A DNA stretch of 64,000 nucleotides. It comes from Thiomicrorhabdus aquaedulcis. Its GTDB lineage: Bacteria > Pseudomonadota > Gammaproteobacteria > Thiomicrospirales > Thiomicrospiraceae. The DNA lies in assembly GCF_004001325.1 (NCBI RefSeq), contig NZ_AP018722.1:992001-1056000 (forward strand), given 5' to 3'. Below are positions 1 through 64,000 of the stretch, in pieces. The position numbers and the translations under genes are program-made. Each line of letters opens with the position of its first letter. The stretch's first letter is position 1. The notes under the pieces were generated by a model that was not told where the DNA came from, made no database searches, and saw nothing but the letters and a program-made list of their open reading frames with translations.

Positions 1-676
1 TGTGTACAACCCGCCTTAGCGCCCAATATAAATTTGGCGACCATTCATGTGTTGCATAAATTGGGCATTGGTGTAATCGAAACCCCACAGGTGCAATGTT
101 GCGGTGCGGTTGAGCATCATTTGTCGGGTTCTGAGGACGCATTAAAAAAATAAAACGCAATATTGATGCCTGGACACACGAATTAAATCACGGCGTTGAG
201 GCGATTATTTCTAACACCAGTGGCTGTGGGGTGATGATTAAAGAGTACGCTCACCTGCTTAAGCACGACCCGTTGTACGCCAAAAAGGCCAAGCGTGTGG
301 TTGAAAAGACCATGGATATTTCGGAGTATTTGGTCACCCAAGATTTAAGCCAGTTTAAGCGCGATACCCAGCAAAAAATTGTATTTCAATCGCCATGCAC
401 CTTGCAACACGGTCAAAAGCTACCAGGCCTGGTCGAAAAAACCTTGGTGTCTTTAGGCTTTCAGGTCAGCCCGGTGGTGGACAGTCATTTGTGTTGCGGC
501 TCGGCCGGAACCTACTCTATTTTTCAAAAGAGTTGTCCATGCAACTGCGTGACAACAAGCTTAATCATTTATTAAAAGACCAACCGCAGGTGATTGTAAC
601 CGCCAATATTGGCTGTTTAATGCACTTGCAAAATGGTACGACAACCCCTGTAAAACATTGGATTGAGTTACTGTAA
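1..676 (+). pseudogene. glcF: Glycolate oxidase iron-sulfur subunit, 5'-truncated, two frameshifts
   Basis: C-terminal part of GlcF, the Fe-S subunit that passes electrons from glycolate oxidation in the GlcDEF complex. The reading begins in frame at base 1 (CVQPALAPNINLAT), so the N-terminal ferredoxin-like part lies outside the window. Both cysteine-rich CCG-type motifs are present: QCCGAVEHHL, then SGCGVMIKEY, and later LCCGSAGTYS followed by ANIGCLMHLQNGT and the terminal KHWIELL. The reading must shift twice, in the A7 run at 144-150 and the A4 run at 526-529; adding one A at each restores the family sequence. Either the gene is decayed or the runs were under-called. An ACCAGGCCTGGT palindrome at 422-433 encodes PGLV. 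Identity is firm; functional status is not. Confidence 0.85.
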
Positions 677-726
677 CGCGCCTTAAACCCGCTGAACACA
701 CGCTTTACACACAAAGGATGTGCACT

Positions 727-2402
727 ATGTCAGATATCGAAATTGCCCAAAAAGCCAATATGAAACCTATTATTGACCTCGCACACGCGGCGTTTGGAAT
801 TCCGGCCGAGCACCTAGACCCTTATGGGCATTTTAAAGCCAAGTTGTCGTTAGAGTATGTGGACAGTCTGACCCATAAAAAACCCAAGGTAAACTCATTT
901 TAGTCACGGCCATTAGCCCAACACCGGCCGGCGAAGGTAAAACCACCACCACCGTGGGATTGGGCGATGCGCTTAATCGGTTGGGTAAAAAGACCATTAT
1001 GTGTCTGCGCGAACCGTCTTTAGGGCCGTGTTTTGGCATGAAAGGCGGTGCCGCCGGCGGCGGCTATTCACAAGTCGTGCCGATGGAAGACATTAACCTG
1101 CATTTTACCGGTGATTTTCACGCTATTGGCGTGGCGCACAATTTATTGTCGGCACTGATTGATAACCACATTCACCACGGCAATGCCTTGGGATTAGACA
1201 CGCGCCGCATTAAGTGGAAGCGTGTGGTGGACATGAACGACCGAGCTCTGCGCGATATTACCGTGGGGCAAGGTGGGCCGGCCAACGGCTTTTTACGTGA
1301 AGACGGCTTTGACATTGTGGTGGCCTCGGAAGTGATGGCCATTTTATGTCTAGCGGTAAACCGTGCCGACTTAAAAGAACGGTTGGGGCGCATCGTCGTG
1401 GGCTATAAAACCGACGGTACTACCCCCGTTTACGCCAGTGATTTAAAAGCGCATGGTGCTATGGCGGCGGTGTTAAAAGACGCCATTAAACCCAATATTG
1501 TGCAAACCTTAGAGAATAATTTGGCCATCGTGCACGGCGGGCCTTTTGCCAACATCGCACACGGTTGTAACTCGGTAACCGCCACACAAACCGCCTTAAA
1601 ATTAGCCGATTACGCGGTCACCGAAGCCGGTTTTGGTGCCGATTTGGGTGCCGAAAAATTCTTAAACATAAAATGTCGTTCGGCCAATTTAAAGCCCTCT
1701 GCCGTAGTGATTGTGGCTACTGTGCGCGCGTTAAAGTTTCACGGTGGCGTAGCCAAAGACCATTTAAACCAAGAAAACCTCAGCGCACTCGACAGTGGCT
1801 TTGCCAATTTAGAGCGCCACTTACACAATGTAACGGTTAATTACGGTTTGCCAGCCGTGGTGTGCATTAACCACTTTACCTTTGACAGCGACGCCGAAAC
1901 CGGCTTAATTATGAGCAAGTGCCAAGCGCTAGGCGTGCCGTGCGTGGTGTCCAAACACTGGGCACAAGGTGGCGCAGGTGCCGAAGAGCTTGCGCGTGAA
2001 GTGCTGGCGATTGTCGACAATCGTGAGCCGGGGTTTAAATATTTGTACGAAGATTCGCTGCCGTTATGGGACAAAATTGAAACCATCGCTACCCGTTTGT
2101 ACGGTGCCAAAGAGATAGTCGCCAGCGCCAAAGTCCGTGGTGAGCTGGCCAAATTGCAAGAAAATTACGGCAACTTGCCCATTTGCATGGCCAAAACCCA
2201 AATGTCGTTTTCGACTGATCCCACTTTAAAAGGTGCGCCCAGTGGGCATATTGTTGAAATAAGCGACGTCAAGTTAGAAAACGGCGCGGGCTTTATTATC
2301 GCCATTGCTGGTAATATGCTGACCATGCCAGGCCTGCCCAAAGTGCCCACCGCCGAAAAAATTGATATTTCGGACGACGGCGTGATTACTGGTCTGTTTT
2401 AA
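727..2402 (+). pseudogene. fhs: Formate--tetrahydrofolate ligase, one frameshift near the N-terminus
   Basis: Fhs makes 10-formyl-tetrahydrofolate from formate, THF and ATP in cytosolic one-carbon metabolism. The ATG at 727 is preferred over the one at 718 because an AAAGGA ribosome site ends 8 bases before it. The N-terminus ([20 protein letters not shown]) runs to about 887. Then one G appears to be missing at GG 888-889, and the reading resumes one frame over with [20 protein letters not shown], the P-loop-like ATP site of the family, and [20 protein letters not shown]. The rest is continuous to the family C-terminus ([15 protein letters not shown]). About 558 residues once repaired, the normal length. 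It follows glcF by 50 bases on the same strand and may be co-transcribed. Everything but the single missing base looks functional, so a sequencing error is a real alternative. Confidence 0.88.
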
Positions 2403-2420
2403 TACACATCAAACCCCTTG

Positions 2421-2856
2421 CTGGTTAGTTTATTTACCGCGACACTACTACCGTCATGCCGTGCCACGACACGGCATCTGCTCTGCATACGGAAAAATGC
2501 AATAGATGGCGCGTCAAGCCCGCAATGACGTGGTTTTTGTGGTGTTCAAACAGAATGACCAGGCCTGGTTAGTTTGTTTGCCACAACACTACTACCGTCA
2601 TGCCGTGCCACGACACGGCATCTTCCTGGTACTCCGTAACGTCAATAGATTGCGGGTCAAGCCCGCAATGACCTGGTTTTTGTGGTGTTTAAACATAATG
2701 ACCAGGCCTGGTTAATTTGTTTGTCACTACACTATTACCGTCATGCCGTGCCACGACACGGCATCTTCCTGGTACTCCGTAACGGCAATAGATTGCGGGT
2801 CAAGCCCGCAATGACCTGGTTTTTGTGGTGTTCAAACAGAATGACCAGGCCTGGTC
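2421..2856. repeat. Three tandem ~143-bp repeat units of nested palindromes
   Basis: Three head-to-tail units fill the gap between fhs and cbiB: a divergent first copy (2421-2556) and two nearly identical 143-bp copies (2557-2699, 2700-2842), ending in a final palindrome. Each full unit carries the ACCAGGCCTGGT palindrome (2558, 2701, 2844), a hairpin around ATGCCGTG..CACGGCAT, and a hairpin ATTGCGGG..CCCGCAAT followed by GAC. The hairpins resemble the ATGCCG/GGATC intergenic palindromes common in proteobacteria. Short ORFs across the array repeat with the unit and do not look like genes. The array lies between the 3' ends of convergent genes, so it could act in transcription termination. Confidence 0.9.
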
Positions 2857-2910
2857 GCTTTTATAACGACTCTAAACCATTATAAAAGCCACCTTATAAA
2901 AGCCACCATG

Positions 2911-3852
2911 TCACCCAAAAACCACCCTCCATCCCATCCAAACCACACTCATCCCCAATCCAAGCACCACCACCGCATCCACTTTATTGCGTAGGCTTAA
3001 GGCCGTTTGCAGGTGGTGTTTTGTGATCTGTTTTGGGTCGTTTGGGTCTCCAAAGTGGGCTTTGGGTTTGAGCGTTCCAAAGTACACTGTGTCGCCTCCC
3101 AGTTGACATTGGCAGTGCAGAGCCATGGCGCTGATGGGGAGTCCTGCGTTGGGGCTGTCGTGTTGGCGACCTGTGTGATAAAAGTCCCAAAACATTAATG
3201 TGCCACTTAACAGCCTAATCAGCACCGCAGTAAAGCGAGCGGGCAGCCAGTTGAGTAGATCGTCGAGCTTAGCACTGGCTTTGCCAAACGCTTCGTAACG
3301 TGCGGTGCGATAGCCGACCATTGAATCTAACGTGTTGACCGCTTTGTAGATGACCAGGCCTGGCAAGCCCGCCAGTAAAAACCAAAACAGCGGCGCAAGG
3401 TAGCCATCGCTTAAGTTCTCAGCGTAGGTCTCAATGCCCGCTTTAAAACACTCGCTGTCGCTTAACGCCTGGGTGTCGCGGCTTACCAGTAGGGCGATGG
3501 TCTGCTGTTTATGGGCAGAGTGCAACAGCGCACACACCGAATCGTACAACATGCGATGCGCCAACAAGGTCGAAGCCAACACCCCGGTTAACAACGCATT
3601 GACCAGGCCTGGTAACACGTTAAACGCACTCACCACCGCGACGCTCACCGCCACACACAACGCCAGCAAACTCACCAACAACCCCAATCCAGCCATAAAA
3701 TGCGCACGGTAAAAGTGACGTTCGTAAAAGCCAATCCAATCCCCCATTAACACCACCGGATGACGAATGCCCTTAAACTCACCCCACAACCGATCCAATA
3801 ACACCGCCAAAAGGGCACTGCTGACAATCAACAAAGAATCAAACAACAGCAT
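2911..3852 (-). CDS. cbiB: Adenosylcobinamide-phosphate synthase (CbiB/CobD family)
   Basis: Integral membrane enzyme that joins adenosylcobyric acid to the aminopropanol(-phosphate) arm of cobalamin. The 313 residues match the usual length. Family sequence includes LLDRLWGEFKGIRHPVVLMG near the N-terminus, the central NLSDGYLAPLFWFLLAGLPG and NTLDSMVGYR, and the late GGDTVYFGTLKPKAHFGD. Several hydrophobic helices are visible (about residues 5-20, 55-95 and 155-172). It overlaps the preceding cobC by 14 bases and is the last gene of the B12 operon. Two copies of the GGCCTGG palindrome fall in the gene (exact at 3602, one-base variant at 3353), both read as LPGLV. It is cbiB in Salmonella nomenclature and cobD in Pseudomonas nomenclature. 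Confidence 0.93.
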   Translation of the reverse strand: MLLFDSLLIVSSALLAVLLDRLWGEFKGIRHPVVLMGDWIGFYERHFYRAHFMAGLGLLVSLLALCVAVSVAVVSAFNVLPGLVNALLTGVLASTLLAHRMLYDSVCALLHSAHKQQTIALLVSRDTQALSDSECFKAGIETYAENLSDGYLAPLFWFLLAGLPGLVIYKAVNTLDSMVGYRTARYEAFGKASAKLDDLLNWLPARFTAVLIRLLSGTLMFWDFYHTGRQHDSPNAGLPISAMALHCQCQLGGDTVYFGTLKPKAHFGDPNDPKQITKHHLQTALSLRNKVDAVVVLGLGMSVVWMGWRVVFG

Positions 3853-4927
3853 GCAAATTAGCCCATGCGGACAACAAACGGCACTGACTCGCCTCGTCTT
3901 TCACCGCCACCCGCAAGGTAAAATCACCCAACCCAAAGCTCTGGCAATCACGCACCAAAATCCCGTTTTGAGCCAAAGCCCGCACAATCAAGCTCGCCTT
4001 AATACACGTCTTAACCAAAACAAAATTAACCCGACCCGGAAACACCCGCTCAACAAACAACGCCTGGTTAAGACCCATAATTAACTCAGATTTAAGACGC
4101 GTGAGCAGCAAAACATTCTGTACGGTCAAGCCAGGCTCAAGCATGCGTTGCAACAACAAAGCCTGATCCACCGCCGAAACAGGCCAATGCGCTTGCGGCC
4201 ACTGCGCTAAAAACTCGGAGTGTGCAAACACAGTGCCCACTCGTAGACCGGGGCACGCATAAAACTTGGTTAACGACTGCAACACGATTAAACGAGGCCA
4301 AGCCCCCAACAAACTCCGTCCACTCAAGCCCGGCTCAAAACCAATAAAAGGCAAAAACGATTCATCCAGCAATACCCAACAATCCTGTTTACGCCATAAA
4401 TCCAACAGAGGTTTAAGCGCCGCTAAAGACGTGTAATGCCCGTCGGGAGTAGAAGGATTAACCCACACCACCACGCTGTTTTTAGGGATGGGAATTTGCG
4501 CGAGTTGTTTGATGGATTGCGGTGCGAATGTTGTTTTATCCAGCCGATTTATAGGGTGAATTTTTGAACCAAAAGCCCTTGCAACCGCTTCATACTCGCC
4601 AAATAGGGGGGTGTATAAAACCGTGTGTTCGGGTCGTAAATAGGCCAATAAATTGTGTATTGCTGCGGATACGCCATTGCATATCGATATTGAGTCAGGC
4701 GGCACTTCAAAACGGGTTTGTATGGCGTCAATGAGTAAGCGATGACTGGAGTCTGGATAATGAAGTAACGCAAGCGGATTAAAATGCGGGCTGTGACTAA
4801 ACTGCCACGGCGGAATGCTGGCCGAAAAGTCGAGCCAATTTGCCAAGGCCTCTTCGGCGGTGACCCCTTGTTTTGCGGCTTGCGCGTAAAGTTGACCGCC
4901 GTGTTGACCATCATGGGCAAACGTCAT
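3839..4927 (-). CDS. cobC: Threonine-phosphate decarboxylase, PLP-dependent aminotransferase fold
   Basis: Likely makes (R)-1-amino-2-propanol phosphate from L-threonine phosphate for the nucleotide loop of cobalamin; PLP fold type I, cytosolic, 362 residues. The N-terminus HDGQHGGQLYAQAA followed by WLDFSASIPP is typical of the CobC/CobD(Salmonella) family, as are VVVWVNPSTPDGHYT and the probable PLP-lysine segment LQSLTKFYACPGLRVGT. The ATG touches the cobO stop, and the 3' end overlaps cbiB by 14 bases, so the three cobalamin genes are translationally linked. It could be confused with histidinol-phosphate aminotransferase, but the N-terminus and context favour the cobalamin enzyme. Confidence 0.9.
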   Translation of the reverse strand: MTFAHDGQHGGQLYAQAAKQGVTAEEALANWLDFSASIPPWQFSHSPHFNPLALLHYPDSSHRLLIDAIQTRFEVPPDSISICNGVSAAIHNLLAYLRPEHTVLYTPLFGEYEAVARAFGSKIHPINRLDKTTFAPQSIKQLAQIPIPKNSVVVWVNPSTPDGHYTSLAALKPLLDLWRKQDCWVLLDESFLPFIGFEPGLSGRSLLGAWPRLIVLQSLTKFYACPGLRVGTVFAHSEFLAQWPQAHWPVSAVDQALLLQRMLEPGLTVQNVLLLTRLKSELIMGLNQALFVERVFPGRVNFVLVKTCIKASLIVRALAQNGILVRDCQSFGLGDFTLRVAVKDEASQCRLLSAWANLHAVV

Positions 4928-5535
4928 TAAAGATCAAAGCCTTTTTGGGCTTTAATGCCACTTTTATAAGCGTGTTTTTCGTCTTTTATGTCCGACACGG
5001 TGTCGGCCAACTCGCGCAGTTCGGCAATGGCGGAGCGGCCTGTTACCACCACATGTTGCATCTCTGGGCGTTCGCTTAGGGTGTTAAGGACTAACTCTTT
5101 ATCCAAATAGTCGTAGCTTAAAAGGTAGGTGAGCTCGTCTAACACCACCAAATCGTAACTGGGGTCGGTCAGCATCTTGGTGGCCACTTCCCAACCGCGC
5201 TCCGAAGTGGCGATATCGCCCGCACGGTCTTGCGTGTCCCAGGTAAAACCATCGCCCAATACATGCCATTCGCACTTAGGTTGGGCGTTAAAAAACGCTT
5301 CTTCACCGGTGTCGGTACGACTTTTAATAAACTGACAAACGCCCACTTTTAAGCCGTGCCCAAGCGCACGCGCCACCATGCCAAAACCCGAGGTGGATTT
5401 GCCTTTGCCGTTGCCGGTAATCACCAGCAAAAGTCCTTTTTCATTGTCGGCGCGCGCAATGGCTGCATCAATTTGAGCTTTTTTGCGCTCCATGCGCACT
5501 TTGTGAAAATGGGCTTTTTTCTCTTCGGGGGTCAT
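4927..5535 (-). CDS. cobO: Cob(I)yrinic acid a,c-diamide adenosyltransferase
   Basis: Transfers the adenosyl group of ATP to Co(I) corrinoids (CobO/BtuR/CobA type). 202 residues, close to the family norm. The P-loop GNGKGKST is at residues 41-48 after a charged N-terminal helix, followed by GFGMVARALGHGLKVGVCQF, then VLDELTYLLSYDYLD and VVVTGRSA, all typical of this adenosyltransferase class. The start codon overlaps the stop of the upstream fragment in the ATGA arrangement, and the downstream cobC begins at its stop. It is part of the riboswitch-headed unit and so is expected to be expressed when B12 is scarce. Confidence 0.95.
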   Translation of the reverse strand: MTPEEKKAHFHKVRMERKKAQIDAAIARADNEKGLLLVITGNGKGKSTSGFGMVARALGHGLKVGVCQFIKSRTDTGEEAFFNAQPKCEWHVLGDGFTWDTQDRAGDIATSERGWEVATKMLTDPSYDLVVLDELTYLLSYDYLDKELVLNTLSERPEMQHVVVTGRSAIAELRELADTVSDIKDEKHAYKSGIKAQKGFDL

Positions 5536-5768
5536 AGGTTGTTTCCTTTAATTGCGGTTTTAATGATAATGCTTTGCATAATCTGCAAAAGGGTGTCGAT
5601 TTTAAGGTGTTCTTCAAAACAGTCGGCCAAACGTTCCAGTTGTTGTTCGCGGTGTTGGTTTAAATCAAACGGTTGGCTTGTTACCAGGCCTGGTAAGTTT
5701 GTAAACGGTTGTTTAAAGCGGCTAAACTTGAGCTTTTTGATGGTTAATAAGCTGTTTTTTAGCCGCAC
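5532..5768 (-). pseudogene. Small ORF resembling the C-terminal tail of cobyric acid synthase
   Basis: 78 codons starting with GTG, with no clear ribosome site, just before cobO and overlapping it by 4 bases. The second half (FDLNQHREQQLERLADCFEE, then HLKIDTLLQIM) resembles the extreme C-terminus of CobQ or CobB glutamine amidotransferases, where a helix of the type R..QLDRLAD..E.HLD precedes the end. None of the amidotransferase catalytic parts are present. The first half is basic and low in similarity to anything I know and contains a palindrome at 5683-5694 (read as NLPGLVTS). My reading is a remnant left by internal deletion of a cobQ-like gene; a short real gene is possible. Confidence 0.4.
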
Positions 5769-5820
5769 ATCACTCGTCCAAAGGCTTCACGTTAAGCCAC
5801 GTTATTTTGACTGAGTAAAA

Positions 5821-7803
5821 CTAAAATGTGTAATTGGCCGACACATAATAATACCGCTCATATTGCGTTGGGTAGACTACTGTACTGGTGTTTGATGCCA
5901 CATAAAGTCCATTGTCTTCATCCAGTAGATTGTTGACCCCTATTTGAATGTTGAGCTGTTTGTTGGCAATTTGGTAGCTTAAATCGGTGCTTTTGTATCC
6001 AGGATATTGACCGTTTGCATTGTCAAAGTCAGACATCGCAAAACTGTCAGACCCTTGTTTGTGCATTACTTTTAAACGGTGATTGGGCAATGTTGTAAAA
6101 AGGTTTGAGGTAAAGTCGTAATGGGCAAACAGTTTTAGTGTGTGTTCTGAAACCCCTGGTAAACGATTGCCTGAATAGTCTTTGCCAGCTTCTTGGTCAA
6201 TGAGTGCGTTAACGTAGGTGTAGTCTGCTCCTGCGGTAATGGCGTTAAATTGTTGGGTAATGGCGGCGTTTAAGCCTTGTTTATGACTTTTATCTAAATT
6301 GGTGTTGGTAAACGTGCTTGAGTCGTAATAAATCTCATCGCTTAAATCAACGTAAAACAGCTCGGTTGTGAGTTTTAGAGTGTTTTGTTGATGTTTAAAT
6401 CCAAGCGTGAAGGTTTGCGACTGTTGGGGGGTAATAAATTCATTAAACGCGCCACCAAAGTTAAAAAAGCGATCGATGTTAGGCGCTAAAAACGCATTGC
6501 TAAAAGACGTATAGACCGAGTTGTGCGCACTGAGTAAATAATTTAATCCCAGTTCGTGTGCCTGTAAATGGTCGTTTTGCTTACGTTTTTGAGTGGCATC
6601 TTGGTATTGATAATCAAATTGCTGTGCGCGCATTCCGGCACTTAAAACAAGTTGTTTAGTAACGTCTACGGTCATTAACCCATAAGCGGCCGTGTCGTTG
6701 CGTGTGGTGCGATTATTAGAGAAAGTGCTTTGACCATCCCGTTGCGCGTCACCTTTAGACAAGCCATATTGCAATAATACCGAGTTTAATTGCGTTTTAG
6801 CATCCAATTTATGGGTGGTTTGCTCATAGTCGAAAGCTGAATCATAAGTAACATAGGTTGAGTTTTTGTCTAAGCGATTAAGCGTGTAACTTAACTTGGT
6901 ATTGGCGTTTAATTCGGTGGCTAAGGTTAACGTTTTGGTCGTGGTTTCGTAGGTTTGGTTGGTGTTGCCTGTTGTTGTGTTGGCGTCTGGGTTTTGTTTA
7001 AACTCTGTTAAAGGCATAGAGCCAGGGTAGTTCACGTCTGACTGATTTTTGGCAAGGCTAAGCGTGGCTGAATTAACCCCTTTTTGTACCCCAAACGTGC
7101 CCGCTAAATTGGTGTTGTCTGTGCTGTTACGCGTGCCATCCAGGTTAATTTCTTTACTGCCATGGGTGTGAAAGGCTTCGGCGTTTAAAGCGGTTAATAG
7201 GTTAAAACCATTTACAGAGGTGGTTTTTTTAACATTAAGCGTTTGTTGCGTGGTGTTGTTTGAACCGTAAGAAGTGCCCAGCTGGGCAAGTTCGGTGGCC
7301 GTAAAGTTTTTATTGGTGGTAATTATAATGGCACCTGCGGTAGCACCGTTGCCGTACAAAACCGCACCAGAGCCTTTAATAATAGCAATTTCTTCCACCG
7401 AATTTAGCGCAATACCGCTTAGTTGTGGGGGCGCTAAATCAATGTTATTGAGTGAAACGCCATCGACAATGATTTGCACATTTTCATGCCCTGATTCAGA
7501 ACCATAACCCTGCATGTCTACCAGCGGTGCAAGTGGGTTACCGTAAGCAGGTTGAATTGATACAGTGGTATTTTGATTTAAAAAGTCGCTGATCGAACTG
7601 ACACCACTGGCTTGAATGTCTGCGCGAGTGTAAGTTTTAGCGGAATAGGGGGTTTGCAGATTGTCCACCACAATGGCGGTATCTGAAACGTAAATAGAGT
7701 CTAATAAGGTGTTATTTTCGGCGCACGCCATTGTGCTGGCTAAAGTGTTAAGGGTGACGCTAAACGTGCTTAAAACAGCCACAGAAAGTTTTGAGAGTTT
7801 CAT
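5821..7803 (-). CDS. TonB-dependent outer-membrane receptor, probably for cobalamin (BtuB-like)
   Basis: 660-residue receptor: signal peptide (residues 1 to about 28, ending TMACAEN), a TonB-box-like stretch (SDTAIVVDN), a plug domain with YTRADIQASGVSSISDFLNQ and VQIIVDGVSLNN, then EIAIIKGSGAVLYGNGATAG, and a long beta-barrel of alternating hydrophobic strands ending in the aromatic YYYVSANYTF. Substrate is inferred from position: the transcript starts with a cobalamin riboswitch and continues into corrinoid genes. A GGAAATTTTTT stretch upstream of the ATG could serve as ribosome site. BtuB orthologs are about 600 residues, so this one is slightly long; other corrinoid or siderophore receptors are possible. 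Confidence 0.85.
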   Translation of the reverse strand: MKLSKLSVAVLSTFSVTLNTLASTMACAENNTLLDSIYVSDTAIVVDNLQTPYSAKTYTRADIQASGVSSISDFLNQNTTVSIQPAYGNPLAPLVDMQGYGSESGHENVQIIVDGVSLNNIDLAPPQLSGIALNSVEEIAIIKGSGAVLYGNGATAGAIIITTNKNFTATELAQLGTSYGSNNTTQQTLNVKKTTSVNGFNLLTALNAEAFHTHGSKEINLDGTRNSTDNTNLAGTFGVQKGVNSATLSLAKNQSDVNYPGSMPLTEFKQNPDANTTTGNTNQTYETTTKTLTLATELNANTKLSYTLNRLDKNSTYVTYDSAFDYEQTTHKLDAKTQLNSVLLQYGLSKGDAQRDGQSTFSNNRTTRNDTAAYGLMTVDVTKQLVLSAGMRAQQFDYQYQDATQKRKQNDHLQAHELGLNYLLSAHNSVYTSFSNAFLAPNIDRFFNFGGAFNEFITPQQSQTFTLGFKHQQNTLKLTTELFYVDLSDEIYYDSSTFTNTNLDKSHKQGLNAAITQQFNAITAGADYTYVNALIDQEAGKDYSGNRLPGVSEHTLKLFAHYDFTSNLFTTLPNHRLKVMHKQGSDSFAMSDFDNANGQYPGYKSTDLSYQIANKQLNIQIGVNNLLDEDNGLYVASNTSTVVYPTQYERYYYVSANYTF

Positions 7804-8004
7804 AAAAAATTTCCTTCAATTCATAAGGGTAAATGAACGAAGGCAAACGGACAGGCCTGGTCATTGACCAGGCCTGGTAAGATAAATTACTGGGCACACC
7901 AAGCAAGGGTTTACGCTTGCTTTTACTATGTGAATTTGGCTTATCTCCGCATTGCCCACCGCAATCGGTTTTGGCCTAGAAATAACCAGGCCTGGTTGTT
8001 TTTA

Positions 8005-8174
8005 GGCCGGTATCCGGGCTTAAGAGCGATTTCAGATTGCCTTCTCAGAACGGATGTTCCAATGGCGTGATAATCTGTTTTCTCTATCACCGTTGCGGGG
8101 GCAGCGTTGGATTTGCAATGAGTTGCACACCAAACTTCCCGTTTAACGTTAGCGCCGTGGCGGCTAACGCACCT
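8005..8174 (-). ncRNA. Cobalamin riboswitch
   Basis: Read on the minus strand, this leader shows the conserved cobalamin aptamer blocks in order: a P1-like stem (GCGTTAGC..GCTAACG), GGGAAGTTTGGTG, AATCCAACGCTGCCCCCGCA followed by ACGGTGA, CGCCATTGG, and the B12-box region AGCCCGGATACCGGCC (plus-strand 8005-8020). It sits about 200 bases before the TonB receptor start, so it probably represses that gene and the downstream corrinoid genes when adenosylcobalamin is abundant. Directly after the B12 box, GGCCTA..TAGGCC encloses an ACCAGGCCTGGT palindrome (7985-7996), a candidate part of the expression platform. Confidence 0.93.
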
Positions 8175-8184
8175 AAAAAACAAG

Positions 8185-8213
8185 ATTATACGAGAGCGAG
8201 CCTATTTAAACTA
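8185..8213 (-). promoter_or_regulatory. Promoter for the riboswitch transcript
   Basis: On the minus strand a perfect TATAAT (8185-8190) is preceded at 17 bases by a weak TAGTTT (8208-8213). Transcription would begin about ten bases before the aptamer's first stem, which fits the riboswitch placement. Confidence 0.6.
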
Positions 8214-8536
8214 CCCCTGCTCGTGCAACGGTGTTGACAGGTGAATGGTTTTTAGCGGTGTCTTGTTAGGGTTTACTCGTATTTATTTACGTATTATATT
8301 GCTGTTTACGTAGCGGTTTTTTGATTAAGTTCAATGGGTTAGTTATGTATGGTGCATGGCGCACCATAACCATGCATTTTAAGCGTGTTTTTTATTAAAA
8401 TAATCGTTTATTTTCTCTAAACACGGGCAGTATGGGCTTCTTTAAATTTTAAAAGATTGTTATTAAACGTCTTTTAACGATTGTCATATTTTGTGCTGAC
8501 TACAAAAATTATTTATCTACATTTAAGGTTTTTAAC
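8214..8536. other. Intergenic region before the sensory-type gene, with an operator-like inverted repeat
   Basis: No gene is visible in this AT-rich stretch. It carries an inverted repeat, TATGGTGC-atggc-GCACCATA (8348-8368), about 170 bases before the next gene, which could be an operator or a short hairpin. I saw no convincing promoter hexamer pair next to it. Confidence 0.4.
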
Positions 8537-10710
8537 ATGAGCCACATTCAACAAGACACCGTGCAGCGGTTTAAGCAATACGCTCAAGCATTGCCGCAGG
8601 TTAAACGCTATTTGGCGCAGTTAGAGCAACAAGATTTATGGTGGACGACCGTGGCCATGGTGGGCAAAATCAATAACGACAATATTGACCCGCAACTGTT
8701 GGTGTCGGTGGTTGACACCCAAAAGGCGTTTCAGGCGTTGCGCGACCAGATGATGGAGGCGCTCATTAACCGTTATTTAAACCAAGCACACAGCGAAATT
8801 AAACTTAAGGCTCAGGCCAGTATTGATATTCTTAATCGCAATTTATTTGAGCGCACCGCCGACGTAGGATTTTTAGCCGCCGACGAGGATTTGGTGCAGT
8901 TTATGGCGCAGCAACCTGCGGCCGATGAACCACAAAGAGCAAGCGCGTTGCGCCATATTGAAGCCCGTTTGGAAGAGTACGTCGCCAAATACAGCGTGTA
9001 CGACGACATTGCACTGCTGAGTCCAAACGGTGAGGTATTGGCGCAGTTAAGCCGCGCGGGTCAGCAAACGCTGAATCATCACAATCAAGCCAAAACCTGC
9101 CACGAACCTTGGGTAACTCACGCCTTGCAAGGGCACACGTCCTACACCGAAGTGTATGCCCAAAGCAGTTTGTTTGGGTCGCAACCCAGCCTGTTTTACG
9201 CCAAACTTGTGCAACGTCGGGTGGGCGAGCAGTGGCAAACCGTGGGCGTTTTGTGTTTGCGCTTTAAATTTGAACAAGAGGTGAACACCATTTTTAACAC
9301 GCTCAATCGAGCCGGGCATGAAAACGATGCGCAAGACTCCGTCGCACAAGCCCGAGAAATTGGCCATACAGCGTTTGAGTTTGCTTTGTTGGGCGCACAA
9401 GGTGAGGTTTTGGCCGGCAAGCCTCTTGCTGCTAACGTCCTAATTAAGCCATCGGTTACACATGAGGTTGAACTTAACGCCCAGGGCGCGCTTGAGTACG
9501 TGGCTCGCGCAGCAGGGTACGAAGGATTTATGGGGCTTGAATGGTTCAGTCGGGTGTCGATTAATCAGTCGGCCGCCTTTGTGCAGGGCACGGCGTTGGA
9601 GAGTTTAGACGGCTGCATTGAGCCCGCCTCAATGTTGTATTTACGCGATTTAGAAGAGACCAATCAACACGTTAGCGTGTTGCTGTTGATTGTTATTTTA
9701 AACGGCAAAATGACTTCGCTTAAAAAAGACGCCAAAGCGTTTTTGCCCGTGCTGGACAGTTTTCAGGACATTAGCCGCGCCATTGAACTGATTTTTAATG
9801 ATTTTATTGGTCACATTCACCAAGTGATGCTTAAAACCATTCACGATAAAGTGCGTTTTAGCGCCTCGTTAGCCGCCGAACTGATGGATCGAAATCTGTA
9901 CGAGCGCGCCAACGATTGCCGCTGGTGGGCGCTGAATAATCGCTTTAGAACCGTGCTCACCCAACACGATTTAAGCACTTATCAATCGCAAGGCCAGCCG
10001 TTAAGCAGGGCGCAAACTCAAGATTAAGCACCATTTTAAGTGAGATTAACGGGCTTTACACCGTGTACAGTCAACTGGTTATTTACGATCGCAATGGGGT
10101 GATTTTAGCGGTGAGTAATGCGGGCGAAACCGAAAGTAACGGTTTAATAGGGTCGGTATTTTCCCCGATGGCCGATGTAAAACGCACCCTTAACTTAAGC
10201 CAAACCCAGCAGTATGTGGTGTCGCAATTTGAGCCAAGCGATTATTACCAACAGCGTTGCACCTATATTTATCACGCGGCCATTGGTAGTACAGAGTATG
10301 TGGGTGGCACGGTTAAAAACGTCGGTGGGGTGGCGGTAGTGTTTGACAGTGAGCCGCAATTTAAAGCCATGCTAAACGATACGCAACCAAGTTATATAGT
10401 GCAAGCCATTCAGCAAGCCTCGTTTAGTGTGTTGGCGACCGAAGAAGGGGTGATTGTGGCGTCAAACAACGCTCAGTTTGTGCCGGGCGATAAAATGAGT
10501 TTACCCGCGTTGGGGGCGTTTGTGGCCGGAACATCCGGCAGTTTGGCGTGGAGTTTAACGCACGCGGCGCTGGATCAAACGCTAAGCAATCAACAATCAA
10601 TCCTTCAACAATACGTGGTCGGTTATCACATGAGCCACGGTTACCGCGAATACAAACAAACCGATGGTTACATCAATAACGTGATTGCTTGGGTGTTTAC
10701 GCCCATTTAA
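8537..10710 (+). pseudogene. Cache-type sensory protein, frameshifted into two parts
   Basis: Two consecutive reading frames (8537-10027, and the following frame to 10710) form one protein of about 724 residues. The first part has helical, alanine- and glutamine-rich sequence with ILNRNLFERTADVGFLAADE and later a second copy of the same element (SASLAAELMDRNLYERANDC), then shifts near 10008-10010. The second part begins STILSEINGLYTVYSQLVIY and YDRNGVILAVSN, typical of periplasmic-type sensing (Cache/PAS) modules. No transmembrane segment, methyl-accepting hairpin, GGDEF or kinase domain is visible. It resembles chemotaxis-associated proteins of gammaproteobacteria whose exact role I do not know. 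One missing base in the GGG run would explain the break. Confidence 0.6.
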
Positions 10711-10722
10711 TGTGGATATAAT
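10695..10722 (+). promoter_or_regulatory. Sigma-70-type promoter for tamAB
   Basis: TATAAT at 10717-10722 with TTTACG at 10695-10700, spacing 16. The -35 lies in the last codons of the preceding gene and the -10 just after its stop, giving a start near 10729, about 100 bases before tamA. Confidence 0.55.
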
Positions 10723-10755
10723 CTCTTTTACTAAAGTTTAAGGGTGGACAGGTTG

Positions 10756-10830
10756 ATGAAGTGGGCAGTGATTGGTTGTAAAGAGCGTTTTGCGGGTGTT
10801 TCTTTTTGTCGCATTGGTTTTAGTGTATGA
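10756..10830 (+). CDS. Possible 24-codon leader ORF coupled to tamA
   Basis: An ATG preceded by ACAGG opens a 24-codon frame (begins MKWAVIGCKERFAG) whose stop overlaps the tamA start as ATGA. The overlap suggests translational coupling, and tamA has no clear ribosome site of its own. There is no homology evidence; it could be chance. Confidence 0.3.
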   Translation: MKWAVIGCKERFAGVSFCRIGFSV

Positions 10831-12677
10831 AGTTTTTTACAAGCGTTGTGTTTTTATTTTTTTTACACATGCAGTTTAACGTTGTTGCGGCAGAGTTTGG
10901 TGCCGTAAGCCAAGGCGAAGCCTCGTTAAAGCATCAAGTTAATCAGTCTAATGAAAATGTAAAACTAGAGGTTGTGGTTGATTTAGTAGAGACAACAAGT
11001 GGTGATGCAACAACGCCAACTGCTGTGGATAATATGGCTGAACTGTCTGAGAAACTAAAAAATGAAATTGGGTTAATTCACTTAAAAGACGATGAATATC
11101 CTGCACAGACCGACTTTCTATATCGTAGAGCAGAAAATGAAATTTTGGATGCTTTAAGAGCGCTTGGTTATTACAGTTCTAGCGTGACTAGCCAACTTGA
11201 GCGGCTCCCTAAAAAAACGCGTGTTACTTTTAATGTCGAGTTAGGCAAACCAGTTTATATTCGAGATATTCATTTAAACATTAGCGGAGCGGGCAAAGAC
11301 TTACCAGTTTGGGCAGAGTTTCAAAAATTTCAATTGCAACTAAAAAAAGATGCCATTTTTAAACATCAAGACTATACGGATACCGTAAGCGCCTTAACCA
11401 ATATTGCGACCAATGAGGGTTATATGGATGCCAAATTTACTCAGCGTGAATTTAAAGTCTATCCGCACCTTAATGTAGTGGATGTGAACCTGCATTTTAA
11501 TACTCAAGAACCGTATCGGTTTGGCGTGGTGTTTTTTCATGGCAGTCAACAGATAGGCGATGCCTTTTTAAATCGCTATGTCGATTTCAAGCCTGGTGAT
11601 ATTTATAAGCAATCCCATATTCTTGCTCTGCAAAAAGCGCTAATAGACAGCCAATATTTTGGTTTGATTCGGGTCGCACCCCAATATTCCGAGCAAGAGG
11701 CGCGTCGTATTCCTATCGATGTTGAATTGGAAGACAGTCTTAAACATCTTTACGAGATAGGGGTTGGATATGGAACGGACACGGGGGCGCGTGTTTTGTT
11801 TGGTTTTGAAAATCGTCTGGTGAATTCGCAAGGTCATAGTTATAAAGTTGAAAGTTTATTTGGTGAAAAAGCACAGAACTTTAATTTTAACTATCGCATT
11901 CCAGGTGAACGTCCAGCTGAGCAAAACTGGAATGCCGGTCTTAAGTATGATGCGACACAATCCACTACTTTAGATAGAGAGTTGATGGCCATTACGGGTG
12001 ACTACAGTTATCAAATTACGCCAAAATGGTCGATTAACCCTTTTATTTCATTAGAAACCGAAGAGTTTACCTATGAAAATGAAGCAACTGAGCAAACGCA
12101 AACTTTTTTATTAGGGTCTGGCTTTAAGAATCGTTGGGTTAATAGTGATGCCTACCCAACGCAAGGGTATCACCACAGTGGTGTGTTTAGAGCCAGTGTT
12201 GACAATCTAGTGTCCGATTCGCAGTTTGCGCAAATTGAGTTAAAAACCCGCTGGGTGTATACGCCGATGGAGTTCTGGCGTTTCCATGTTCGCGCCCAAA
12301 CGAGATTGACGTTAGTAGATAAAAACCAATCGATTCCTTCAAGTTATTTAACGCTTTTAGGGGGCGAGACCTTGCGAGGTTTTGAATTTGAATCTATTGG
12401 TATTCAATTGGATGCCGATTCTGTCGTCGGGGCAAAAAACAGTGTTTCAGGGTCGCTGGGTACCGATTACCGCATTACAAAATATTTTGGCCTGGGTTCG
12501 TTTGTTGATATGGGTCAGTTATTCGATGATGCCGGAACACAAGATTTGAAAGTGGGCGCAGGTTTTGGCTTACGTGGCTATACACCGGTTGGCATGGCAA
12601 AACTTGATATCGCTTGGCCGGTTTCCGAATATGAGCAGCCTTGGCGTATTCACTTCTCACTCGGATTTGATCTATGA
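10827..12677 (+). CDS. tamA: Translocation and assembly module protein TamA
   Basis: Outer-membrane BamA/Omp85-family protein that works with TamB in assembling or supplying the outer membrane. 616 residues. A signal peptide covers about residues 1-22 (ends NVVAAEF), followed by a low-complexity acidic segment. Three POTRA-like repeats span roughly residues 65-290 (for example EILDALRALGYYSSSVTSQL, and RFGVVFFHGSQQIGDAFLNR). A 16-strand-type barrel follows with GVGYGTDTGARVLFGFENR and the conserved FxxGG-like LLGGETLRGFEFESIG; it ends in the phenylalanine-containing FSLGFDL. It is directly followed by tamB, the standard order. A TATAAT promoter lies about 105 bases upstream. Confidence 0.93.
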   Translation: MKFFTSVVFLFFLHMQFNVVAAEFGAVSQGEASLKHQVNQSNENVKLEVVVDLVETTSGDATTPTAVDNMAELSEKLKNEIGLIHLKDDEYPAQTDFLYRRAENEILDALRALGYYSSSVTSQLERLPKKTRVTFNVELGKPVYIRDIHLNISGAGKDLPVWAEFQKFQLQLKKDAIFKHQDYTDTVSALTNIATNEGYMDAKFTQREFKVYPHLNVVDVNLHFNTQEPYRFGVVFFHGSQQIGDAFLNRYVDFKPGDIYKQSHILALQKALIDSQYFGLIRVAPQYSEQEARRIPIDVELEDSLKHLYEIGVGYGTDTGARVLFGFENRLVNSQGHSYKVESLFGEKAQNFNFNYRIPGERPAEQNWNAGLKYDATQSTTLDRELMAITGDYSYQITPKWSINPFISLETEEFTYENEATEQTQTFLLGSGFKNRWVNSDAYPTQGYHHSGVFRASVDNLVSDSQFAQIELKTRWVYTPMEFWRFHVRAQTRLTLVDKNQSIPSSYLTLLGGETLRGFEFESIGIQLDADSVVGAKNSVSGSLGTDYRITKYFGLGSFVDMGQLFDDAGTQDLKVGAGFGLRGYTPVGMAKLDIAWPVSEYEQPWRIHFSLGFDL

Positions 12678-12693
12678 AGCGCCTGAGCCAAAA

Positions 12694-15600
12694 ATGATGG
12701 GGATTTTATCGGCAGTTTTTAAGTGGAGCATCCGATTATCCGTTGGCTTGCTCATGGTTTTGTTGCTTGGTGTTTTCGCACTACTCTCGCTTACTTTGTG
12801 GCATCCACAGGCGGTTTCCACGGCTTTGCCTTATTTAGAGCACTATGTTGAACAATCTACCGGTGGACAATTACAAATTGAATCAGCAGAAGGGCGTTTA
12901 ATCGACGGTTTAACACTGAATAACATCCGCTTTAAGAGCGCGGCACAAGAGGTGAAAATTGAGCAAATTAAATGGCAATGGCAGTTGTCTATGTTGTTTA
13001 ATCGCCATCTGCAGTTTCAAACGTTTACTGTCACTCAACCCACGGTACGTTTAACGAGCAGTGATGAGCCGTCAGAGCCTTTAACAGAGCCGTTTAAGCT
13101 GTTGACGGAACTAGAGGCCTATGATTTGCGCTGGAGCATTGATCTTTTGAAGGTCTCTCAGTTGCGTTTGTCGATTGACGACCAGCCTACGATTAAGGTT
13201 GCGCATTTTGAGAGCGAGCTAGACTGGCAAACGCAAACGTTGTTTTTACAAAATTTAAAGGCCGATTACTTGGCTTATAAAGTGCAAGCACATAGCCATT
13301 TTGAGGTGGTCAATGCCCGCGAGTTTAAAGCCTTTTTATCGCTAAAATTAGCAGGCTCGGAGGGGTTTGAAACGATTAACGTATCCACCCAGGCCACGGG
13401 CGATTTAAAGCAGATTCGTTTTAATCTGGACATGATTGAGCCTTACAGGGTACGTTCGGAACATGTTGTCAAGATAGATGAAACCCTGATTCAGCTAGAT
13501 TCAACGTTTAAAGAGCTTGAAGCAGCTTTTTCTGAACAGTGGCAGATTAATCAGCTGTCTGGGCAAATTCGTTCACAGTTTCATTTAAAAAATTACCTAT
13601 TATCGAGTCATGGCAAACTGAGTCTGGACCTTAAAGGCAAGCCGCCAACGGCATTGGATTATCGCGCGGAATATGCGTCAAATGGGAAAGCGACTTTTGA
13701 TTTAAAAACTCAATTTGAGAAGATGGGTTCTTTAAATGTGAAAGGGCAAGCCGATCTTCAGAAGATGAGCAGCACCGTGAGTGTGCAGGCAGATGCGCTG
13801 AATCTCCAATGGCTTGATGCCAGGTTGAATTACCAAATCAGTGCCTTATTTGATTTTACCTTGCGTGATTTTGAGCAACGCACCAGTCAGCTGGCAGTGA
13901 AACAGCTGGCGTTAACCGGGTTGCCTAAGCCATTCACTTTTAAAGGGGTCATTGACAGTCATTTGACTCCACAAAACAGCGAAGCAATCGAAAAATCAAC
14001 TGTAGCACCCAAGGCAGTCGCTCCAGAGGGGGCATTCGATTATGCGATTGCAATTCAATCGGAAGCATTAGGTTATGCAGAGTATTTGGGAAAGTTTGCG
14101 GCAAAACTCAATGTTAGCTCGGATTTTAGTCATGTGAATGTTCACGATGCCAAACTTGTCGTGGGCGATAACGCGATTGATTTGAGAGGACAATGGGCAG
14201 AAAATACCAATCTTTCATTAAAAGCCAAGCTGAATAATCTTAACCAGTTGTATGCACCGCTCACCGGCAACGCCGTAGCAAATTTAACGGCGAAGGGGAG
14301 CTTGTTGAAAGACCTATCAGGATTTGACCAGGCCTGGTTAAACTTGCAATTGGATGCCAATAACCTCAGTTATCAATCTCCCGATGCGCCAGCTGATGAA
14401 AAAATGAGGATTAAGCAGGTTGCTTTAAACGTGCAAGCGCCTTTACATCAACTTGAGTGGACTGCATTCTCCCTTAAGGTGAATGAGGTAAGTAAAGTTA
14501 AGCGGATTGCTGATAAGATGGTGGAACAGACACTTATTTCTCAACTGAGTGCAGTGCGTCAAGAGTCTAAAAAAGGCTTGGCCAGCAGTCTTAAAATGAG
14601 TCATCCACAGTTAAGTTTTAATACTGAATTGTATGAGGTAAAACCCAGTTTAAAACAACAGAAAATAGCCTTGACACGTTTTGATATCGTGCAAGCAGAT
14701 ACCGGTAACTGGCAGTTGGCCAAGCCCCGTGTTATTGATTGGCAAAGTCCTTCCAAAATCTCAACCGATGAGATATGCATTCAATCGGTGAAAAATACTG
14801 ACGCTAAAGTTTGTTTTAAGGCTTACGAACATAAGGCAACTTGGTCACTGGATGCCTTGCCAGTGTTTGATTGGGCAAAACCGTGGTTAGGTGAAAATGT
14901 CCTATTAACAGGACATCTTAACGGTCAAGGCTCTGCCGACTGGCGAAAAAAACTCACATTGCAACAAGATTTGCTTGTGCCTCAGTTGGATGTAACCGTG
15001 ATTGTACAAGGCAATCAAATACCCATGCAGGTTAATAACTGGCAAACCAATCTCCAGCTCACGCCTAATCAGGCCGGTTTAAAAAGCGTAGCCGAAGTGA
15101 ACAAAACGGGACATTTTAATGCCTTGGTTGAGGCGATAAAGTCAACTGACCAGGCCTGGTCACTTGCAACGTTAAACGGAAAAGCGCAGTTGACGCTTTC
15201 TAATTGGGCATTAAGCGAACAATTCTTGAAACTCGTTGAATTTAATCAAACGAACGTAAAGATTGAAACTACGCTTTCTGGCACACCTGCAGAACTACAA
15301 CACAGTACTTTGGCCAATATTGACCTAAATTTTAATTTACCTTTGCTGGGGTTAAAAGAGCAAGCGGTGCAACTACAAGCGCAACTGACACCGAAAGCGG
15401 TTAATGCCACTGGCGTATGGAAGCAGCAGGTGGGTCTGGTGGGTAAACGACAAGCAGATTTAAACGTTAACTTGACGGCATTAGACACAGAGCCACACCT
15501 ATTAGCGCATTTTAAAACCGATTCTATCGAGTTGCTAAAAACTCCGTTTGCGCACCTGATGACCGCGGCCGATATGCATATTTCTGTAATTAATAAGGCA

Positions 15601-16458
15601 ACGAAAGTTGCGGGTAAAGTGGAGCTGCATGATAGCGAATTGAATTTGGATGAAATGCCGCTCCACAAACGTACCTCCACCAGTAACGATGAGGTTATCA
15701 TTGATGAGCAAGGCCAGGTCGTAGTAAAAGAGGAGGGTGTTTCCAACCTAAGTTATGACGTTAGAATCGGTTTTGGTCAAAATGTCAAAGTCAGAGTTCA
15801 GAACTCCCTATTGTTGCTAGGCGGTGAGTTGCAGTTGGTGCAAACGCCCGATACTTCTGATATGAAGGCATTTGGCGAGGTAAAAATACGTGAAGGTTAT
15901 ATTATGTTAGATGAGCGTAATAAGATTCAGATTGATCAATCGGCTTTCTTATTTAACGGCGTGATTGGTAATCCAACCTTAAATGTAAATCTCTTTAGAA
16001 TAGTAGGCGAGACAACGGCTAGATTGAATATAACAGGCAATGCTACGCAACCGCAGTTTGTGTTTTACTCAAAACCTGCCCTGTCTCAAGCGCGTATCAT
16101 CAATTTAATGGTCTTTGGCCGTGCAGGCGATATGTCCAAAGAGCCAAACTATGAATCGCAAGTGTTAAGTGCTTTTTACAAACTCGGGATTCAAAACAAC
16201 ACGCCAGTGCTCAATACGTTAACCAGTTCATTGGGTATTCAAGACGTCTATTTTGATGTAGACGGTCAACAGGTCAGTAACCTGTTAGTTGGTCGGAGTT
16301 TAACCGATAAACTTTACGTGCGCTATGCGAAAGACTTAACTGAGCAACAGGGGCAGGCGGTGCAATTCTTCTATCAATTGACTGATCGCTGGCTACTCAA
16401 AAGCAATAGTGGAGACAGCGATAGCTCGGTGGATCTTATCTATCGTTTAGAGCGTTAA
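12694..16458 (+). CDS. tamB: Translocation and assembly module protein TamB
   Basis: Very long inner-membrane-anchored periplasmic protein (AsmA/TamB family) thought to bridge to TamA and conduct phospholipids or outer-membrane substrates. Starting at the ATG at 12694 gives 1,254 residues; the frame stays open upstream inside tamA, but that part is not protein-like. One N-terminal transmembrane helix (about residues 12-36) is followed by repetitive beta-rich sequence. The conserved C-terminal DUF490 domain is clear: VRVQNSLLLLGGELQLVQTP, GEVKIREGYIMLDERNKIQI, LMVFGRAGDMS, and a final YQLTDRWLLKSNSGDSDSS. Two palindromes (14327, 15149) both translate as DQAW. Confidence 0.93.
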   Translation: MMGILSAVFKWSIRLSVGLLMVLLLGVFALLSLTLWHPQAVSTALPYLEHYVEQSTGGQLQIESAEGRLIDGLTLNNIRFKSAAQEVKIEQIKWQWQLSMLFNRHLQFQTFTVTQPTVRLTSSDEPSEPLTEPFKLLTELEAYDLRWSIDLLKVSQLRLSIDDQPTIKVAHFESELDWQTQTLFLQNLKADYLAYKVQAHSHFEVVNAREFKAFLSLKLAGSEGFETINVSTQATGDLKQIRFNLDMIEPYRVRSEHVVKIDETLIQLDSTFKELEAAFSEQWQINQLSGQIRSQFHLKNYLLSSHGKLSLDLKGKPPTALDYRAEYASNGKATFDLKTQFEKMGSLNVKGQADLQKMSSTVSVQADALNLQWLDARLNYQISALFDFTLRDFEQRTSQLAVKQLALTGLPKPFTFKGVIDSHLTPQNSEAIEKSTVAPKAVAPEGAFDYAIAIQSEALGYAEYLGKFAAKLNVSSDFSHVNVHDAKLVVGDNAIDLRGQWAENTNLSLKAKLNNLNQLYAPLTGNAVANLTAKGSLLKDLSGFDQAWLNLQLDANNLSYQSPDAPADEKMRIKQVALNVQAPLHQLEWTAFSLKVNEVSKVKRIADKMVEQTLISQLSAVRQESKKGLASSLKMSHPQLSFNTELYEVKPSLKQQKIALTRFDIVQADTGNWQLAKPRVIDWQSPSKISTDEICIQSVKNTDAKVCFKAYEHKATWSLDALPVFDWAKPWLGENVLLTGHLNGQGSADWRKKLTLQQDLLVPQLDVTVIVQGNQIPMQVNNWQTNLQLTPNQAGLKSVAEVNKTGHFNALVEAIKSTDQAWSLATLNGKAQLTLSNWALSEQFLKLVEFNQTNVKIETTLSGTPAELQHSTLANIDLNFNLPLLGLKEQAVQLQAQLTPKAVNATGVWKQQVGLVGKRQADLNVNLTALDTEPHLLAHFKTDSIELLKTPFAHLMTAADMHISVINKATKVAGKVELHDSELNLDEMPLHKRTSTSNDEVIIDEQGQVVVKEEGVSNLSYDVRIGFGQNVKVRVQNSLLLLGGELQLVQTPDTSDMKAFGEVKIREGYIMLDERNKIQIDQSAFLFNGVIGNPTLNVNLFRIVGETTARLNITGNATQPQFVFYSKPALSQARIINLMVFGRAGDMSKEPNYESQVLSAFYKLGIQNNTPVLNTLTSSLGIQDVYFDVDGQQVSNLLVGRSLTDKLYVRYAKDLTEQQGQAVQFFYQLTDRWLLKSNSGDSDSSVDLIYRLER

Positions 16459-16531
16459 AGAGCATCTGCAGGAGGATTGAAACATTACAGGGCTTATTCT
16501 GTTAAGTCGGTAAGGTCTCAATTTGAGCCCT

Positions 16532-18208
16532 TTATTTTTGCTGTGCGCTCACCAGCATTTCTTGGGCGTGGTTAAGAGTTTGTTCGGTAATGGTCAATCC
16601 GCCCATCATGCGTGCCAGTTCTTGGGTGCGTCCAAGCGAATCCAACTCAACCACTTGCGTAAAGGTTTGTTGGTTTTGCGTGGTTTTAGAAATGTGCAAA
16701 TGCGTGTGGCCGTGTGAGGCGACTTGCGCCAAATGGGTGATGGACAAAATTTGTTTGTGTGCACCCAGTTGACGCATTTTGTGTCCCACTACTTCGGCCA
16801 CGCCGCCGCCAATCCCCACGTCCACTTCGTCAAAAATTAAGGTGGGCAGGCTTGCCACTTCGGCAGTCGCCACTTGTATGGCCAAACTAATGCGCGACAA
16901 CTCCCCTCCCGAAGCCACTTTGGCCAAGGGCTGTAACGGTTGGCCAATGTTGGCCGTTACTTTAAATTCCACCTTGTCAAACCCCGTAGCGTTGCCGGGG
17001 TTAAGCACGCTTAAATCCAGTTCAAACAGACCATTGGGCATGCCCAATTGTTGCATGCCTTGGGTCACAATTTTGGCCAGTTTAAGCGCGGCTTTTTGAC
17101 GCGATTGGCTGAGTTGCGTGGCGTGAGTTTGATAGTGTGACCAGGCCTGGTCAATGTTGTTTTTAAGGGTTTCAATGGACGAGTCTGATTGGGTTAAGGT
17201 TTGCAACGCGTGTTGAATGCTGTGGTGTTTTTCAACCAACTCTTCGGGGTTAAGGTGGTATTTTTTGGCCAACGCAAACAGCTGAGCCAAGCGTTCTTCA
17301 ACGCGTTGAAGTTGTTGCGGGTCAATATCAACCGATTGAAACTGGTGCTGAATTTCGCCTGCGGCTTCTTGCGTTTCGATGAGTGCGCTGTTAAGCGCCA
17401 CCAATGTATTGGCCAAAGTGGGGGTAAAGGCCGCAATCGACTCGAGTGCCGCAATGGCGGCATTAAGCTGTTCACTGGCACTGTTGTCGCTGTTTTCACC
17501 TTCAAGCGCATCGTAGGCTCGTTGACAGGCGCTGATGATTTCACTGGCGTGCGACAGTTGACCTTGTTCTTCAGACAGTGCCATAAACTCGTCTTTTTGG
17601 GGGGCGACTTCGTCAAACTCATTGAGCTGAAACTGCAATAGTTCGAGCTTACTTTGGTAGTCGGCCTGCTCGGTTAATAGGGTGTCTAATTGCTGTTTAA
17701 GGGCTTGCCACTGTTTGTAGTGCGCGCGGGTGGCGGCCAGTGCCTCGGGGTGTTGGGCGTAGGCGTCCAGTAACGTAAGCTGTTTTTGAGTTTGCAGCAG
17801 CGATTGATGTTCGTGTTGGCCGTGAATGTCAATTAAAAAACTGCCCAGCGTTTTTAAACTGCTGGCCGGAATAGGCCGACCGTTTATAAACGCTTTAGAG
17901 CGCCCTTCGGAGGTGACAATGCGGCGCAAATAACATTGGTGGTCGGCATCGTCCAACGCTTGTTCGGTTAACCAGGCCTGGACAAATGGCAATTGGCTGA
18001 CGTCAAACAGTGCGGTAACGTCGGCGCGTTCGGTGTGGTGGCGCACCAACGCACTGTCGGCACGTTCGCCCAAGGCCAAGCCCAACGCGTCTAATAAAAT
18101 GGATTTTCCCGCCCCAGTTTCGCCCGTGAGCGTGCTAAAACCGCGGTTAAAATTAAGCGTGAGGTGTTCAATTAAAGCTAAGTTTTGAATGGTTAACTCT
18201 TGCAGCAT
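16532..18208 (-). CDS. recN: DNA repair protein RecN
   Basis: SMC-like ATPase acting early in double-strand break repair. 558 residues. Walker A GETGAGKS is at residues 29-36 after MLQELTIQNLALIEHLTLNF; a central coiled-coil region is rich in Q, E, L and A (about 155-370); the ABC signature VASGGELSRISLAIQ and Walker B LIFDEVDVGIGGGVAEVVG are near the C-terminus, followed by SITHLAQVASHGHTHLHISK. A palindrome copy at 17140 is read as DQAWSH and a one-base variant at 17971 as VQAWLT. It is downstream of nadK on the same strand; I do not see a LexA box with certainty. Confidence 0.96.
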   Translation of the reverse strand: MLQELTIQNLALIEHLTLNFNRGFSTLTGETGAGKSILLDALGLALGERADSALVRHHTERADVTALFDVSQLPFVQAWLTEQALDDADHQCYLRRIVTSEGRSKAFINGRPIPASSLKTLGSFLIDIHGQHEHQSLLQTQKQLTLLDAYAQHPEALAATRAHYKQWQALKQQLDTLLTEQADYQSKLELLQFQLNEFDEVAPQKDEFMALSEEQGQLSHASEIISACQRAYDALEGENSDNSASEQLNAAIAALESIAAFTPTLANTLVALNSALIETQEAAGEIQHQFQSVDIDPQQLQRVEERLAQLFALAKKYHLNPEELVEKHHSIQHALQTLTQSDSSIETLKNNIDQAWSHYQTHATQLSQSRQKAALKLAKIVTQGMQQLGMPNGLFELDLSVLNPGNATGFDKVEFKVTANIGQPLQPLAKVASGGELSRISLAIQVATAEVASLPTLIFDEVDVGIGGGVAEVVGHKMRQLGAHKQILSITHLAQVASHGHTHLHISKTTQNQQTFTQVVELDSLGRTQELARMMGGLTITEQTLNHAQEMLVSAQQK

Positions 18209-18270
18209 GGTGACGGGTTACTCTTAATAAAGACGCATAATTAAAAAAACAAATCATTAAAAAACAAAGT

Positions 18271-19146
18271 TTACAACTTGTCGCCCCAATGCAATTTGGC
18301 GCGCAGCAGCTCAAAGTGATCGTGGCCGCGGGGATGCAGCATTTTAATAAAATTTTTATGACGTGTCACGGTGGTGCGATGCGCGGAAGTGATGTTAAAG
18401 GTCACTTGTCCATCGCAAATAATTTGCGCCGCGCCGTTGCAGTTTTCGTGCGGGCGCAATTGCACCGTGCTGTGCCCCGAAATAACGTAGGGGCGCGTGC
18501 TCATGGTGTGCGGGTTAATCGACACCAAACTTAACACGTCTAGGCCGGGGTCTAAAATAGGTCCGCCGGCCGATAATGCATAGGCGGTTGAGCCTGTTGG
18601 GGTCGAAATAATCAAGCCGTCGGAGCGTTGACTGTTTAAAAACCGCCCGTCCACAAAGGTTTCAAATTCAATCATGCGCGGCGAGTCGGTTTTGTGAATG
18701 ACCACGTCGTTAAACGCCAACTGTTCAAATACGGTTTTACCCGCGGTTTCAATCACCACTTTGATTAAATTGCGCTCTTCGCTGTCGTAATTGCCGTCCA
18801 TCACTTCGTCCAACGTGCACAGCATCTCTTTGGGTGAAATGTCGGTTAAAAACCCTAAACGGCCAAGGTTAATGCCCAAGATGGGGATTTTATTGTCGAC
18901 AATCGAGCGCGCTACGTCTAAAAAGGTGCCGTCGCCGCCTACCACAATGGCCACGTCAATTAAACCGTAGAGTTGGTCGCGTTCAATGACTTTAATACCA
19001 TACCGCTCATGCGGAAAGTCATGGCACGAGGCCGAATCCAAATACACCGTTTTGTGTTTGGTTAACAGATGTTGCACCAGTTTATCGATGCTTTCCCACG
19101 ATTGAATGCCGTTGTATTTGCCAAAAATGCCAATTTTTTGAAACAT
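18271..19146 (-). CDS. nadK: NAD kinase
   Basis: Phosphorylates NAD+ to NADP+ in the cytosol. 291 residues, the usual length. The GGDGT nucleotide motif is at residues 70-74 (VVGGDGTFLDVARS), followed by PILGINLGRLGFLTD and DGLIISTPTGSTAYALSAGG, the conserved substrate-binding segments. It is divergent from hrcA and upstream of recN with a 62-base gap, the same neighbourhood as in many gammaproteobacteria. Confidence 0.96.
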   Translation of the reverse strand: MFQKIGIFGKYNGIQSWESIDKLVQHLLTKHKTVYLDSASCHDFPHERYGIKVIERDQLYGLIDVAIVVGGDGTFLDVARSIVDNKIPILGINLGRLGFLTDISPKEMLCTLDEVMDGNYDSEERNLIKVVIETAGKTVFEQLAFNDVVIHKTDSPRMIEFETFVDGRFLNSQRSDGLIISTPTGSTAYALSAGGPILDPGLDVLSLVSINPHTMSTRPYVISGHSTVQLRPHENCNGAAQIICDGQVTFNITSAHRTTVTRHKNFIKMLHPRGHDHFELLRAKLHWGDKL

Positions 19147-19185
19147 GAAATTGCTCGCTCACAAAGTTAATTAGGGTCAAGACTC

Positions 19186-19240
19186 TTGTATAAAGCCAAT
19201 CCGCGCTTATAATTTAGCACTCAAGACTTGAGAGTGCTTA
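19186..19240 (+). promoter_or_regulatory. hrcA promoter with CIRCE operator
   Basis: TTGTAT (19186-19191), 16 bases, then TATAAT (19208-19213). Immediately after is the inverted repeat TTAGCACTC-N9-GAGTGCTTA (19214-19240), which matches the CIRCE consensus except one base in the right arm. HrcA binding there would block the promoter, so the gene is expected to be autoregulated and heat-inducible. Confidence 0.85.
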
Positions 19241-19276
19241 ATGAGTACTTAATTAAAGACAAGGGCAAATTGCACC

Positions 19277-20320
19277 ATGCTAAATGACCGTTCACACTAT
19301 TTGTTTAAAAGTTTGATGGGATTATACCTCAATGACGGCAAGCCAGTAGGGTCAAGCACCTTGGCTAAATTGCCCGACATTGGCTTAAGTTCGGCCACGG
19401 TGCGTAACGTCTTGGCCGATCTTGAAAAGCTCGGTTTTATTCACGCCCCGCACACATCGGCTGGACGCGTGCCCACCGAGCGCGGCTATCGGTTGTTTGT
19501 GGACTCTATGTTGACGTATCAACCCATGTCGCCCAAAAGCATCGAAACCATCCGCCATGAACTCTCGCCCAATTTGAACCAAGACGCGTTGATGCAAAGC
19601 GCGTCTAAAGTGTTAACCGACATTACCGGCATGACCAGTTTGGTGTTGCTGCCTAACAAAGAACGCGAAATTTTACAGCACATTGATTTTATGGCGTTGG
19701 GTGGTAATCGGGTGTTGGTGGTGTTGGTGTTTAACGACCAAGATGTGCAAAACCGAATTATCGAGCTTGAAACGGCGGTTTCTGCCAGCGAGTTAGAACA
19801 AATTTCTAATTATTTAAACGCCCATTGCGTTGGCAAGAATTTGCAAGACGCTAAAAAAATGTTGGTGGCACAAATGGATAAAATTCGCCATTCCACCAAT
19901 CAATTTATGCTGTCGGTGATTGAGGCCACAGACGAAGTGTTGACCCAACAGCTGATACCGCAACTGCCGTTTTTGGTGGGTGGGCAAAGCAAGTTGCTTA
20001 ATTATCAAGAGTTGGCCAACTCGGATAAATTGCGCGCTTTGTACCAGGCGTTTGAGCAACACAGCGGTATTTTAAGTGTGCTAGACAAAAGCCTGGCCGC
20101 ACCCGGTGTGCAAATTTTTATTGGCAACGAGTGCGGCAGTGCGATTTATCACGATTGTAGTATTGTCACCAAGCCTTACGAAGTGGACGGCGAGGTGTTG
20201 GGTGTTTTGGGCGTAATCGGCCCAAGCCGAATGCCGTATGCAAAAGTGATTCCTAAAGTGGACATTACGGCAAAAATATTAGGCTCGCTCTTGAAAAAAA
20301 CCGAACGCAACCTTAGTTAA
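19277..20320 (+). CDS. hrcA: Heat-inducible transcription repressor HrcA
   Basis: Repressor of class I heat-shock genes through CIRCE. 347 residues. The N-terminal winged helix is recognisable (LMGLYLNDGKPVGSSTLAKL, then LSSATVRNVLADLEKLGFIH and PHTSAGRVPTERGYRLFVD). A central dimerisation/GAF-like region follows, and the C-terminus has the family pattern LGVLGVIGPSRMPYAKVIP. A CIRCE operator lies 37 bases before the ATG, and grpE follows 41 bases after the stop, with dnaK and dnaJ beyond, the classic cluster. Confidence 0.96.
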   Translation: MLNDRSHYLFKSLMGLYLNDGKPVGSSTLAKLPDIGLSSATVRNVLADLEKLGFIHAPHTSAGRVPTERGYRLFVDSMLTYQPMSPKSIETIRHELSPNLNQDALMQSASKVLTDITGMTSLVLLPNKEREILQHIDFMALGGNRVLVVLVFNDQDVQNRIIELETAVSASELEQISNYLNAHCVGKNLQDAKKMLVAQMDKIRHSTNQFMLSVIEATDEVLTQQLIPQLPFLVGGQSKLLNYQELANSDKLRALYQAFEQHSGILSVLDKSLAAPGVQIFIGNECGSAIYHDCSIVTKPYEVDGEVLGVLGVIGPSRMPYAKVIPKVDITAKILGSLLKKTERNLS

Positions 20321-20361
20321 GGTGCACGTTAATAAATTTTAATCCAGATAGGGAAATCACC

Positions 20362-20928
20362 GTGTCAGACACTAAATCGACTTTACAAGATGATCTTAAT
20401 ACCACGCAAACTGCGCAAGAGAATGCTCAAGATGAAACGCTCGAACAAGTTGAGCAAAATGTAGAACAGGACATTGCCGCTTTATTGCAGGAATCTCAAG
20501 AAGAAGCCGCCAAGCATAAAGACATGGCGTTGCGCTTGCAAGCCGACATGGAAAACCTGCGTCGCCGCACCCGTTTGGATTTAGAAAGCGCGCACAAGTT
20601 TGCGTTGGATAAATTTGTGGATGCGTTGATTCCGGCGATGGATTCCATCGAAATGGGCATGGACGCGGCGGGCAAGGAAGAAGCCACGATTGAAAGTATT
20701 CGTGAAGGTTTGGACATGACGTTTAAACAGTTGTTGGATGTGTTACAACGCTTTAATGTTGAGCGCATTGATCCACTAAACGAAACCTTTAACCCACAAT
20801 TGCACGAAGCGATGACCATGGTGCCGTCACCCGACCACACCAGCAATACGGTGATCATGGTGGTGCAAAAGGGCTATACCTTAAACGAACGTTTGGTAAG
20901 ACCGGCGCGAGTGATTGTGGCGCAGTAA
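20362..20928 (+). CDS. grpE: Nucleotide exchange factor GrpE
   Basis: Co-chaperone that releases ADP from DnaK. 188 residues from a GTG start, with AGGGAAA about 8 bases upstream. The first 45 residues are acidic and disordered, then a long coiled coil (about 45-110; MALRLQADMENLRRRTRLDL) and a beta domain with ERIDPLNETFNPQLHEAMTM and the end NERLVRPARVIVAQ. It lies between hrcA and dnaK. Probably co-transcribed with hrcA; a TTGACA-containing region follows it that may give dnaK its own promoter. Confidence 0.95.
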   Translation: MSDTKSTLQDDLNTTQTAQENAQDETLEQVEQNVEQDIAALLQESQEEAAKHKDMALRLQADMENLRRRTRLDLESAHKFALDKFVDALIPAMDSIEMGMDAAGKEEATIESIREGLDMTFKQLLDVLQRFNVERIDPLNETFNPQLHEAMTMVPSPDHTSNTVIMVVQKGYTLNERLVRPARVIVAQ

Positions 20929-21120
20929 GATTTGATGTCTCGGCATTAAAAAACTCACACATTTTTTGACAGGTTACTTGAAAAACGTTTTGACAGACTT
21001 ATATACAAACCATCAGTAATTCGTTAAACCAATTTAAACAATCTTAAACAATTTTAAAAATCATCAAGCTGCCTACATTTAATTTACAAAGTAGGCCGCA
21101 CACAGAAACTGGAGAAGCAC

Positions 21121-23034
21121 ATGGCTAAAATTATCGGTATCGATTTAGGAACCACCAACTCTTGCGTGGCCATTATGGAAGGCAAAGAAGTAAAAGTTAT
21201 TCCTAACGCAGAAGGCGCACGCACCACACCTTCGGTGGTTGCTTACACGCAAGACGGTGAAGTGTTGGTGGGCGATTCGGCCAAGCGTCAAGCGGTCACC
21301 AACCCAAAAAACACTTTGTTTGCTATTAAGCGTTTAATTGGCCGTCGCGCCGATGACGCGGTGGTCACCAAAGACAAAGACATGGTGCCTTACAGCATTG
21401 TGGCCGCCGATAACGGTGACGCATGGGTTGAAGTGGACGGTAAAAAACTGTCACCTCAAGAAGTGTCTGCACGCACGTTAATGAAGATGAAAAAAACCGC
21501 CGAAGACTATTTGGGTTACGCGGTAACCGAAGCGGTTATTACCGTACCGGCTTACTTTAACGACTCACAGCGTCAAGCCACTAAAGACGCGGGTAAAATC
21601 GCTGGTTTAGACGTTAAGCGTATTATTAACGAGCCAACAGCGGCGGCGTTGGCGTACGGTATGGACAAAGTCACGCGTGACAGCAAAATTGCCGTGTACG
21701 ATTTGGGCGGCGGAACCTTTGACGTGTCTATTATTGAAGTAGCCGATTTAGACGGCGAAAAGCAAGTTGAAGTATTGTCTACCAATGGCGACACGTTCTT
21801 GGGCGGTGAAGACTTTGACATGGTTATCATTGATTACCTAGTAGAAGAGTTCAAAAAAGACCAAGGTGTTAACCTAAAAGCCGATCCATTGGCCATTCAG
21901 CGTCTGCGTGAAGCGGCTGAAAAAGCTAAAATCGAATTGTCGTCGCGTGAACAAACCGACATTAACTTGCCTTACATTACCGCCGACGCCACTGGGCCTA
22001 AGCATTTAAACATTAAAATGACGCGCGCTAAATTTGAAGCGTTGGTAGAAGATTTAGTAGCACGTACCATTGAGCCTTGCCGCATTGCGTTAAAAGACGC
22101 TGGCTTGTCTGCATCGGATATTGACGATGTTATTTTGGTGGGTGGTTCAACGCGTGTGCCGATGGTGCAAGCGCGTGTTAAAGAGTTTTTTGGACGCGAG
22201 CCACGTCGTGATGTAAACCCAGACGAAGCGGTTGCCATGGGTGCGGCGATTCAAGGTGGCGTATTGTCAGGTGATGTAAACGATGTGTTGTTGTTAGACG
22301 TATCGCCTTTGTCACTTGGAATTGAAACCATGGGCGGCGTAATGACCAAGTTAATCGAGAAAAACACCACGATTCCAACGCGTAAATCGCAAGTGTTTTC
22401 AACCGCTGAAGACAATCAAGGCGCTGTAACCATTCACGTACTGCAAGGTGAGCGTGAAATTGCGTCGGGCAATAAGTCATTAGGGCAGTTTAATTTGGAT
22501 GAGATTCCGGCCGCGCCACGTGGCACGCCACAAATTGAAGTGACGTTTGACATTGACGCCAACGGTATTTTAAATGTATCGGCCAAAGACAAAAACAGCG
22601 GTAAAGAGCAACACATTACGATTCAAGCGTCTTCAGGGCTGTCGGAAGCCGAAATTGAAGCGATGGTAAAAGACGCCGAAGCGCACGCCGAAGAAGATCG
22701 CAAATTAAAAGAGTTGGTTGAAGTGCGTAACCAAGCCGATGCGATGATTCACGGCACGCGTAAAATGGTCACCGACGCCGGTGAAGCGTTGACCAGTGAG
22801 GAAAATACCGCGGTTGAAACCGCTATTAACGAGCTTGAAGCGGCTATTAAAGGCGACAGCAAAGCCGTTATAGAAGAAAAAACCGCTAAGTTGGCCGAAG
22901 TAAGTCAGCCAATTGCTCAAAAAGCCCAAGCCAAGCCACAAGGTGACGCGGCGCAGGCGCAAGGCAAAGACAAAGATAAAGCCGATGATGATATTGTGGA
23001 CGCGGAATTTGAAGAAGTTGACGATAAGAAATAA
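21121..23034 (+). CDS. dnaK: Chaperone protein DnaK (Hsp70)
   Basis: ATP-driven Hsp70 chaperone, 637 residues. Nucleotide-binding domain signatures are present: [17 protein letters not shown] at the N-terminus, [16 protein letters not shown], and [14 protein letters not shown]. The substrate domain has [20 protein letters not shown]. The C-terminal lid ends in an acidic, glutamine- and lysine-rich tail with [17 protein letters not shown] good ribosome site (CTGGAGAAG) precedes the ATG. TTGACA sequences at 20966 and 20990 are candidate promoter elements; I could not assign a clear -10 or heat-shock sigma site. A terminator at 23094 ends the transcript before dnaJ. Confidence 0.98.
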
Positions 23035-23093
23035 TCGTTCAAAATGAACGCTAAAAATTATCGTTAAAATGTAACGTTAGAGTCTGTATAATT

Positions 23094-23122
23094 CGGGCAA
23101 TCCAATGGTTGCCCGTTTTTTT
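23094..23122 (+). terminator. Rho-independent terminator after dnaK
   Basis: Stem CGGGCAA / TTGCCCG with an 8-base loop, followed by seven T. It separates dnaK from dnaJ. Confidence 0.9.
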
Positions 23123-23149
23123 AGGCTTTTTTAACGCACTATCACTATT

Positions 23150-23310
23150 TGAAACCTTTGCATGAGTGAATGCACGAATAAAAATGGTTAAAATCCACCT
23201 GATTTTTGTTGGAAAACTTGCGAATAGCCAGCTATTCACTGCATTTCCCGCCGCAATCAGGCAAATTTTCCCGCATTTTTCTTTCGCGCCTCACTCGTGC
23301 AAAGGTCTCA
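23150..23310. mobile_element. MITE-like element, copy 1
   Basis: About 160 bp without coding capacity, bounded by imperfect inverted ends (TGAAACCTTTGCATGAGTGA and, at the right, the complement of TGAGACCTTTGCACGAGTGA). A second copy lies in opposite orientation at 57127-57285 and is about 85-90% identical by eye. Internal sequence includes CTTGCGAATAGCCAGCTATT, common to both. The ends resemble termini of IS5-family elements as I remember them, so a passenger element moved by an IS5-type transposase is plausible. It sits between the dnaK terminator and dnaJ. Confidence 0.8.
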
Positions 23311-23443
23311 TTTTAATTACTGTTTTAATTACCATTTAAAAACAATTAGAACAGTCAAAATCATTTGACCAGGCCTGGTTAAATGCAATGACTGTTTTTG
23401 ATTGCTTTTAAATGTTAATTGACCAAAGCAAACGACTACACCT

Positions 23444-24598
23444 ATGAGCAAAAGAGATTATTACGAAATTCTAGAAGTGTCCAAAACCGTTTCGGAAGGT
23501 GAGCTTAAAAAAGCCTACCGCAAAATGGCCATGAAATACCATCCCGATCGTAATCCAGACAACAAAGAAGCCGAAGACCATTTTAAAGAAGCCTCTGAGG
23601 CCTACGAAGTGCTGTCCGACTCACAAAAACGCGCGACCTATGATCAGTTTGGACACGCAGGTTTAGACGGTCATCACGGTGGCGGTGGCTTTAGTGGCGG
23701 ATTTGGTGATGCCTTTAGCGATGTGTTTGGCGATATTTTTGGCGGCGGCTTTAGCGGTCGTCGTGGCCCACAGCCTGGCAATGATTTGCAGTATGAATTG
23801 GATATTTCGTTAGAAGACGCAGTAGCCGGCACAACCGTCGATATTCGTATTCCCACCAAAGACGTGTGCGATTCGTGTGACGGCAGCGGTGCCGAGCCTG
23901 GCAGTAAAGTACAAACGTGCCCTACGTGCGGTGGTGCGGGTCAGGTGCGCATGCAACAAGGCTTTTTTGCCGTCAATCGTCCGTGCCCAACCTGTCATGG
24001 TTCGGGCAAGTTAATTACCACGCCGTGTAAAAAATGCCGTGGCGAAGGTTATACGCACAGTCATAAAACCTTGTCGGTTAAAATTCCGGCTGGGGTTGAT
24101 ACTGGTGATCGTATTCGTTTGCAAGGCGAAGGCGAGGCGGGTGAGCCTGGCGCGCCACGCGGTGATTTGTATGTGCGCATGCGTGTCAAAAAGCACGCTA
24201 TTTTTGAACGTGATGGCAATACCTTATATTGCGACCTGCCGTTAAGTTTTGCGACGGCCGCACTGGGTGGTTCGATTGATGTGCCTACTTTGGGTGGCAA
24301 AGCCAGCTTAAAAATACCCGCAGGCACGCAATCTGGGCAGCGTTTTAAATTAAGCGCTAAAGGGGTTAAGTCGGTGCGTAGTTCGGCCATTGGTGACATG
24401 ATTGTGCAGGTTCAAATTGAAACGCCGGTTAAATTAACCAACGAACAAAAAGCCTTGCTTGAAGCGTTTGATGCCAGCTTAAAAGGCAAGCACCATAAAC
24501 AGCACAGTCCAAAAGAGCATACTTTTTTTGATTCGGTAAAATCGTTTTTTACCGGCGATGACGACAAAAAAGCCGATAAAAAATCTGATAATGACCCA

Positions 24599-24610
<12 letters not shown>
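23444..24610 (+). CDS. dnaJ: Chaperone protein DnaJ (Hsp40)
   Basis: Stimulates DnaK ATPase and delivers substrates. 388 residues. The J-domain spans 1-70 with HPD at 33-35; a Gly/Phe-rich linker ([20 protein letters not shown]) follows; the zinc domain has all four CxxCxGxG repeats ([32 protein letters not shown]), then the two C-terminal beta domains. The tail is extended with histidines, lysines and aspartates, ending [10 protein letters not shown]. Unlike the compact arrangement in many relatives, about 400 bases with a terminator, a MITE-like element and a palindrome (23368-23379) separate it from dnaK, so it may use its own promoter; I see no strong ribosome site. Confidence 0.97.
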
Positions 24611-25452
<842 letters not shown>

Positions 25453-25498
25453 AAATTTTGTAAAGGCCTTTACTGGCTGATTGTTAAGGTTGTTTTAT

Positions 25499-25534
25499 AA
25501 AAGGTGGCTAGGATTTAATCCAGTCACCTTTTTT
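25499..25534 (+). terminator. Terminator after dapB
   Basis: AAAAGGTG..CACCTTTTTT with an inner pairing GGATT/AATCC, a long hairpin ending in T residues. Confidence 0.85.
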
Positions 25535-25561
25535 ATTGGCTCAATTTTTGCATAGATTTGT

Positions 25562-25583
25562 AACTGACCAGGCCTGGTCAGTT
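25562..25583. repeat. 22-bp perfect palindrome around ACCAGGCCTGGT
   Basis: The core at 25567-25578 is extended by AACTG on the left and its complement CAGTT on the right. It lies between the dapB terminator and the NlpC/P60 lipoprotein gene. Confidence 0.9.
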
Positions 25584-25724
25584 CTGTTTAATGTTATTTT
25601 GCAAAGGTTTTAAGCATGTTTTATATAAGATCCAGCTTTTTTGCAGTCAATTGGCTTTAATCCGATAGGCTGCTAGGTTAAAGTGGGTAGAATGAAACTA
25701 TGTTTAAAGCAAATGAGGTAAAGC

Positions 25725-26321
25725 ATGCTTGGCTTAAATTTGGTAAACGGTAGTAGGGCGAGTTCGACGCTTTCATTTTTTTCAATGGGGTTGCGCGTTG
25801 GAGTATTGGCGCTTTTGGTCTTATTGGTGGGGTGCTCAAGCGCACCTAAATCACCCATTTCTGAACAGGGTGTTAAACCCGCGCACGATGCGTCTATCGG
25901 TGGTCAAATTAAAGTTAAGAAAAAGCCTAATGCGATTGATTTAACTCAAGAAAAGCCAGTAAAACAAGCCTTGGTTTCACAATTTTCTCTTTGGAAAGGA
26001 ACGCCTTATCAGTATGGTGGTAGTACTCTAAAAGGCACAGATTGCTCTTCTTATGTACAAAGTACCTTTCGCGATAAGTTAGGTTATATTTTACCCAGAG
26101 ACACCCGCAGTCAAGTTAGAGTCGGGTATACCGTGGACAAGTCGGCTCTTAAAATTGGCGATATTGTGTTTTTTAAAGTCGCTAAAAATACGATACACAA
26201 CGGTATCTATTTAGGGCAATCAAGATTTATGCATGCCTCCACCAGTCTTGGGGTGACTATTTCAAGTTTAGAAAATGATTATTGGCGCAACAGTTACTGG
26301 ACGGCACGAAGTTTACGTTAG
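25725..26321 (+). CDS. NlpC/P60 family lipoprotein endopeptidase
   Basis: Probable periplasm-facing murein DL-endopeptidase of the Spr/NlpC type. A GAGG ribosome site 6-7 bases before the ATG at 25725 supports this start (198 residues), although the ATG at 25785 gives a more ordinary lipoprotein signal. The lipobox LVGC places the lipidated cysteine at residue 37. The catalytic domain follows a 50-residue linker: GTPYQYGG, TDCSSYVQSTF (nucleophile C107), then LKIGDIVFF and TIHNGIYLG (H158), and FMHAST. It stands alone between terminators and the carAB leader. Confidence 0.88.
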   Translation: MLGLNLVNGSRASSTLSFFSMGLRVGVLALLVLLVGCSSAPKSPISEQGVKPAHDASIGGQIKVKKKPNAIDLTQEKPVKQALVSQFSLWKGTPYQYGGSTLKGTDCSSYVQSTFRDKLGYILPRDTRSQVRVGYTVDKSALKIGDIVFFKVAKNTIHNGIYLGQSRFMHASTSLGVTISSLENDYWRNSYWTARSLR

Positions 26322-26409
26322 TGATTGGGTATTGTACGAAGCTAGGGGTCACTAGGGGCGGCTAGGGCTAAGAAAGGATGCAGCCTCATATTTAAGGCAG
26401 TATTTAACC

Positions 26410-26438
26410 TAGACAAGAATGGGTTGTTCGGGTACAAT
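26410..26438 (+). promoter_or_regulatory. carAB promoter
   Basis: TAGACA (26410-26415), 17-base spacer, TACAAT (26433-26438). Transcription would start near 26445, leaving a leader of about 195 bases before carA. Confidence 0.65.
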
Positions 26439-26502
26439 CTCGCCAATTAATTTTTACGACTAAAATTAAGCATTTATTGCATTTACGGGGTATTTAGCTG
26501 GG

Positions 26503-26568
26503 ATGGCCAACACCATTTAGCACAAAAAACGGAGTGAGTCCTCAATGGGGGGCTGGCTCCGTTTTTTT
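26503..26568 (+). promoter_or_regulatory. Possible carA attenuator: mini-ORF plus intrinsic terminator
   Basis: Inside the carA leader, AAAAACGGAG pairs with CTCCGTTTTT (26525-26566) followed by further T, an intrinsic terminator that lies after the carAB promoter and before the gene. A five-codon frame (MANTI, 26503-26520) ends just before the stem. Attenuation of carAB by arginine or pyrimidines is known in Pseudomonas; here it is an inference from layout. Alternatively the hairpin could end a transcript from upstream if the promoter is not real. Confidence 0.55.
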
Positions 26569-26639
26569 ATATGCGCGGCGAATAAATCTTAAGAAGATGC
26601 AGTTTGATTTTAATCGGGTATTACTTGGATGGAAAATAC

Positions 26640-27791
26640 ATGACTCAGGCGACACAGGCTTTGCTAGCGTTAGAAGATGGCACTCTATTTTGGGGTGTTT
26701 CATTGGGTGCAGAAGGTGAAACAGTTGGTGAAGTGGTTTTTAACACTTCTATGACCGGCTATCAAGAAATCTTAACCGACCCTTCATATTTTAAACAAAT
26801 TGTAACCTTAACCTATCCACATATTGGCAACGTGGGCGTCAATGAACAGGACAGCGAGTCTGCGGGCATTATGGCGCAAGGTCTTATTGTTAAAGATTGC
26901 CCCATGTTGATGAGCAGTTTTCGCGCTGAAAAATCGCTGCCTGACTATTTAAAAGAACAAAACGTGGTGGCCATTGCCGATATTGATACGCGTAAACTAA
27001 CCCGAATTTTACGCGATAAAGGTGCTCAATCAGGCGTAATTGTGGCTGGTAAAAATATTGATGCCGCAGATGCCATTGCCAAAGCCAAAGCCTTTAGCGG
27101 CTTAAACGGTTTAGATTTAGCGCAAGAAGTCACCACGGCCGAAATTTATGAATGGAATGAAGGTTCTTGGTCGCTCGAAAACGGTCATCAACCCGTTGAA
27201 AATCGCACGGGTTACCACGTTGTGGCCTACGACTATGGCATTAAGCGAAATATTTTGCGTATGTTGGCCGATCACGGATGCAAGTTAACCGTTGTACCCG
27301 CCAAAACACCCGCTGAAACGGTTTTGGCCATGAAGCCGGATGGCGTATTTTTGTCTAATGGCCCAGGAGATCCAGCGCCATGTGATTATGCGATTGAAGC
27401 CATTCAAAAAGTATTAGAGGCAAATATTCCGGTGTTTGGCATCTGTTTAGGGCATCAGCTGTTGGCATTGGCCAGCGGGGCTAAGACGGTAAAAATGAAG
27501 TTTGGTCATCATGGCGCCAACCATCCGGTGCAAGACGTTGACAGTAAAAAAGTGATGATTACGGCTCAAAACCACGGTTTTGCTGTAGAAGAATCTACCT
27601 TACCTGCTAATCTAAAAACCACGCATAAATCACTGTTTGACGGCACGTTGCAGGGGATTTCTCGTACGGATAAATCGGCATTTAGCTTTCAAGGTCATCC
27701 TGAAGCCAGCCCGGGCCCGCACGATGTAGCGCCTTTATTTGATCAGTTTTTTGAAAATATTAAAAATTCTAAACAAGCCACTAACGCTTAA
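26640..27791 (+). CDS. carA: Carbamoyl-phosphate synthase small subunit
   Basis: Glutamine-hydrolysing subunit that feeds ammonia to CarB for arginine and pyrimidine synthesis. Start ATG at 26640, with GGATGGA upstream; the open frame extends 12 codons further but without support. 383 residues. N-terminal [20 protein letters not shown], then [20 protein letters not shown]; class I amidotransferase domain with [14 protein letters not shown], the nucleophile in [12 protein letters not shown], and [15 protein letters not shown] carrying the catalytic His/Glu. carB follows after 23 bases. Confidence 0.97.
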
Positions 27792-27814
27792 TTGATAGAA
27801 ATAGGAAAAACGTA

Positions 27815-30800
27815 ATGCCAAAGAGAAGTGATATACAAAGTATTATGATTATTGGTGCTGGCCCTATTATTATCGGTCAGGCCTGTGAATTTGATTACTC
27901 GGGTGTGCAGGCGTGTAAAGCCTTAAAAGAAGAGGGTTATCGCGTTATTTTGGTTAACTCTAACCCAGCCACCATTATGACCGACCCAGATTTGGCCGAT
28001 GCCACCTACATTGAGCCTATTGAGTGGCGCACCGTAGAGGCTATTATTGCCAAAGAACGACCAGATGCTATTTTGCCGACTATGGGCGGTCAAACTGCGC
28101 TTAACTGTGCGTTAGATTTAGACGCCAACGGCGTATTAGCCAAGTACGGTGTGGAATTGATTGGCGCGAAAGCCGATGCCATTGATAAAGCCGAAAACCG
28201 CGATCGTTTTCGTAAAGCCATGCGCAGCATTGGTTTGGACATGCCCGATTCAGATGTGGCGCACAACTTAGAAGAAGCGTGGGAGATTCAAAAGCGTGTT
28301 GGCTTTCCAACAGTAATACGTCCTTCGTTTACCTTGGGTGGTTCAGGCGGTGGAATTGCCTATAACAAGGATGAGTTTGAACAAATTTGTAAGTTTGGTT
28401 TAGATTTATCGCCCACTAAAGAGTTATTGATTGAAGAGTCTATTTTGGGCTGGAAAGAGTACGAAATGGAAGTGGTGCGTGATAAAAACGACAACTGCAT
28501 CATTGTTTGCTCTATTGAAAACTTTGACCCAATGGGTGTCCATACCGGTGATTCTATTACCGTTGCCCCAGCGCAAACGTTGACTGATAAAGAATATCAA
28601 ATTATGCGTAACGCCTCGTTGGCGGTATTGCGCGAAATTGGTGTTGAGACCGGTGGTTCAAACGTTCAATTTGCCATTAATCCTGAAAATGGGCGCATGA
28701 TTATTATTGAAATGAATCCACGTGTATCACGTTCGTCGGCGTTGGCGTCTAAGGCTACTGGTTTTCCCATCGCTAAAGTAGCGGCAAAGTTAGCCGTAGG
28801 GTACACGTTAGACGAGTTGCAAAACGACATTACCAATGGCGCAACACCCGCGTCGTTTGAACCGACCATTGATTACGTTGTCACCAAAGTACCACGTTTT
28901 ACGTTTGAAAAGTTCCCACAAGCGCAAGCGCGTTTGTCTACCCAAATGAAGTCTGTGGGTGAGGTGATGGCGATTGGACGTAACTTCCAAGAGTCGATTC
29001 AAAAGGCGTTGCGTGGTTTAGAAACCGATAAAAATGGTTTTGACGAAATCATGCCTTTGGCGACCATGGACGAAAAAGAGATTAAAGACATTTTACGTCA
29101 AGAGTTGCGTGATCCAGGCCCAGAGCGTATTTGGTATGTGGCCGATGCGTTTCGTGCGGGTTGGGATTTAGAAACGGTTCACGATATTTCTAAAATTGAC
29201 CCCTGGTTTTTGGCGCAAATTCAAGATTTGGTTAACATCGAAGACGACGTTAAGCAACGTGGTTTAGACGCTTTAGATGAGACCATGTTGCGCAATTTAA
29301 AACGCAAAGGTTTCTCAGACAATCGCTTGGCTAAATTATTAAACACCGATGCGGCGTTTATTCGTAAATTCCGTCATACGCTTAATATTCGTCCCGTTTT
29401 TAAACGCGTGGATACTTGTGCGGCCGAATTTGAAACCACTACGGCTTATATGTATTCAACCTATGACGAAGAGTGTGAAGCCAAGCCAACCGATCGTGAA
29501 AAAATCATGGTATTAGGGGGCGGGCCAAACCGCATTGGTCAAGGTATTGAGTTTGATTATTGCTGTGTTCACGCCGCGATGGCATTGCGTGAAGACGGCT
29601 ACGAAACCATTATGGTTAACTGCAATCCAGAAACGGTTTCAACCGATTACGATACATCGGATCGTTTGTACTTTGAACCCTTGACGCTTGAAGATGTATT
29701 AGAAATTGTGGCCGTCGAGAATCCAAAGGGCGTGATTGTTCAATACGGTGGGCAAACGCCGCTTAAATTGGCCGAGGCGTTAGAAGAAGCTGGTGTGCCT
29801 ATTATTGGCACGTCGCCAGAGTCTATTGACTTGGCGGAAGACCGCGCGTGTTTCCAAAAAATCTTAAACGATTTAAATTTGTTACAACCACCAAACAGAA
29901 CCGCCTCAAGCGTGAGTGAAGCCGTTGTATTGGCCAATGAAATTGGTTACCCAATGGTGGTGCGTCCCTCGTATGTATTGGGCGGGCGCGGCATGGAAAT
30001 AGTCTACACCGAGCCGGATTTAATTCGTTATATGACCGCGGCGGTTAAGGTTTCTAATGATTCTCCGGTGCTGTTAGACCGTTTCTTAGACGATGCCGTA
30101 GAATTAGATGTCGATGCGATTTGTGACGGAGACCAAGTGGTGATTGGCGGCATTATGGAACACATTGAACAAGCCGGGATTCACTCGGGTGATTCGGCGT
30201 GTTCATTGCCTCCTTACAGTATTTCGGCCGAGATTCAAGACCGCATTCGTGTGCAAGTGGCGCAAATGGCCAAGGCGTTAGGCGTGGTGGGTTTAATGAA
30301 CACCCAGTTCGCCGTGAAGGGCGACGATATTTATGTGTTAGAAGTGAATCCACGTGCTTCGCGTACCGTGCCGTTTGTGTCAAAAGCAATAGGTTTTCCG
30401 TTGGCTAAAATTGCTGCACGTTGTATGGTAGGTCAAAAATTAGCACAACAAGGCTTTGAAGTTGAAGTTAAACCTAAGCACTTTTCGGTTAAAGAAGCGG
30501 TGTTTCCGTTTATTAAATTCTTAGGCGTTGACCCGATTTTAGGGCCAGAAATGAAATCAACGGGCGAAGTCATGGGCATTGGCAAAAGTTTTGCCCAGGC
30601 CTATGCTAAAGCACAATTGGCCGCAGGCACCGTGTTACCACGTTCTGGTACAGCCTTTTTAAGTGTGCGTAAAGCCGATCGAGAAGATGTGGTTGTACTG
30701 GCTAATCAGTTGATTTCTAAAGGTTTTAAAGTGGTTGCCACGCGTGGAACTGCGGTGTCTTTAAAAGCGGCTGGTGTGGCGTGTGATATGGTGAATAAGG

Positions 30801-31030
30801 TAACAGAAGGTCGTCCTAACATTGTTGATTCTATCGTCAATGAAGAGATTGCTTTAATTGTGAATACATCGGATGGTTCGGTAAGTATTCAGGACTCGTC
30901 GAGCATTCGTCGTGAAGCCTTAATGCACAAAACATGTTATACCACCACGATGGCCGGCGCGTTTGCAATGGTTGAGGCAATGGACTATTTAGACGATCAG
31001 CCCGTGACCCGTTTACAAGATTTATTTTAA
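27815..31030 (+). CDS. carB: Carbamoyl-phosphate synthase large subunit
   Basis: Makes carbamoyl phosphate from bicarbonate, ammonia and two ATP. 1,071 residues, full length. Two homologous ATP-grasp halves are visible: the first starts [20 protein letters not shown] and has [12 protein letters not shown]; the second starts [20 protein letters not shown] and has [12 protein letters not shown]. The C-terminal MGS-like allosteric domain follows ([20 protein letters not shown] to the end), where UMP or ornithine would act. It forms an operon with carA and ends at a terminator before greA. Confidence 0.98.
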
Positions 31031-31105
31031 TCTAAGATTAAATATCTTAGATTACATCATCTATTTTAAGCTACGCCAAAGCCATTGTGCTTTGGCGTTT
31101 TAGTT
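31029..31105 (+). terminator. Double hairpin terminator after carB
   Basis: First a TAATCTAAGAT..ATCTTAGATTA hairpin (31029-31055), then ACGCCAAAG..CTTTGGCGT (31073-31098) followed by TTTAGTTT. The second is the better intrinsic terminator. Confidence 0.75.
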
Positions 31106-31136
31106 TGAGACCTTTGCACGTTAAAAAGGATAAAAA

Positions 31137-31613
31137 ATGCAAAAGCATCCTATGACAAAACAAGGCGCAGATGCCTTACAAACCGAATTGGTTAAGTTAA
31201 AAAAAGAAGAGCGTCCTAAAATTACCGAGGCCATTGCCACAGCGCGTGAACACGGCGATTTAAAAGAAAATGCCGAATACCATGCCGCACGCGAACAGCA
31301 AGGCTTTATTGAAGCACGGATTGCGCAAATTGAAAGTGTACTAAGTCTTGCGCAAATTATTGACGTGACTAAGCTGTCGCCCAACGGAAAAATTGTCTTT
31401 GGTGCAACGGTCACGGTATTAAACGTGGATACGGATGAAGAGTTAACCTATAAAATTGTCGGCAATGAAGAAGCCGATTTAAAACACAATAAAATTTCGG
31501 TTAACTCGCCGATTGCGCGTGCTTTAATTGGCAAAACGGAAGGTGATGAGGTGATTGTACAAGCACCCAAAGGCAATATTGATTATGAAATTATCTCAAT
31601 TCAATATATCTAA
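31137..31613 (+). CDS. greA: Transcription elongation factor GreA
   Basis: Stimulates transcript cleavage by backtracked RNA polymerase. 158 residues. The N-terminal coiled coil holds the conserved acidic tip within [20 protein letters not shown]; the C-terminal FKBP-like domain has [20 protein letters not shown] and [35 protein letters not shown] element-end-like sequence (31107-31120) lies just upstream of the gene. The carAB-greA order is common in gammaproteobacteria. Confidence 0.97.
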
Positions 31614-31652
31614 GCAGGCTAATTTTTTTAAAGTTTACCGCCTTGAGGCACT

Positions 31653-32102
31653 ATGTACACGGTGATAAATGGGGTAGTGATTGTCTTAATCACAGTAATG
31701 CTCACCTTAGGATATTGGGTTACACCTTTATTATTTGGGCAGTTAGAGCCAGTTTTGGCGGGTGCGTTGGCGGCAAAATTGTTTAGCGCCAGCGCGTTGC
31801 TTGTATTGGGTATGTTAACTGTGGTGATTTTATGGGGTGTTTGGAAAAACGGAATTTTCATCACAAAATCCATGTGGCCACTTGGGTTAAGCATTTTTTT
31901 AATGACAGGGTTGTACGGTTGGGTAAGTCCCGCCATGCAAAGCATAAAATTACGCTATCCCAATGGGGTGGATAAGCTTTCAGTTGATTGGCCCATGTTT
32001 GCTTCGTTGCATGGGGTGTATCAAGTCTTGTATTTATTGGTGATTGTTTTGATGTGTTTTTGGCTGATAAAAAATCTGTTAAAGCCATTAAAAACCCTTT
32101 AA
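31653..32102 (+). CDS. DUF4149-type integral membrane protein
   Basis: 149 residues with four hydrophobic helices (about 5-25, 35-60, 73-90 and 120-145), of the TMEM205/DUF4149 kind that often follows greA. Residues such as GYWVTPLLFGQLEP and the late SLHGVYQVLYLLVIVLMCFW fit that family. It begins 40 bases after greA and may be co-transcribed. Function is unknown in the family. Confidence 0.75.
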   Translation: MYTVINGVVIVLITVMLTLGYWVTPLLFGQLEPVLAGALAAKLFSASALLVLGMLTVVILWGVWKNGIFITKSMWPLGLSIFLMTGLYGWVSPAMQSIKLRYPNGVDKLSVDWPMFASLHGVYQVLYLLVIVLMCFWLIKNLLKPLKTL

Positions 32103-32242
32103 AACGGCACTAATAGCGCAAAAGAGGGGATAAAAAATGTTTATAAGCATTTCATTATTTTCTAACTTTTACGGGTTGCAATTTAACCTGAAAACCGTCA
32201 GAATTGATTCGTTATTGAGTCAACCAACCTCGGAGTTTACGA

Positions 32243-32596
32243 ATGAAACACTTAACCATTAAAGCCTTATTTATTTCTGCCATTGCAGCAATGTCATTTA
32301 ACGTTCATGCATCAGATGTTTACAACAATTGTTTAGCCGATGCAGAAGCATTGATTGAAACAGCTAAAACTAAAGGCGGAACCGCGGCTCGTGAAATGGA
32401 GCAAAAAACCACTGTTGAAGCATGTAAAGCAGAGCTAGCGACAATTGAAGCTAAATATGCAGACAAATCTGTTGGATTAAATCCTGCTTCTGTTATGACT
32501 CCTGCAGACCGTGCAAAGTGGTCAGCGTTGTTTGAAGCGATTGATGCTAAAAACTTCAAAGGGACACGTTACAACATGGCTTCTTACTACCGTTAA
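32243..32596 (+). CDS. Small exported protein of unknown function
   Basis: 117 residues with a clear Sec signal peptide (MKHLTIKALFISAIAAMSF, cleavage after NVHA). The mature part is short, charged and helical with two cysteines (NNCLADAEALIE and EACKAELATIEAKYAD) that could form a disulfide. A CGGAG ribosome site sits 7-9 bases before the ATG and a strong terminator follows, so it is a monocistronic gene. I do not recognise the family. Confidence 0.8.
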   Translation: MKHLTIKALFISAIAAMSFNVHASDVYNNCLADAEALIETAKTKGGTAAREMEQKTTVEACKAELATIEAKYADKSVGLNPASVMTPADRAKWSALFEAIDAKNFKGTRYNMASYYR

Positions 32597-32622
32597 TTTT
32601 TAACGCCCAGTGATTAAGACCC

Positions 32623-32648
32623 AAAAAACCGGTTTTTACCGGTTTTTT
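32623..32648 (+). terminator. Terminator after the small exported protein gene
   Basis: AAAAAACCGG..CCGGTTTTTT hairpin, bidirectional in form. An ACCAGGCCTGGT copy follows at 32656-32667. Confidence 0.9.
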
Positions 32649-32753
32649 GCTTTCTACCAGGCCTGGTTTAAATAAAAACTATATGTGAGCCATTTGCACG
32701 AATGAATGCAAAGGCTTTACATTGGTTCTAACGCTAAAAAGTGTGTAAATTTA

Positions 32754-33572
32754 ATGAAAAAAAATATATTTCAAGCGGTTTACGACTGTCTTATGCAAGC
32801 CGACTTAGATTGCAAAGTTGCGCAACTTACCCAGTTGCAAATAGATTGGTCGGATGATAATTTTGATTTTACACCCAGTGTAGAAGTGTTAAGAATCCCT
32901 GATCCAGGCCGCCCTAAAAATCCTATCTTAGTTTCTCCCAAAGAGTTGCCGCGTCGTCGTTTAGGGTCTGCAGAGGGTCATGCGGCCTTAATGCACTCTA
33001 TTGCGCACATTGAGTTTAATGCGATTAACTTGGCGTTAGACGCCATTTATCGCTTTCAGTCTATGCCGGTTCAATACTATTTAGATTGGTTGGGCGTAGC
33101 GGCTGAAGAGTCGTATCATTTTCAAATGATTCGTGAACATTTGGCGCTCTTAGGATACGAATACGGCGATATGGTAGCGCACGATGGCTTGTGGATGACC
33201 ACCTACGAAACCGACCACGATCCGATGGTGCGTATGGCACTGGTTCCACGTACGCTGGAGGCGCGTGGGTTGGATGTGACCCCCGCAATGATTCAAAAGT
33301 TGCGCGCTATTGGTGACAAGCGAGGGGTAGAAATTTTAAAGATTTTATTGCGCGATGAAATTGGTCATGTTGAAGTGGGTACGCGTTGGTTTAGATATTT
33401 GTGCAGCGAGCGTGGCTTAAACCCGTTTAAAACCTTTCAAGAAGTCGTTGAAAAGTATTATCACGGCGATTTGCGCGGACCTTTTAATTATGAGGCGCGT
33501 CAGCAAGCGGGTTTTTGTGCCGATGAAATTAACTGGTTAAAATCACTCAATCCAACTCAGTCAGGCATTTAA
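32754..33572 (+). CDS. DUF455 family ferritin-like protein
   Basis: 272 residues from the ATG at 32754; the open frame upstream overlaps repeat-like sequence and is not protein-like. The family pattern is clear: PRRRLGSAEGHAALMHSIAH, IEFNAINLALDAIYRF, GVAAEESYHFQMIREHLALL and LLRDEIGHVEVGTRWFRYLC. The spaced E..H..E/H residues suggest a diiron ferritin-like four-helix bundle. Biochemical role is unknown. The next gene, a methyltransferase, starts 1 base after the stop, so the two are probably translated together. Confidence 0.85.
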   Translation: MKKNIFQAVYDCLMQADLDCKVAQLTQLQIDWSDDNFDFTPSVEVLRIPDPGRPKNPILVSPKELPRRRLGSAEGHAALMHSIAHIEFNAINLALDAIYRFQSMPVQYYLDWLGVAAEESYHFQMIREHLALLGYEYGDMVAHDGLWMTTYETDHDPMVRMALVPRTLEARGLDVTPAMIQKLRAIGDKRGVEILKILLRDEIGHVEVGTRWFRYLCSERGLNPFKTFQEVVEKYYHGDLRGPFNYEARQQAGFCADEINWLKSLNPTQSGI

Positions 33573-33573
33573 G

Positions 33574-34266
33574 ATGAGCGATGTGGCTCGATTATCGGAC
33601 AAACAGCGGCTACGGATTCAAACTCGGCATCGTGTTTCAGTAGAAAACTATGGCTATGAGCCGAAAGCACTGTATTGGAGTGATCGAACTGTGCAAGAAG
33701 TTCGCTTTAAAACACTTATGGACAGTTTACCCAAGAGGCTTTGTGTTGCTGAAAATACCCAAATAGGCAATGACCAGGCCTGGTCATTATTGGATATGGG
33801 TTGTGGCTTTGCTGATTTTAAGCGCTACTTAAATCGTCACGGTTTTTACCCAAGTTATCAAGGGGTTGATGTATCGCCTGTTGTGGTGCAAGCCGCGCGC
33901 GCGATAGAACCGGGTATTTTAATTTTTGAAGGCGAGTTGTCGGAATGCAAATTTGAGGTTAATCAATTTGACTATGTGATGTTGTCGGGCGCATTAAATG
34001 AAGTGGTCGAAACCGAGGTGGAGGGCACTGCGGCCTGTTACGGTGATTATGCTCGTGCGACATTAAAAAAGATGTACGCGCTGTGTAAACAAGGTGTCGC
34101 GTTTAATTTATTGGATGCACGGCATCCCTGGGTGGCCAGTCGAAGCGATTTACAAAGTTTTTTACCCGCCGATATCGTGGATTTTTGCCATACTTTTGCT
34201 CATAGAGTCACGCTGATTGAGGGCTATTTGGACAATGATTTTACCGTGTATTTGCACAAGTCGTAG
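33574..34266 (+). CDS. SAM-dependent class I methyltransferase
   Basis: 230 residues. Motif I, LLDMGCGFADFKRYL, is at about 72-86, followed by YQGVDVSPVVVQAAR (motif II acidic residue) and FDYVMLSGALNEV. Substrate unknown. An ACCAGGCCTGGT palindrome directly before motif I (33773-33784, extended to 20 bp by AATG/CATT) encodes residues NDQAWS, so the repeat has been accommodated within the protein. It lies between a DUF455 gene and a ROK kinase, likely one operon. Confidence 0.85.
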   Translation: MSDVARLSDKQRLRIQTRHRVSVENYGYEPKALYWSDRTVQEVRFKTLMDSLPKRLCVAENTQIGNDQAWSLLDMGCGFADFKRYLNRHGFYPSYQGVDVSPVVVQAARAIEPGILIFEGELSECKFEVNQFDYVMLSGALNEVVETEVEGTAACYGDYARATLKKMYALCKQGVAFNLLDARHPWVASRSDLQSFLPADIVDFCHTFAHRVTLIEGYLDNDFTVYLHKS

Positions 34267-34274
34267 GTGGGTTG

Positions 34275-35162
34275 ATGCGCATTGGAATTGATTTAGGCGG
34301 CACAAAAATCGCGCTTATCGCCTTAAGCGAGCAAGGCGAAACATTGTATCAACAGCGGATGGCTACTCCAAAGGGCGATTATTTAGCCACGGTGCAAGCG
34401 ATTGCAGGGTTGGTTGACCGTGCCGAGCGCAAGGTTAATTGTATCGCGCAGTCGGTTGGGGTGGGTATTCCTGGTGCGGTTTCACAAAAAACAGGTCGTA
34501 TTAAAAATGCCAACTCAATATGCTTAATTGGTCAAGACTTGCAAGGCGACTTGCAAACCGCATTAAATCGGCCGGTAAAATTAGCCAACGACGCCAATTG
34601 CTTTGCACTGTCAGAAGCCATTGATGGGGCGGCGCAGGGCGCTGATGTGGTCTTTGGTGTTATTATTGGAACAGGTTGTGGTGGCGCGTTGGTGGTGAAT
34701 CAGCGCATTTTAAGTGGCGCAAATGCCATTGCTGGCGAATGGGGACATAACCCACTGCCATGGCGCAATGACCAAGACATCGCGTTAGACTGTTATTGTG
34801 GATTACAAGGTTGCAACGAAACCTTCTTGTCGGGCAGCGGGTTAGAGCGACATTATCAACAGCGCGGCGGTACAGCGTTAAGTGCACAGAACATAGAAGC
34901 GCTAAGCGAGCAAAAAAATCCGTTAGCGGCGGCGTTACTTGATGATTACATTATTTGGTTGGCGAAAGGGTTGGCCAGTGTAATTAATGTATTAGACCCC
35001 GATGTGATTGTATTGGGTGGCGGAATGTCAAACGTAGCGCGAATTTATAGAGACGTACCAGCACTTTGGTCGCAGTGGGTGTTTAGCGATGAAGTGAATA
35101 CACGCTTAGTGCCGCCTAAATTTGGTGATGCCAGCGGTGTTCGCGGCGCGGCTTGGTTGTAG
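34275..35162 (+). CDS. ROK-family sugar kinase
   Basis: Cytosolic ATP-dependent hexose kinase, probably fructokinase- or N-acetylglucosamine-kinase-like. Starts at ATG 34275 with AGGTGGG upstream, 295 residues. N-terminal phosphate motif GIDLGGTK (4-11), VGVGIPGAVS, NDANCFALSEA, the signature GTGCGGALVVN with GEWGHNPL, and the ROK zinc cluster CYCGLQGCNETFLSG. The exact sugar cannot be told from sequence. It is the third gene after DUF455 and the methyltransferase, 8 bases downstream. Confidence 0.9.
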   Translation: MRIGIDLGGTKIALIALSEQGETLYQQRMATPKGDYLATVQAIAGLVDRAERKVNCIAQSVGVGIPGAVSQKTGRIKNANSICLIGQDLQGDLQTALNRPVKLANDANCFALSEAIDGAAQGADVVFGVIIGTGCGGALVVNQRILSGANAIAGEWGHNPLPWRNDQDIALDCYCGLQGCNETFLSGSGLERHYQQRGGTALSAQNIEALSEQKNPLAAALLDDYIIWLAKGLASVINVLDPDVIVLGGGMSNVARIYRDVPALWSQWVFSDEVNTRLVPPKFGDASGVRGAAWL

Positions 35163-35241
35163 TTTTAACCTCTTTAAGCCCCTTTAGACCCCTTTAAATC
35201 GCGCATTCCGATGCAATTAATAAAATATTGTATTAATAGGC

Positions 35242-35269
35242 TTTACATTTGGTGGTTTTAAGGTAAACT
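35242..35269 (+). promoter_or_regulatory. Promoter of the cold-shock gene
   Basis: TTTACA (35242-35247), 16 bases, TAAACT (35264-35269). The 5' untranslated region would be about 175 bases, like the long structured leaders of cspA mRNAs. Confidence 0.5.
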
Positions 35270-35449
35270 GCATCGGCTGGTAAAGATTACAGCGGCTATT
35301 TATTTATATCAGCGCTATTTAGATTGTACTTCAAATATCCCATCTTAATATGTTCGTAAGTAATTTCTGCATCTTTCAGCACTTTTTTGACCTTGTCGCG
35401 AAGACAAAGTTGATTTGTTATTATTAATTAAAAAAATTGGAGATTACTC

Positions 35450-35656
35450 ATGAGTATGACTACTGGTACAGTTAAATGGTTTGATGAGAAGAAAGGTTTC
35501 GGTTTCATCGAAGCTCAAGACGGAAAAGATGTATTCGTACATTTCCGCGCTATTCAAGGTTCTGGTTACAAGAGCCTAGAAGAAGGTCAAAAAGTTCAGT
35601 TCGAAGTTGAAAACGGACAGAAAGGCCTTCAAGCCGCTAACGTAAGCGTTATCTAA
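35450..35656 (+). CDS. Cold-shock protein (CspA family)
   Basis: 68-residue single-stranded nucleic-acid-binding OB fold. RNP1 KGFGFI at 15-20 and RNP2 VFVHF at 28-32 are intact, preceded by GTVKWFDEK. The ATG at 35450 is chosen for its GGAG site; a second ATG two codons later is possible. It is monocistronic with a long leader and a terminator. Which Csp paralog it is cannot be said. Confidence 0.96.
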
Positions 35657-35664
35657 ATTTCTTT

Positions 35665-35742
35665 AAAAAGGTTAAGTAATTAACCTTTTTCATTGAATTC
35701 AGCGCTGTAAATAAACATTCTTAGGGGTGTTCTATTTACAGC
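35665..35742 (+). terminator. Terminator and second long hairpin after csp
   Basis: AAAAAGGTTAA..TTAACCTTTTT (35665-35690) is an intrinsic terminator. A second inverted repeat, CGCTGTAAATA..TATTTACAGCG (about 35702-35742), follows; its purpose is unclear. No gene is visible from here to 35907. Confidence 0.8.
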
Positions 35743-35907
35743 GTTTGTTGTTTTAGGGTTCCCATTTTTGTAAGACATGTTTAACGTGTACTGCATTGCT
35801 AAATTGCCTCCATAATTACCCATTCTGTTATGGCCATTCGCCACCTTAAAACACGCACACCCAAACACCTATATAAATACATATAAATATAAAAAAGAGA
35901 CCAACCT

Positions 35908-37263
35908 ATGAGTTTTGCCTCACTGGGCTTATCGGCCCCCATTCTTGAAGCCGTTGCTAAGCAAGGCTATGAAACGCCATCGCCCATTCAAAAACAAGCT
36001 ATTCCAGCTATTTTGGAAGGCCGTGACGTTATGGCCGCCGCGCAAACTGGTACAGGAAAAACGGCCGGTTTTACCTTGCCGTTGTTAGAACGTTTGTCTA
36101 AGGGTGAGTCGGCGCGAGATAATCAAGTGCGTGCTTTGGTGCTGACCCCAACCCGTGAGTTGGCGGCACAGGTGGCCGAGAGTGTAGAAACTTATGGTGC
36201 TAATTTGCCATTGCGCTCGGCGGTGGTGTTTGGTGGGGTAAAAATTAATCCGCAGATGATTAAGTTACGTCGCGGCGTGGATGTATTGGTGGCAACGCCA
36301 GGACGATTATTGGATTTATACAATCAAAATGCGGTTAAGTTTAAACAACTTGAAGTGCTTATTTTAGACGAAGCCGACCGTATGTTGGACATGGGTTTTA
36401 TTAATGATTTGCGTAAAATCATGGCGCTGTTGCCAGCCGACCGTCAAACGCTGATGTTTTCGGCGACGTTTTCAGACGACATTCGCAAATTGGCTAAAGG
36501 ATTGGTTAAAAACCCGGTAGAAATTTCAGTTTCTCCTGCAAATACCACGGTAAAAAGTGTTGAGCAATCCATTTGTCCAGTGGACAAAGGCAAAAAAGCC
36601 GAATTGCTGATTAAATTAATTCAAGAGCACCAGTGGTTTCAAGTCTTGGTGTTTACTAAAACCAAACACGGCGCTAATCGCTTAACCCAGCAACTTGAAA
36701 AAGCCGGCATAAAATCGGCGGCCATTCACGGCAACAAGAGCCAGGGTGCGCGTACGCGTGCATTGTCTGAGTTTAAAAGTGGTGCGGTGCAAGTTTTAGT
36801 GGCCACCGACATCGCTGCACGTGGTTTGGACATTGACCAACTGCCGCAAGTGGTTAATTTTGACTTGCCCAACGTTCCGGAAGATTACGTGCATCGTATC
36901 GGGCGTACTGGTCGCGCAGGTGCGACCGGGCACGCGATTTCGTTGGTGTGTGCCGATGAATTTGATTTGTTAAAAGACATTGAGTGTTTAACCGGTGAGT
37001 TATTAACGCGCAAAGTAGTGGCCGGATTTGAACCGGTTCACGCCTTGCCCGAGTCGCGCTTAGATACTCGTCCAATTAAGCCCAGCAGACCTAAAAAGCC
37101 TAAAGTTAGAAGTGAGCATCACGATGGCCAACGCTCTGGCGATGCTGCGCGTGGGCATAAACCGCCTAGTAATGGTGGTAACGGCGCAAACCGCGGTGGT
37201 CGTGGTTCGTCAAACCGTGGTAATGGCTCAAATAATGGCTCAGGTGGTCGTTCGGGTTCATAA
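35908..37263 (+). CDS. rhlE: DEAD-box ATP-dependent RNA helicase, RhlE type
   Basis: 451-residue RNA helicase probably acting in ribosome assembly or RNA decay at low temperature. Motifs: Q motif with [14 protein letters not shown], motif I AQTGTGKT (45-52), PTRELA, motif II in [17 protein letters not shown] (MFSATFSDD), and motif [12 protein letters not shown]. The C-terminal 80 residues are basic then Gly/Asn/Ser-rich ([20 protein letters not shown]), a flexible RNA-binding tail. It lies 250 bases after the cold-shock gene, and both may respond to cold. Confidence 0.93.
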
Positions 37264-37322
37264 CGTTATTAAGCGAGACCTTTGCATTAAATAAACCCCA
37301 GTGGTTTGTTTGTCTGTATATC

Positions 37323-37348
37323 AAAACCGACCAGGCCTGGTCGGTTTT
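37323..37348. terminator. 26-bp perfect palindrome around ACCAGGCCTGGT acting as terminator
   Basis: The palindrome core is extended on both sides to AAAACCG/CGGTTTT and followed by more T (to 37351), so it has the form of an intrinsic terminator for rhlE. It is the longest perfect extension of the repeat in the window. Confidence 0.85.
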
Positions 37349-37458
37349 TTTGTTTTTAAATTCTGTATTTTTTATTATGCGGCTTCAAGTAATAAATCAC
37401 TTGGACTGTTTTTTGCTTCTTAAATTTTATTAAAAAGTGCCCACAGGATAAACCCCGC

Positions 37459-38658
37459 ATGATCTCATTTGATTTTAAACAACCCAGTATTTTACGAAAC
37501 ATGTTTTTAGCCTTTATGGGTTTTGGTGTGTCAATGGGCATTGTTTTTCCGATATTTTCAAACCTTTTTGTTGAGTGGAAAGAGGGCATGTTGGCTTGGT
37601 TTGTCTTGTCGTGCATTGCTGCGGGGATTAGCATTGGGCTGTTTAACTTTTGGTTGCTTAATAAAATGCTGCTACAGCGTTTAAAGCGGATTGGCGATGT
37701 GGCCAATGCCATTAGTCAAAATGATGTTTCTAAAAGCTGTACGCTACAAAGTAACGATTTTATTGGCGATATGTCGTACAGTTTTAATTTAATGACCGCT
37801 AACTTGCGAGAGATGATTGAGCGCATCACCGAGGTGTCACAACATTTAAACGTGGCGTCTTCTACCCTAATTTGCGAAACCCAAAACACCCAAAAAGGGG
37901 TTGAAATACAAAAGCAAGACACTCAGCAAGTAGAAGAAGCCATGCACAGCATGAACGCGGCGGTATTTGCCATGTCTAAGCATGCTCAATCGGCTTTGCA
38001 AGCGGCTGATGAAGCAAGCAGTGCCACAACTCAAGGTTCAAGTGTTGTTAAGCAAACTGCGCATTCCATTGGTCTGCTGGCAAATGAGGTTGAAGAGGCC
38101 ACTGTGGTCATTAAACGTCTTGAACACGACAGTGGCACCATTGTGAGTGTTTTGGAGGTGATTAAAGACATTGCAGAGCAAACTAATTTATTGGCGTTAA
38201 ACGCGGCCATAGAAGCGGCACGAGCCGGTGAGCATGGGCGTGGTTTCGCAGTCGTGGCTGACGAGGTGCGCATTTTGGCCAGTCGCACCCAAGCGTCCAC
38301 CAAAGAGATTGAGCTTACCATTAGTCACTTGCAAAAGGCTTCGCAAGAAGCGGTGGGCGTGATGAATCGTGGTCAACAAAAAGCCCACGAAAGCGTACAA
38401 CAAGTCAATAAAGCCGGACATTCATTGCAGGCCATTGAAGTGGCGGTGGACACGATTTACCAAACCAATTCACAAATTGCCAATGCCTCTAAAGACCAAC
38501 AAAATCAAGCCAGTAGAGTGAATGAGAGCATTGAGCATATAAACGAAGAGGCGCAAAAAGTTGCCACCGGCGCGACTAAAACGTATCATTCTGGCAGTGA
38601 AGTGGGGCGTTTAGCCAAGCAGTTAAGCAAATTGGTTGGACAGTTTAAAACGCATTAA
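37459..38658 (+). CDS. Methyl-accepting chemotaxis protein without a periplasmic sensor domain
   Basis: 399 residues. Two hydrophobic helices (about 15-33 and 44-68) are joined by a very short loop, then a HAMP-like region and a signalling hairpin with the conserved tip [20 protein letters not shown] followed by [20 protein letters not shown]. It would couple to CheA/CheW and affect flagellar or twitching behaviour; the lack of a ligand domain suggests sensing of an intracellular or membrane cue. It is upstream of a diguanylate cyclase by 40 bases. Confidence 0.92.
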
Positions 38659-38698
38659 ATACATCCATTAAGGTGTCTTAACGTTTTTAGGAATTTAC

Positions 38699-39979
38699 AT
38701 GATCGTGTCAAAACCTGGGTTATTGCAATCGGCGTCTATTAACAGTTTTTTAGAGGCGTTGGAGTTTTCGCTGTCCAGCCTGGTTATAACCGACGCGGAT
38801 ATGTCGGTCGATGGGCAGAAGTTTATCTACGTTAACGAACGTTTTAAGCAACAAACGCAATACAGCGAAAGCGAGCTGCTTAATAAAACCCCTAGAATAT
38901 TGCAAGGGGTTGGCACTTCATCAGAAACCATTAAGCAATTAAAAACCGCGTTGCTCAAAGGTGAAACCTTTGTTGGCCAGACCATAAACTATCGCAAAGA
39001 TGGCTCAAGTTATCCGGTGCGTTGGAGCATTAACCCCATTCGCAATGAGCAACATGAGATTATTGCGTTTTTGTCCAATCAACTTGAAATCACCGAGTTT
39101 GTAAAAGCACAAGATCAAGCGTTGTTTTTGGCCGAGGCGCTCAATCAATCGGCCGATGGCGCTTTAATCACCGACCTACAAGGCAATATTATTTACGCCA
39201 ATCGCGCCTTTAGTCGGCTTACTGGGTACTGGTTTGCAGAAATTGAACATCAAAATGTTCGCATGTTTAAATCGGGCAAAATGAGCGCTGAGTTTTACGA
39301 TGACATGTGGAGCAAGCTTTCTAAAAATCAACCATTTGAAGGGGTGTTTTTAAACGTACACAAAAATGGCAAGCTGTTTTTTGAGCAAAAAACCATCACG
39401 ACTATTTTGGATCACGACAACCAGCCTTGCTACTATTTGGCGCTGAGTAAAGATTCGTCTGAGGTGATTAACAAAACCAATCATCTGGAATACCAGGCTT
39501 ACCACGATCCGTTAACAGGCTTGTTTAATCGCGCTAAATTTGATGAGATTATGGACTATAAAATGCGTGTGTTTGAAAGCCACCATGCGCCGTTTTGTCT
39601 TATTTTGAGCGATATTGATAATTTTAAAATGATTAACGACACCTTGGGGCATGCGGTGGGCGATGAAGCCTTGCAACAGGTTGCCCATGTTTTACAAAGC
39701 AATTTACGGGACGCCGATGTGGTGATTCGATGGGGAGGAGAGGAGTTTTGTATTCTTGTGGACGCCAGCCTTGATAAGGCGCTAACAGTGGCCGAGTTGC
39801 TACGCTTATGTATTAATACCTCGGAATTTTCCATGTTGCCCAGCAAAACCCTCAGCATGAGCTTTGGTGTGGCGCAAATCTATCCTCAGCAAACGCCCGA
39901 AGAGTTGTTTGTTAAAGCCGACCAAGCGGTCTATTTGGCTAAAAAACTCGGTAAAAACCGTGTGTGTCGCGCTGATTAA
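38699..39979 (+). CDS. PAS-PAS-GGDEF diguanylate cyclase
   Basis: 426-residue soluble protein making c-di-GMP. Two PAS domains (about 10-135 and 140-260) are followed by GGDEF: DPLTGLFNRAKFDE, SDIDNFKMINDTLGHAVGDE, and the active site RWGGEEF. RDAD five residues before GGEEF is a canonical product-inhibition I-site. The first PAS has the fold-like TPRILQG segment of LOV domains but no flavin-binding cysteine. Likely co-transcribed with the upstream chemoreceptor and the small Fe-S gene that follows. Confidence 0.93.
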   Translation: MIVSKPGLLQSASINSFLEALEFSLSSLVITDADMSVDGQKFIYVNERFKQQTQYSESELLNKTPRILQGVGTSSETIKQLKTALLKGETFVGQTINYRKDGSSYPVRWSINPIRNEQHEIIAFLSNQLEITEFVKAQDQALFLAEALNQSADGALITDLQGNIIYANRAFSRLTGYWFAEIEHQNVRMFKSGKMSAEFYDDMWSKLSKNQPFEGVFLNVHKNGKLFFEQKTITTILDHDNQPCYYLALSKDSSEVINKTNHLEYQAYHDPLTGLFNRAKFDEIMDYKMRVFESHHAPFCLILSDIDNFKMINDTLGHAVGDEALQQVAHVLQSNLRDADVVIRWGGEEFCILVDASLDKALTVAELLRLCINTSEFSMLPSKTLSMSFGVAQIYPQQTPEELFVKADQAVYLAKKLGKNRVCRAD

Positions 39980-40004
39980 TCCAAAATTCTGTAACGGAAA
40001 TCCC

Positions 40005-40244
40005 ATGACCCCCGACGAAGCTTTAGAAAAATTACCTGAGATTTTAAAACGCAATTTAGACCGCAATTTATGCGTTTGCAATGAAGTGCCTAAATTAACC
40101 GTTATTAATGCGATTGCTCAGGGGGCTGACACGCTTGAGAAAGTGCGCGCTAAAACCTATGCCTCGGATGGCAATGGGTGTTGTGCGCGACAAATTGACG
40201 ATTTATTAGAGTGCTTAGCGGGTTGTGATGCAATGGATAAATAA
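40005..40244 (+). CDS. Small BFD-like [2Fe-2S] protein
   Basis: 79 residues starting at ATG 40005 (GGAAA upstream). The cysteine spacing CVC..CC (NLCVCNEVPK and NGCCARQIDDLLECL) fits the BFD-like [2Fe-2S]-binding fold of bacterioferritin-associated ferredoxin, though the second pair is adjacent rather than CxxC. It follows the diguanylate cyclase by 25 bases. It is not next to a bacterioferritin gene, so partner is unknown. Confidence 0.75.
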   Translation: MTPDEALEKLPEILKRNLDRNLCVCNEVPKLTVINAIAQGADTLEKVRAKTYASDGNGCCARQIDDLLECLAGCDAMDK

Positions 40245-40286
40245 CCCATAAAACGCGCCTTAACCCAGCCATGTTTTAATGTTTTA

Positions 40287-41351
40287 TTAGCTCATTTCAC
40301 CAGGCCTGGTCGAAAGGCTGAGTAAGAGTTTTAAAAAGGCCTCAACCGATTCAATCGAAGCCGATTCGCTCATGGTGTGATAGCCCGTGGTGGGAATTTG
40401 AATGGTGGTGCCGTCCACCAAGCCGTTTGAGGCGTTAATGATTCGACCCATTTCGGTGCTGCCCATAGAGCGCGGTTTTTCACCCAACGCGGTTAAACGT
40501 ACGTTTTCGGCTTCAACATAATGGTCTTTATACAGGTAGCTTAATTGGTTTTGTTGGCACAGGCGTGCCACTAAATCGGTGGCTTCTTTATTAAACGCGG
40601 CGTTGGCGTCTTTTTCGCGTAAGACCAACAGTTGTTGATTGGCGGCCTCAACCGTGGGAAAAGGGCTGGTGTCTACCACAAACAAGCGGTTGGTCGAGCC
40701 GCCAAAGCGTCTAAACCATTCTAATAAATAACGCCAGCTTTTACCGGCTTCTTCTTGGGCGGTAAAAAAGGCCGTGCCTTCAAATCCTTGGCTAAACAGA
40801 TGCACCAATGCGGCGGCGGTTAACACGTTATCAAGCTGGCCTTCTAAGCGACCATTGGTGATTTTGAGTTTGTCTTCAAACGCCACGGGCGTGCCAGCCA
40901 CAGCGCTGTCTAAGCCATCAATTTCAAAAATTAAGTTGTTACGGTATTCGCATACGTAGGAGTTTTTAATCACCCCATTGCCACGATACGCGCCCGACCA
41001 AGGCTCGTACGCAAACACGGGCACTGAGCCAAATCGTTCGGTGATTTTAGACATCAGCTCTTCAGACACCGAATTATTAAGCAAGTCGGTGCGATTGGCC
41101 GAGATAAACGCCGCGTATTGAAACTCATTAGGCCCGGTTGAAATTAAACCGTGTCGGTCAATGTGCGCCGAAAACATGGTGCTAAACGGATCTTTACCCT
41201 GCGCGACCAGTAAGCCCTCGTACCACGTGACCTTTGCACCGCGCTCTTCAAGCTCGCGCTGTAATACTCTAAAAAAGGAGTGTTCGGCACCCACCACGCT
41301 GGGTTGGCGAATGAGGGCTTTTAATAAGTCGATAAATTCGGGTTGAATCAT
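40287..41351 (-). CDS. M42/M28-like metallopeptidase
   Basis: 354 residues. Metal-ligand motifs of the M20/M28/M42 clan are present: FSAHIDRHG, LEGQLDNVLTAAAL, AQEEAG (catalytic and metal Glu), VVDTS and a late GYHTMSES. Closest in layout to M42 aminopeptidases, though aminoacylase-type relatives are possible. The C-terminus contains a palindrome at 40299-40310, read as STRPGEMS, the one clear case of the third codon phase in the window. It is followed upstream (41382-41403) by another extended palindrome. Confidence 0.8.
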   Translation of the reverse strand: MIQPEFIDLLKALIRQPSVVGAEHSFFRVLQRELEERGAKVTWYEGLLVAQGKDPFSTMFSAHIDRHGLISTGPNEFQYAAFISANRTDLLNNSVSEELMSKITERFGSVPVFAYEPWSGAYRGNGVIKNSYVCEYRNNLIFEIDGLDSAVAGTPVAFEDKLKITNGRLEGQLDNVLTAAALVHLFSQGFEGTAFFTAQEEAGKSWRYLLEWFRRFGGSTNRLFVVDTSPFPTVEAANQQLLVLREKDANAAFNKEATDLVARLCQQNQLSYLYKDHYVEAENVRLTALGEKPRSMGSTEMGRIINASNGLVDGTTIQIPTTGYHTMSESASIESVEAFLKLLLSLSTRPGEMS

Positions 41352-41381
41352 AATTAGATCTCTTTTGGAATGTATTCATCC

Positions 41382-41403
41382 ATTTAACCAGGCCTGGTTA
41401 AAT
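41382..41403. repeat. 22-bp perfect palindrome around ACCAGGCCTGGT
   Basis: Core at 41387-41398 extended by ATTTA/TAAAT, lying between the rluF stop and the peptidase start. Confidence 0.9.
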
Positions 41404-41406
41404 TAT

Positions 41407-42297
41407 TTATTCTGCATTTATGGTCGCGGTTTTAGTTGAGTGCGCTACGGCGGCTTGAATTTGCGCCATTTCGGCTGGTTTTAAATTACGCCACTGGCCG
41501 GGTTTTAACTCACCCAGCTCCACCGACATAATGCGGGTGCGTTTGAGTTTAGTCACTTCGTAACCTAAAAATTCACACATGCGTCTAATTTGGCGATTTA
41601 ACCCTTGGTTTAAGATAATTTTAAACACATAGCGGCTTTCCATCGACACTTTGCACGGTTTGGTGACGGTATCCAACACCGGCACGCCACGCGCCATGCG
41701 TTCAATAAAACGCTCATTAAGCGGTTTGTCTACTGTCACGATGTACTCTTTGTCGTGGGCGTTTTCGGCACGTAAAATTTTGTTGACAATGTCGCCGTCG
41801 CTGGTCAAAAAAATCAAACCCTCCGACGGTTTGTCTAACCTGCCTATCGGAAAAATACGCTCTTTGTGGCCAATGGCATCAATAATATTGCCTTTAATGT
41901 GGCGCTCGGTGGTGCAGGTAATGCCAATGGGTTTGTGGTAGGCGATGTAAATGCGGTCTGATTTATTGGTTGCGCTGGCTTTAATGGTTTTGCCGTCCAC
42001 TAACACTACGTCGCCAGGCAACACTTTAGTGCCCAGTTGGGGCAGTTGGCCATTGATTTTAACGCGATTTTGTTCAATGAGTTTGTCGGCCTCGCGGCGT
42101 GAACAAAACCCCGATTCGCTGATGTATTTGTTAAGGCGTTTGGCGGTGCTGACGGCATTTTTAGAGGGATTGTGTACATCAGAGGCGACTTTACTGTTCA
42201 CTGCGGTTCCATTGTTTGATTGGCATAGCGATAAAACAAGCAGTTTAGCAAAAAAAGAAGTTTTAAACCCCCTGAATTGCGTCCTTAAACGTAACAT
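41407..42297 (-). CDS. rluF: 23S rRNA pseudouridine synthase, RluF type
   Basis: Probably forms pseudouridine at 23S rRNA position 2604. S4 RNA-binding domain (RLNKYISESGFCSRREADKL), then the RsuA-family catalytic domain with GRLDKPSEGL (active Asp) and LNQGLNRQIRRMCEFLGYEV. The N-terminal 45 codons are not family-like; a GTG start at 42201 (264 residues) is about as likely as the 296-residue start. It is the only gene between two intergenic palindromes (41387, 42306). Confidence 0.88.
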   Translation of the reverse strand: MLRLRTQFRGFKTSFFAKLLVLSLCQSNNGTAVNSKVASDVHNPSKNAVSTAKRLNKYISESGFCSRREADKLIEQNRVKINGQLPQLGTKVLPGDVVLVDGKTIKASATNKSDRIYIAYHKPIGITCTTERHIKGNIIDAIGHKERIFPIGRLDKPSEGLIFLTSDGDIVNKILRAENAHDKEYIVTVDKPLNERFIERMARGVPVLDTVTKPCKVSMESRYVFKIILNQGLNRQIRRMCEFLGYEVTKLKRTRIMSVELGELKPGQWRNLKPAEMAQIQAAVAHSTKTATINAE

Positions 42298-42301
42298 TAC
42301 G

Positions 42302-42321
42302 TTTGACCAGGCCTGGTCAAA
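42302..42321. repeat. 20-bp perfect palindrome around ACCAGGCCTGGT
   Basis: TTTGACC..GGTCAAA, in the divergent gap between rluF and the thioredoxin-like gene; it could affect either promoter. Confidence 0.9.
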
Positions 42322-42382
42322 GCCAATTTAAGCGATTATTATGACGCCTAATTATTAAAACCCTTTAAGAAAGGAGGCCTAA

Positions 42383-42736
42383 ATGCCCGACACGGACACC
42401 ATGCAAGATATTCAAACTTTGGAACAATTAGAGGCTTTAAAGCAACAACACGATGCATTATTGGTGCTGTTTGGCGGTAAAAACTGTAATGTGTGTCATG
42501 CGATTAAGCCCAAATTAATTGAATTAATGCAGGCGCATTACCTCAAAATGCATTTAACGTACGTGGATTGTCACGTGGTCACCGAAGTGTGCGCGCAGCA
42601 GAGTGTATTAAGTTTGCCGACCTTACAGGTCTATTTTGGCGGGCAGCGTTTTGTTGAAGAAGTTCGCACTTTTAGCCTGCAAAAAGTGGTGCAGGATTTA
42701 GCCAGGCCTTATGCCATGCTGTTTGACGAGGCTTAA
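42383..42736 (+). CDS. Thioredoxin-like protein with a CNVC motif
   Basis: 117 residues, cytosolic. Thioredoxin fold with the redox pair CNVC (C35, C38) and the cis-proline segment LSLPTLQVYF. It lacks the WCGPC motif of classical thioredoxin. An optimal AAGGAGG ribosome site at 42371 suggests strong translation. Substrates are unknown. Confidence 0.85.
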   Translation: MPDTDTMQDIQTLEQLEALKQQHDALLVLFGGKNCNVCHAIKPKLIELMQAHYLKMHLTYVDCHVVTEVCAQQSVLSLPTLQVYFGGQRFVEEVRTFSLQKVVQDLARPYAMLFDEA

Positions 42737-42763
42737 ATCAAGCTTAAATCACGTTTACGCGAT

Positions 42764-43654
42764 TTAGCGTTTGCCATCGCCACCGGCTTTGATTAACAAA
42801 CGGTCAAGCCAACGGCTGGGCAGTAAACGTTTTAGTACAGCAAATACTCGGGTAGGCACGGTAACGCGGTAACGAATTTTTGCGTGCGGTGCTTGCAGGG
42901 CGTGCAACAGTGCTTTACAGACTGCGTCGGGGCCAAGAGTAAACGGCGCGCTTGGGCCAACGGTTTCTAAGCGGTCAATCATGGCGTGATATTGGGCTTG
43001 ATGAACACTGCTGGGTACGTTAATCCAATGTTTAAACTGAATAAAAGCGTTTTTTCTAAAGTCCGATAAAATCGGTCCAGGTTCAATTAGACTGACTTGA
43101 ATGCCGGTTGATTTGAGTTCTAAGCGCAAGGTATCGGCTAGGCCTTCAATGGCAAATTTACTGGCGTTGTACGCCCCGCGATATTGCATGGCGGCAAAGC
43201 CTAAAATAGAACTGTTGTAAATAATGCGCCCAAAACCCTGTTGGCGCATTAAAGGAATCACCAAATTGGTAAGCTCTTGGGTGCCAAACACATTGGTCTG
43301 AAACTGATGTTCGAGTGCCGCACGGCTTAAATCTTCGATCGCACCGGGCAGACCAAACGCCGCATTGTTAAACAAGCCCGCAATGGGTGCGATTTTTTGT
43401 TCATGTAAATGCTGCACAATTTGAGCAAACGCGTGGTTGATTGAGTCGCTATTGGCCAAGTCGCACTCAAAACAGTCTATTCCTAAGTCTTTAATGCGCG
43501 CCACATCACTGGGATTTCGACACGTAGCCATTACCTTGTAGCCCAGTTGGTGGCACTGCACCGCGCAATAATAACCAATACCGGTTGAGCACCCGGTTAT
43601 TAATAAGGTGCTTGGCGGCAGGACACGCGGCAGGATACCCGTTTGGGTCAACAC
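42764..43654 (-). CDS. Short-chain dehydrogenase/reductase
   Basis: 296 residues. NAD(P)-binding TGCSTGIG at 20-27, FNNAAFG, and the catalytic YNASK (GAYNASKFAIEGLAD), preceded by the catalytic Ser in IYNSSILG. Classical SDR; substrate unknown. It starts 52 bases after the trxA-like gene on the same strand, after fumC, and may belong to that transcript. Confidence 0.88.
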   Translation of the reverse strand: MLTQTGILPRVLPPSTLLITGCSTGIGYYCAVQCHQLGYKVMATCRNPSDVARIKDLGIDCFECDLANSDSINHAFAQIVQHLHEQKIAPIAGLFNNAAFGLPGAIEDLSRAALEHQFQTNVFGTQELTNLVIPLMRQQGFGRIIYNSSILGFAAMQYRGAYNASKFAIEGLADTLRLELKSTGIQVSLIEPGPILSDFRKNAFIQFKHWINVPSSVHQAQYHAMIDRLETVGPSAPFTLGPDAVCKALLHALQAPHAKIRYRVTVPTRVFAVLKRLLPSRWLDRLLIKAGGDGKR

Positions 43655-43706
43655 AGGTTTATGGGTGTTGTGAGTATTGGCCGTTGTGTTGGTTATGTTC
43701 GTTATC

Positions 43707-44081
43707 TTAGTTATGGTCGGCCGCCTGAGCGTCAGCGACGTCTTGATGCACTTTGGCCATGTCTAACGACATCAGTTGCGCAATGCCTTCTTCTAATGCG
43801 CCGGCTGGAATGGCACCTGGGTTAGAGTAAACCACAATTTTTTCACGCATAAATACAATGGTTGGAATCGAGCGCACTTGAAACATGCCCGCCAACTCTT
43901 GTTCTTCTTCGACGTTGATTTTGCAAAAGGCAATGTCTGGGTATTTTTCAGACACCTGCTCAAAAATAGGACCAAATTGTTTGCATGGTCCACACCATTC
44001 TGCCCAAAAGTCAAAAATAACAATGTCGTTATTGGCAATCGTGTCTTCAAATTGTTCTGTTTTTAAGTTTATTACGGCCAT
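43707..44081 (-). CDS. trxA: Thioredoxin
   Basis: 124-residue thioredoxin. FDFWAEWCGPCKQF carries the redox pair C30/C33, and SIPTIVFMREKIVV contains the cis-proline. The C-terminus has an extra 15-residue tail rich in A, D and H (VHQDVADAQAADHN). Situated 47 bases after fumC. A paralogous thioredoxin-like gene lies 1 kb away on the other strand. Confidence 0.9.
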   Translation of the reverse strand: MAVINLKTEQFEDTIANNDIVIFDFWAEWCGPCKQFGPIFEQVSEKYPDIAFCKINVEEEQELAGMFQVRSIPTIVFMREKIVVYSNPGAIPAGALEEGIAQLMSLDMAKVHQDVADAQAADHN

Positions 44082-44128
44082 GTTTGGCTCCTTTGACGCA
44101 GTCTATAAAGTTGAAAAGTTGAATAAAA

Positions 44129-45553
44129 TTAAACCGTTGGGTTGCCACCTTGCGTTAACAGCATGGGGTTAAGGTATTGTTTTAAGGTCGCTTGGTCCAA
44201 ATCGGTCATTTCTAAAGCCACCTCTAAAACGGGGCGACCAGAGCGATAGGCTTCTTTGGCGATGGCCGCGCCTTTTTCGTAACCTACCACGGTATTCAGT
44301 GCAGTGACTAAAATGGGGTTAATGTCGAGCGCTTTTTGAAGGTTTTCTTGGTTAACACTAAACCCCGCAATCGCTAAATCAGCCAATTGAGTCGCCGCGT
44401 TGCTGGCAATTTCTAAACTTTGCAATAGGTTTAAGGCAATCATAGGTAACATAACATTTAACTGAAAACTGCCCGACTGCCCACCTACGGTAATGGCGGT
44501 GTGATTGCCCATAATTTGTGCGGCCACCATGCACACCGCTTCGGGAATCACTGGGTTAACCTTGCCCGGCATAATCGAGCTGCCGGGTTGCAACGCGGGC
44601 AGTTGAATTTCACCCAAGCCAGCAAGTGGCCCCGAGTTCATCCAGCGTAAATCGTTAGCGATTTTCATTAAACTGCACGCCAATACATTCAGTTGCCCGC
44701 TAAGCTCTACGGCGCTGTCTTGCGAGCTTAATCCCACAAAATAGTTGGGCATAGGGGTAAAGTCGATGGCGGTAATGGTGGCCAAATGAGCGCACACTAA
44801 AGGTCCAAATTCAGGGTCTGCGTTAATGCCTGTGCCCACCGCTGTACCGCCTTGTGGCAGTTGTTGAATACGTTTTTGAGTGTCTTTTAAACGCGCGATG
44901 TTGTCGGTAATTTGCACGCGCCAGCCCGACATTTCTTGGCTAAGGCGAATGGGGGTGGCATCCATTAAATGGGTGCGTCCGGTTTTTACCACGTGCGCCA
45001 GTTCACGTTCACGATCTTCGATGGTGTTGGCAAGATGTTGCAACGCGGGCAATAAAGATTCTTCTAACGCCAGTGCAGCGGCGACATGCACAGTGGTTGG
45101 AATTACGTCATTAGAACTTTGGCTCATATTAATGTCGTCGTTGGGATGCACCTCAACGCCGGTCATCTGTTTGGCTAGGGTCGCCAAGACCTCATTGGCA
45201 TTCATGTTGGTGCTGGTACCCGAGCCGGTTTGAAACACATCAATGGGAAACTGCTCTAAATAACGCCCGTCAATAATCTCTTTAGCGGCGGTCTGAATGG
45301 CATCGGTTTTTTGTGCGCTTAACAATCCAAGTGCTTTATTGCTGTCGGCGCAGGCAAACTTAACGTAACAAAGTGCTTTAATAAATGCCGCAGGCAAAGG
45401 CGTGCCGCTAATGGGAAAGTTGTTAATGGCGCGTTGAGTTTGCGCGCCATACAAGGCATTAGCCGGCACGTCTAAAGAACCCATGCTGTCTTTTTCAATT
45501 CTAAAAGCGCTGGTGTGCGAGTGTGTTTGCGAGTGTAAAGTTGGTTGTGCCAT
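44129..45553 (-). CDS. fumC: Fumarate hydratase class II
   Basis: Iron-independent fumarase of the TCA cycle, 474 residues. N-terminal EKDSMGSLDVPANALYGAQT, the active-site TGSGTSTNMNANEVLA, GRTHLMDATPIRL, and the signature GSSIMPGKVNPV are intact. It is the first gene of a run fumC-trx-SDR on the minus strand. The upstream 330 bases hold a palindrome (45685-45702) that could be an operator. Confidence 0.96.
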   Translation of the reverse strand: MAQPTLHSQTHSHTSAFRIEKDSMGSLDVPANALYGAQTQRAINNFPISGTPLPAAFIKALCYVKFACADSNKALGLLSAQKTDAIQTAAKEIIDGRYLEQFPIDVFQTGSGTSTNMNANEVLATLAKQMTGVEVHPNDDINMSQSSNDVIPTTVHVAAALALEESLLPALQHLANTIEDRERELAHVVKTGRTHLMDATPIRLSQEMSGWRVQITDNIARLKDTQKRIQQLPQGGTAVGTGINADPEFGPLVCAHLATITAIDFTPMPNYFVGLSSQDSAVELSGQLNVLACSLMKIANDLRWMNSGPLAGLGEIQLPALQPGSSIMPGKVNPVIPEAVCMVAAQIMGNHTAITVGGQSGSFQLNVMLPMIALNLLQSLEIASNAATQLADLAIAGFSVNQENLQKALDINPILVTALNTVVGYEKGAAIAKEAYRSGRPVLEVALEMTDLDQATLKQYLNPMLLTQGGNPTV

Positions 45554-45885
45554 AAAATAAGAGGTTCTTTGCTGTCGTTAGGTTTAAACACGAATATTTG
45601 CGTGTGTGATGTTTGGGTTTTGACTTAATCGTTAGTTTTATATTGGTTTTATCATTAATTATACGTGCTAAGTGCCTTATTTACGGCATTGCATGCAATG
45701 CCATAATGCATTTAAATCATCTTTTAAACGTTAAATTGAGTATTATTTTAGCATTATTGGTTCAAAATAATAGCCCGAGGCGTCACTAGGATAGTGTCGC
45801 ACCCATCGTTGCACCAACCATCGCACCTAATGCCAGCAGTTTGTTGGGTTTTGCTTTAAATAAGACCTTTGCATGAGAAACTACA
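45554..45885. other. fumC-kinase divergent region with palindrome and element-end-like sequence
   Basis: An 18-bp perfect palindrome, GGCATTGCATGCAATGCC, is at 45685-45702. On the minus strand, 45789-45870 reads LFKAKPNKLLALGAMVGATM plus GATLS and a stop, which looks like a protein C-terminus, possibly a gene remnant. AAGACCTTTGCATGAG (45862-45877), like the MITE ends, abuts that remnant just before the kinase gene. No intact gene is visible. Confidence 0.4.
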
Positions 45886-48018
45886 TTGATAAATTGCTCT
45901 GAAACCATCGAAAACAGCCCGTTTAACCACGTTGACTTTGCCAATATATTGTTAAAAGATGCGGTATGGTGGGCGTATTTTGTTAACGAAACCGGTGAGC
46001 ATTTGCAAATTTCAAGTGCATTGCAAGCCTATTTTGAAAAGCCAATGGTGTCTTTAGAAGACATGACCGGTTGCTACAATTCACCTATGATGCGCATTAA
46101 AATTACAGAAGCACTGCATCAAACTCAAGAAGACCACCGGTTTGTGGTGTCGTTTTGCACCAAAAAAGGCAAAACATCGTTTCAAAATCGCTTAAGCGTT
46201 ATCGAACAAAACGGCCAAAAAATAGTCTGGTCACAGTGCATTGACATATCCGAAATGGTGGCATTAGAGCGTGAAATAGTCGACGCCCAAGGGCGCATGT
46301 CAATTACGCAAATGTTAGAACGCCAGGCGTTACTAGAAGAGCAAAACCGCTTTATTCAAAAGTCTTATCATACACAGTCGCGATTTTTGGCGTTACTAAG
46401 CCACGAATTGCGCTCGCCTTTATTGGGCATCAGCAGTTTATCTGAACGCCTGTTGGACAAGTACGCTGCCTATCCTGATATTGTTGAACCCTTAAGGGTG
46501 ATACACATGACGGCCGAGCAATCGACCTATTTGGTGAGCGATATTTTGACCTACTCGCAAACTCAATACGATGGAATGAAACTTAGACCCGTTAAGTTTT
46601 CGTTGAAAGAAACTCTAGACAATATAAAACTTTTAACCAACTCCATTGCACACGACAAAGGTTTAATGGTGTCGTTAATTTATAACGACCAAGTCGATTG
46701 GGTAGTGGGTGATAGCTTGCGTTTATCACAAGTGCTTATTAATTTAATTATTAATGGCATTAAGTTTACCCATTTTGGAGGCGTCACTGTTGAGGTTAAA
46801 GCGGTTGAAGCAGATTCATTTTTATTTTCGGTTACCGATTCGGGCGAGGGGATTTTGGCCGATAAGTTAACCCAGATTTTTGAACCTTTTGCCCAGTTAG
46901 AAAACAGTCGCGGGATGGCTCAAAATTTGGGTGTTGGTTTAGGGTTATTTATTGTTAAACAATTAGTGACGTTAATGGGAGGCGAAGTGGCGGTTAAGTC
47001 GGTGACACATGTTGGCACCACATTTTACTTTACGCTTAGACTGCCGCAGGTCGGATCGTCCGAGATGGGACGTTTGGGTGTAAATGCACCTATCAGCCCA
47101 TTGTCACAAAGGGTTAAGCAGAAAAAAGAACATAAAAAACAGCAACAATTATTACAAGAACAGCAAGTGCTTGAATTACAGAAACAGCAAGAAAAAAACA
47201 ACAACATTGCATTGCACGCGCAAGACAAGCCTTACAAAATTTTAGTCGCGGACGATTCGCATATTAATCGCATGGTATTGTCGGGGTATTTAAAAGATTT
47301 GCACTGCCAAGTGTTTGAGGCTCAAGACGGTCAGCAGGCCTGGTCAATGTTTCAGAGTTATGATTATGACTATGTGTTTTTAGACATTCAAATGCCGTAT
47401 TTAGACGGTGTCGAAGTGTGCAAACGCATTAAAAGTGCCGTTGATCAAGGTCTTACCCAGACATTAAAAGGTGTGTTTGCTATTACGGCCGGCGGCGAAG
47501 AAGCGCACGTTATACCTAACGGCGAAACCTTTTGCTCTATTGGTTTTAACGCCTGGTTGATTAAGCCAGTGTCTAAAAAACAAATTATGGCGTTGTTTCA
47601 GTTGCCAACACCGCAAACCTGTTTAACCCCCAGTCGTTGTCAGAATCCAGTGGAATCTTTATCGCTGATACATCCTCTTCCAAGTTCTGATTTAGAAGGT
47701 ATAGAGGTCATACCCAAAGAGTTTTACACTTTAATGGACGAGTTTTTAAGCGAATTAAAATCAGGGGTGGCGCAATTAGGGGTTTTAAATAAAATGGCCG
47801 ACTGGAAAACATTGCAAGCCAAAGCCCATTATTTAAAAGGCAACTGCATGTTGTTTCAGTTGCAAAAGATAGTGCAACAATTACGCACGATTGAGGCCTT
47901 GCCAGAAGAGCGATATCCATTAGACATAATACGAAAAAAGATTGTTGAGTCCCTTGAAAATATTGAAATAGGCATTAAATACCTTGAGAACTCATGGGCG
48001 ATTAGTCATAATAGTTAA
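45886..48018 (+). CDS. Hybrid histidine kinase with receiver and Hpt domains
   Basis: 710 residues, soluble (no membrane segment). Order: a PAS-like N-terminus (about 15-125), coiled coil, HisKA with H173 in LLSHELRSPLL, HATPase (N box INLIINGIKFTH, G boxes DSGEGIL and GVGLGLFIVK), a Gln/Lys-rich linker (405-440), a receiver with phospho-acceptor D500 (VFLDIQMP), and a C-terminal Hpt with H648 (KAHYLKGNCML). This is a complete H-D-H relay; the NarL-type regulator 130 bases downstream is the obvious final acceptor. The start is a TTG at 45886 without a good ribosome site and may be wrong by a few codons. Confidence 0.9.
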   Translation: MINCSETIENSPFNHVDFANILLKDAVWWAYFVNETGEHLQISSALQAYFEKPMVSLEDMTGCYNSPMMRIKITEALHQTQEDHRFVVSFCTKKGKTSFQNRLSVIEQNGQKIVWSQCIDISEMVALEREIVDAQGRMSITQMLERQALLEEQNRFIQKSYHTQSRFLALLSHELRSPLLGISSLSERLLDKYAAYPDIVEPLRVIHMTAEQSTYLVSDILTYSQTQYDGMKLRPVKFSLKETLDNIKLLTNSIAHDKGLMVSLIYNDQVDWVVGDSLRLSQVLINLIINGIKFTHFGGVTVEVKAVEADSFLFSVTDSGEGILADKLTQIFEPFAQLENSRGMAQNLGVGLGLFIVKQLVTLMGGEVAVKSVTHVGTTFYFTLRLPQVGSSEMGRLGVNAPISPLSQRVKQKKEHKKQQQLLQEQQVLELQKQQEKNNNIALHAQDKPYKILVADDSHINRMVLSGYLKDLHCQVFEAQDGQQAWSMFQSYDYDYVFLDIQMPYLDGVEVCKRIKSAVDQGLTQTLKGVFAITAGGEEAHVIPNGETFCSIGFNAWLIKPVSKKQIMALFQLPTPQTCLTPSRCQNPVESLSLIHPLPSSDLEGIEVIPKEFYTLMDEFLSELKSGVAQLGVLNKMADWKTLQAKAHYLKGNCMLFQLQKIVQQLRTIEALPEERYPLDIIRKKIVESLENIEIGIKYLENSWAISHNS

Positions 48019-48148
48019 AATTAGAGTTGCAGAGATGATATATCTCAAAAGAGCCCTAAATTAATGAATTAATGAGTAAATTTGCTTGATAATTAACTCC
48101 TTTAGGCAATACAGCTCGCACAAAAACCCAAATAAATAAGGTAAAACA

Positions 48149-48796
48149 ATGACTGAAAAAATTACAATTTTGTTAGCTGAAGACCATGCTTTGGTAAGAG
48201 CTGGTTTTAAATCGATTTTGCAAGCCGAAAGCGATTTTGAAATTGTGGGTGAAGCACAAGACGGCTTAGAATGTTTGGAGATGGTACGTGCAAAATCACC
48301 AATGGTTGTATTGTTAGACTTGTCTATGCCAAAATTAAGTGGTTTAAACGCAATCAGTCACATTAAGAAACGCTACGCTGAATCTAAAGTAATTGTGTTA
48401 ACCGCTGCAGAAACTCCTGGCGTTTGGACAGAAGTTCTTGATTTAGGCGTTAGTGGTATTGCCATGAAGTCAATTTCGCCTAAAGAATTAATTTCAGGCG
48501 TGCGTAAAGTGGCTAAGGGTGAAACGTTTATTCACTCTGAAATACAGCCTATTTTAGAAGCCGAAACAGGCATGGGCAGCAAGAAATTGTCTGTACGTGA
48601 AAAGCAAGTGGTTAAGTTGGTAGCTGAAGGCTACAAAACCAAAGAAATTGCCGATATGCTTGAAATCAGTGATCGCACTGTATCAAAACACCGCGAAAAC
48701 CTAATGACCAAAATGGGCGCGACGTCAACGGCCGAGTTAACCAACTACGCCAATGAGTCGGGCTTAACCAAAGTTGGTTTGCAAGAAATTGAGTAA
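48149..48796 (+). CDS. NarL/FixJ-type response regulator
   Basis: 215 residues. Receiver with the acidic pair AEDH and acceptor Asp in VVLLDLSMPKLSG; LuxR-type HTH at the C-terminus (LSVREKQVVKLVAEGYKTKE, then IADMLEISDRTVSKHRENLM). Likely the output of the hybrid kinase upstream, same strand. The receiver lysine region reads AMKSISP. Target genes unknown. A terminator follows at 48867. Confidence 0.93.
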   Translation: MTEKITILLAEDHALVRAGFKSILQAESDFEIVGEAQDGLECLEMVRAKSPMVVLLDLSMPKLSGLNAISHIKKRYAESKVIVLTAAETPGVWTEVLDLGVSGIAMKSISPKELISGVRKVAKGETFIHSEIQPILEAETGMGSKKLSVREKQVVKLVAEGYKTKEIADMLEISDRTVSKHRENLMTKMGATSTAELTNYANESGLTKVGLQEIE

Positions 48797-48866
48797 TTAA
48801 TTTGTTATAGAACTGTTTTAGAGTAGCCTGTTTTAAAGTATTAATATAGCTTTAAACGGACAGTAC

Positions 48867-48890
48867 AAAAGGGCTTTTTAGCCCTTTTTT
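48867..48890 (+). terminator. Terminator after the response regulator
   Basis: AAAAGGGCT-TTTT-AGCCCTTTTTT, between convergent genes; it works for both directions in form. Confidence 0.9.
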
Positions 48891-48938
48891 GTTGTCTAAG
48901 ATAAATGTAAATTCTAACCCGCTTGTGCAACAGCCACT

Positions 48939-49658
48939 TTATACAATGGTTGGGCTAGCATTAGCAGCATTAGCATTAGTCGTTGTAGCTGGATTCTCAG
49001 TTTGTGCAGGTTGCACGCCTAAAAAATCATTTTTAAACTTCGTTAAGCCTTCTTGTACTAACGCATAGGTTTTTTCGATGTTACTGGCAATGTCACCTTT
49101 TAACACATCTAAGCCACCTAAAATGTCTTTGGCCGAATCAAAGCCGTCTTTGATGCCGCCGCCAATCACGTCTAAAAAGCCGTTAATTAACGCCTCACCT
49201 TGCAGTTCGGGGTGAGCTTGTTGGTAGCCACTTAAAAAGGCGGTTGTGCCGTCAACGATGCGTTTAGCGGTGTTTTCGGGAGTCCAATAATCCATGCCGC
49301 CTTGAGCTTTTAACGCCGCCTCACTGATGGGTGGGGGCGTGTCCACGTCTGTTTGAGGCAGTTCGGCTTGCAAAATTTCGTTAATTTTATCCATTGCGGC
49401 CTGAAACGTCATCTTTAAGGCATCGCTGGGTGCGGTGGCCGGATCGCCAAACAAATGCGCTACCAAGCTGGCTTGGCGTTCGTTGCGAATGGTCATTTGA
49501 GTTACCTGCGCTTCGGTTTTTTGTGCCACCCCTTTTGCACTGGCCTGGTCGGCTGTGGTTTGTCCCAGTGCCGATTTATTGTTGGGATTGGCAGGCGATA
49601 AATCCGCCAGCTTTTGGTAGGCGTTAATAGGGCCGGTTGCGTTGATGTTCATAGCCAT
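48939..49658 (-). CDS. DUF5610 domain protein
   Basis: 239 residues, no signal peptide or membrane helix. The central part (YQQAHPELQGEALINGFLDV, IGGGIKDGFDSAKDILGGLD, DIASNIEKTYALVQEGL) matches DUF5610 as I recall it. The N-terminus is polar and low in complexity, and the C-terminus is Thr/Asn/Ala-rich. Family function is unknown. It is monocistronic between the regulator terminator and prfB, which is divergent. Confidence 0.75.
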   Translation of the reverse strand: MAMNINATGPINAYQKLADLSPANPNNKSALGQTTADQASAKGVAQKTEAQVTQMTIRNERQASLVAHLFGDPATAPSDALKMTFQAAMDKINEILQAELPQTDVDTPPPISEAALKAQGGMDYWTPENTAKRIVDGTTAFLSGYQQAHPELQGEALINGFLDVIGGGIKDGFDSAKDILGGLDVLKGDIASNIEKTYALVQEGLTKFKNDFLGVQPAQTENPATTTNANAANASPTIV

Positions 49659-49903
49659 GGTAAGAACCTCTGTTTAATTTTTCTGGTTTTGGGCGTTTTG
49701 GAATGATTTTAAGATCATTTTAGAGTAATTTTAGAGTAATTTTATTATGCATTAAGGTTATCGGCCAGAGGGTAAACTTCTAAAGTATTTAAGGTTTTTA
49801 ATCTACGTCTTGCGCACGATTGCGCGCGGTAAAGTTAAGCAAAATAAAACCGTAAATGGTACTATGTGCGGCTATTTTTAAATGTTATTTGGAATACAGT
49901 CTC

Positions 49904-50999
49904 ATGGAATTAAATCCAGTTTACACCCGCATTGCCGATTATCAAGCTCGTACCGACATCCTTAGGGGGTATCTTTGACTACGAGGTTAAGGCCGAACGT
50001 TTAGTTGAAGTGTCTAGAGAGCTTGAAGACCCAGGCGTTTGGAGCAATCCTGAAAACGCGCAAGCTTTAGGCAAAGAAAAATCGCAACTTGAAAACATTG
50101 TCTCAACCATCGACGAGCTTACCTCGGGCACCGAGTCGGCCAAGGAGTTGTTGGAGTTGGCGCAAATGGATAACGACCAAGAGATGGTCGATGAAGTGGT
50201 GCTTGATTTAGACCGTTTGGGCGAGCGTTTGGATAAGCTGGAATTTCAGCGCATGTTTTCAGGTGAGATGGATCCCAATAACGCCTACCTTGAAATTCAA
50301 TCGGGTTCGGGTGGCACCGAGGCGCAAGATTGGGCTAATATGCTGTTAAGAATGTATTTGCGCTGGTGCGATCGCCGTGGTTTTAAAACCGAAATTACCG
50401 AGATTTCGGACGGTGATGTGGCCGGCATTAAAGGTGCGACCATTCATGTGCAGGGCGATTACGCTTACGGTTGGTTGCGCACCGAGCTGGGCGTGCATCG
50501 TTTGGTGCGTAAGTCGCCCTTTGATTCCAACTCAAAACGCCATACGTCGTTTTCATCGGTGTTTATTTCGCCCGAAATTGACGACAGTTTTGTCATTGAC
50601 ATTAACCCAGCCGACTTGCGCATTGACGTGTATCGCGCCAGCGGTGCGGGCGGTCAGCACGTTAACCGTACCGAATCGGCGGTGCGCATTACCCATTTGC
50701 CCACCAATACGGTCACGCAATGTCAAAACGGTCGCTCGCAACACCAAAACAAAGCCGAGGCGATGAAGCAGTTGCGCGCCAAACTGTATGAGCTTGAAAT
50801 GCTCAGCCGCAATGCCGATAAGCAAGAGCTAGAAGACTCAAAATCGGACATTGGTTGGGGCAGTCAAATTCGCTCTTACGTGTTGGATTCGGGGCGCATT
50901 AAAGATTTACGCACCGGAGTCGAAACCGGCAACACCAGCGCGGTGCTGGACGGCGATTTAGACCAGTTTATTATTGCCAGTTTAAAAGCGGGCGTGTAA
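49904..50999 (+). CDS. prfB: Peptide chain release factor 2 with programmed +1 frameshift
   Basis: RF2 terminates at UGA and UAA. The gene starts at ATG 49904; codon 25 is an in-frame UGA (49976-49978) in the conserved slippery context AGGGGGTATCTTTGAC, where the AGGGGG Shine-Dalgarno-like element and CTT-T slip give +1 shifting. Translation continues from GAC at 49977 (residues DYEVKAERL). The body has the [13 protein letters not shown] anticodon-reading region and the catalytic GGQ ([16 protein letters not shown]). This is the standard autoregulated RF2, followed by lysS as in E. coli. Confidence 0.97.
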
Positions 51000-51041
51000 C
51001 GCCGTAGTTAAAAGCAAACAACAAATACCAAAAACACACTT

Positions 51042-51077
51042 CACCAGGCCTGGTTAAATGGTTAACCAGGCCTGGTC
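51042..51077. repeat. Two ACCAGGCCTGGT palindromes 22 bp apart between prfB and lysS
   Basis: Cores at 51043-51054 and 51065-51076 with similar flanks (TTAAATG and CATTTAA). The pair lies in a 104-base gap in front of lysS and could fold into alternative hairpins in a prfB-lysS transcript. Confidence 0.9.
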
Positions 51078-51103
51078 ATTTAAAATACAGTGAGAGAAAT
51101 GCA

Positions 51104-52615
51104 ATGTCCGAAATGCAAACAAATGTGCCAGAAGTAGATGAAAACAAAATCATTGCTGAGCGTCGTGCCAAGTTAGACGCGTTACGCGCCACGGGTCACT
51201 CGTACCCTAATACCTTTCGTCGTAGCCAAAGTTCGGCCGAACTGCACGCTTTATTTGACGGTAAAACCAAAGAAGAGCTTGAAGCCGCTGAGCCCGTGCG
51301 TGTAAAAGTAGCTGGGCGCATGATGTTGCGTCGTATTATGGGCAAAGCCAGTTTTGCCACCTTGCAAGACCACGAAGGGCGCATTCAGGTGTACGTCACC
51401 CGCGACGAATTGCCCGACGAGTTTTATAACACTCAATTTAAAAAATGGGATTTGGGCGACATTATTGGCGTAGAAGGGTTTGTGTTTAAAACCAACACCG
51501 ACGAGCTGTCCATTCACGTTGAGCACATTGAGCTGATTACCAAATCATTGCGTCCCTTGCCCGATAAATTTCACGGCTTACAAGACCAAGAAATCAAATA
51601 CCGTCAGCGTTACATTGATTTAATTGTCAATCAAGAAAGCCGCGACACCTTTATATTGCGCTCTAAAATTGTGCAGCATGTGCGCGAATTTTTAATGCGT
51701 AAAAACTTCATGGAAGTTGAAACCCCCATGATGCACGTTATTCCTGGTGGCGCATCGGCCAAGCCGTTTAACACCCACCATAATGCGTTAGACATGCCGT
51801 TGTACTTACGAATTGCCCCAGAACTGTATTTAAAACGCCTAGTGGTCGGTGGATTTGAGCGCGTGTTTGAAATCAATCGCAGCTTTAGAAACGAAGGCTT
51901 GTCCACGCGTCACAATCCCGAATTTACCATGGTTGAGTTTTACGCCGCCTACACCGACTACCATGAGCTTATGGACTACACCGAAGAGCTTTTAAAAGAA
52001 TTGGCTATTTTAGCGGTGGGTTCTACTAAAGTGCCGTACCAAGGTCAAGAATTTGATTTTGGCAAACCGTTTGCACGCATGTCGATGAAGCAATCGGTTT
52101 TACACTACTGCCCCGACGTCAAACCCGAGCAGTTAGCCACGCTAGACGCCGCACGCGACTTGGCCAAACAGATGAAAGTCCATGTACAAGACAGCTACGG
52201 ATTAGGTCGAGTGATTACAGAGATTTTTGAAGAACACGTTGAATCTAAACTGCTTGACCCAACGTTTATCACCGAATACCCAGCCGAAATCTCGCCTTTG
52301 GCGCGTCGTAACAACGATAATCCAGACATTACCGACCGTTTTGAACTGTTTATTGGCGGGCGCGAACTGGCCAATGGTTTTAACGAACTCAACGACGCCG
52401 AAGACCAAGCCGAACGCTTTAAAGCCCAAGTAGCCGCCAAAGACGCCGGCGACGACGAAGCCATGCATTTTGATGAAGATTACATCACCGCACTCGAACA
52501 CGGCATGCCCCCCACAGCCGGCGAAGGCATTGGTATTGACCGCTTAGTCATGCTTTTTACAAATTCCGCCTCAATCCGAGATGTTTTGCTTTTTCCACAC
52601 ATGCGTCCAGCCTAA
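51104..52615 (+). CDS. lysS: Lysyl-tRNA synthetase, class II
   Basis: Charges tRNA-Lys, 503 residues. N-terminal OB anticodon-binding domain ([20 protein letters not shown]); class II core with motif 1 around [13 protein letters not shown], motif 2 [20 protein letters not shown], and motif 3 [13 protein letters not shown]; ends LLFPHMRPA. Preceded by prfB and ended by a terminator. Confidence 0.97.
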
Positions 52616-52643
52616 AACCCTCTGTTACTTTTGTTACCACCAG

Positions 52644-52664
52644 CCCCGTTTTTACGGGGTTTTG
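52644..52664 (+). terminator. Terminator after lysS
   Basis: CCCCG-TTTTTA-CGGGG followed by TTTTGTG. Confidence 0.8.
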
Positions 52665-52958
52665 TGTTTTTTGGTGTACACAATTTTGATTGCATGTAAA
52701 CAAACAGCACGGGCAAAAGCAGGTGAGTAGGTTAAAAATTAAGCTTGATGGCAAGTCAGTTTTAGGGGCGTTAGGCATGCTTTATTATGTGATGAACAAT
52801 AGAGGATTTTAGATAGTTTATTGCTTAAAATGGGGTTATTATTTGCAGGTAGATGCTATTCAATATTCTATTTATATTTTTATTCATAAATCTATTCATT
52901 AGTCTATTCATTAGTCTATTTATTTTAGTTATTAACATTAGGTTTAAATAAGGTTTTT
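52665..52958. other. AT-rich gap with a 12-bp tandem repeat
   Basis: Most of this gap shows nothing gene-like. At 52881-52922 three to four imperfect copies of a TCTATTCATTAG-like unit occur shortly before the YjjJ-like gene; they may flank its promoter. Confidence 0.5.
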
Positions 52959-54244
52959 ATGGAGCCAATTGAAAGAGTAAAAAGCCTTCTTGAGCATCAA
53001 AATTTAAGCGGTTCTGAGCTGGCAAGAGTGACGGGTTTAAGCCAACCTACCGTAAGCAGGGCGCTAAAAAATTGCCCGTGGTTAAAGTTGGCTTAGGCAA
53101 GTTAACTAAATTTGCTTTAATTAAAGAAGAAGCGGCCTTGGTTCTATTCACCGTGGATGAATTTGGTCAAATTTTACCCATAGCCAATTGGTATGCTCAG
53201 TTTGGCGGCCGAACGCTTATTGTTCATCAGCACGGCGGTTGTAATGAGTTTGACGGACTACCCTTTTTTGTCTATGACCTTATTCCATCGGGGTTTTTGG
53301 GCAGTCTTGAATTAGCCGAGTTGCAAAAGCACGATGCCCATTTAAACCAAGACAGTCGCAATTGGTCGGCTCAACAAATAATGCATTATTTAACCCATTA
53401 CGGAATCGATTTAGCCGGTTCATTCGTGGTTGGAAAACCCGCAGCCCTTGAGGCGCAGCAACTGAACTTTAAACCCATTAAAAAATCAGAGTATTGTGCC
53501 ATTGCCTTAGAGGTGGCTAAACATTCAAATCGTGGGTCGTCGATAGGGGGTGAACAGCCTAAATTTACAATTTTTGATGGGCAAAAACATAAAATAGTAA
53601 AGTATTCGCCTAAACTTACGCATACAAACGCCATTGCACAACGACACCGGGATTTAATGGTTTGCGAATATTTAGCGTTGCAAACCTTCGCTCGGTTCGG
53701 TGTACTCGCAAGTGTCGTTGAACTGTACATCGAAGATCGATTTTATTTAGAAATTGAGCGGTTTGATCGAGTCGGTCAGTTTGGTCGTCGTCACATTACG
53801 TGCTTAAGAGTGTTGGATGCCGAGTATGCCGGGGTGGGAGGCGACTGGATTGATGTTACGCAAGTACTGTTAAGTCAAGAACTGATGTTAGCTGAGGATT
53901 TTTTTAATGTTCAGGTGGTCTATGCGTTTGGCAAGTTTATAGCCAATACCGACATGCACAACGGTAATTTGGCGTTCTTTTTAGACCCGCTTACTTTTAA
54001 ACCCACTGGGCTTGCACCTTTTTACGATGTATTGCCCATGCACTACATGCCAAAACAGGGCGAAATTGTGCAAGAAAGCTACGTTGTGCCCCGGTTAATA
54101 AATGTAAATCCTAAGGCCAGGCAAAAGGCAAATAGCCTAACGCAGGCGTTTTTTACGGAAGTTAAAAACAATACTTTAATTTCAACCGCATTTAAAGATG
54201 AGTTGTTAAGCATTAATACAGCAAGCTTAACGCAAGTTGATTAG
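52959..54244 (+). pseudogene. HipA-family kinase with N-terminal HTH (YjjJ-like), frameshifted
   Basis: Starts at ATG 52959 (AAGG upstream) with a short winged-helix region (RVKSLLEHQNLSGSELARVT, then GLSQPTVSRALK). In the A6 run at 53066-53071 one A appears to be missing; one frame over, KLPVVKVGLGKLTKFALI continues that domain. Then comes a HipA kinase: SSIGGEQPKF (Gly-rich loop), HKIVKYSP (lysine), FYLEIERFDRV, FGKFIANTDMHNGNLAF (catalytic Asp, His, Asn) and APFYDVLPM. About 428 residues if repaired, close to E. coli YjjJ (443 as I recall). Unlike HipBA it has no separate antitoxin gene; the fused HTH may provide self-control. Confidence 0.75.
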
Positions 54245-54262
54245 TTTAAACGAGGTAACGCA

Positions 54263-54856
54263 TTGAATTGGACGGCACAAGCCCTGGAGGGCGTAGGGTT
54301 GATAACGCCCCATTGGATAAAGGATGCGCGTGGCACGTTTGCCGAGTTGGTGCGTGAACAGGCTTTGTCTGATGTACTGGGCTATTCGGTGCATTTTGTG
54401 CAAGAAAATGAATCGTTGTCGCATTTTGGCGTGTTGCGTGGCTTACATTATCAGCGTGCGCCTTACGCACAAGCCAAGTTAATTAGAGTGCTGGAAGGCA
54501 CTGTGTTAGATGTCGCGGTGGATTTACGCCCAAAAAGCGCCACCTACGGACAGCATGTGGCCATCGAATTGTCAGCGCAAAGCGGTCAGCAATTGTTTAT
54601 TCCCAAAGGTTTTGCGCATGGATTTGCGGTGTTAAGTCAAACCGCACGGGTAAATTACAAGGTAGACGCGTATTACGCGCCGGCGCATCAAGGCGGTATT
54701 AAGTTTGATTGCCCAACGCTGGCGATTGACTGGCGTTTGCCAAGCCAGCAATGGCAAGTGTCAAAGTTTGATGCGGATTTGCCCGCGCTGCTTGATCTTA
54801 AACACGATTTACAGGTGGCACAAAATTTAAAAGGCACCTTAAGTGAGCATAATTAA
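54263..54856 (+). CDS. rmlC: dTDP-4-dehydrorhamnose 3,5-epimerase
   Basis: Epimerises the 4-keto sugar in dTDP-L-rhamnose synthesis for surface polysaccharide. 197 residues from a TTG start supported by GAGG 7 bases upstream. Cupin motifs FVQENESLSHFGVLRGLHYQ (catalytic His in RGLHYQ), LDVAVDLRPKSATYG and FIPKGFAHGFAVLS are present. It overlaps rmlD by 14 bases. rmlB is 2.8 kb away with wzz and an MNT gene between; rmlA is not in the window. Confidence 0.93.
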   Translation: MNWTAQALEGVGLITPHWIKDARGTFAELVREQALSDVLGYSVHFVQENESLSHFGVLRGLHYQRAPYAQAKLIRVLEGTVLDVAVDLRPKSATYGQHVAIELSAQSGQQLFIPKGFAHGFAVLSQTARVNYKVDAYYAPAHQGGIKFDCPTLAIDWRLPSQQWQVSKFDADLPALLDLKHDLQVAQNLKGTLSEHN

Positions 54857-55748
54857 TATACTGGTGTTGGGCGCACACGGTCAGCTTGGGCAAGCGTTTA
54901 ACGCCGTAGCGGGGGAGTTTGTAGCGATAACATTGCACAGAGTAGGGCGCGAGTTGGACATTACTCAACCAGGCCTGGTCAGTGCTCTGTTAGCCAAAAA
55001 CCAGTACGATGCCGTCATAAACTGCGCCGCCTTTACCGACGTAAACGCCGCGGAGCAGACGGTTGCAAGCGCTCAAGATGCTTATGCCTTAAACCATTTG
55101 GCTGTGGCAAGTCTAGCGCACACCCTAAAATTGCAAGGTGGGTTTTTGGTGCATTTTTCGACCGACTATGTGTTTGACGGCAACGCACACAAGCCCTACA
55201 CCGAGCACGATACACCGTACCCTATTAATGTGTATGGCCAAAGCAAGCTTAAAGGCGAGCAAGCCATGTTAAAAAGTAATCCACCAGGCCTGGTGATTCG
55301 CACCAGTTGGTTGTTTTCGCCGTTTGGCAAAAACTTTGTCACCCATCTGCTTAACGTTGGGCGACAAGAGCAAACACAAACGCTTAATATAGTCAGCGAC
55401 CAAGTGGGTTCACCCACCTCGGCACTCGATTTAGCGCGTGCGGTGTTGCAACTTTTAACGCAGCGCACCCAAACCCCACATAACCAGGCCTGGTTAACCA
55501 CACAATTACTGCACTTTGCCAATGCCGGTCAAGCCAGTTGGGCGCAATTGGCCAGTGCGGTGGTGCAACAAGCCCAGCTGAATTGCACAATACACCCCAT
55601 TTTAACCCACCAATACAGCTCACCCGTTAAGCGCCCAGCGTACAGCGTGTTAAACACTCAATCCCTGCAAACTCTATTAAATACGCCAATACGCTCTTGG
55701 CAAGACGCCCTGCAAGAAACGCTAAATTGGAAAAGTAACGCTGAGTAG
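54843..55748 (+). CDS. rmlD: dTDP-4-dehydrorhamnose reductase
   Basis: Final NADPH-dependent step to dTDP-L-rhamnose. 301 residues, GTG start. NAD motif VLGAHGQLGQ near the N-terminus, VINCAAFTDVNAAE, STDYVFDG, and the catalytic YGQSKLKGE. Three exact ACCAGGCCTGGT palindromes (54968, 55283, 55483) lie in this 0.9-kb gene, read as TQPGLV, PPGLV and NQAWL, the densest intragenic cluster in the window. They add or alter residues at loops without disrupting the frame. Confidence 0.93.
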   Translation: MSIINILVLGAHGQLGQAFNAVAGEFVAITLHRVGRELDITQPGLVSALLAKNQYDAVINCAAFTDVNAAEQTVASAQDAYALNHLAVASLAHTLKLQGGFLVHFSTDYVFDGNAHKPYTEHDTPYPINVYGQSKLKGEQAMLKSNPPGLVIRTSWLFSPFGKNFVTHLLNVGRQEQTQTLNIVSDQVGSPTSALDLARAVLQLLTQRTQTPHNQAWLTTQLLHFANAGQASWAQLASAVVQQAQLNCTIHPILTHQYSSPVKRPAYSVLNTQSLQTLLNTPIRSWQDALQETLNWKSNAE

Positions 55749-55773
55749 TCGCGAGTAACCGCGTTAGTAATGG

Positions 55774-56894
55774 TTAAACAGCGGCTGTTTTATCTAAGGT
55801 AGACTTATCAAGAGCGCGGTTTTTAACCGCACGACGAATCAACGCAATAAAAACGCCCAACATCAAACCCAACACCGCCGCGACCGCTAAAATAAGCGAT
55901 TTTTGGGTTTGACTTTTTCGCCAATCTCGGCGGCTTGGTCAATGCGAGCTACACTTAAACGGTCGGGGTTAATGTTAACCGCGTTTAAAGAATCGTAGCT
56001 TTCTTGCAACCCTCTTAATTTAGCAATGTAAGGGTCGTCTGACGTGCGTTTTAACAGCGCTGATTTTTCGGCTTCAAGTAACTTAAACCCCAAGTAATAA
56101 AGTGGCATGCCTTGGTTTTGAACGCTCTGAATTTCAACAGTAGGGCCCATTGTGGTGGGTTCTTCTATGTTTAAAGCGCGTGCAATCGCAATGGCCTCTT
56201 CTAAACTAGCTACTTTATCCATTCGCTGGTCTAGAGCAATTTTTCTAGCAGAAGTGATTTCTTGTTGTAACTGCTCTAAGCGCACTTTCTTGTCGTTATT
56301 GATTTCATTTACAATTTGAGTTTTTGAAATGGCTACCACTTCGGCAATGTTTTTATTTAACAGTTGCGCCAATAACGCTTCGTTAACGGTTAAAGAAAGT
56401 GCGACAGAAACTTGTCCAGAGGCGGTGTCTTTTTTGGGAAGAGAGACTGTGAAGTCTTTTAAAAATTGTTCAAAAGCCTTATTAAAAGCTTCTTGATATT
56501 GTGCGGCTTGCAATGTGTTGATGGTAGGCGCATACACTTCGACAAGATTATTGGCCTTAAAAAAACTTAACATAGCCGAGCGTGAATTTAAGTTTTGAGT
56601 AAAAATATCAAACACTCTTTGCGGCGAATAGCTTGCTGCACGCCCCAGTTGTACGTCTAAACGATTTAACTCTTGAACCAACTCTAATTCAGGCGGCAGT
56701 AAATACGCCGTAGATTTAAACGCCGGCTTAACACTAAACGCATAACCAGCGGCCAACACCATCACAATGATAATGGAGGCAACAATCGTCCATTTTTCTT
56801 GCACCAATCCCTGCCAAAGTTCAAATAAATCAATCTCGTCATCGGCGGCTAAGTGAGCGTTTTGCGGGTTAGTGTGTGTTACAGCATCTTGCAT
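55774..56894 (-). pseudogene. wzz: Wzz-type polysaccharide chain-length regulator, frameshifted near the C-terminus
   Basis: Inner-membrane polysaccharide co-polymerase that sets O-antigen or related chain length. N-terminal cytosolic stretch then TM1 (about 38-55, VASIIIVMVLAAGYAF), a long periplasmic helical domain with coiled-coil segments, then the C-terminal KPKN. In the run of five T at 55900-55904 (A5 on the coding strand) one base is apparently missing; in the next frame SLILAVAAVLGLMLGVFIAL encodes TM2, followed by IRRAVKNRAL and a stop at 55774. As written, the protein ends before TM2 (stop at 55887). An ACCAGGCCTGGT copy at 56942 lies upstream of the start. Confidence 0.85.
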
Positions 56895-57126
56895 GGGTTT
56901 TCCTTGACTGTTAAACCGGGTTTTAAATCAGTTTTAATTTAACCAGGCCTGGTAAGCCTGATTAAGCTGGGTAAGTTGTTTTTTAAGAGTTTGGCATTAT
57001 ACAAAGTTTTGTTTGAAGGATACGTACAAGTTTGCAGATTGTTTTGTTAAACAAAGCAAAAATTAATCGAGACGATTGAACTATAATTTAAAACTTAGAA
57101 TTTAACGTAATGCATTAATACACTCT

Positions 57127-57285
57127 GAGACCTTTGCACGAGTCAGGTGCGAAAGAAAAATGAGGAAAAATTAACCTGATTGCGGCGGAAAACGCAGTGA
57201 ATAGCTGGCTATTCGCAAGTTTTTCAACAAAAATCAGGTTAATTTTAACCATTTTTATTCGTGCATTGACTCGTGCAAAGGTCTC
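57127..57285. mobile_element. MITE-like element, copy 2 (inverted relative to copy 1)
   Basis: 159 bp, ends GAGACCTTTGCACGAGTCA and its near complement at the right (TGACTCGTGCAAAGGTCTC, ending 57285). Reverse complement of the copy at 23150-23310 with roughly 12% differences by eye. It ends 19 bases before the nucleotidyltransferase gene and may supply or block its promoter. Confidence 0.85.
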
Positions 57286-57304
57286 ACTCAATAGGCAAAG
57301 CACG

Positions 57305-57604
57305 ATGAGATTAACCTGTCAGCAAATTGAAGCAATAAAGCAGGCTGTTACAGATATTTTTGGGTCGCAAGCTCGTGTAAAGCTTTTTGGCTCAAGAGTT
57401 AATGATCAGGCTAAGGGGGGAGATATTGATTTGCTCATTGTGAGTCAAAATGCCATCGAAAAACCCGTTCAACTTGCCTCTAAACTGGCTGCTAAAATTT
57501 ACAGAGCCTGTTTAGGCCGAAAAGTGGATGTTGTCATTGATGCTCCAAATATTGAAAAGCAATCTATTCATAAGATTGCAAATGAAACGGGTATTTTTTT
57601 ATGA
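57305..57604 (+). CDS. MNT-type minimal nucleotidyltransferase
   Basis: 99 residues from ATG 57305; a longer open frame runs back through the MITE-like element but is not credible. GSRVNDQAKGGDIDLLI carries the GS..DxD catalytic signature of minimal nucleotidyltransferases, and a later VDVVID may give the third acidic residue. Such proteins are antitoxins of HEPN/MNT pairs. The stop overlaps an ATG (ATGA) for a following frame that is only eight codons long, so the usual HEPN partner looks lost. Confidence 0.85.
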   Translation: MRLTCQQIEAIKQAVTDIFGSQARVKLFGSRVNDQAKGGDIDLLIVSQNAIEKPVQLASKLAAKIYRACLGRKVDVVIDAPNIEKQSIHKIANETGIFL

Positions 57605-57627
57605 ATCAAGCCGTTTTAAATAAATGA
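57601..57627 (+). pseudogene. Eight-codon remnant, possible start of a lost HEPN partner
   Basis: ATG overlapping the MNT stop opens MNQAVLNK then TGA, immediately before rmlB. In HEPN/MNT operons the partner usually starts by such overlap, so this may be the stump left by a deletion. The identity cannot be shown from eight codons. Confidence 0.3.
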
Positions 57628-57630
57628 ATC

Positions 57631-58842
57631 ATGAGCAATAAAAGTCTAAAAATACTGGTTACCGGCGGTGCCGGTTTTATTGGCTCGGCGCTGATAAGAC
57701 ACTTAATAAACCACACTGCGCACCGTGTGGTAAACGTGGATAAACTCACTTATGCGGGTAATTTAGCGTCGCTTACATCGGTGGCGCATAATCCCAGATA
57801 CGTCTTTGAGCAAGTAGATATTTGTGATGCCGTGCAATTACAACGGGTTTTTGCGCAGCACGCGCCCAATATTGTGATGCATCTGGCGGCCGAAAGTCAT
57901 GTAGATCGCTCGATTGATGGGCCGGCCGAGTTTATTCAAACCAATATTGTCGGCACTTACACACTGCTAGAACAAGCGCGGGCGTATTGGAACCAGCTCA
58001 CCGGCGACAAAAAAGCCAGTTTTAGGTTTCATCATGTTTCAACCGACGAAGTGTATGGCGATTTACCGCATCCCGATGAATTAACACAGCGTCATGCCGG
58101 ACTTAATCCGGAATATCTTCCCTTGTTTACCGAGCAAACCGCCTACGCCCCAAGCTCACCTTACAGCGCCAGCAAAGCCGCCAGCGACCATTTGGTACGC
58201 GCCTGGCACAAAACCTACCAACTGCCTATTGTGGTGAGTCATTGTTCTAATAATTACGGACCGTATCAGTTTGCCGAAAAGTTGATTCCCCTGGTGATAT
58301 TAAATGCCCTAAAAGGCAAACCCTTGCCTTTATACGGCAACGGCCAGCAAATTCGCGACTGGCTTTACGTAGAAGACCACGCCCGCGCTCTGGTTCTGGT
58401 AGCCACCCAAGGCCAAATAGGCCAAACCTACAACATAGGCGGCCACAACGAAAAACAAAACATTCAAGTTGTCACCGCCATCTGTTCAATCTTAGATGAG
58501 TTGGTGCCTGTAAACACCAAGATGCCGGATCAAGTCCGGCATGACGAACTCCCGTTGCATCACGACGAAACACCTTTACGTCACGACGAAATACCTTTAC
58601 GTCACGACGAAATACCTTTACGTCACGACGAAACACCTTTACGTCATTCCGGACTTGATCCGGAATCTGCCAAAGGTTATGCGCACTTCATAACCTATGT
58701 AAACGACCGCCCCGGTCACGACAAACGCTACGCCATAGACGCCAGTAAAATACAAAACCAACTGGGCTGGACACCCCAAGAAACCTTTGAAAGCGGCCTG
58801 CGAAAAACCGTGCAATGGTATTTAAACCACCAGGCCTGGTAA
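57631..58842 (+). CDS. rmlB: dTDP-glucose 4,6-dehydratase with an in-frame repeat insertion
   Basis: Second step of dTDP-rhamnose synthesis. 403 residues, about 45-50 more than usual. NAD motif [37 protein letters not shown], the catalytic [15 protein letters not shown], and [16 protein letters not shown] are intact, and the C-terminal [20 protein letters not shown] is normal. Between LDELVPV and KGYAHFI an insert of about 50 residues is built from repeats (58519-58671). The last codons include a palindrome (58829-58840) read as HQAW before the stop. The active site is unaffected, so the enzyme may still work. Confidence 0.93.
58521..58666. repeat. Palindrome-bounded 21-bp tandem repeats inserted in rmlB
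   Basis: A hairpin ATGCCGGA-tcaag-TCCGGCAT (58522-58542) and an oppositely oriented relative ATTCCGGA-cttga-TCCGGAAT (58646-58666) enclose about four to five 21-bp units of the type ACGTCACGACGAAATACCTTT, translated as PLRHDEI/T repeats. The whole insert is in frame. Confidence 0.9.
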
Positions 58843-58967
58843 GAAGATTTGCAGACAATCTTTAAATCAAAAACAGTTTTGAGCAATATTTAGCGAGTTT
58901 ATTGAGATAAATAGGTGATTTATTTAACACGGCAAACAGTGTTTGCAAAAAAAGGAATTAGGAAACG

Positions 58968-59564
58968 ATGATAATAAACCACGTAAAAGAAATTTTTATT
59001 ATTGCTGGACCTAATGGCGCGGGTAAGACCACGTTTGCATTAGGTTTAATTGACGAAGGAATTATAAAGCATTATCTAAACGCCGATGAAATCGCCAGAG
59101 AGCTTTCACCTTCAGACCCACAAAAAGCCAATATTAAAGCAGCACGGATTTTTTTACGCAGACTTAAAGTTTTATCGCTGGGTAATGAAAGCTTTGCCTT
59201 AGAAACAACACTCTCAGGCTTGCGTTATTTAGAGCATATAAAAGAGTGGCAAAGTGCAGGCTGGATGGTATCTGTTTTTTATCTACTTCTTAGCTCGCCC
59301 GAAGTTTCAAAACAACGTGTCGCAGAGCGAATTGCACATGGTGGGCATAGCATACCTGAAAAGGACATAGTGCGCAGATTTCCAAAAAGTATTATCAATT
59401 TTTATAGGTACTATTCTAAGCAAGTAAATTATGCCGAATGCCTGTACAATGAAAACCAAGAACCATTATCAATATTTGAAGTGAAACAAGGTCAAGTAAT
59501 TATTAATCAAGTAGAGTTTTATGACTATTTTATGGAGTTAATTAAGCATGCAGAATCAAGATAA
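58968..59564 (+). CDS. Zeta-toxin-like P-loop kinase
   Basis: 198 residues. Walker A GPNGAGKTT at 14-22, the zeta-type NADEIAREL after it, SFALETTLSG, and RVAERIAHGGHSIPEKDIVR with RRFPKSIINFYRYY are typical of the zeta toxin/UDP-GlcNAc-kinase-like family found in chromosomes. Its 3' end overlaps a 61-codon gene by 17 bases. Unlike the plasmid epsilon-zeta system the small partner is downstream. It could be a toxin or a housekeeping kinase; the polysaccharide setting makes a sugar-nucleotide substrate thinkable. Confidence 0.85.
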   Translation: MIINHVKEIFIIAGPNGAGKTTFALGLIDEGIIKHYLNADEIARELSPSDPQKANIKAARIFLRRLKVLSLGNESFALETTLSGLRYLEHIKEWQSAGWMVSVFYLLLSSPEVSKQRVAERIAHGGHSIPEKDIVRRFPKSIINFYRYYSKQVNYAECLYNENQEPLSIFEVKQGQVIINQVEFYDYFMELIKHAESR

Positions 59565-59733
59565 TTACCAACCAGCATTTAATCGCGTTAAGCATTTAAA
59601 GCTCGCTGTAAGTCGCGTCGTGCTTCGCAGAAAAGCATTGGGTCAGTACATTGTGGTTGCCACAAAGGGTCAAATAGAACGCGTTGAATTTTCAGTAACA
59701 CAAGCAATGCCAAAATCAAGTAAGCAAATTTAA
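59548..59733 (+). CDS. Small partner protein of the zeta-like kinase
   Basis: 61 residues, overlapping the zeta-like gene by 17 bases, with no family I recognise. Sequence is basic and helical (FNRVKHLKLAVSRVVLRRKA) then a short beta-like part. Overlap and size suggest co-expression and an antitoxin-like role, by inference only. Confidence 0.55.
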   Translation: MQNQDNYQPAFNRVKHLKLAVSRVVLRRKALGQYIVVATKGQIERVEFSVTQAMPKSSKQI

Positions 59734-59973
59734 GCTTATAGGCGGGTAGCGGCCAAAATCATTTGGCTACTACAATGCTTAATATCATCACATACTTTCT
59801 GCAACAATCAACTTCCCCCCCCCAAAAAAAAATGCAGTTATACGTACCAAGTGGTACACTACGCAGCCTGTTTAATATGGGTAGCTAGGGTTACACTTTT
59901 ATCGTTAACCAATCTAAGCTTAAATTTAAGTAAAAAAATAAACCAAAAAAACGTGTTGTAAAGGCAAAGTACT
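59734..59973. other. Gap before glmS with adjacent C9 and A9 tracts
   Basis: Holds an inverted repeat GCCAAA-atca-TTTGGC after the preceding gene, a C9 run immediately followed by A9 (59815-59832), and GTACCA-ag-TGGTAC after it. No gene seen. The homopolymer pair lies about 140 bases before the glmS start. Confidence 0.6.
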
Positions 59974-61872
59974 ATGTGTGGAATTGTTGGGGCGATTGCC
60001 GAAAGAAATAGTGTGCCAGTCTTATTAGAGGGGCTTAGACGCTTAGAATATCGCGGATACGATTCGGCCGGTATTGCCTTGCTTAATGCAGACCAGCAAC
60101 TTTCACGCGTGCGTTCTTTGGGTAAAATTAAAAACTTAGAAGACAAAATTAATACCCTGATGAGTCCCCAGGGAGCTACGCCCTTTGCCGGACATATTGG
60201 CATTGCACACACGCGCTGGGCAACGCATGGCGCGCCGGCCGAGCACAATGCGCATCCGCATATTTGCAATAACCAAGTGGCGGTGGTGCATAACGGCATT
60301 ATCGAAAACTATCAAGCGTTAAAAGCCCAACAGCTGCAACAAGGCTATGTGTTTACCTCGCAAACCGACACTGAGGTCATTGCCCACTGTGTGTTTGAAC
60401 AGCTTAAACACACCACCGATTTGCTAAGTGCTGTGCAAAACGCCATTGCGCACTTTAAAGGTGCTTACGCCATTGCGGTTATTTGTGCCAACAATCCGCA
60501 CCAAATGGTGGTGGCGCGCAAAGGCAGTCCGTTGGTGATTGGTGTGGGCATTGGCGAGCATTTTATTGCGTCTGATGTGAGCGCCTTGTTACCCGTGACG
60601 CAAAACTTTCTGTTTTTAGAAGAGGGCGACACCGCTTTAATTACCCGTGAAACCGTGCACATTTACAACGCACAAGGGCACTTGGTTGAGCGCGATATTA
60701 AACAATCGGCGTTAAGTTCGGCGGTGGTGGAGCTGGGGGAGCATCGCCACTTTATGCACAAAGAAATTTACGAACAACCGCAAGCCGTTTTAGATACCTT
60801 AGAAGGGCGCATTGGTGCGAGTAACGTCTTTATTAATGCGTTCGGTCATCAAGCCGAAGCGCTGTTTAAAACCGTGCAAAGTGTGCAAATTATTGCCTGT
60901 GGCACCAGTTATCACGCCGGTTTGGTAGCTAAGTATTGGACAGAAGACATTATTGGCTTGCCTTGCTACGTAGAGGTGGCCAGCGAATACCGTTATCGTA
61001 ACCCCGTGGTGCAAAATAATACGTTGTTTGTCACCATTAGCCAGTCTGGTGAAACCGCCGACACCCTAGCCGCACTGCAACAAATTAAAGCGATTAAAGT
61101 CATTAAGGCTAATACACAGGCTAAGCAGATTAACATCACCACGCTGAGCATTTGTAACTCGGCCGAATCGAGCTTAACACGCGAATCGGACTTAACGTTT
61201 TTAACCCACGCTGGCCCCGAAGTTGGCGTGGCCAGCACCAAAGCGTTTACCACGCAATTGGTCGCATTGGCATTATTGGTGGTAAGCTTGGGTAAAGCGC
61301 AAAATACACTCACACCAGAGCGTGAAAAAGCCATTGTAAACGGTCTAAAAAAGCTACCAGGCCTGCTCACTAACGCCCTAAAGCACGAAGAAGCCATTAA
61401 AGAAATCGCCTATCAATTTGCCAATAAAAACAGCGCCATATTCTTAGGTCGCGGCACCATGTACCCCATTGCAATGGAAGGCGCGTTAAAACTAAAAGAG
61501 ATAAGCTACATACACGCCGAAGCCTATCCCGCCGGCGAGCTAAAACACGGGCCTTTGGCACTCATTGACGACCAAGTGCCCGTCATTGCCATAGCCCCTA
61601 ACGACGAGTTAATTGAAAAACTAAAATCCAACCTGCAAGAAGTCCAAGCGCGCGGTGGGCAATTAATCGTGTTTGAAGACGAAGAGTCAAAAGTCAATCA
61701 AACCAATCAACCAGGCCTGGTTATCTTAAAAACCACCAACAACGTAGGACGCATTACCGCACCCATCACCTTTAACATAGCCCTGCAATTACTGGCCTAC
61801 CACGTAGCCTTAATAAAAGGCACCGACGTAGATCGACCTCGTAATCTAGCCAAATCGGTCACGGTGGAATAA
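59974..61872 (+). CDS. glmS: Glutamine--fructose-6-phosphate aminotransferase (isomerizing)
   Basis: Makes glucosamine-6-phosphate for UDP-GlcNAc, the root of peptidoglycan and LPS. 632 residues. Nucleophile C2 (MCGIVGAIAERNS), glutaminase loop RLEYRGYDSAGIALL and HTRWATHGAPAEHNAHPH; two SIS domains with IIACGTSYHAGLVAKYW and SQSGETADTLAAL, and the end PRNLAKSVTVE. A palindrome at 61710-61721 encodes NQPGLV in a surface-type loop, lengthening it slightly relative to the E. coli enzyme. rfaH follows by 3 bases. Confidence 0.97.
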   Translation: MCGIVGAIAERNSVPVLLEGLRRLEYRGYDSAGIALLNADQQLSRVRSLGKIKNLEDKINTLMSPQGATPFAGHIGIAHTRWATHGAPAEHNAHPHICNNQVAVVHNGIIENYQALKAQQLQQGYVFTSQTDTEVIAHCVFEQLKHTTDLLSAVQNAIAHFKGAYAIAVICANNPHQMVVARKGSPLVIGVGIGEHFIASDVSALLPVTQNFLFLEEGDTALITRETVHIYNAQGHLVERDIKQSALSSAVVELGEHRHFMHKEIYEQPQAVLDTLEGRIGASNVFINAFGHQAEALFKTVQSVQIIACGTSYHAGLVAKYWTEDIIGLPCYVEVASEYRYRNPVVQNNTLFVTISQSGETADTLAALQQIKAIKVIKANTQAKQINITTLSICNSAESSLTRESDLTFLTHAGPEVGVASTKAFTTQLVALALLVVSLGKAQNTLTPEREKAIVNGLKKLPGLLTNALKHEEAIKEIAYQFANKNSAIFLGRGTMYPIAMEGALKLKEISYIHAEAYPAGELKHGPLALIDDQVPVIAIAPNDELIEKLKSNLQEVQARGGQLIVFEDEESKVNQTNQPGLVILKTTNNVGRITAPITFNIALQLLAYHVALIKGTDVDRPRNLAKSVTVE

Positions 61873-61875
61873 ATC

Positions 61876-62379
61876 ATGAGCGATTGGTCGGTCATAATGA
61901 CCAAACCCAAACAAGATGCCGTGGCAGAAGAGCATTTAATGCGCCAAGGCTATCACGTGTATCGCCCAAAAATAAAGGTGCAAAAAACCCAACGTGGCAA
62001 GGTAGTAGAGTGCTTAGAATCGTTGTTTCCGCGTTATTTGTTTATACAAATAACCAGCCAAAACCCTAATTGGGCACCCATTCGCTCAACCAAAGGCGTG
62101 TTTAAACTTGTGAGCTTTGGCAATCGCTTAGCCACCATAAACGCCCGTTTAATAGACGTTATTCAGCAAACAGAAAATGCAACGTCACACGATTATTTTG
62201 GCCAGGGTTTTGATTTAAAAGCCGGCGACAAGCTGCGTGTAGAGTCCGGGCCGTTTTATGGACTAGAAGCCGTGTTTGACTGCTACGACGCCAAAAAGCG
62301 CGTGGTCATGCTTATGTCTATACTAGGGCAAATGCAAAAAGTGGTGTTAGATGCCAGTCAAATACAAAAATTAGAGTAA
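61876..62379 (+). CDS. rfaH: Transcription antiterminator RfaH
   Basis: NusG paralog that boards RNA polymerase at ops elements to extend long polysaccharide operons. 167 residues. NGN domain with WSVIMTKPKQDAVAEEHLMR, GYHVYRPKIK, LFPRYLFIQI and STKGVFKLVSFG; a C-terminal KOW-like region with LKAGDKLRVESGPFYGLEAV. That it is RfaH rather than NusG follows from RSTKGV and the lack of the core NusG linkers, and from the ops site 370 bases downstream before ugd. Confidence 0.93.
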   Translation: MSDWSVIMTKPKQDAVAEEHLMRQGYHVYRPKIKVQKTQRGKVVECLESLFPRYLFIQITSQNPNWAPIRSTKGVFKLVSFGNRLATINARLIDVIQQTENATSHDYFGQGFDLKAGDKLRVESGPFYGLEAVFDCYDAKKRVVMLMSILGQMQKVVLDASQIQKLE

Positions 62380-62441
62380 AATCCAAAATCCTGCGTGCAA
62401 AGGCCTTGTAAGGCGGGGCAAGCATTGTAGGTTGGACGTCG

Positions 62442-62594
62442 CAAAAAGCGACTTTCAAAATAAAAGCCGCAGACGGAAAAATGCGCCTCACCGATGTCGC
62501 CGACACCGAACAACTTTTTAGATTTATAAAGTCGTCACCAGCCAAAACGCCAAGCACCTTTTGGAAAATAAATAAAAACGACCAGGCCTGGTGA
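62442..62594 (+). pseudogene. Fragment of a Bro-N/phage antirepressor-like gene
   Basis: In one frame this stretch reads QKATFKIKAADGKMRLTDVA then DTEQLFRFIKSSPAKTPS, similar to the segment ADGK.RLTDV..TEQLFRLIQSIPSPKAE that I associate with Bro-N domain proteins. There is no start or other conserved part, and the frame ends within the palindrome at 62581 (NDQAW and stop). It is likely a gene remnant between rfaH and ugd. Confidence 0.45.
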
Positions 62595-62751
62595 AACGCA
62601 AGGCTCGTAATGCAACTAAAGCCCCAAACTCCGGCTTGCAATGGCTTTGTAAGCCGGGTGTAACGGCGTTATAACAACACGTAAAACAGTAAAAACAGGC
62701 TGTTAAAACAGACTTTAAAACAAATTTTCGAAATGCGTAACGACAGCGTAG

Positions 62752-62762
62752 GGCGGTAGCGT
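62752..62762 (+). promoter_or_regulatory. ops element for RfaH
   Basis: GGCGGTAGCGT followed by CTTT, an exact match to the operon polarity suppressor core GGCGGTAGCnT, 91 bases before ugd on the coding strand. RfaH recruited here would act on the ugd-led transcript that continues beyond the window. Confidence 0.85.
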
Positions 62763-62853
62763 CTTTAAACGGTTATTATTGCGGGTTACGTAAGCTAAAC
62801 TAAATTAATTTAGACAGACAAATTTAATTAAAAATAAAAAAGTAGAATAAGAA

Positions 62854-64000
62854 TGAAGATTGCAGTGGCCGGAACAGGTTATGTGGGGTTATCTTTGGCG
62901 GTATTGTTAGCGCAGCACCATGAAGTGGTAGCGTTGGATATAATGGCCGAAAAAATTAACTTACTAAACAATAAAAAGTCACCTATTGCGGATGATGAGA
63001 TTTCGGATTGTTTAGCCAATAAAACGCTAAACCTAACCGCTACATTAGATAAACAAATGGCCTATAAAGAGGCAGAATTTGTAATTATCGCTACACCAAC
63101 CGATTACGACTCTGTGACCAATACCTTTAACACCCAGTCGGTAGAGGCGGTTATTGCTGACGTTTTGGCTATAAATCCTTGCGCTGTTATGGTTATTAAG
63201 TCAACGGTTCCGGTTGGTTATACAGAGCAGGTTAATGCCAAATTTAATTGCGACAACATTCTTTTTTCACCAGAATTCTTAAGAGAAGGCAAAGCACTTT
63301 ACGATAACTTGCATCCCTCGCGGATTATTGTGGGCGAAAAATCCGAGCGTGCCAAACTCTTTGCCAATTTATTAGTAGAAGGAGCGGTCAAGCCAGCACA
63401 AGAAATTTCGGTGTTGTTTACCCACGCCACCGAAGCCGAAGCGGTAAAACTGTTTTCAAACACCTACCTTGCTTTGCGCGTTGCCTACTTTAATGAACTA
63501 GACACATACTGTGAAACCCACGGTTTAAACTCAAAACAAGTTATAGAAGGCATAGGTTTAGACCCTCGTATTGGCAACCATTACAACAACCCAAGCTTTG
63601 GTTATGGCGGCTATTGTTTGCCTAAAGACACCAAACAACTACTGGCAAATTACAATGACGTGCCACAAAACCTAATCAAAGCCATCGTAGACTCAAATAC
63701 CACCAGAAAAGACTTTATTGCCGAACAAGTCATTAAAAAACTCAACGAAACCAAATCGCATAATGCAAAAAACGAGATGATTAATCAAGTTGAACATGAC
63801 GGTAAGCAAAGCCGTGATTTTGAGCCAATCTCACGTCATTCCGGGCTTGACCCGGAATCTTCAGCGCCCACTGTTGGCATTTACCGCCTAGTTATGAAAC
63901 AAGGCTCAGACAACTTTCGCGCCAGCGCCATTCAAGGTGTTATGAAACGTCTCAAGGCCAAAGGCATAAATATTGTTATCTACGAACCGGTGCTAATTGA
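62854..64000 (+). CDS. ugd: UDP-glucose 6-dehydrogenase, 3' end outside the window
   Basis: Oxidises UDP-glucose to UDP-glucuronate for polysaccharide. Starts [20 protein letters not shown] (NAD motif), then [32 protein letters not shown], and the catalytic cysteine in [20 protein letters not shown]. Toward the end a segment of about 36 residues (from [11 protein letters not shown] to [12 protein letters not shown]) is inserted before [20 protein letters not shown]; it contains a CCGGG-palindrome. Likely the first gene of an RfaH-dependent operon. Open to the window edge. Confidence 0.95.
63838..63858. repeat. Palindromic repeat inside ugd
   Basis: ATTCCGGG-cttga-CCCGGAAT, a relative of the right-hand palindrome in rmlB, translated as RHSGLDPES. 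Confidence 0.9.

Follow-up and report, generated by a model that had tools for sequence, protein, structure and literature searches.

REPs are usually viewed as extragenic, and for the GTAG REPs mobilisation by RAYTs is supposed. The CGTC REPs are described as having a stem of 8 to 9 bp with AT nearly always in the first two positions, a loop of 4 to 5 bases and a short tail, which is CCA in most, and head-to-head is their predominant arrangement, with most pairs spaced 20 to 100 bp apart (PMC3733652). In the same account, RPE-4 and RPE-6 of R. conorii are classed as CGTC REPs, and REPs within ORFs are reported (Di Nocera et al. 2013, PMC3733652). The RPEs of Rickettsia are described as stem-loop elements of 105 to 146 bp, and a guanylate kinase of R. 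conorii carrying a palindromic insert is reported to have been still active, with a changed substrate affinity (PMC2229807).

The DNA analysed here (the window) is a stretch of 64,000 nucleotides from Thiomicrorhabdus aquaedulcis (contig NZ_AP018722.1, positions 992,001 to 1,056,000). It contains the first of two rmlB copies (rmlB1; 57631..58842, + strand), encoding a dTDP-glucose 4,6-dehydratase of 403 aa (TIGR01181, E 9e-144, above the cut-off), the product of which was matched to PDB entries 1g1a and 1bxk both by sequence and by fold. The adjoining ORFs are presumably a small nucleotidyltransferase-like gene (57197-57604) and a P-loop (zeta-toxin-like) ATPase-like gene (58968-59564). At the second of two insertion sites in rmlB1 (site 2), two 27-bp palindromes, inverted near-copies with 2 bases different, both matching the REP pattern, form a head-to-head pair; the left REP (58520..58546, - strand) reads MPDQVRHDE on the + strand, and the right REP (58642..58668, + strand) reads RHSGLDPES and has exact copies genome-wide only at its own site and in rmlB copy 2. 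They enclose five 21-bp units (58543..58647, + strand; pattern match, tag-to-tag reading, with starts at 58543, 58564, 58585, 58606 and 58627) encoding heptapeptides of (P)LRHDE type. The unit consists of GACG, 11 bp, CGTC and AC, with AT at the end of the last unit and CATC in place of CGTC in the first. The spacer of the first unit is AACTCCCGTTG and that of the later units AAACACCTTTA or close variants, the junction between units (CGTCAYGACG) is palindromic or nearly so, and the outermost units (first and last) have tags in common with the flanking REPs. TRF placed a 21-bp array at 58560-58646 (4.1 copies, 96% matches), and searches of the window, on both strands for the unit pattern, gave 7 matches to that pattern (at most 1 mismatch) and 7 to the REP pattern (at most 3 mismatches), whereas 100 shuffles averaged 0.00 matches to either. 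When the rmlB1 product was aligned with 1g1a, the RmlB of S. enterica, query residues 302-346 were left unaligned. An earlier, sequence-only reading of this DNA had described opposed palindromes around 21-bp repeats in rmlB, adding about 50 residues of PLRHDE-type units; both descriptions were confirmed.

The palindrome has the form CGTC / ATTCCGGA / CTTGA / TCCGGAAT, with the CGTC tag unpaired at one end. Its stem (ATTCCGGA/TCCGGAAT) has 8 bp and begins with AT, as is usual for CGTC REPs (the site-1 REP described below is imperfect), and its loop of 5 bases, CTTGA, is inside the CGTC REP range of 4 to 5. The site-2 pairs of both rmlB copies, the sites at which pairing was surveyed, are head-to-head with a spacer of 95 bp, inside the range of most CGTC pairs. 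In the CGTC tag, the 8-bp stem starting from AT and the 5-base loop the element resembles CGTC REP family 2, and further likenesses to the CGTC REPs are the head-to-head pairing at site 2, the known intragenic copies and, as far as the Y1_Tnp genes examined below allow, the absence of a known dedicated transposase. The rmlB pair is unlike the CGTC REPs of PMC3733652 in that its spacer is a 21-bp tandem array, and behind the stem it has a CTG or CTT tail where most of them have CCA; moreover, the genic copies here are in one region, and the same RmlB loops were hit in several genomes. The anatomy fits that of CGTC REPs, and the site-2 element would accordingly be classed by its letters as a head-to-head CGTC REP pair. 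The likeness to the protein-invading palindromes of Rickettsia, to which the sequence-only reading had pointed, is sound in kind, with palindromes in frame within conserved enzymes in both cases and with RPE-4 and RPE-6 themselves being classed as CGTC REPs (PMC3733652), but head-to-head CGTC REP pair is the better name. Compared by description only, the Rickettsia RPEs of 105-146 bp (PMC2229807) differ from the element in rmlB1, which is a 149-bp compound of two 27-bp REPs and an array in a different organism. Paired or single palindromes and known ORF-internal copies are features shared with the GTAG REPs and BIMEs, which differ in their tag, GTAG; the one GTAG-like element seen in this analysis is at RmlB site 1 in a metagenome-assembled genome (L012, below). 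In coding tandem repeats (minisatellites) a short unit grows in frame, as it would have done here, whereas in rmlB each unit is delimited by the tags that belong to the REPs around the array.

Each 21-bp unit spans tag to tag, and the array therefore looks like an amplified REP spacer. We infer that a head-to-head CGTC REP pair may have inserted into a surface-loop segment of rmlB without disturbing the frame, and that a short tag-to-tag spacer (GACG-11 bp-CGTC) could then have been amplified to five 21-bp units, the reading frame being kept during array growth because 21 is a multiple of three. The earlier suggestion that the locus may show how such repeats grow is plausible to this extent: the unit borders lie on REP tags in both rmlB1 and the second copy, rmlB2, while the individual growth steps would be those just outlined.

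As the sequence-only reading had stated, the site-2 insert does not touch the active-site motifs; a REP that this reading had missed, at site 1, is in a loop between them. An AlphaFold2 model of the rmlB1 product with its insert (53 sequences, mean pLDDT 85.7) kept the core and left the insert disordered, with 266 of 403 residues at a pLDDT of at least 90, residues 304-334 below 50, and a TM-score relative to S. enterica RmlB of 0.90-0.92 by target length. The product would be a normal RmlB with an additional surface loop, hydrophilic and predicted to be disordered, and by analogy with the guanylate kinase of R. conorii this loop is expected to be tolerated and near-neutral. Were the His/Asp/Glu-rich heptapeptide array instead an adaptive part of the enzyme, binding a metal or a partner, five units and an open frame in both rmlB copies would be consistent with this role; we regard it as quite improbable, given that other RmlBs read are without the array or have unrelated peptides there, that the loop is predicted to be disordered and that the units of rmlB1 and rmlB2 differ. 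A conserved domain at this position was not found in distant RmlBs, those read having short loops there or unrelated inserts.

The second copy (rmlB2; L088, 3159-4436) is located 8 kb downstream, outside the window, and has a degenerate REP at site 1 and, at site 2, head-to-head REPs around an array of five units. A genome-wide search for the 21-bp unit (at most 3 mismatches) gave 7 matches, four in rmlB1 and three in rmlB2, and none elsewhere. The two genes were identical at 138 of 150 bases (92%) in the insert and at 826 of 1059 outside it (Fisher p 2e-5), and the corresponding numbers for third positions were 44 of 50 and 208 of 353 (p 3e-5); by segment, 75-84% of bases outside the insert were identical, and 72% in the site-1 loop. 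In a tree of loop-free RmlB cores, rmlB1 was placed with G020 of the same genus (support 95/87), apart from rmlB2, and an AU test did not reject the two copies as sisters (p 0.18). The simplest reading is that the insert moved between the rmlB copies after their divergence, and the site-2 insert may thus have become common to both through gene conversion or a second copying; the AU p of 0.18 is compatible also with an insert of older date, common to both copies and preserved by selection. Repeats can be mis-assembled, which would make the insert an artefact of assembly or sequencing, but distinct versions were found at two separate rmlB loci with both frames open, in a genome of 2 contigs and 99.96% completeness, and an artefact is therefore extremely improbable.

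Two other REPs of the window had been overlooked by the earlier reading, as had rmlB2. At site 1 of rmlB1, a single degenerate CGTC REP (58090..58116, + strand; 3 mismatches to the REP pattern) reads RHAGLNPEY in frame, in the loop following YGDLPHPDE, which is 6 residues longer there than in S. enterica RmlB. Within this loop, the REP falls between the invariant T138-D139-E140 and Y178/K182 of the product, which we take to be catalytic residues. A UDP-glucose 6-dehydrogenase gene (62853..64000, + strand, continuing beyond the window and complete in L088 354-1655; TIGR03026 over the cut-off, 3phl by sequence) contains a single CGTC REP in frame (63834..63860, + strand, reading RHSGLDPES), within a stretch of 43 query residues (297-339) that could not be aligned to 3phl. 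The GCGG-stem subtype is represented by three REPs in a 143-bp tandem repeat (2504-2530, 2647-2673 and 2790-2816, - strand), through which, in contrast to the genic kind, no open frame reaching 150 aa runs. The window positions 2421-2855 comprise three tandem copies of 143 bp, with REP-like palindromes in each and no long open frame.

CGTC REPs are repeated in the genome, and a pattern that takes in both stem subtypes, CCGG and GCGG, had 50 matches in the T. aquaedulcis genome (the exact CCGG form occurring three times), relative to 0 for a reversed-pattern control. Eight of the 50 were in stop-free frames of at least 150 aa (three each in rmlB1 and rmlB2, one in the UDP-glucose dehydrogenase gene and one in an epimerase-like gene, L151 1629-2609, in which the REP is a putative insertion), and for the remaining 42 the frames did not exceed 139 aa. 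All eight genic REPs were located at C1:1049-1086 kb, around sugar-nucleotide genes and within 35 kb, as opposed to 0 of the 42 others (Fisher p 2e-9, a value overstated because the region was picked after the matches had been seen and three of the matches are in a paralog). Inspection by eye identified 7 CCGG-type REPs in this genome (3 exact and 4 variant), all 7 of them genic. Elsewhere in the genus the CCGG pattern had 2 matches, one inside the rmlB of G024 and one in G013 in no ORF of at least 100 aa, and the CCGG subtype is therefore not gene-confined everywhere. The G013 copy (L167, G013:C66:88266-88292) has the same sequence as the left REP at site 2 of rmlB1. By uptake of further REPs, rmlB1, its paralog and the nearby sugar-nucleotide genes could have acquired their present copies. 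A second sugar-epimerase-like gene of this region (L202 ~12408-13403, corresponding to C1 ~1075407-1076402), which has an intact relative at L088 2086-3153, is by eye disrupted by two REP-like palindromes, which differ in type and are separated by a stop codon; insertion is therefore not always frame-keeping, as expected under selection for frame.

Among 32 genomes of the same genus (G000-G031), 18 had a strong RmlB match (E < 1e-70). REP-like inserts of several types were present in the first RmlB loop of 6 of these 18 (G000, G024, G025, G023, G011 and G015), the G015 insert having been recognised by eye, with no pattern match and folding no better than shuffles. In G025 a further REP was found at the second RmlB loop, and the 8 genome matches of the G025 pattern were distributed over rmlB (two), glmS (one), a 384-aa frame (one, at residue 4), a 118-aa frame (one) and positions in no 100-aa frame (three). 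The REP in G025 glmS (L162 9547-11571) lies within 51 residues unaligned with 4amv, an E. coli-type GlmS, and a REP pair in rmlD of G015 (L164 6958-7920) within 39 residues unaligned with 1vl0, a solved RmlD. A pattern derived from G023 and G011 gave 2 matches in G023 and 1, rmlB itself, in G011. In both G024 and G011 the rmlB copy was the sole genome match of its pattern, a result compatible both with transposition and with a REP that came in as part of the gene. As an alternative to local insertion, the REPs could have been present already in polysaccharide genes acquired by horizontal transfer. That the CCGG-stem REPs of the T. aquaedulcis genome were found only in these genes, that the sole G024 copy sits inside its rmlB and that rmlB1 groups with G020 and not with rmlB2 are in line with such a transfer, but the best named RmlB matches to rmlB1, which are mostly gammaproteobacterial, are at most 65% identical and point to no donor, and the sisters G011 and G024 (97/86) have different REP types in the same loop, which suggests within-genus events; we consider transfer alone a possible but somewhat doubtful explanation.

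In a class-wide sample, RmlB was matched at E 1e-90 in 85 of 140 genomes. Seventeen loci were fetched, mainly for a long match span, and therefore give no rate; the loops of 13 were read, while L187, L189, L194 and L195 failed the motif and were covered by the scan described below. Reading covered rmlB loops other than those of L083, L115 and L116. Three more distant genomes had REP-like inserts in RmlB loops. In the metagenome-assembled genome L012, a member of Gammaproteobacteria from another genus, the first RmlB loop had a GTAG-like element (16 matches in its genome), whereas the element of the second loop was of CGTC type (2 matches). The second loop was also the site of a CGTC-1-like REP in G153 and of a REP in G128, which in addition had a tail-to-tail pair in another loop, the third, near residue 123. 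For a second REP family (GTCATYGCGAG...GCRATCC), a search of six genomes gave 11 matches in four of them, all within about 23 kb of an rmlB, a proximity that is suggestive only because the pattern was taken from rmlB inserts and 3 of the matches are in rmlB itself; G128 had 4 matches, 2 of them in rmlB. A tag-plus-stem scan of 126 distinct rmlB CDSs, blind to degenerate REPs, produced 7 matches (codon-shuffled control mean 1.6 per set), of which 6 were at sites 1 and 2 (4 in the two T. aquaedulcis copies, the others in G024 and L012) and one, probably a chance match, at residue 276 of L018. Perfect-stem hairpins (at least 8) over 110 rmlB CDSs were also tried; many arise by chance, and alone they were uninformative.

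The 149-nt insert stretch of rmlB1 had a DNA fold z of -6.75, with 0 of 200 shuffles equally good, and an RNA fold z of -7.25, and the DNA fold z of the rmlB2 insert was -8.29. For several of the relatives' inserts the fold z was unremarkable (G025, -1.50 at site 1 and +0.06 at site 2; G023, -1.19; G015, +0.36; and outside the genus L012 site 1, -0.17, and G128 site 2, -0.70), and the assignment of these as REPs therefore draws on copy number or resemblance. The strong predicted folds in both copies, as well as the excess DNA identity of the insert between the paralogs, would be consistent with an insert that acts as DNA or RNA, its inverted arms forming a long hairpin in the rmlB mRNA that tunes expression, with the peptide incidental. 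This role is unlikely in view of the elements at the same loops in relatives, which are mostly single or weakly folding, and of the 12 of 18 same-genus genomes with RmlB that are without such an insert (G028 assessed by loop length alone). Taken as a whole, the anatomy, the copy numbers, the loop position, the REPs in the loops of relatives and the excess identity of the insert between paralogs are best explained by REP insertions tolerated in permissive loops, with amplification of one spacer, and we have good confidence in this explanation.

Searches for a source of mobility covered genes of the Y1_Tnp (RAYT) type, of which the T. aquaedulcis genome has two (L151 644-1480 and L161 ~1097-1781), one of them with a REP about 315 bp downstream. 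The inverted repeats flanking these genes are, by eye, arranged around GGGTCA motifs and unlike CGTC REPs, and a role of the Y1_Tnp genes, the one type examined, as dedicated REP partner is unsupported. No match to the insert region was found among plasmids and phages by blastn, and tblastn of the rmlB2 insert peptide against plasmids returned one Borrelia lipoprotein (44%, E 2e-3), which was taken as a chance match. A head-to-head pattern representing a one-unit ancestral pair had 0 matches in the viral contigs to which the search was directed. One viral contig, IMGVR_UViG_3300010163_003592, contains an exact CCGG REP (L199 10273-10299). In the literature covered by our search, which left out most subscription journals, neither REPs in rmlB nor a tandem array as REP spacer were described.

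In-frame REPs have precedents, those of Rickettsia among them; what appears to be new is that RmlB is a recurrent target, that there is a regional bias and that a REP spacer forms an array. Tentatively, polysaccharide regions may be recurrent landing grounds for REPs, with RmlB loops filled independently by both superfamilies, and in T. aquaedulcis a REP pair may have seeded an array that was copied to the paralog, giving rise to new repeat proteins, with the CCGG subtype surviving in this genome only in genes. The repeated REP hits at the same loops raise the question of whether genic REPs are random insertions that persist where the protein tolerates them or form a specialised class, and the two rmlB copies constitute a natural test of array movement between paralogs. 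The tag-bounded 21-bp array would show in concrete terms how a mobile palindrome can give rise to a repeat peptide, and the REP pair with an array between its halves suggests how scattered repeat DNA may be turned into new protein sequence.
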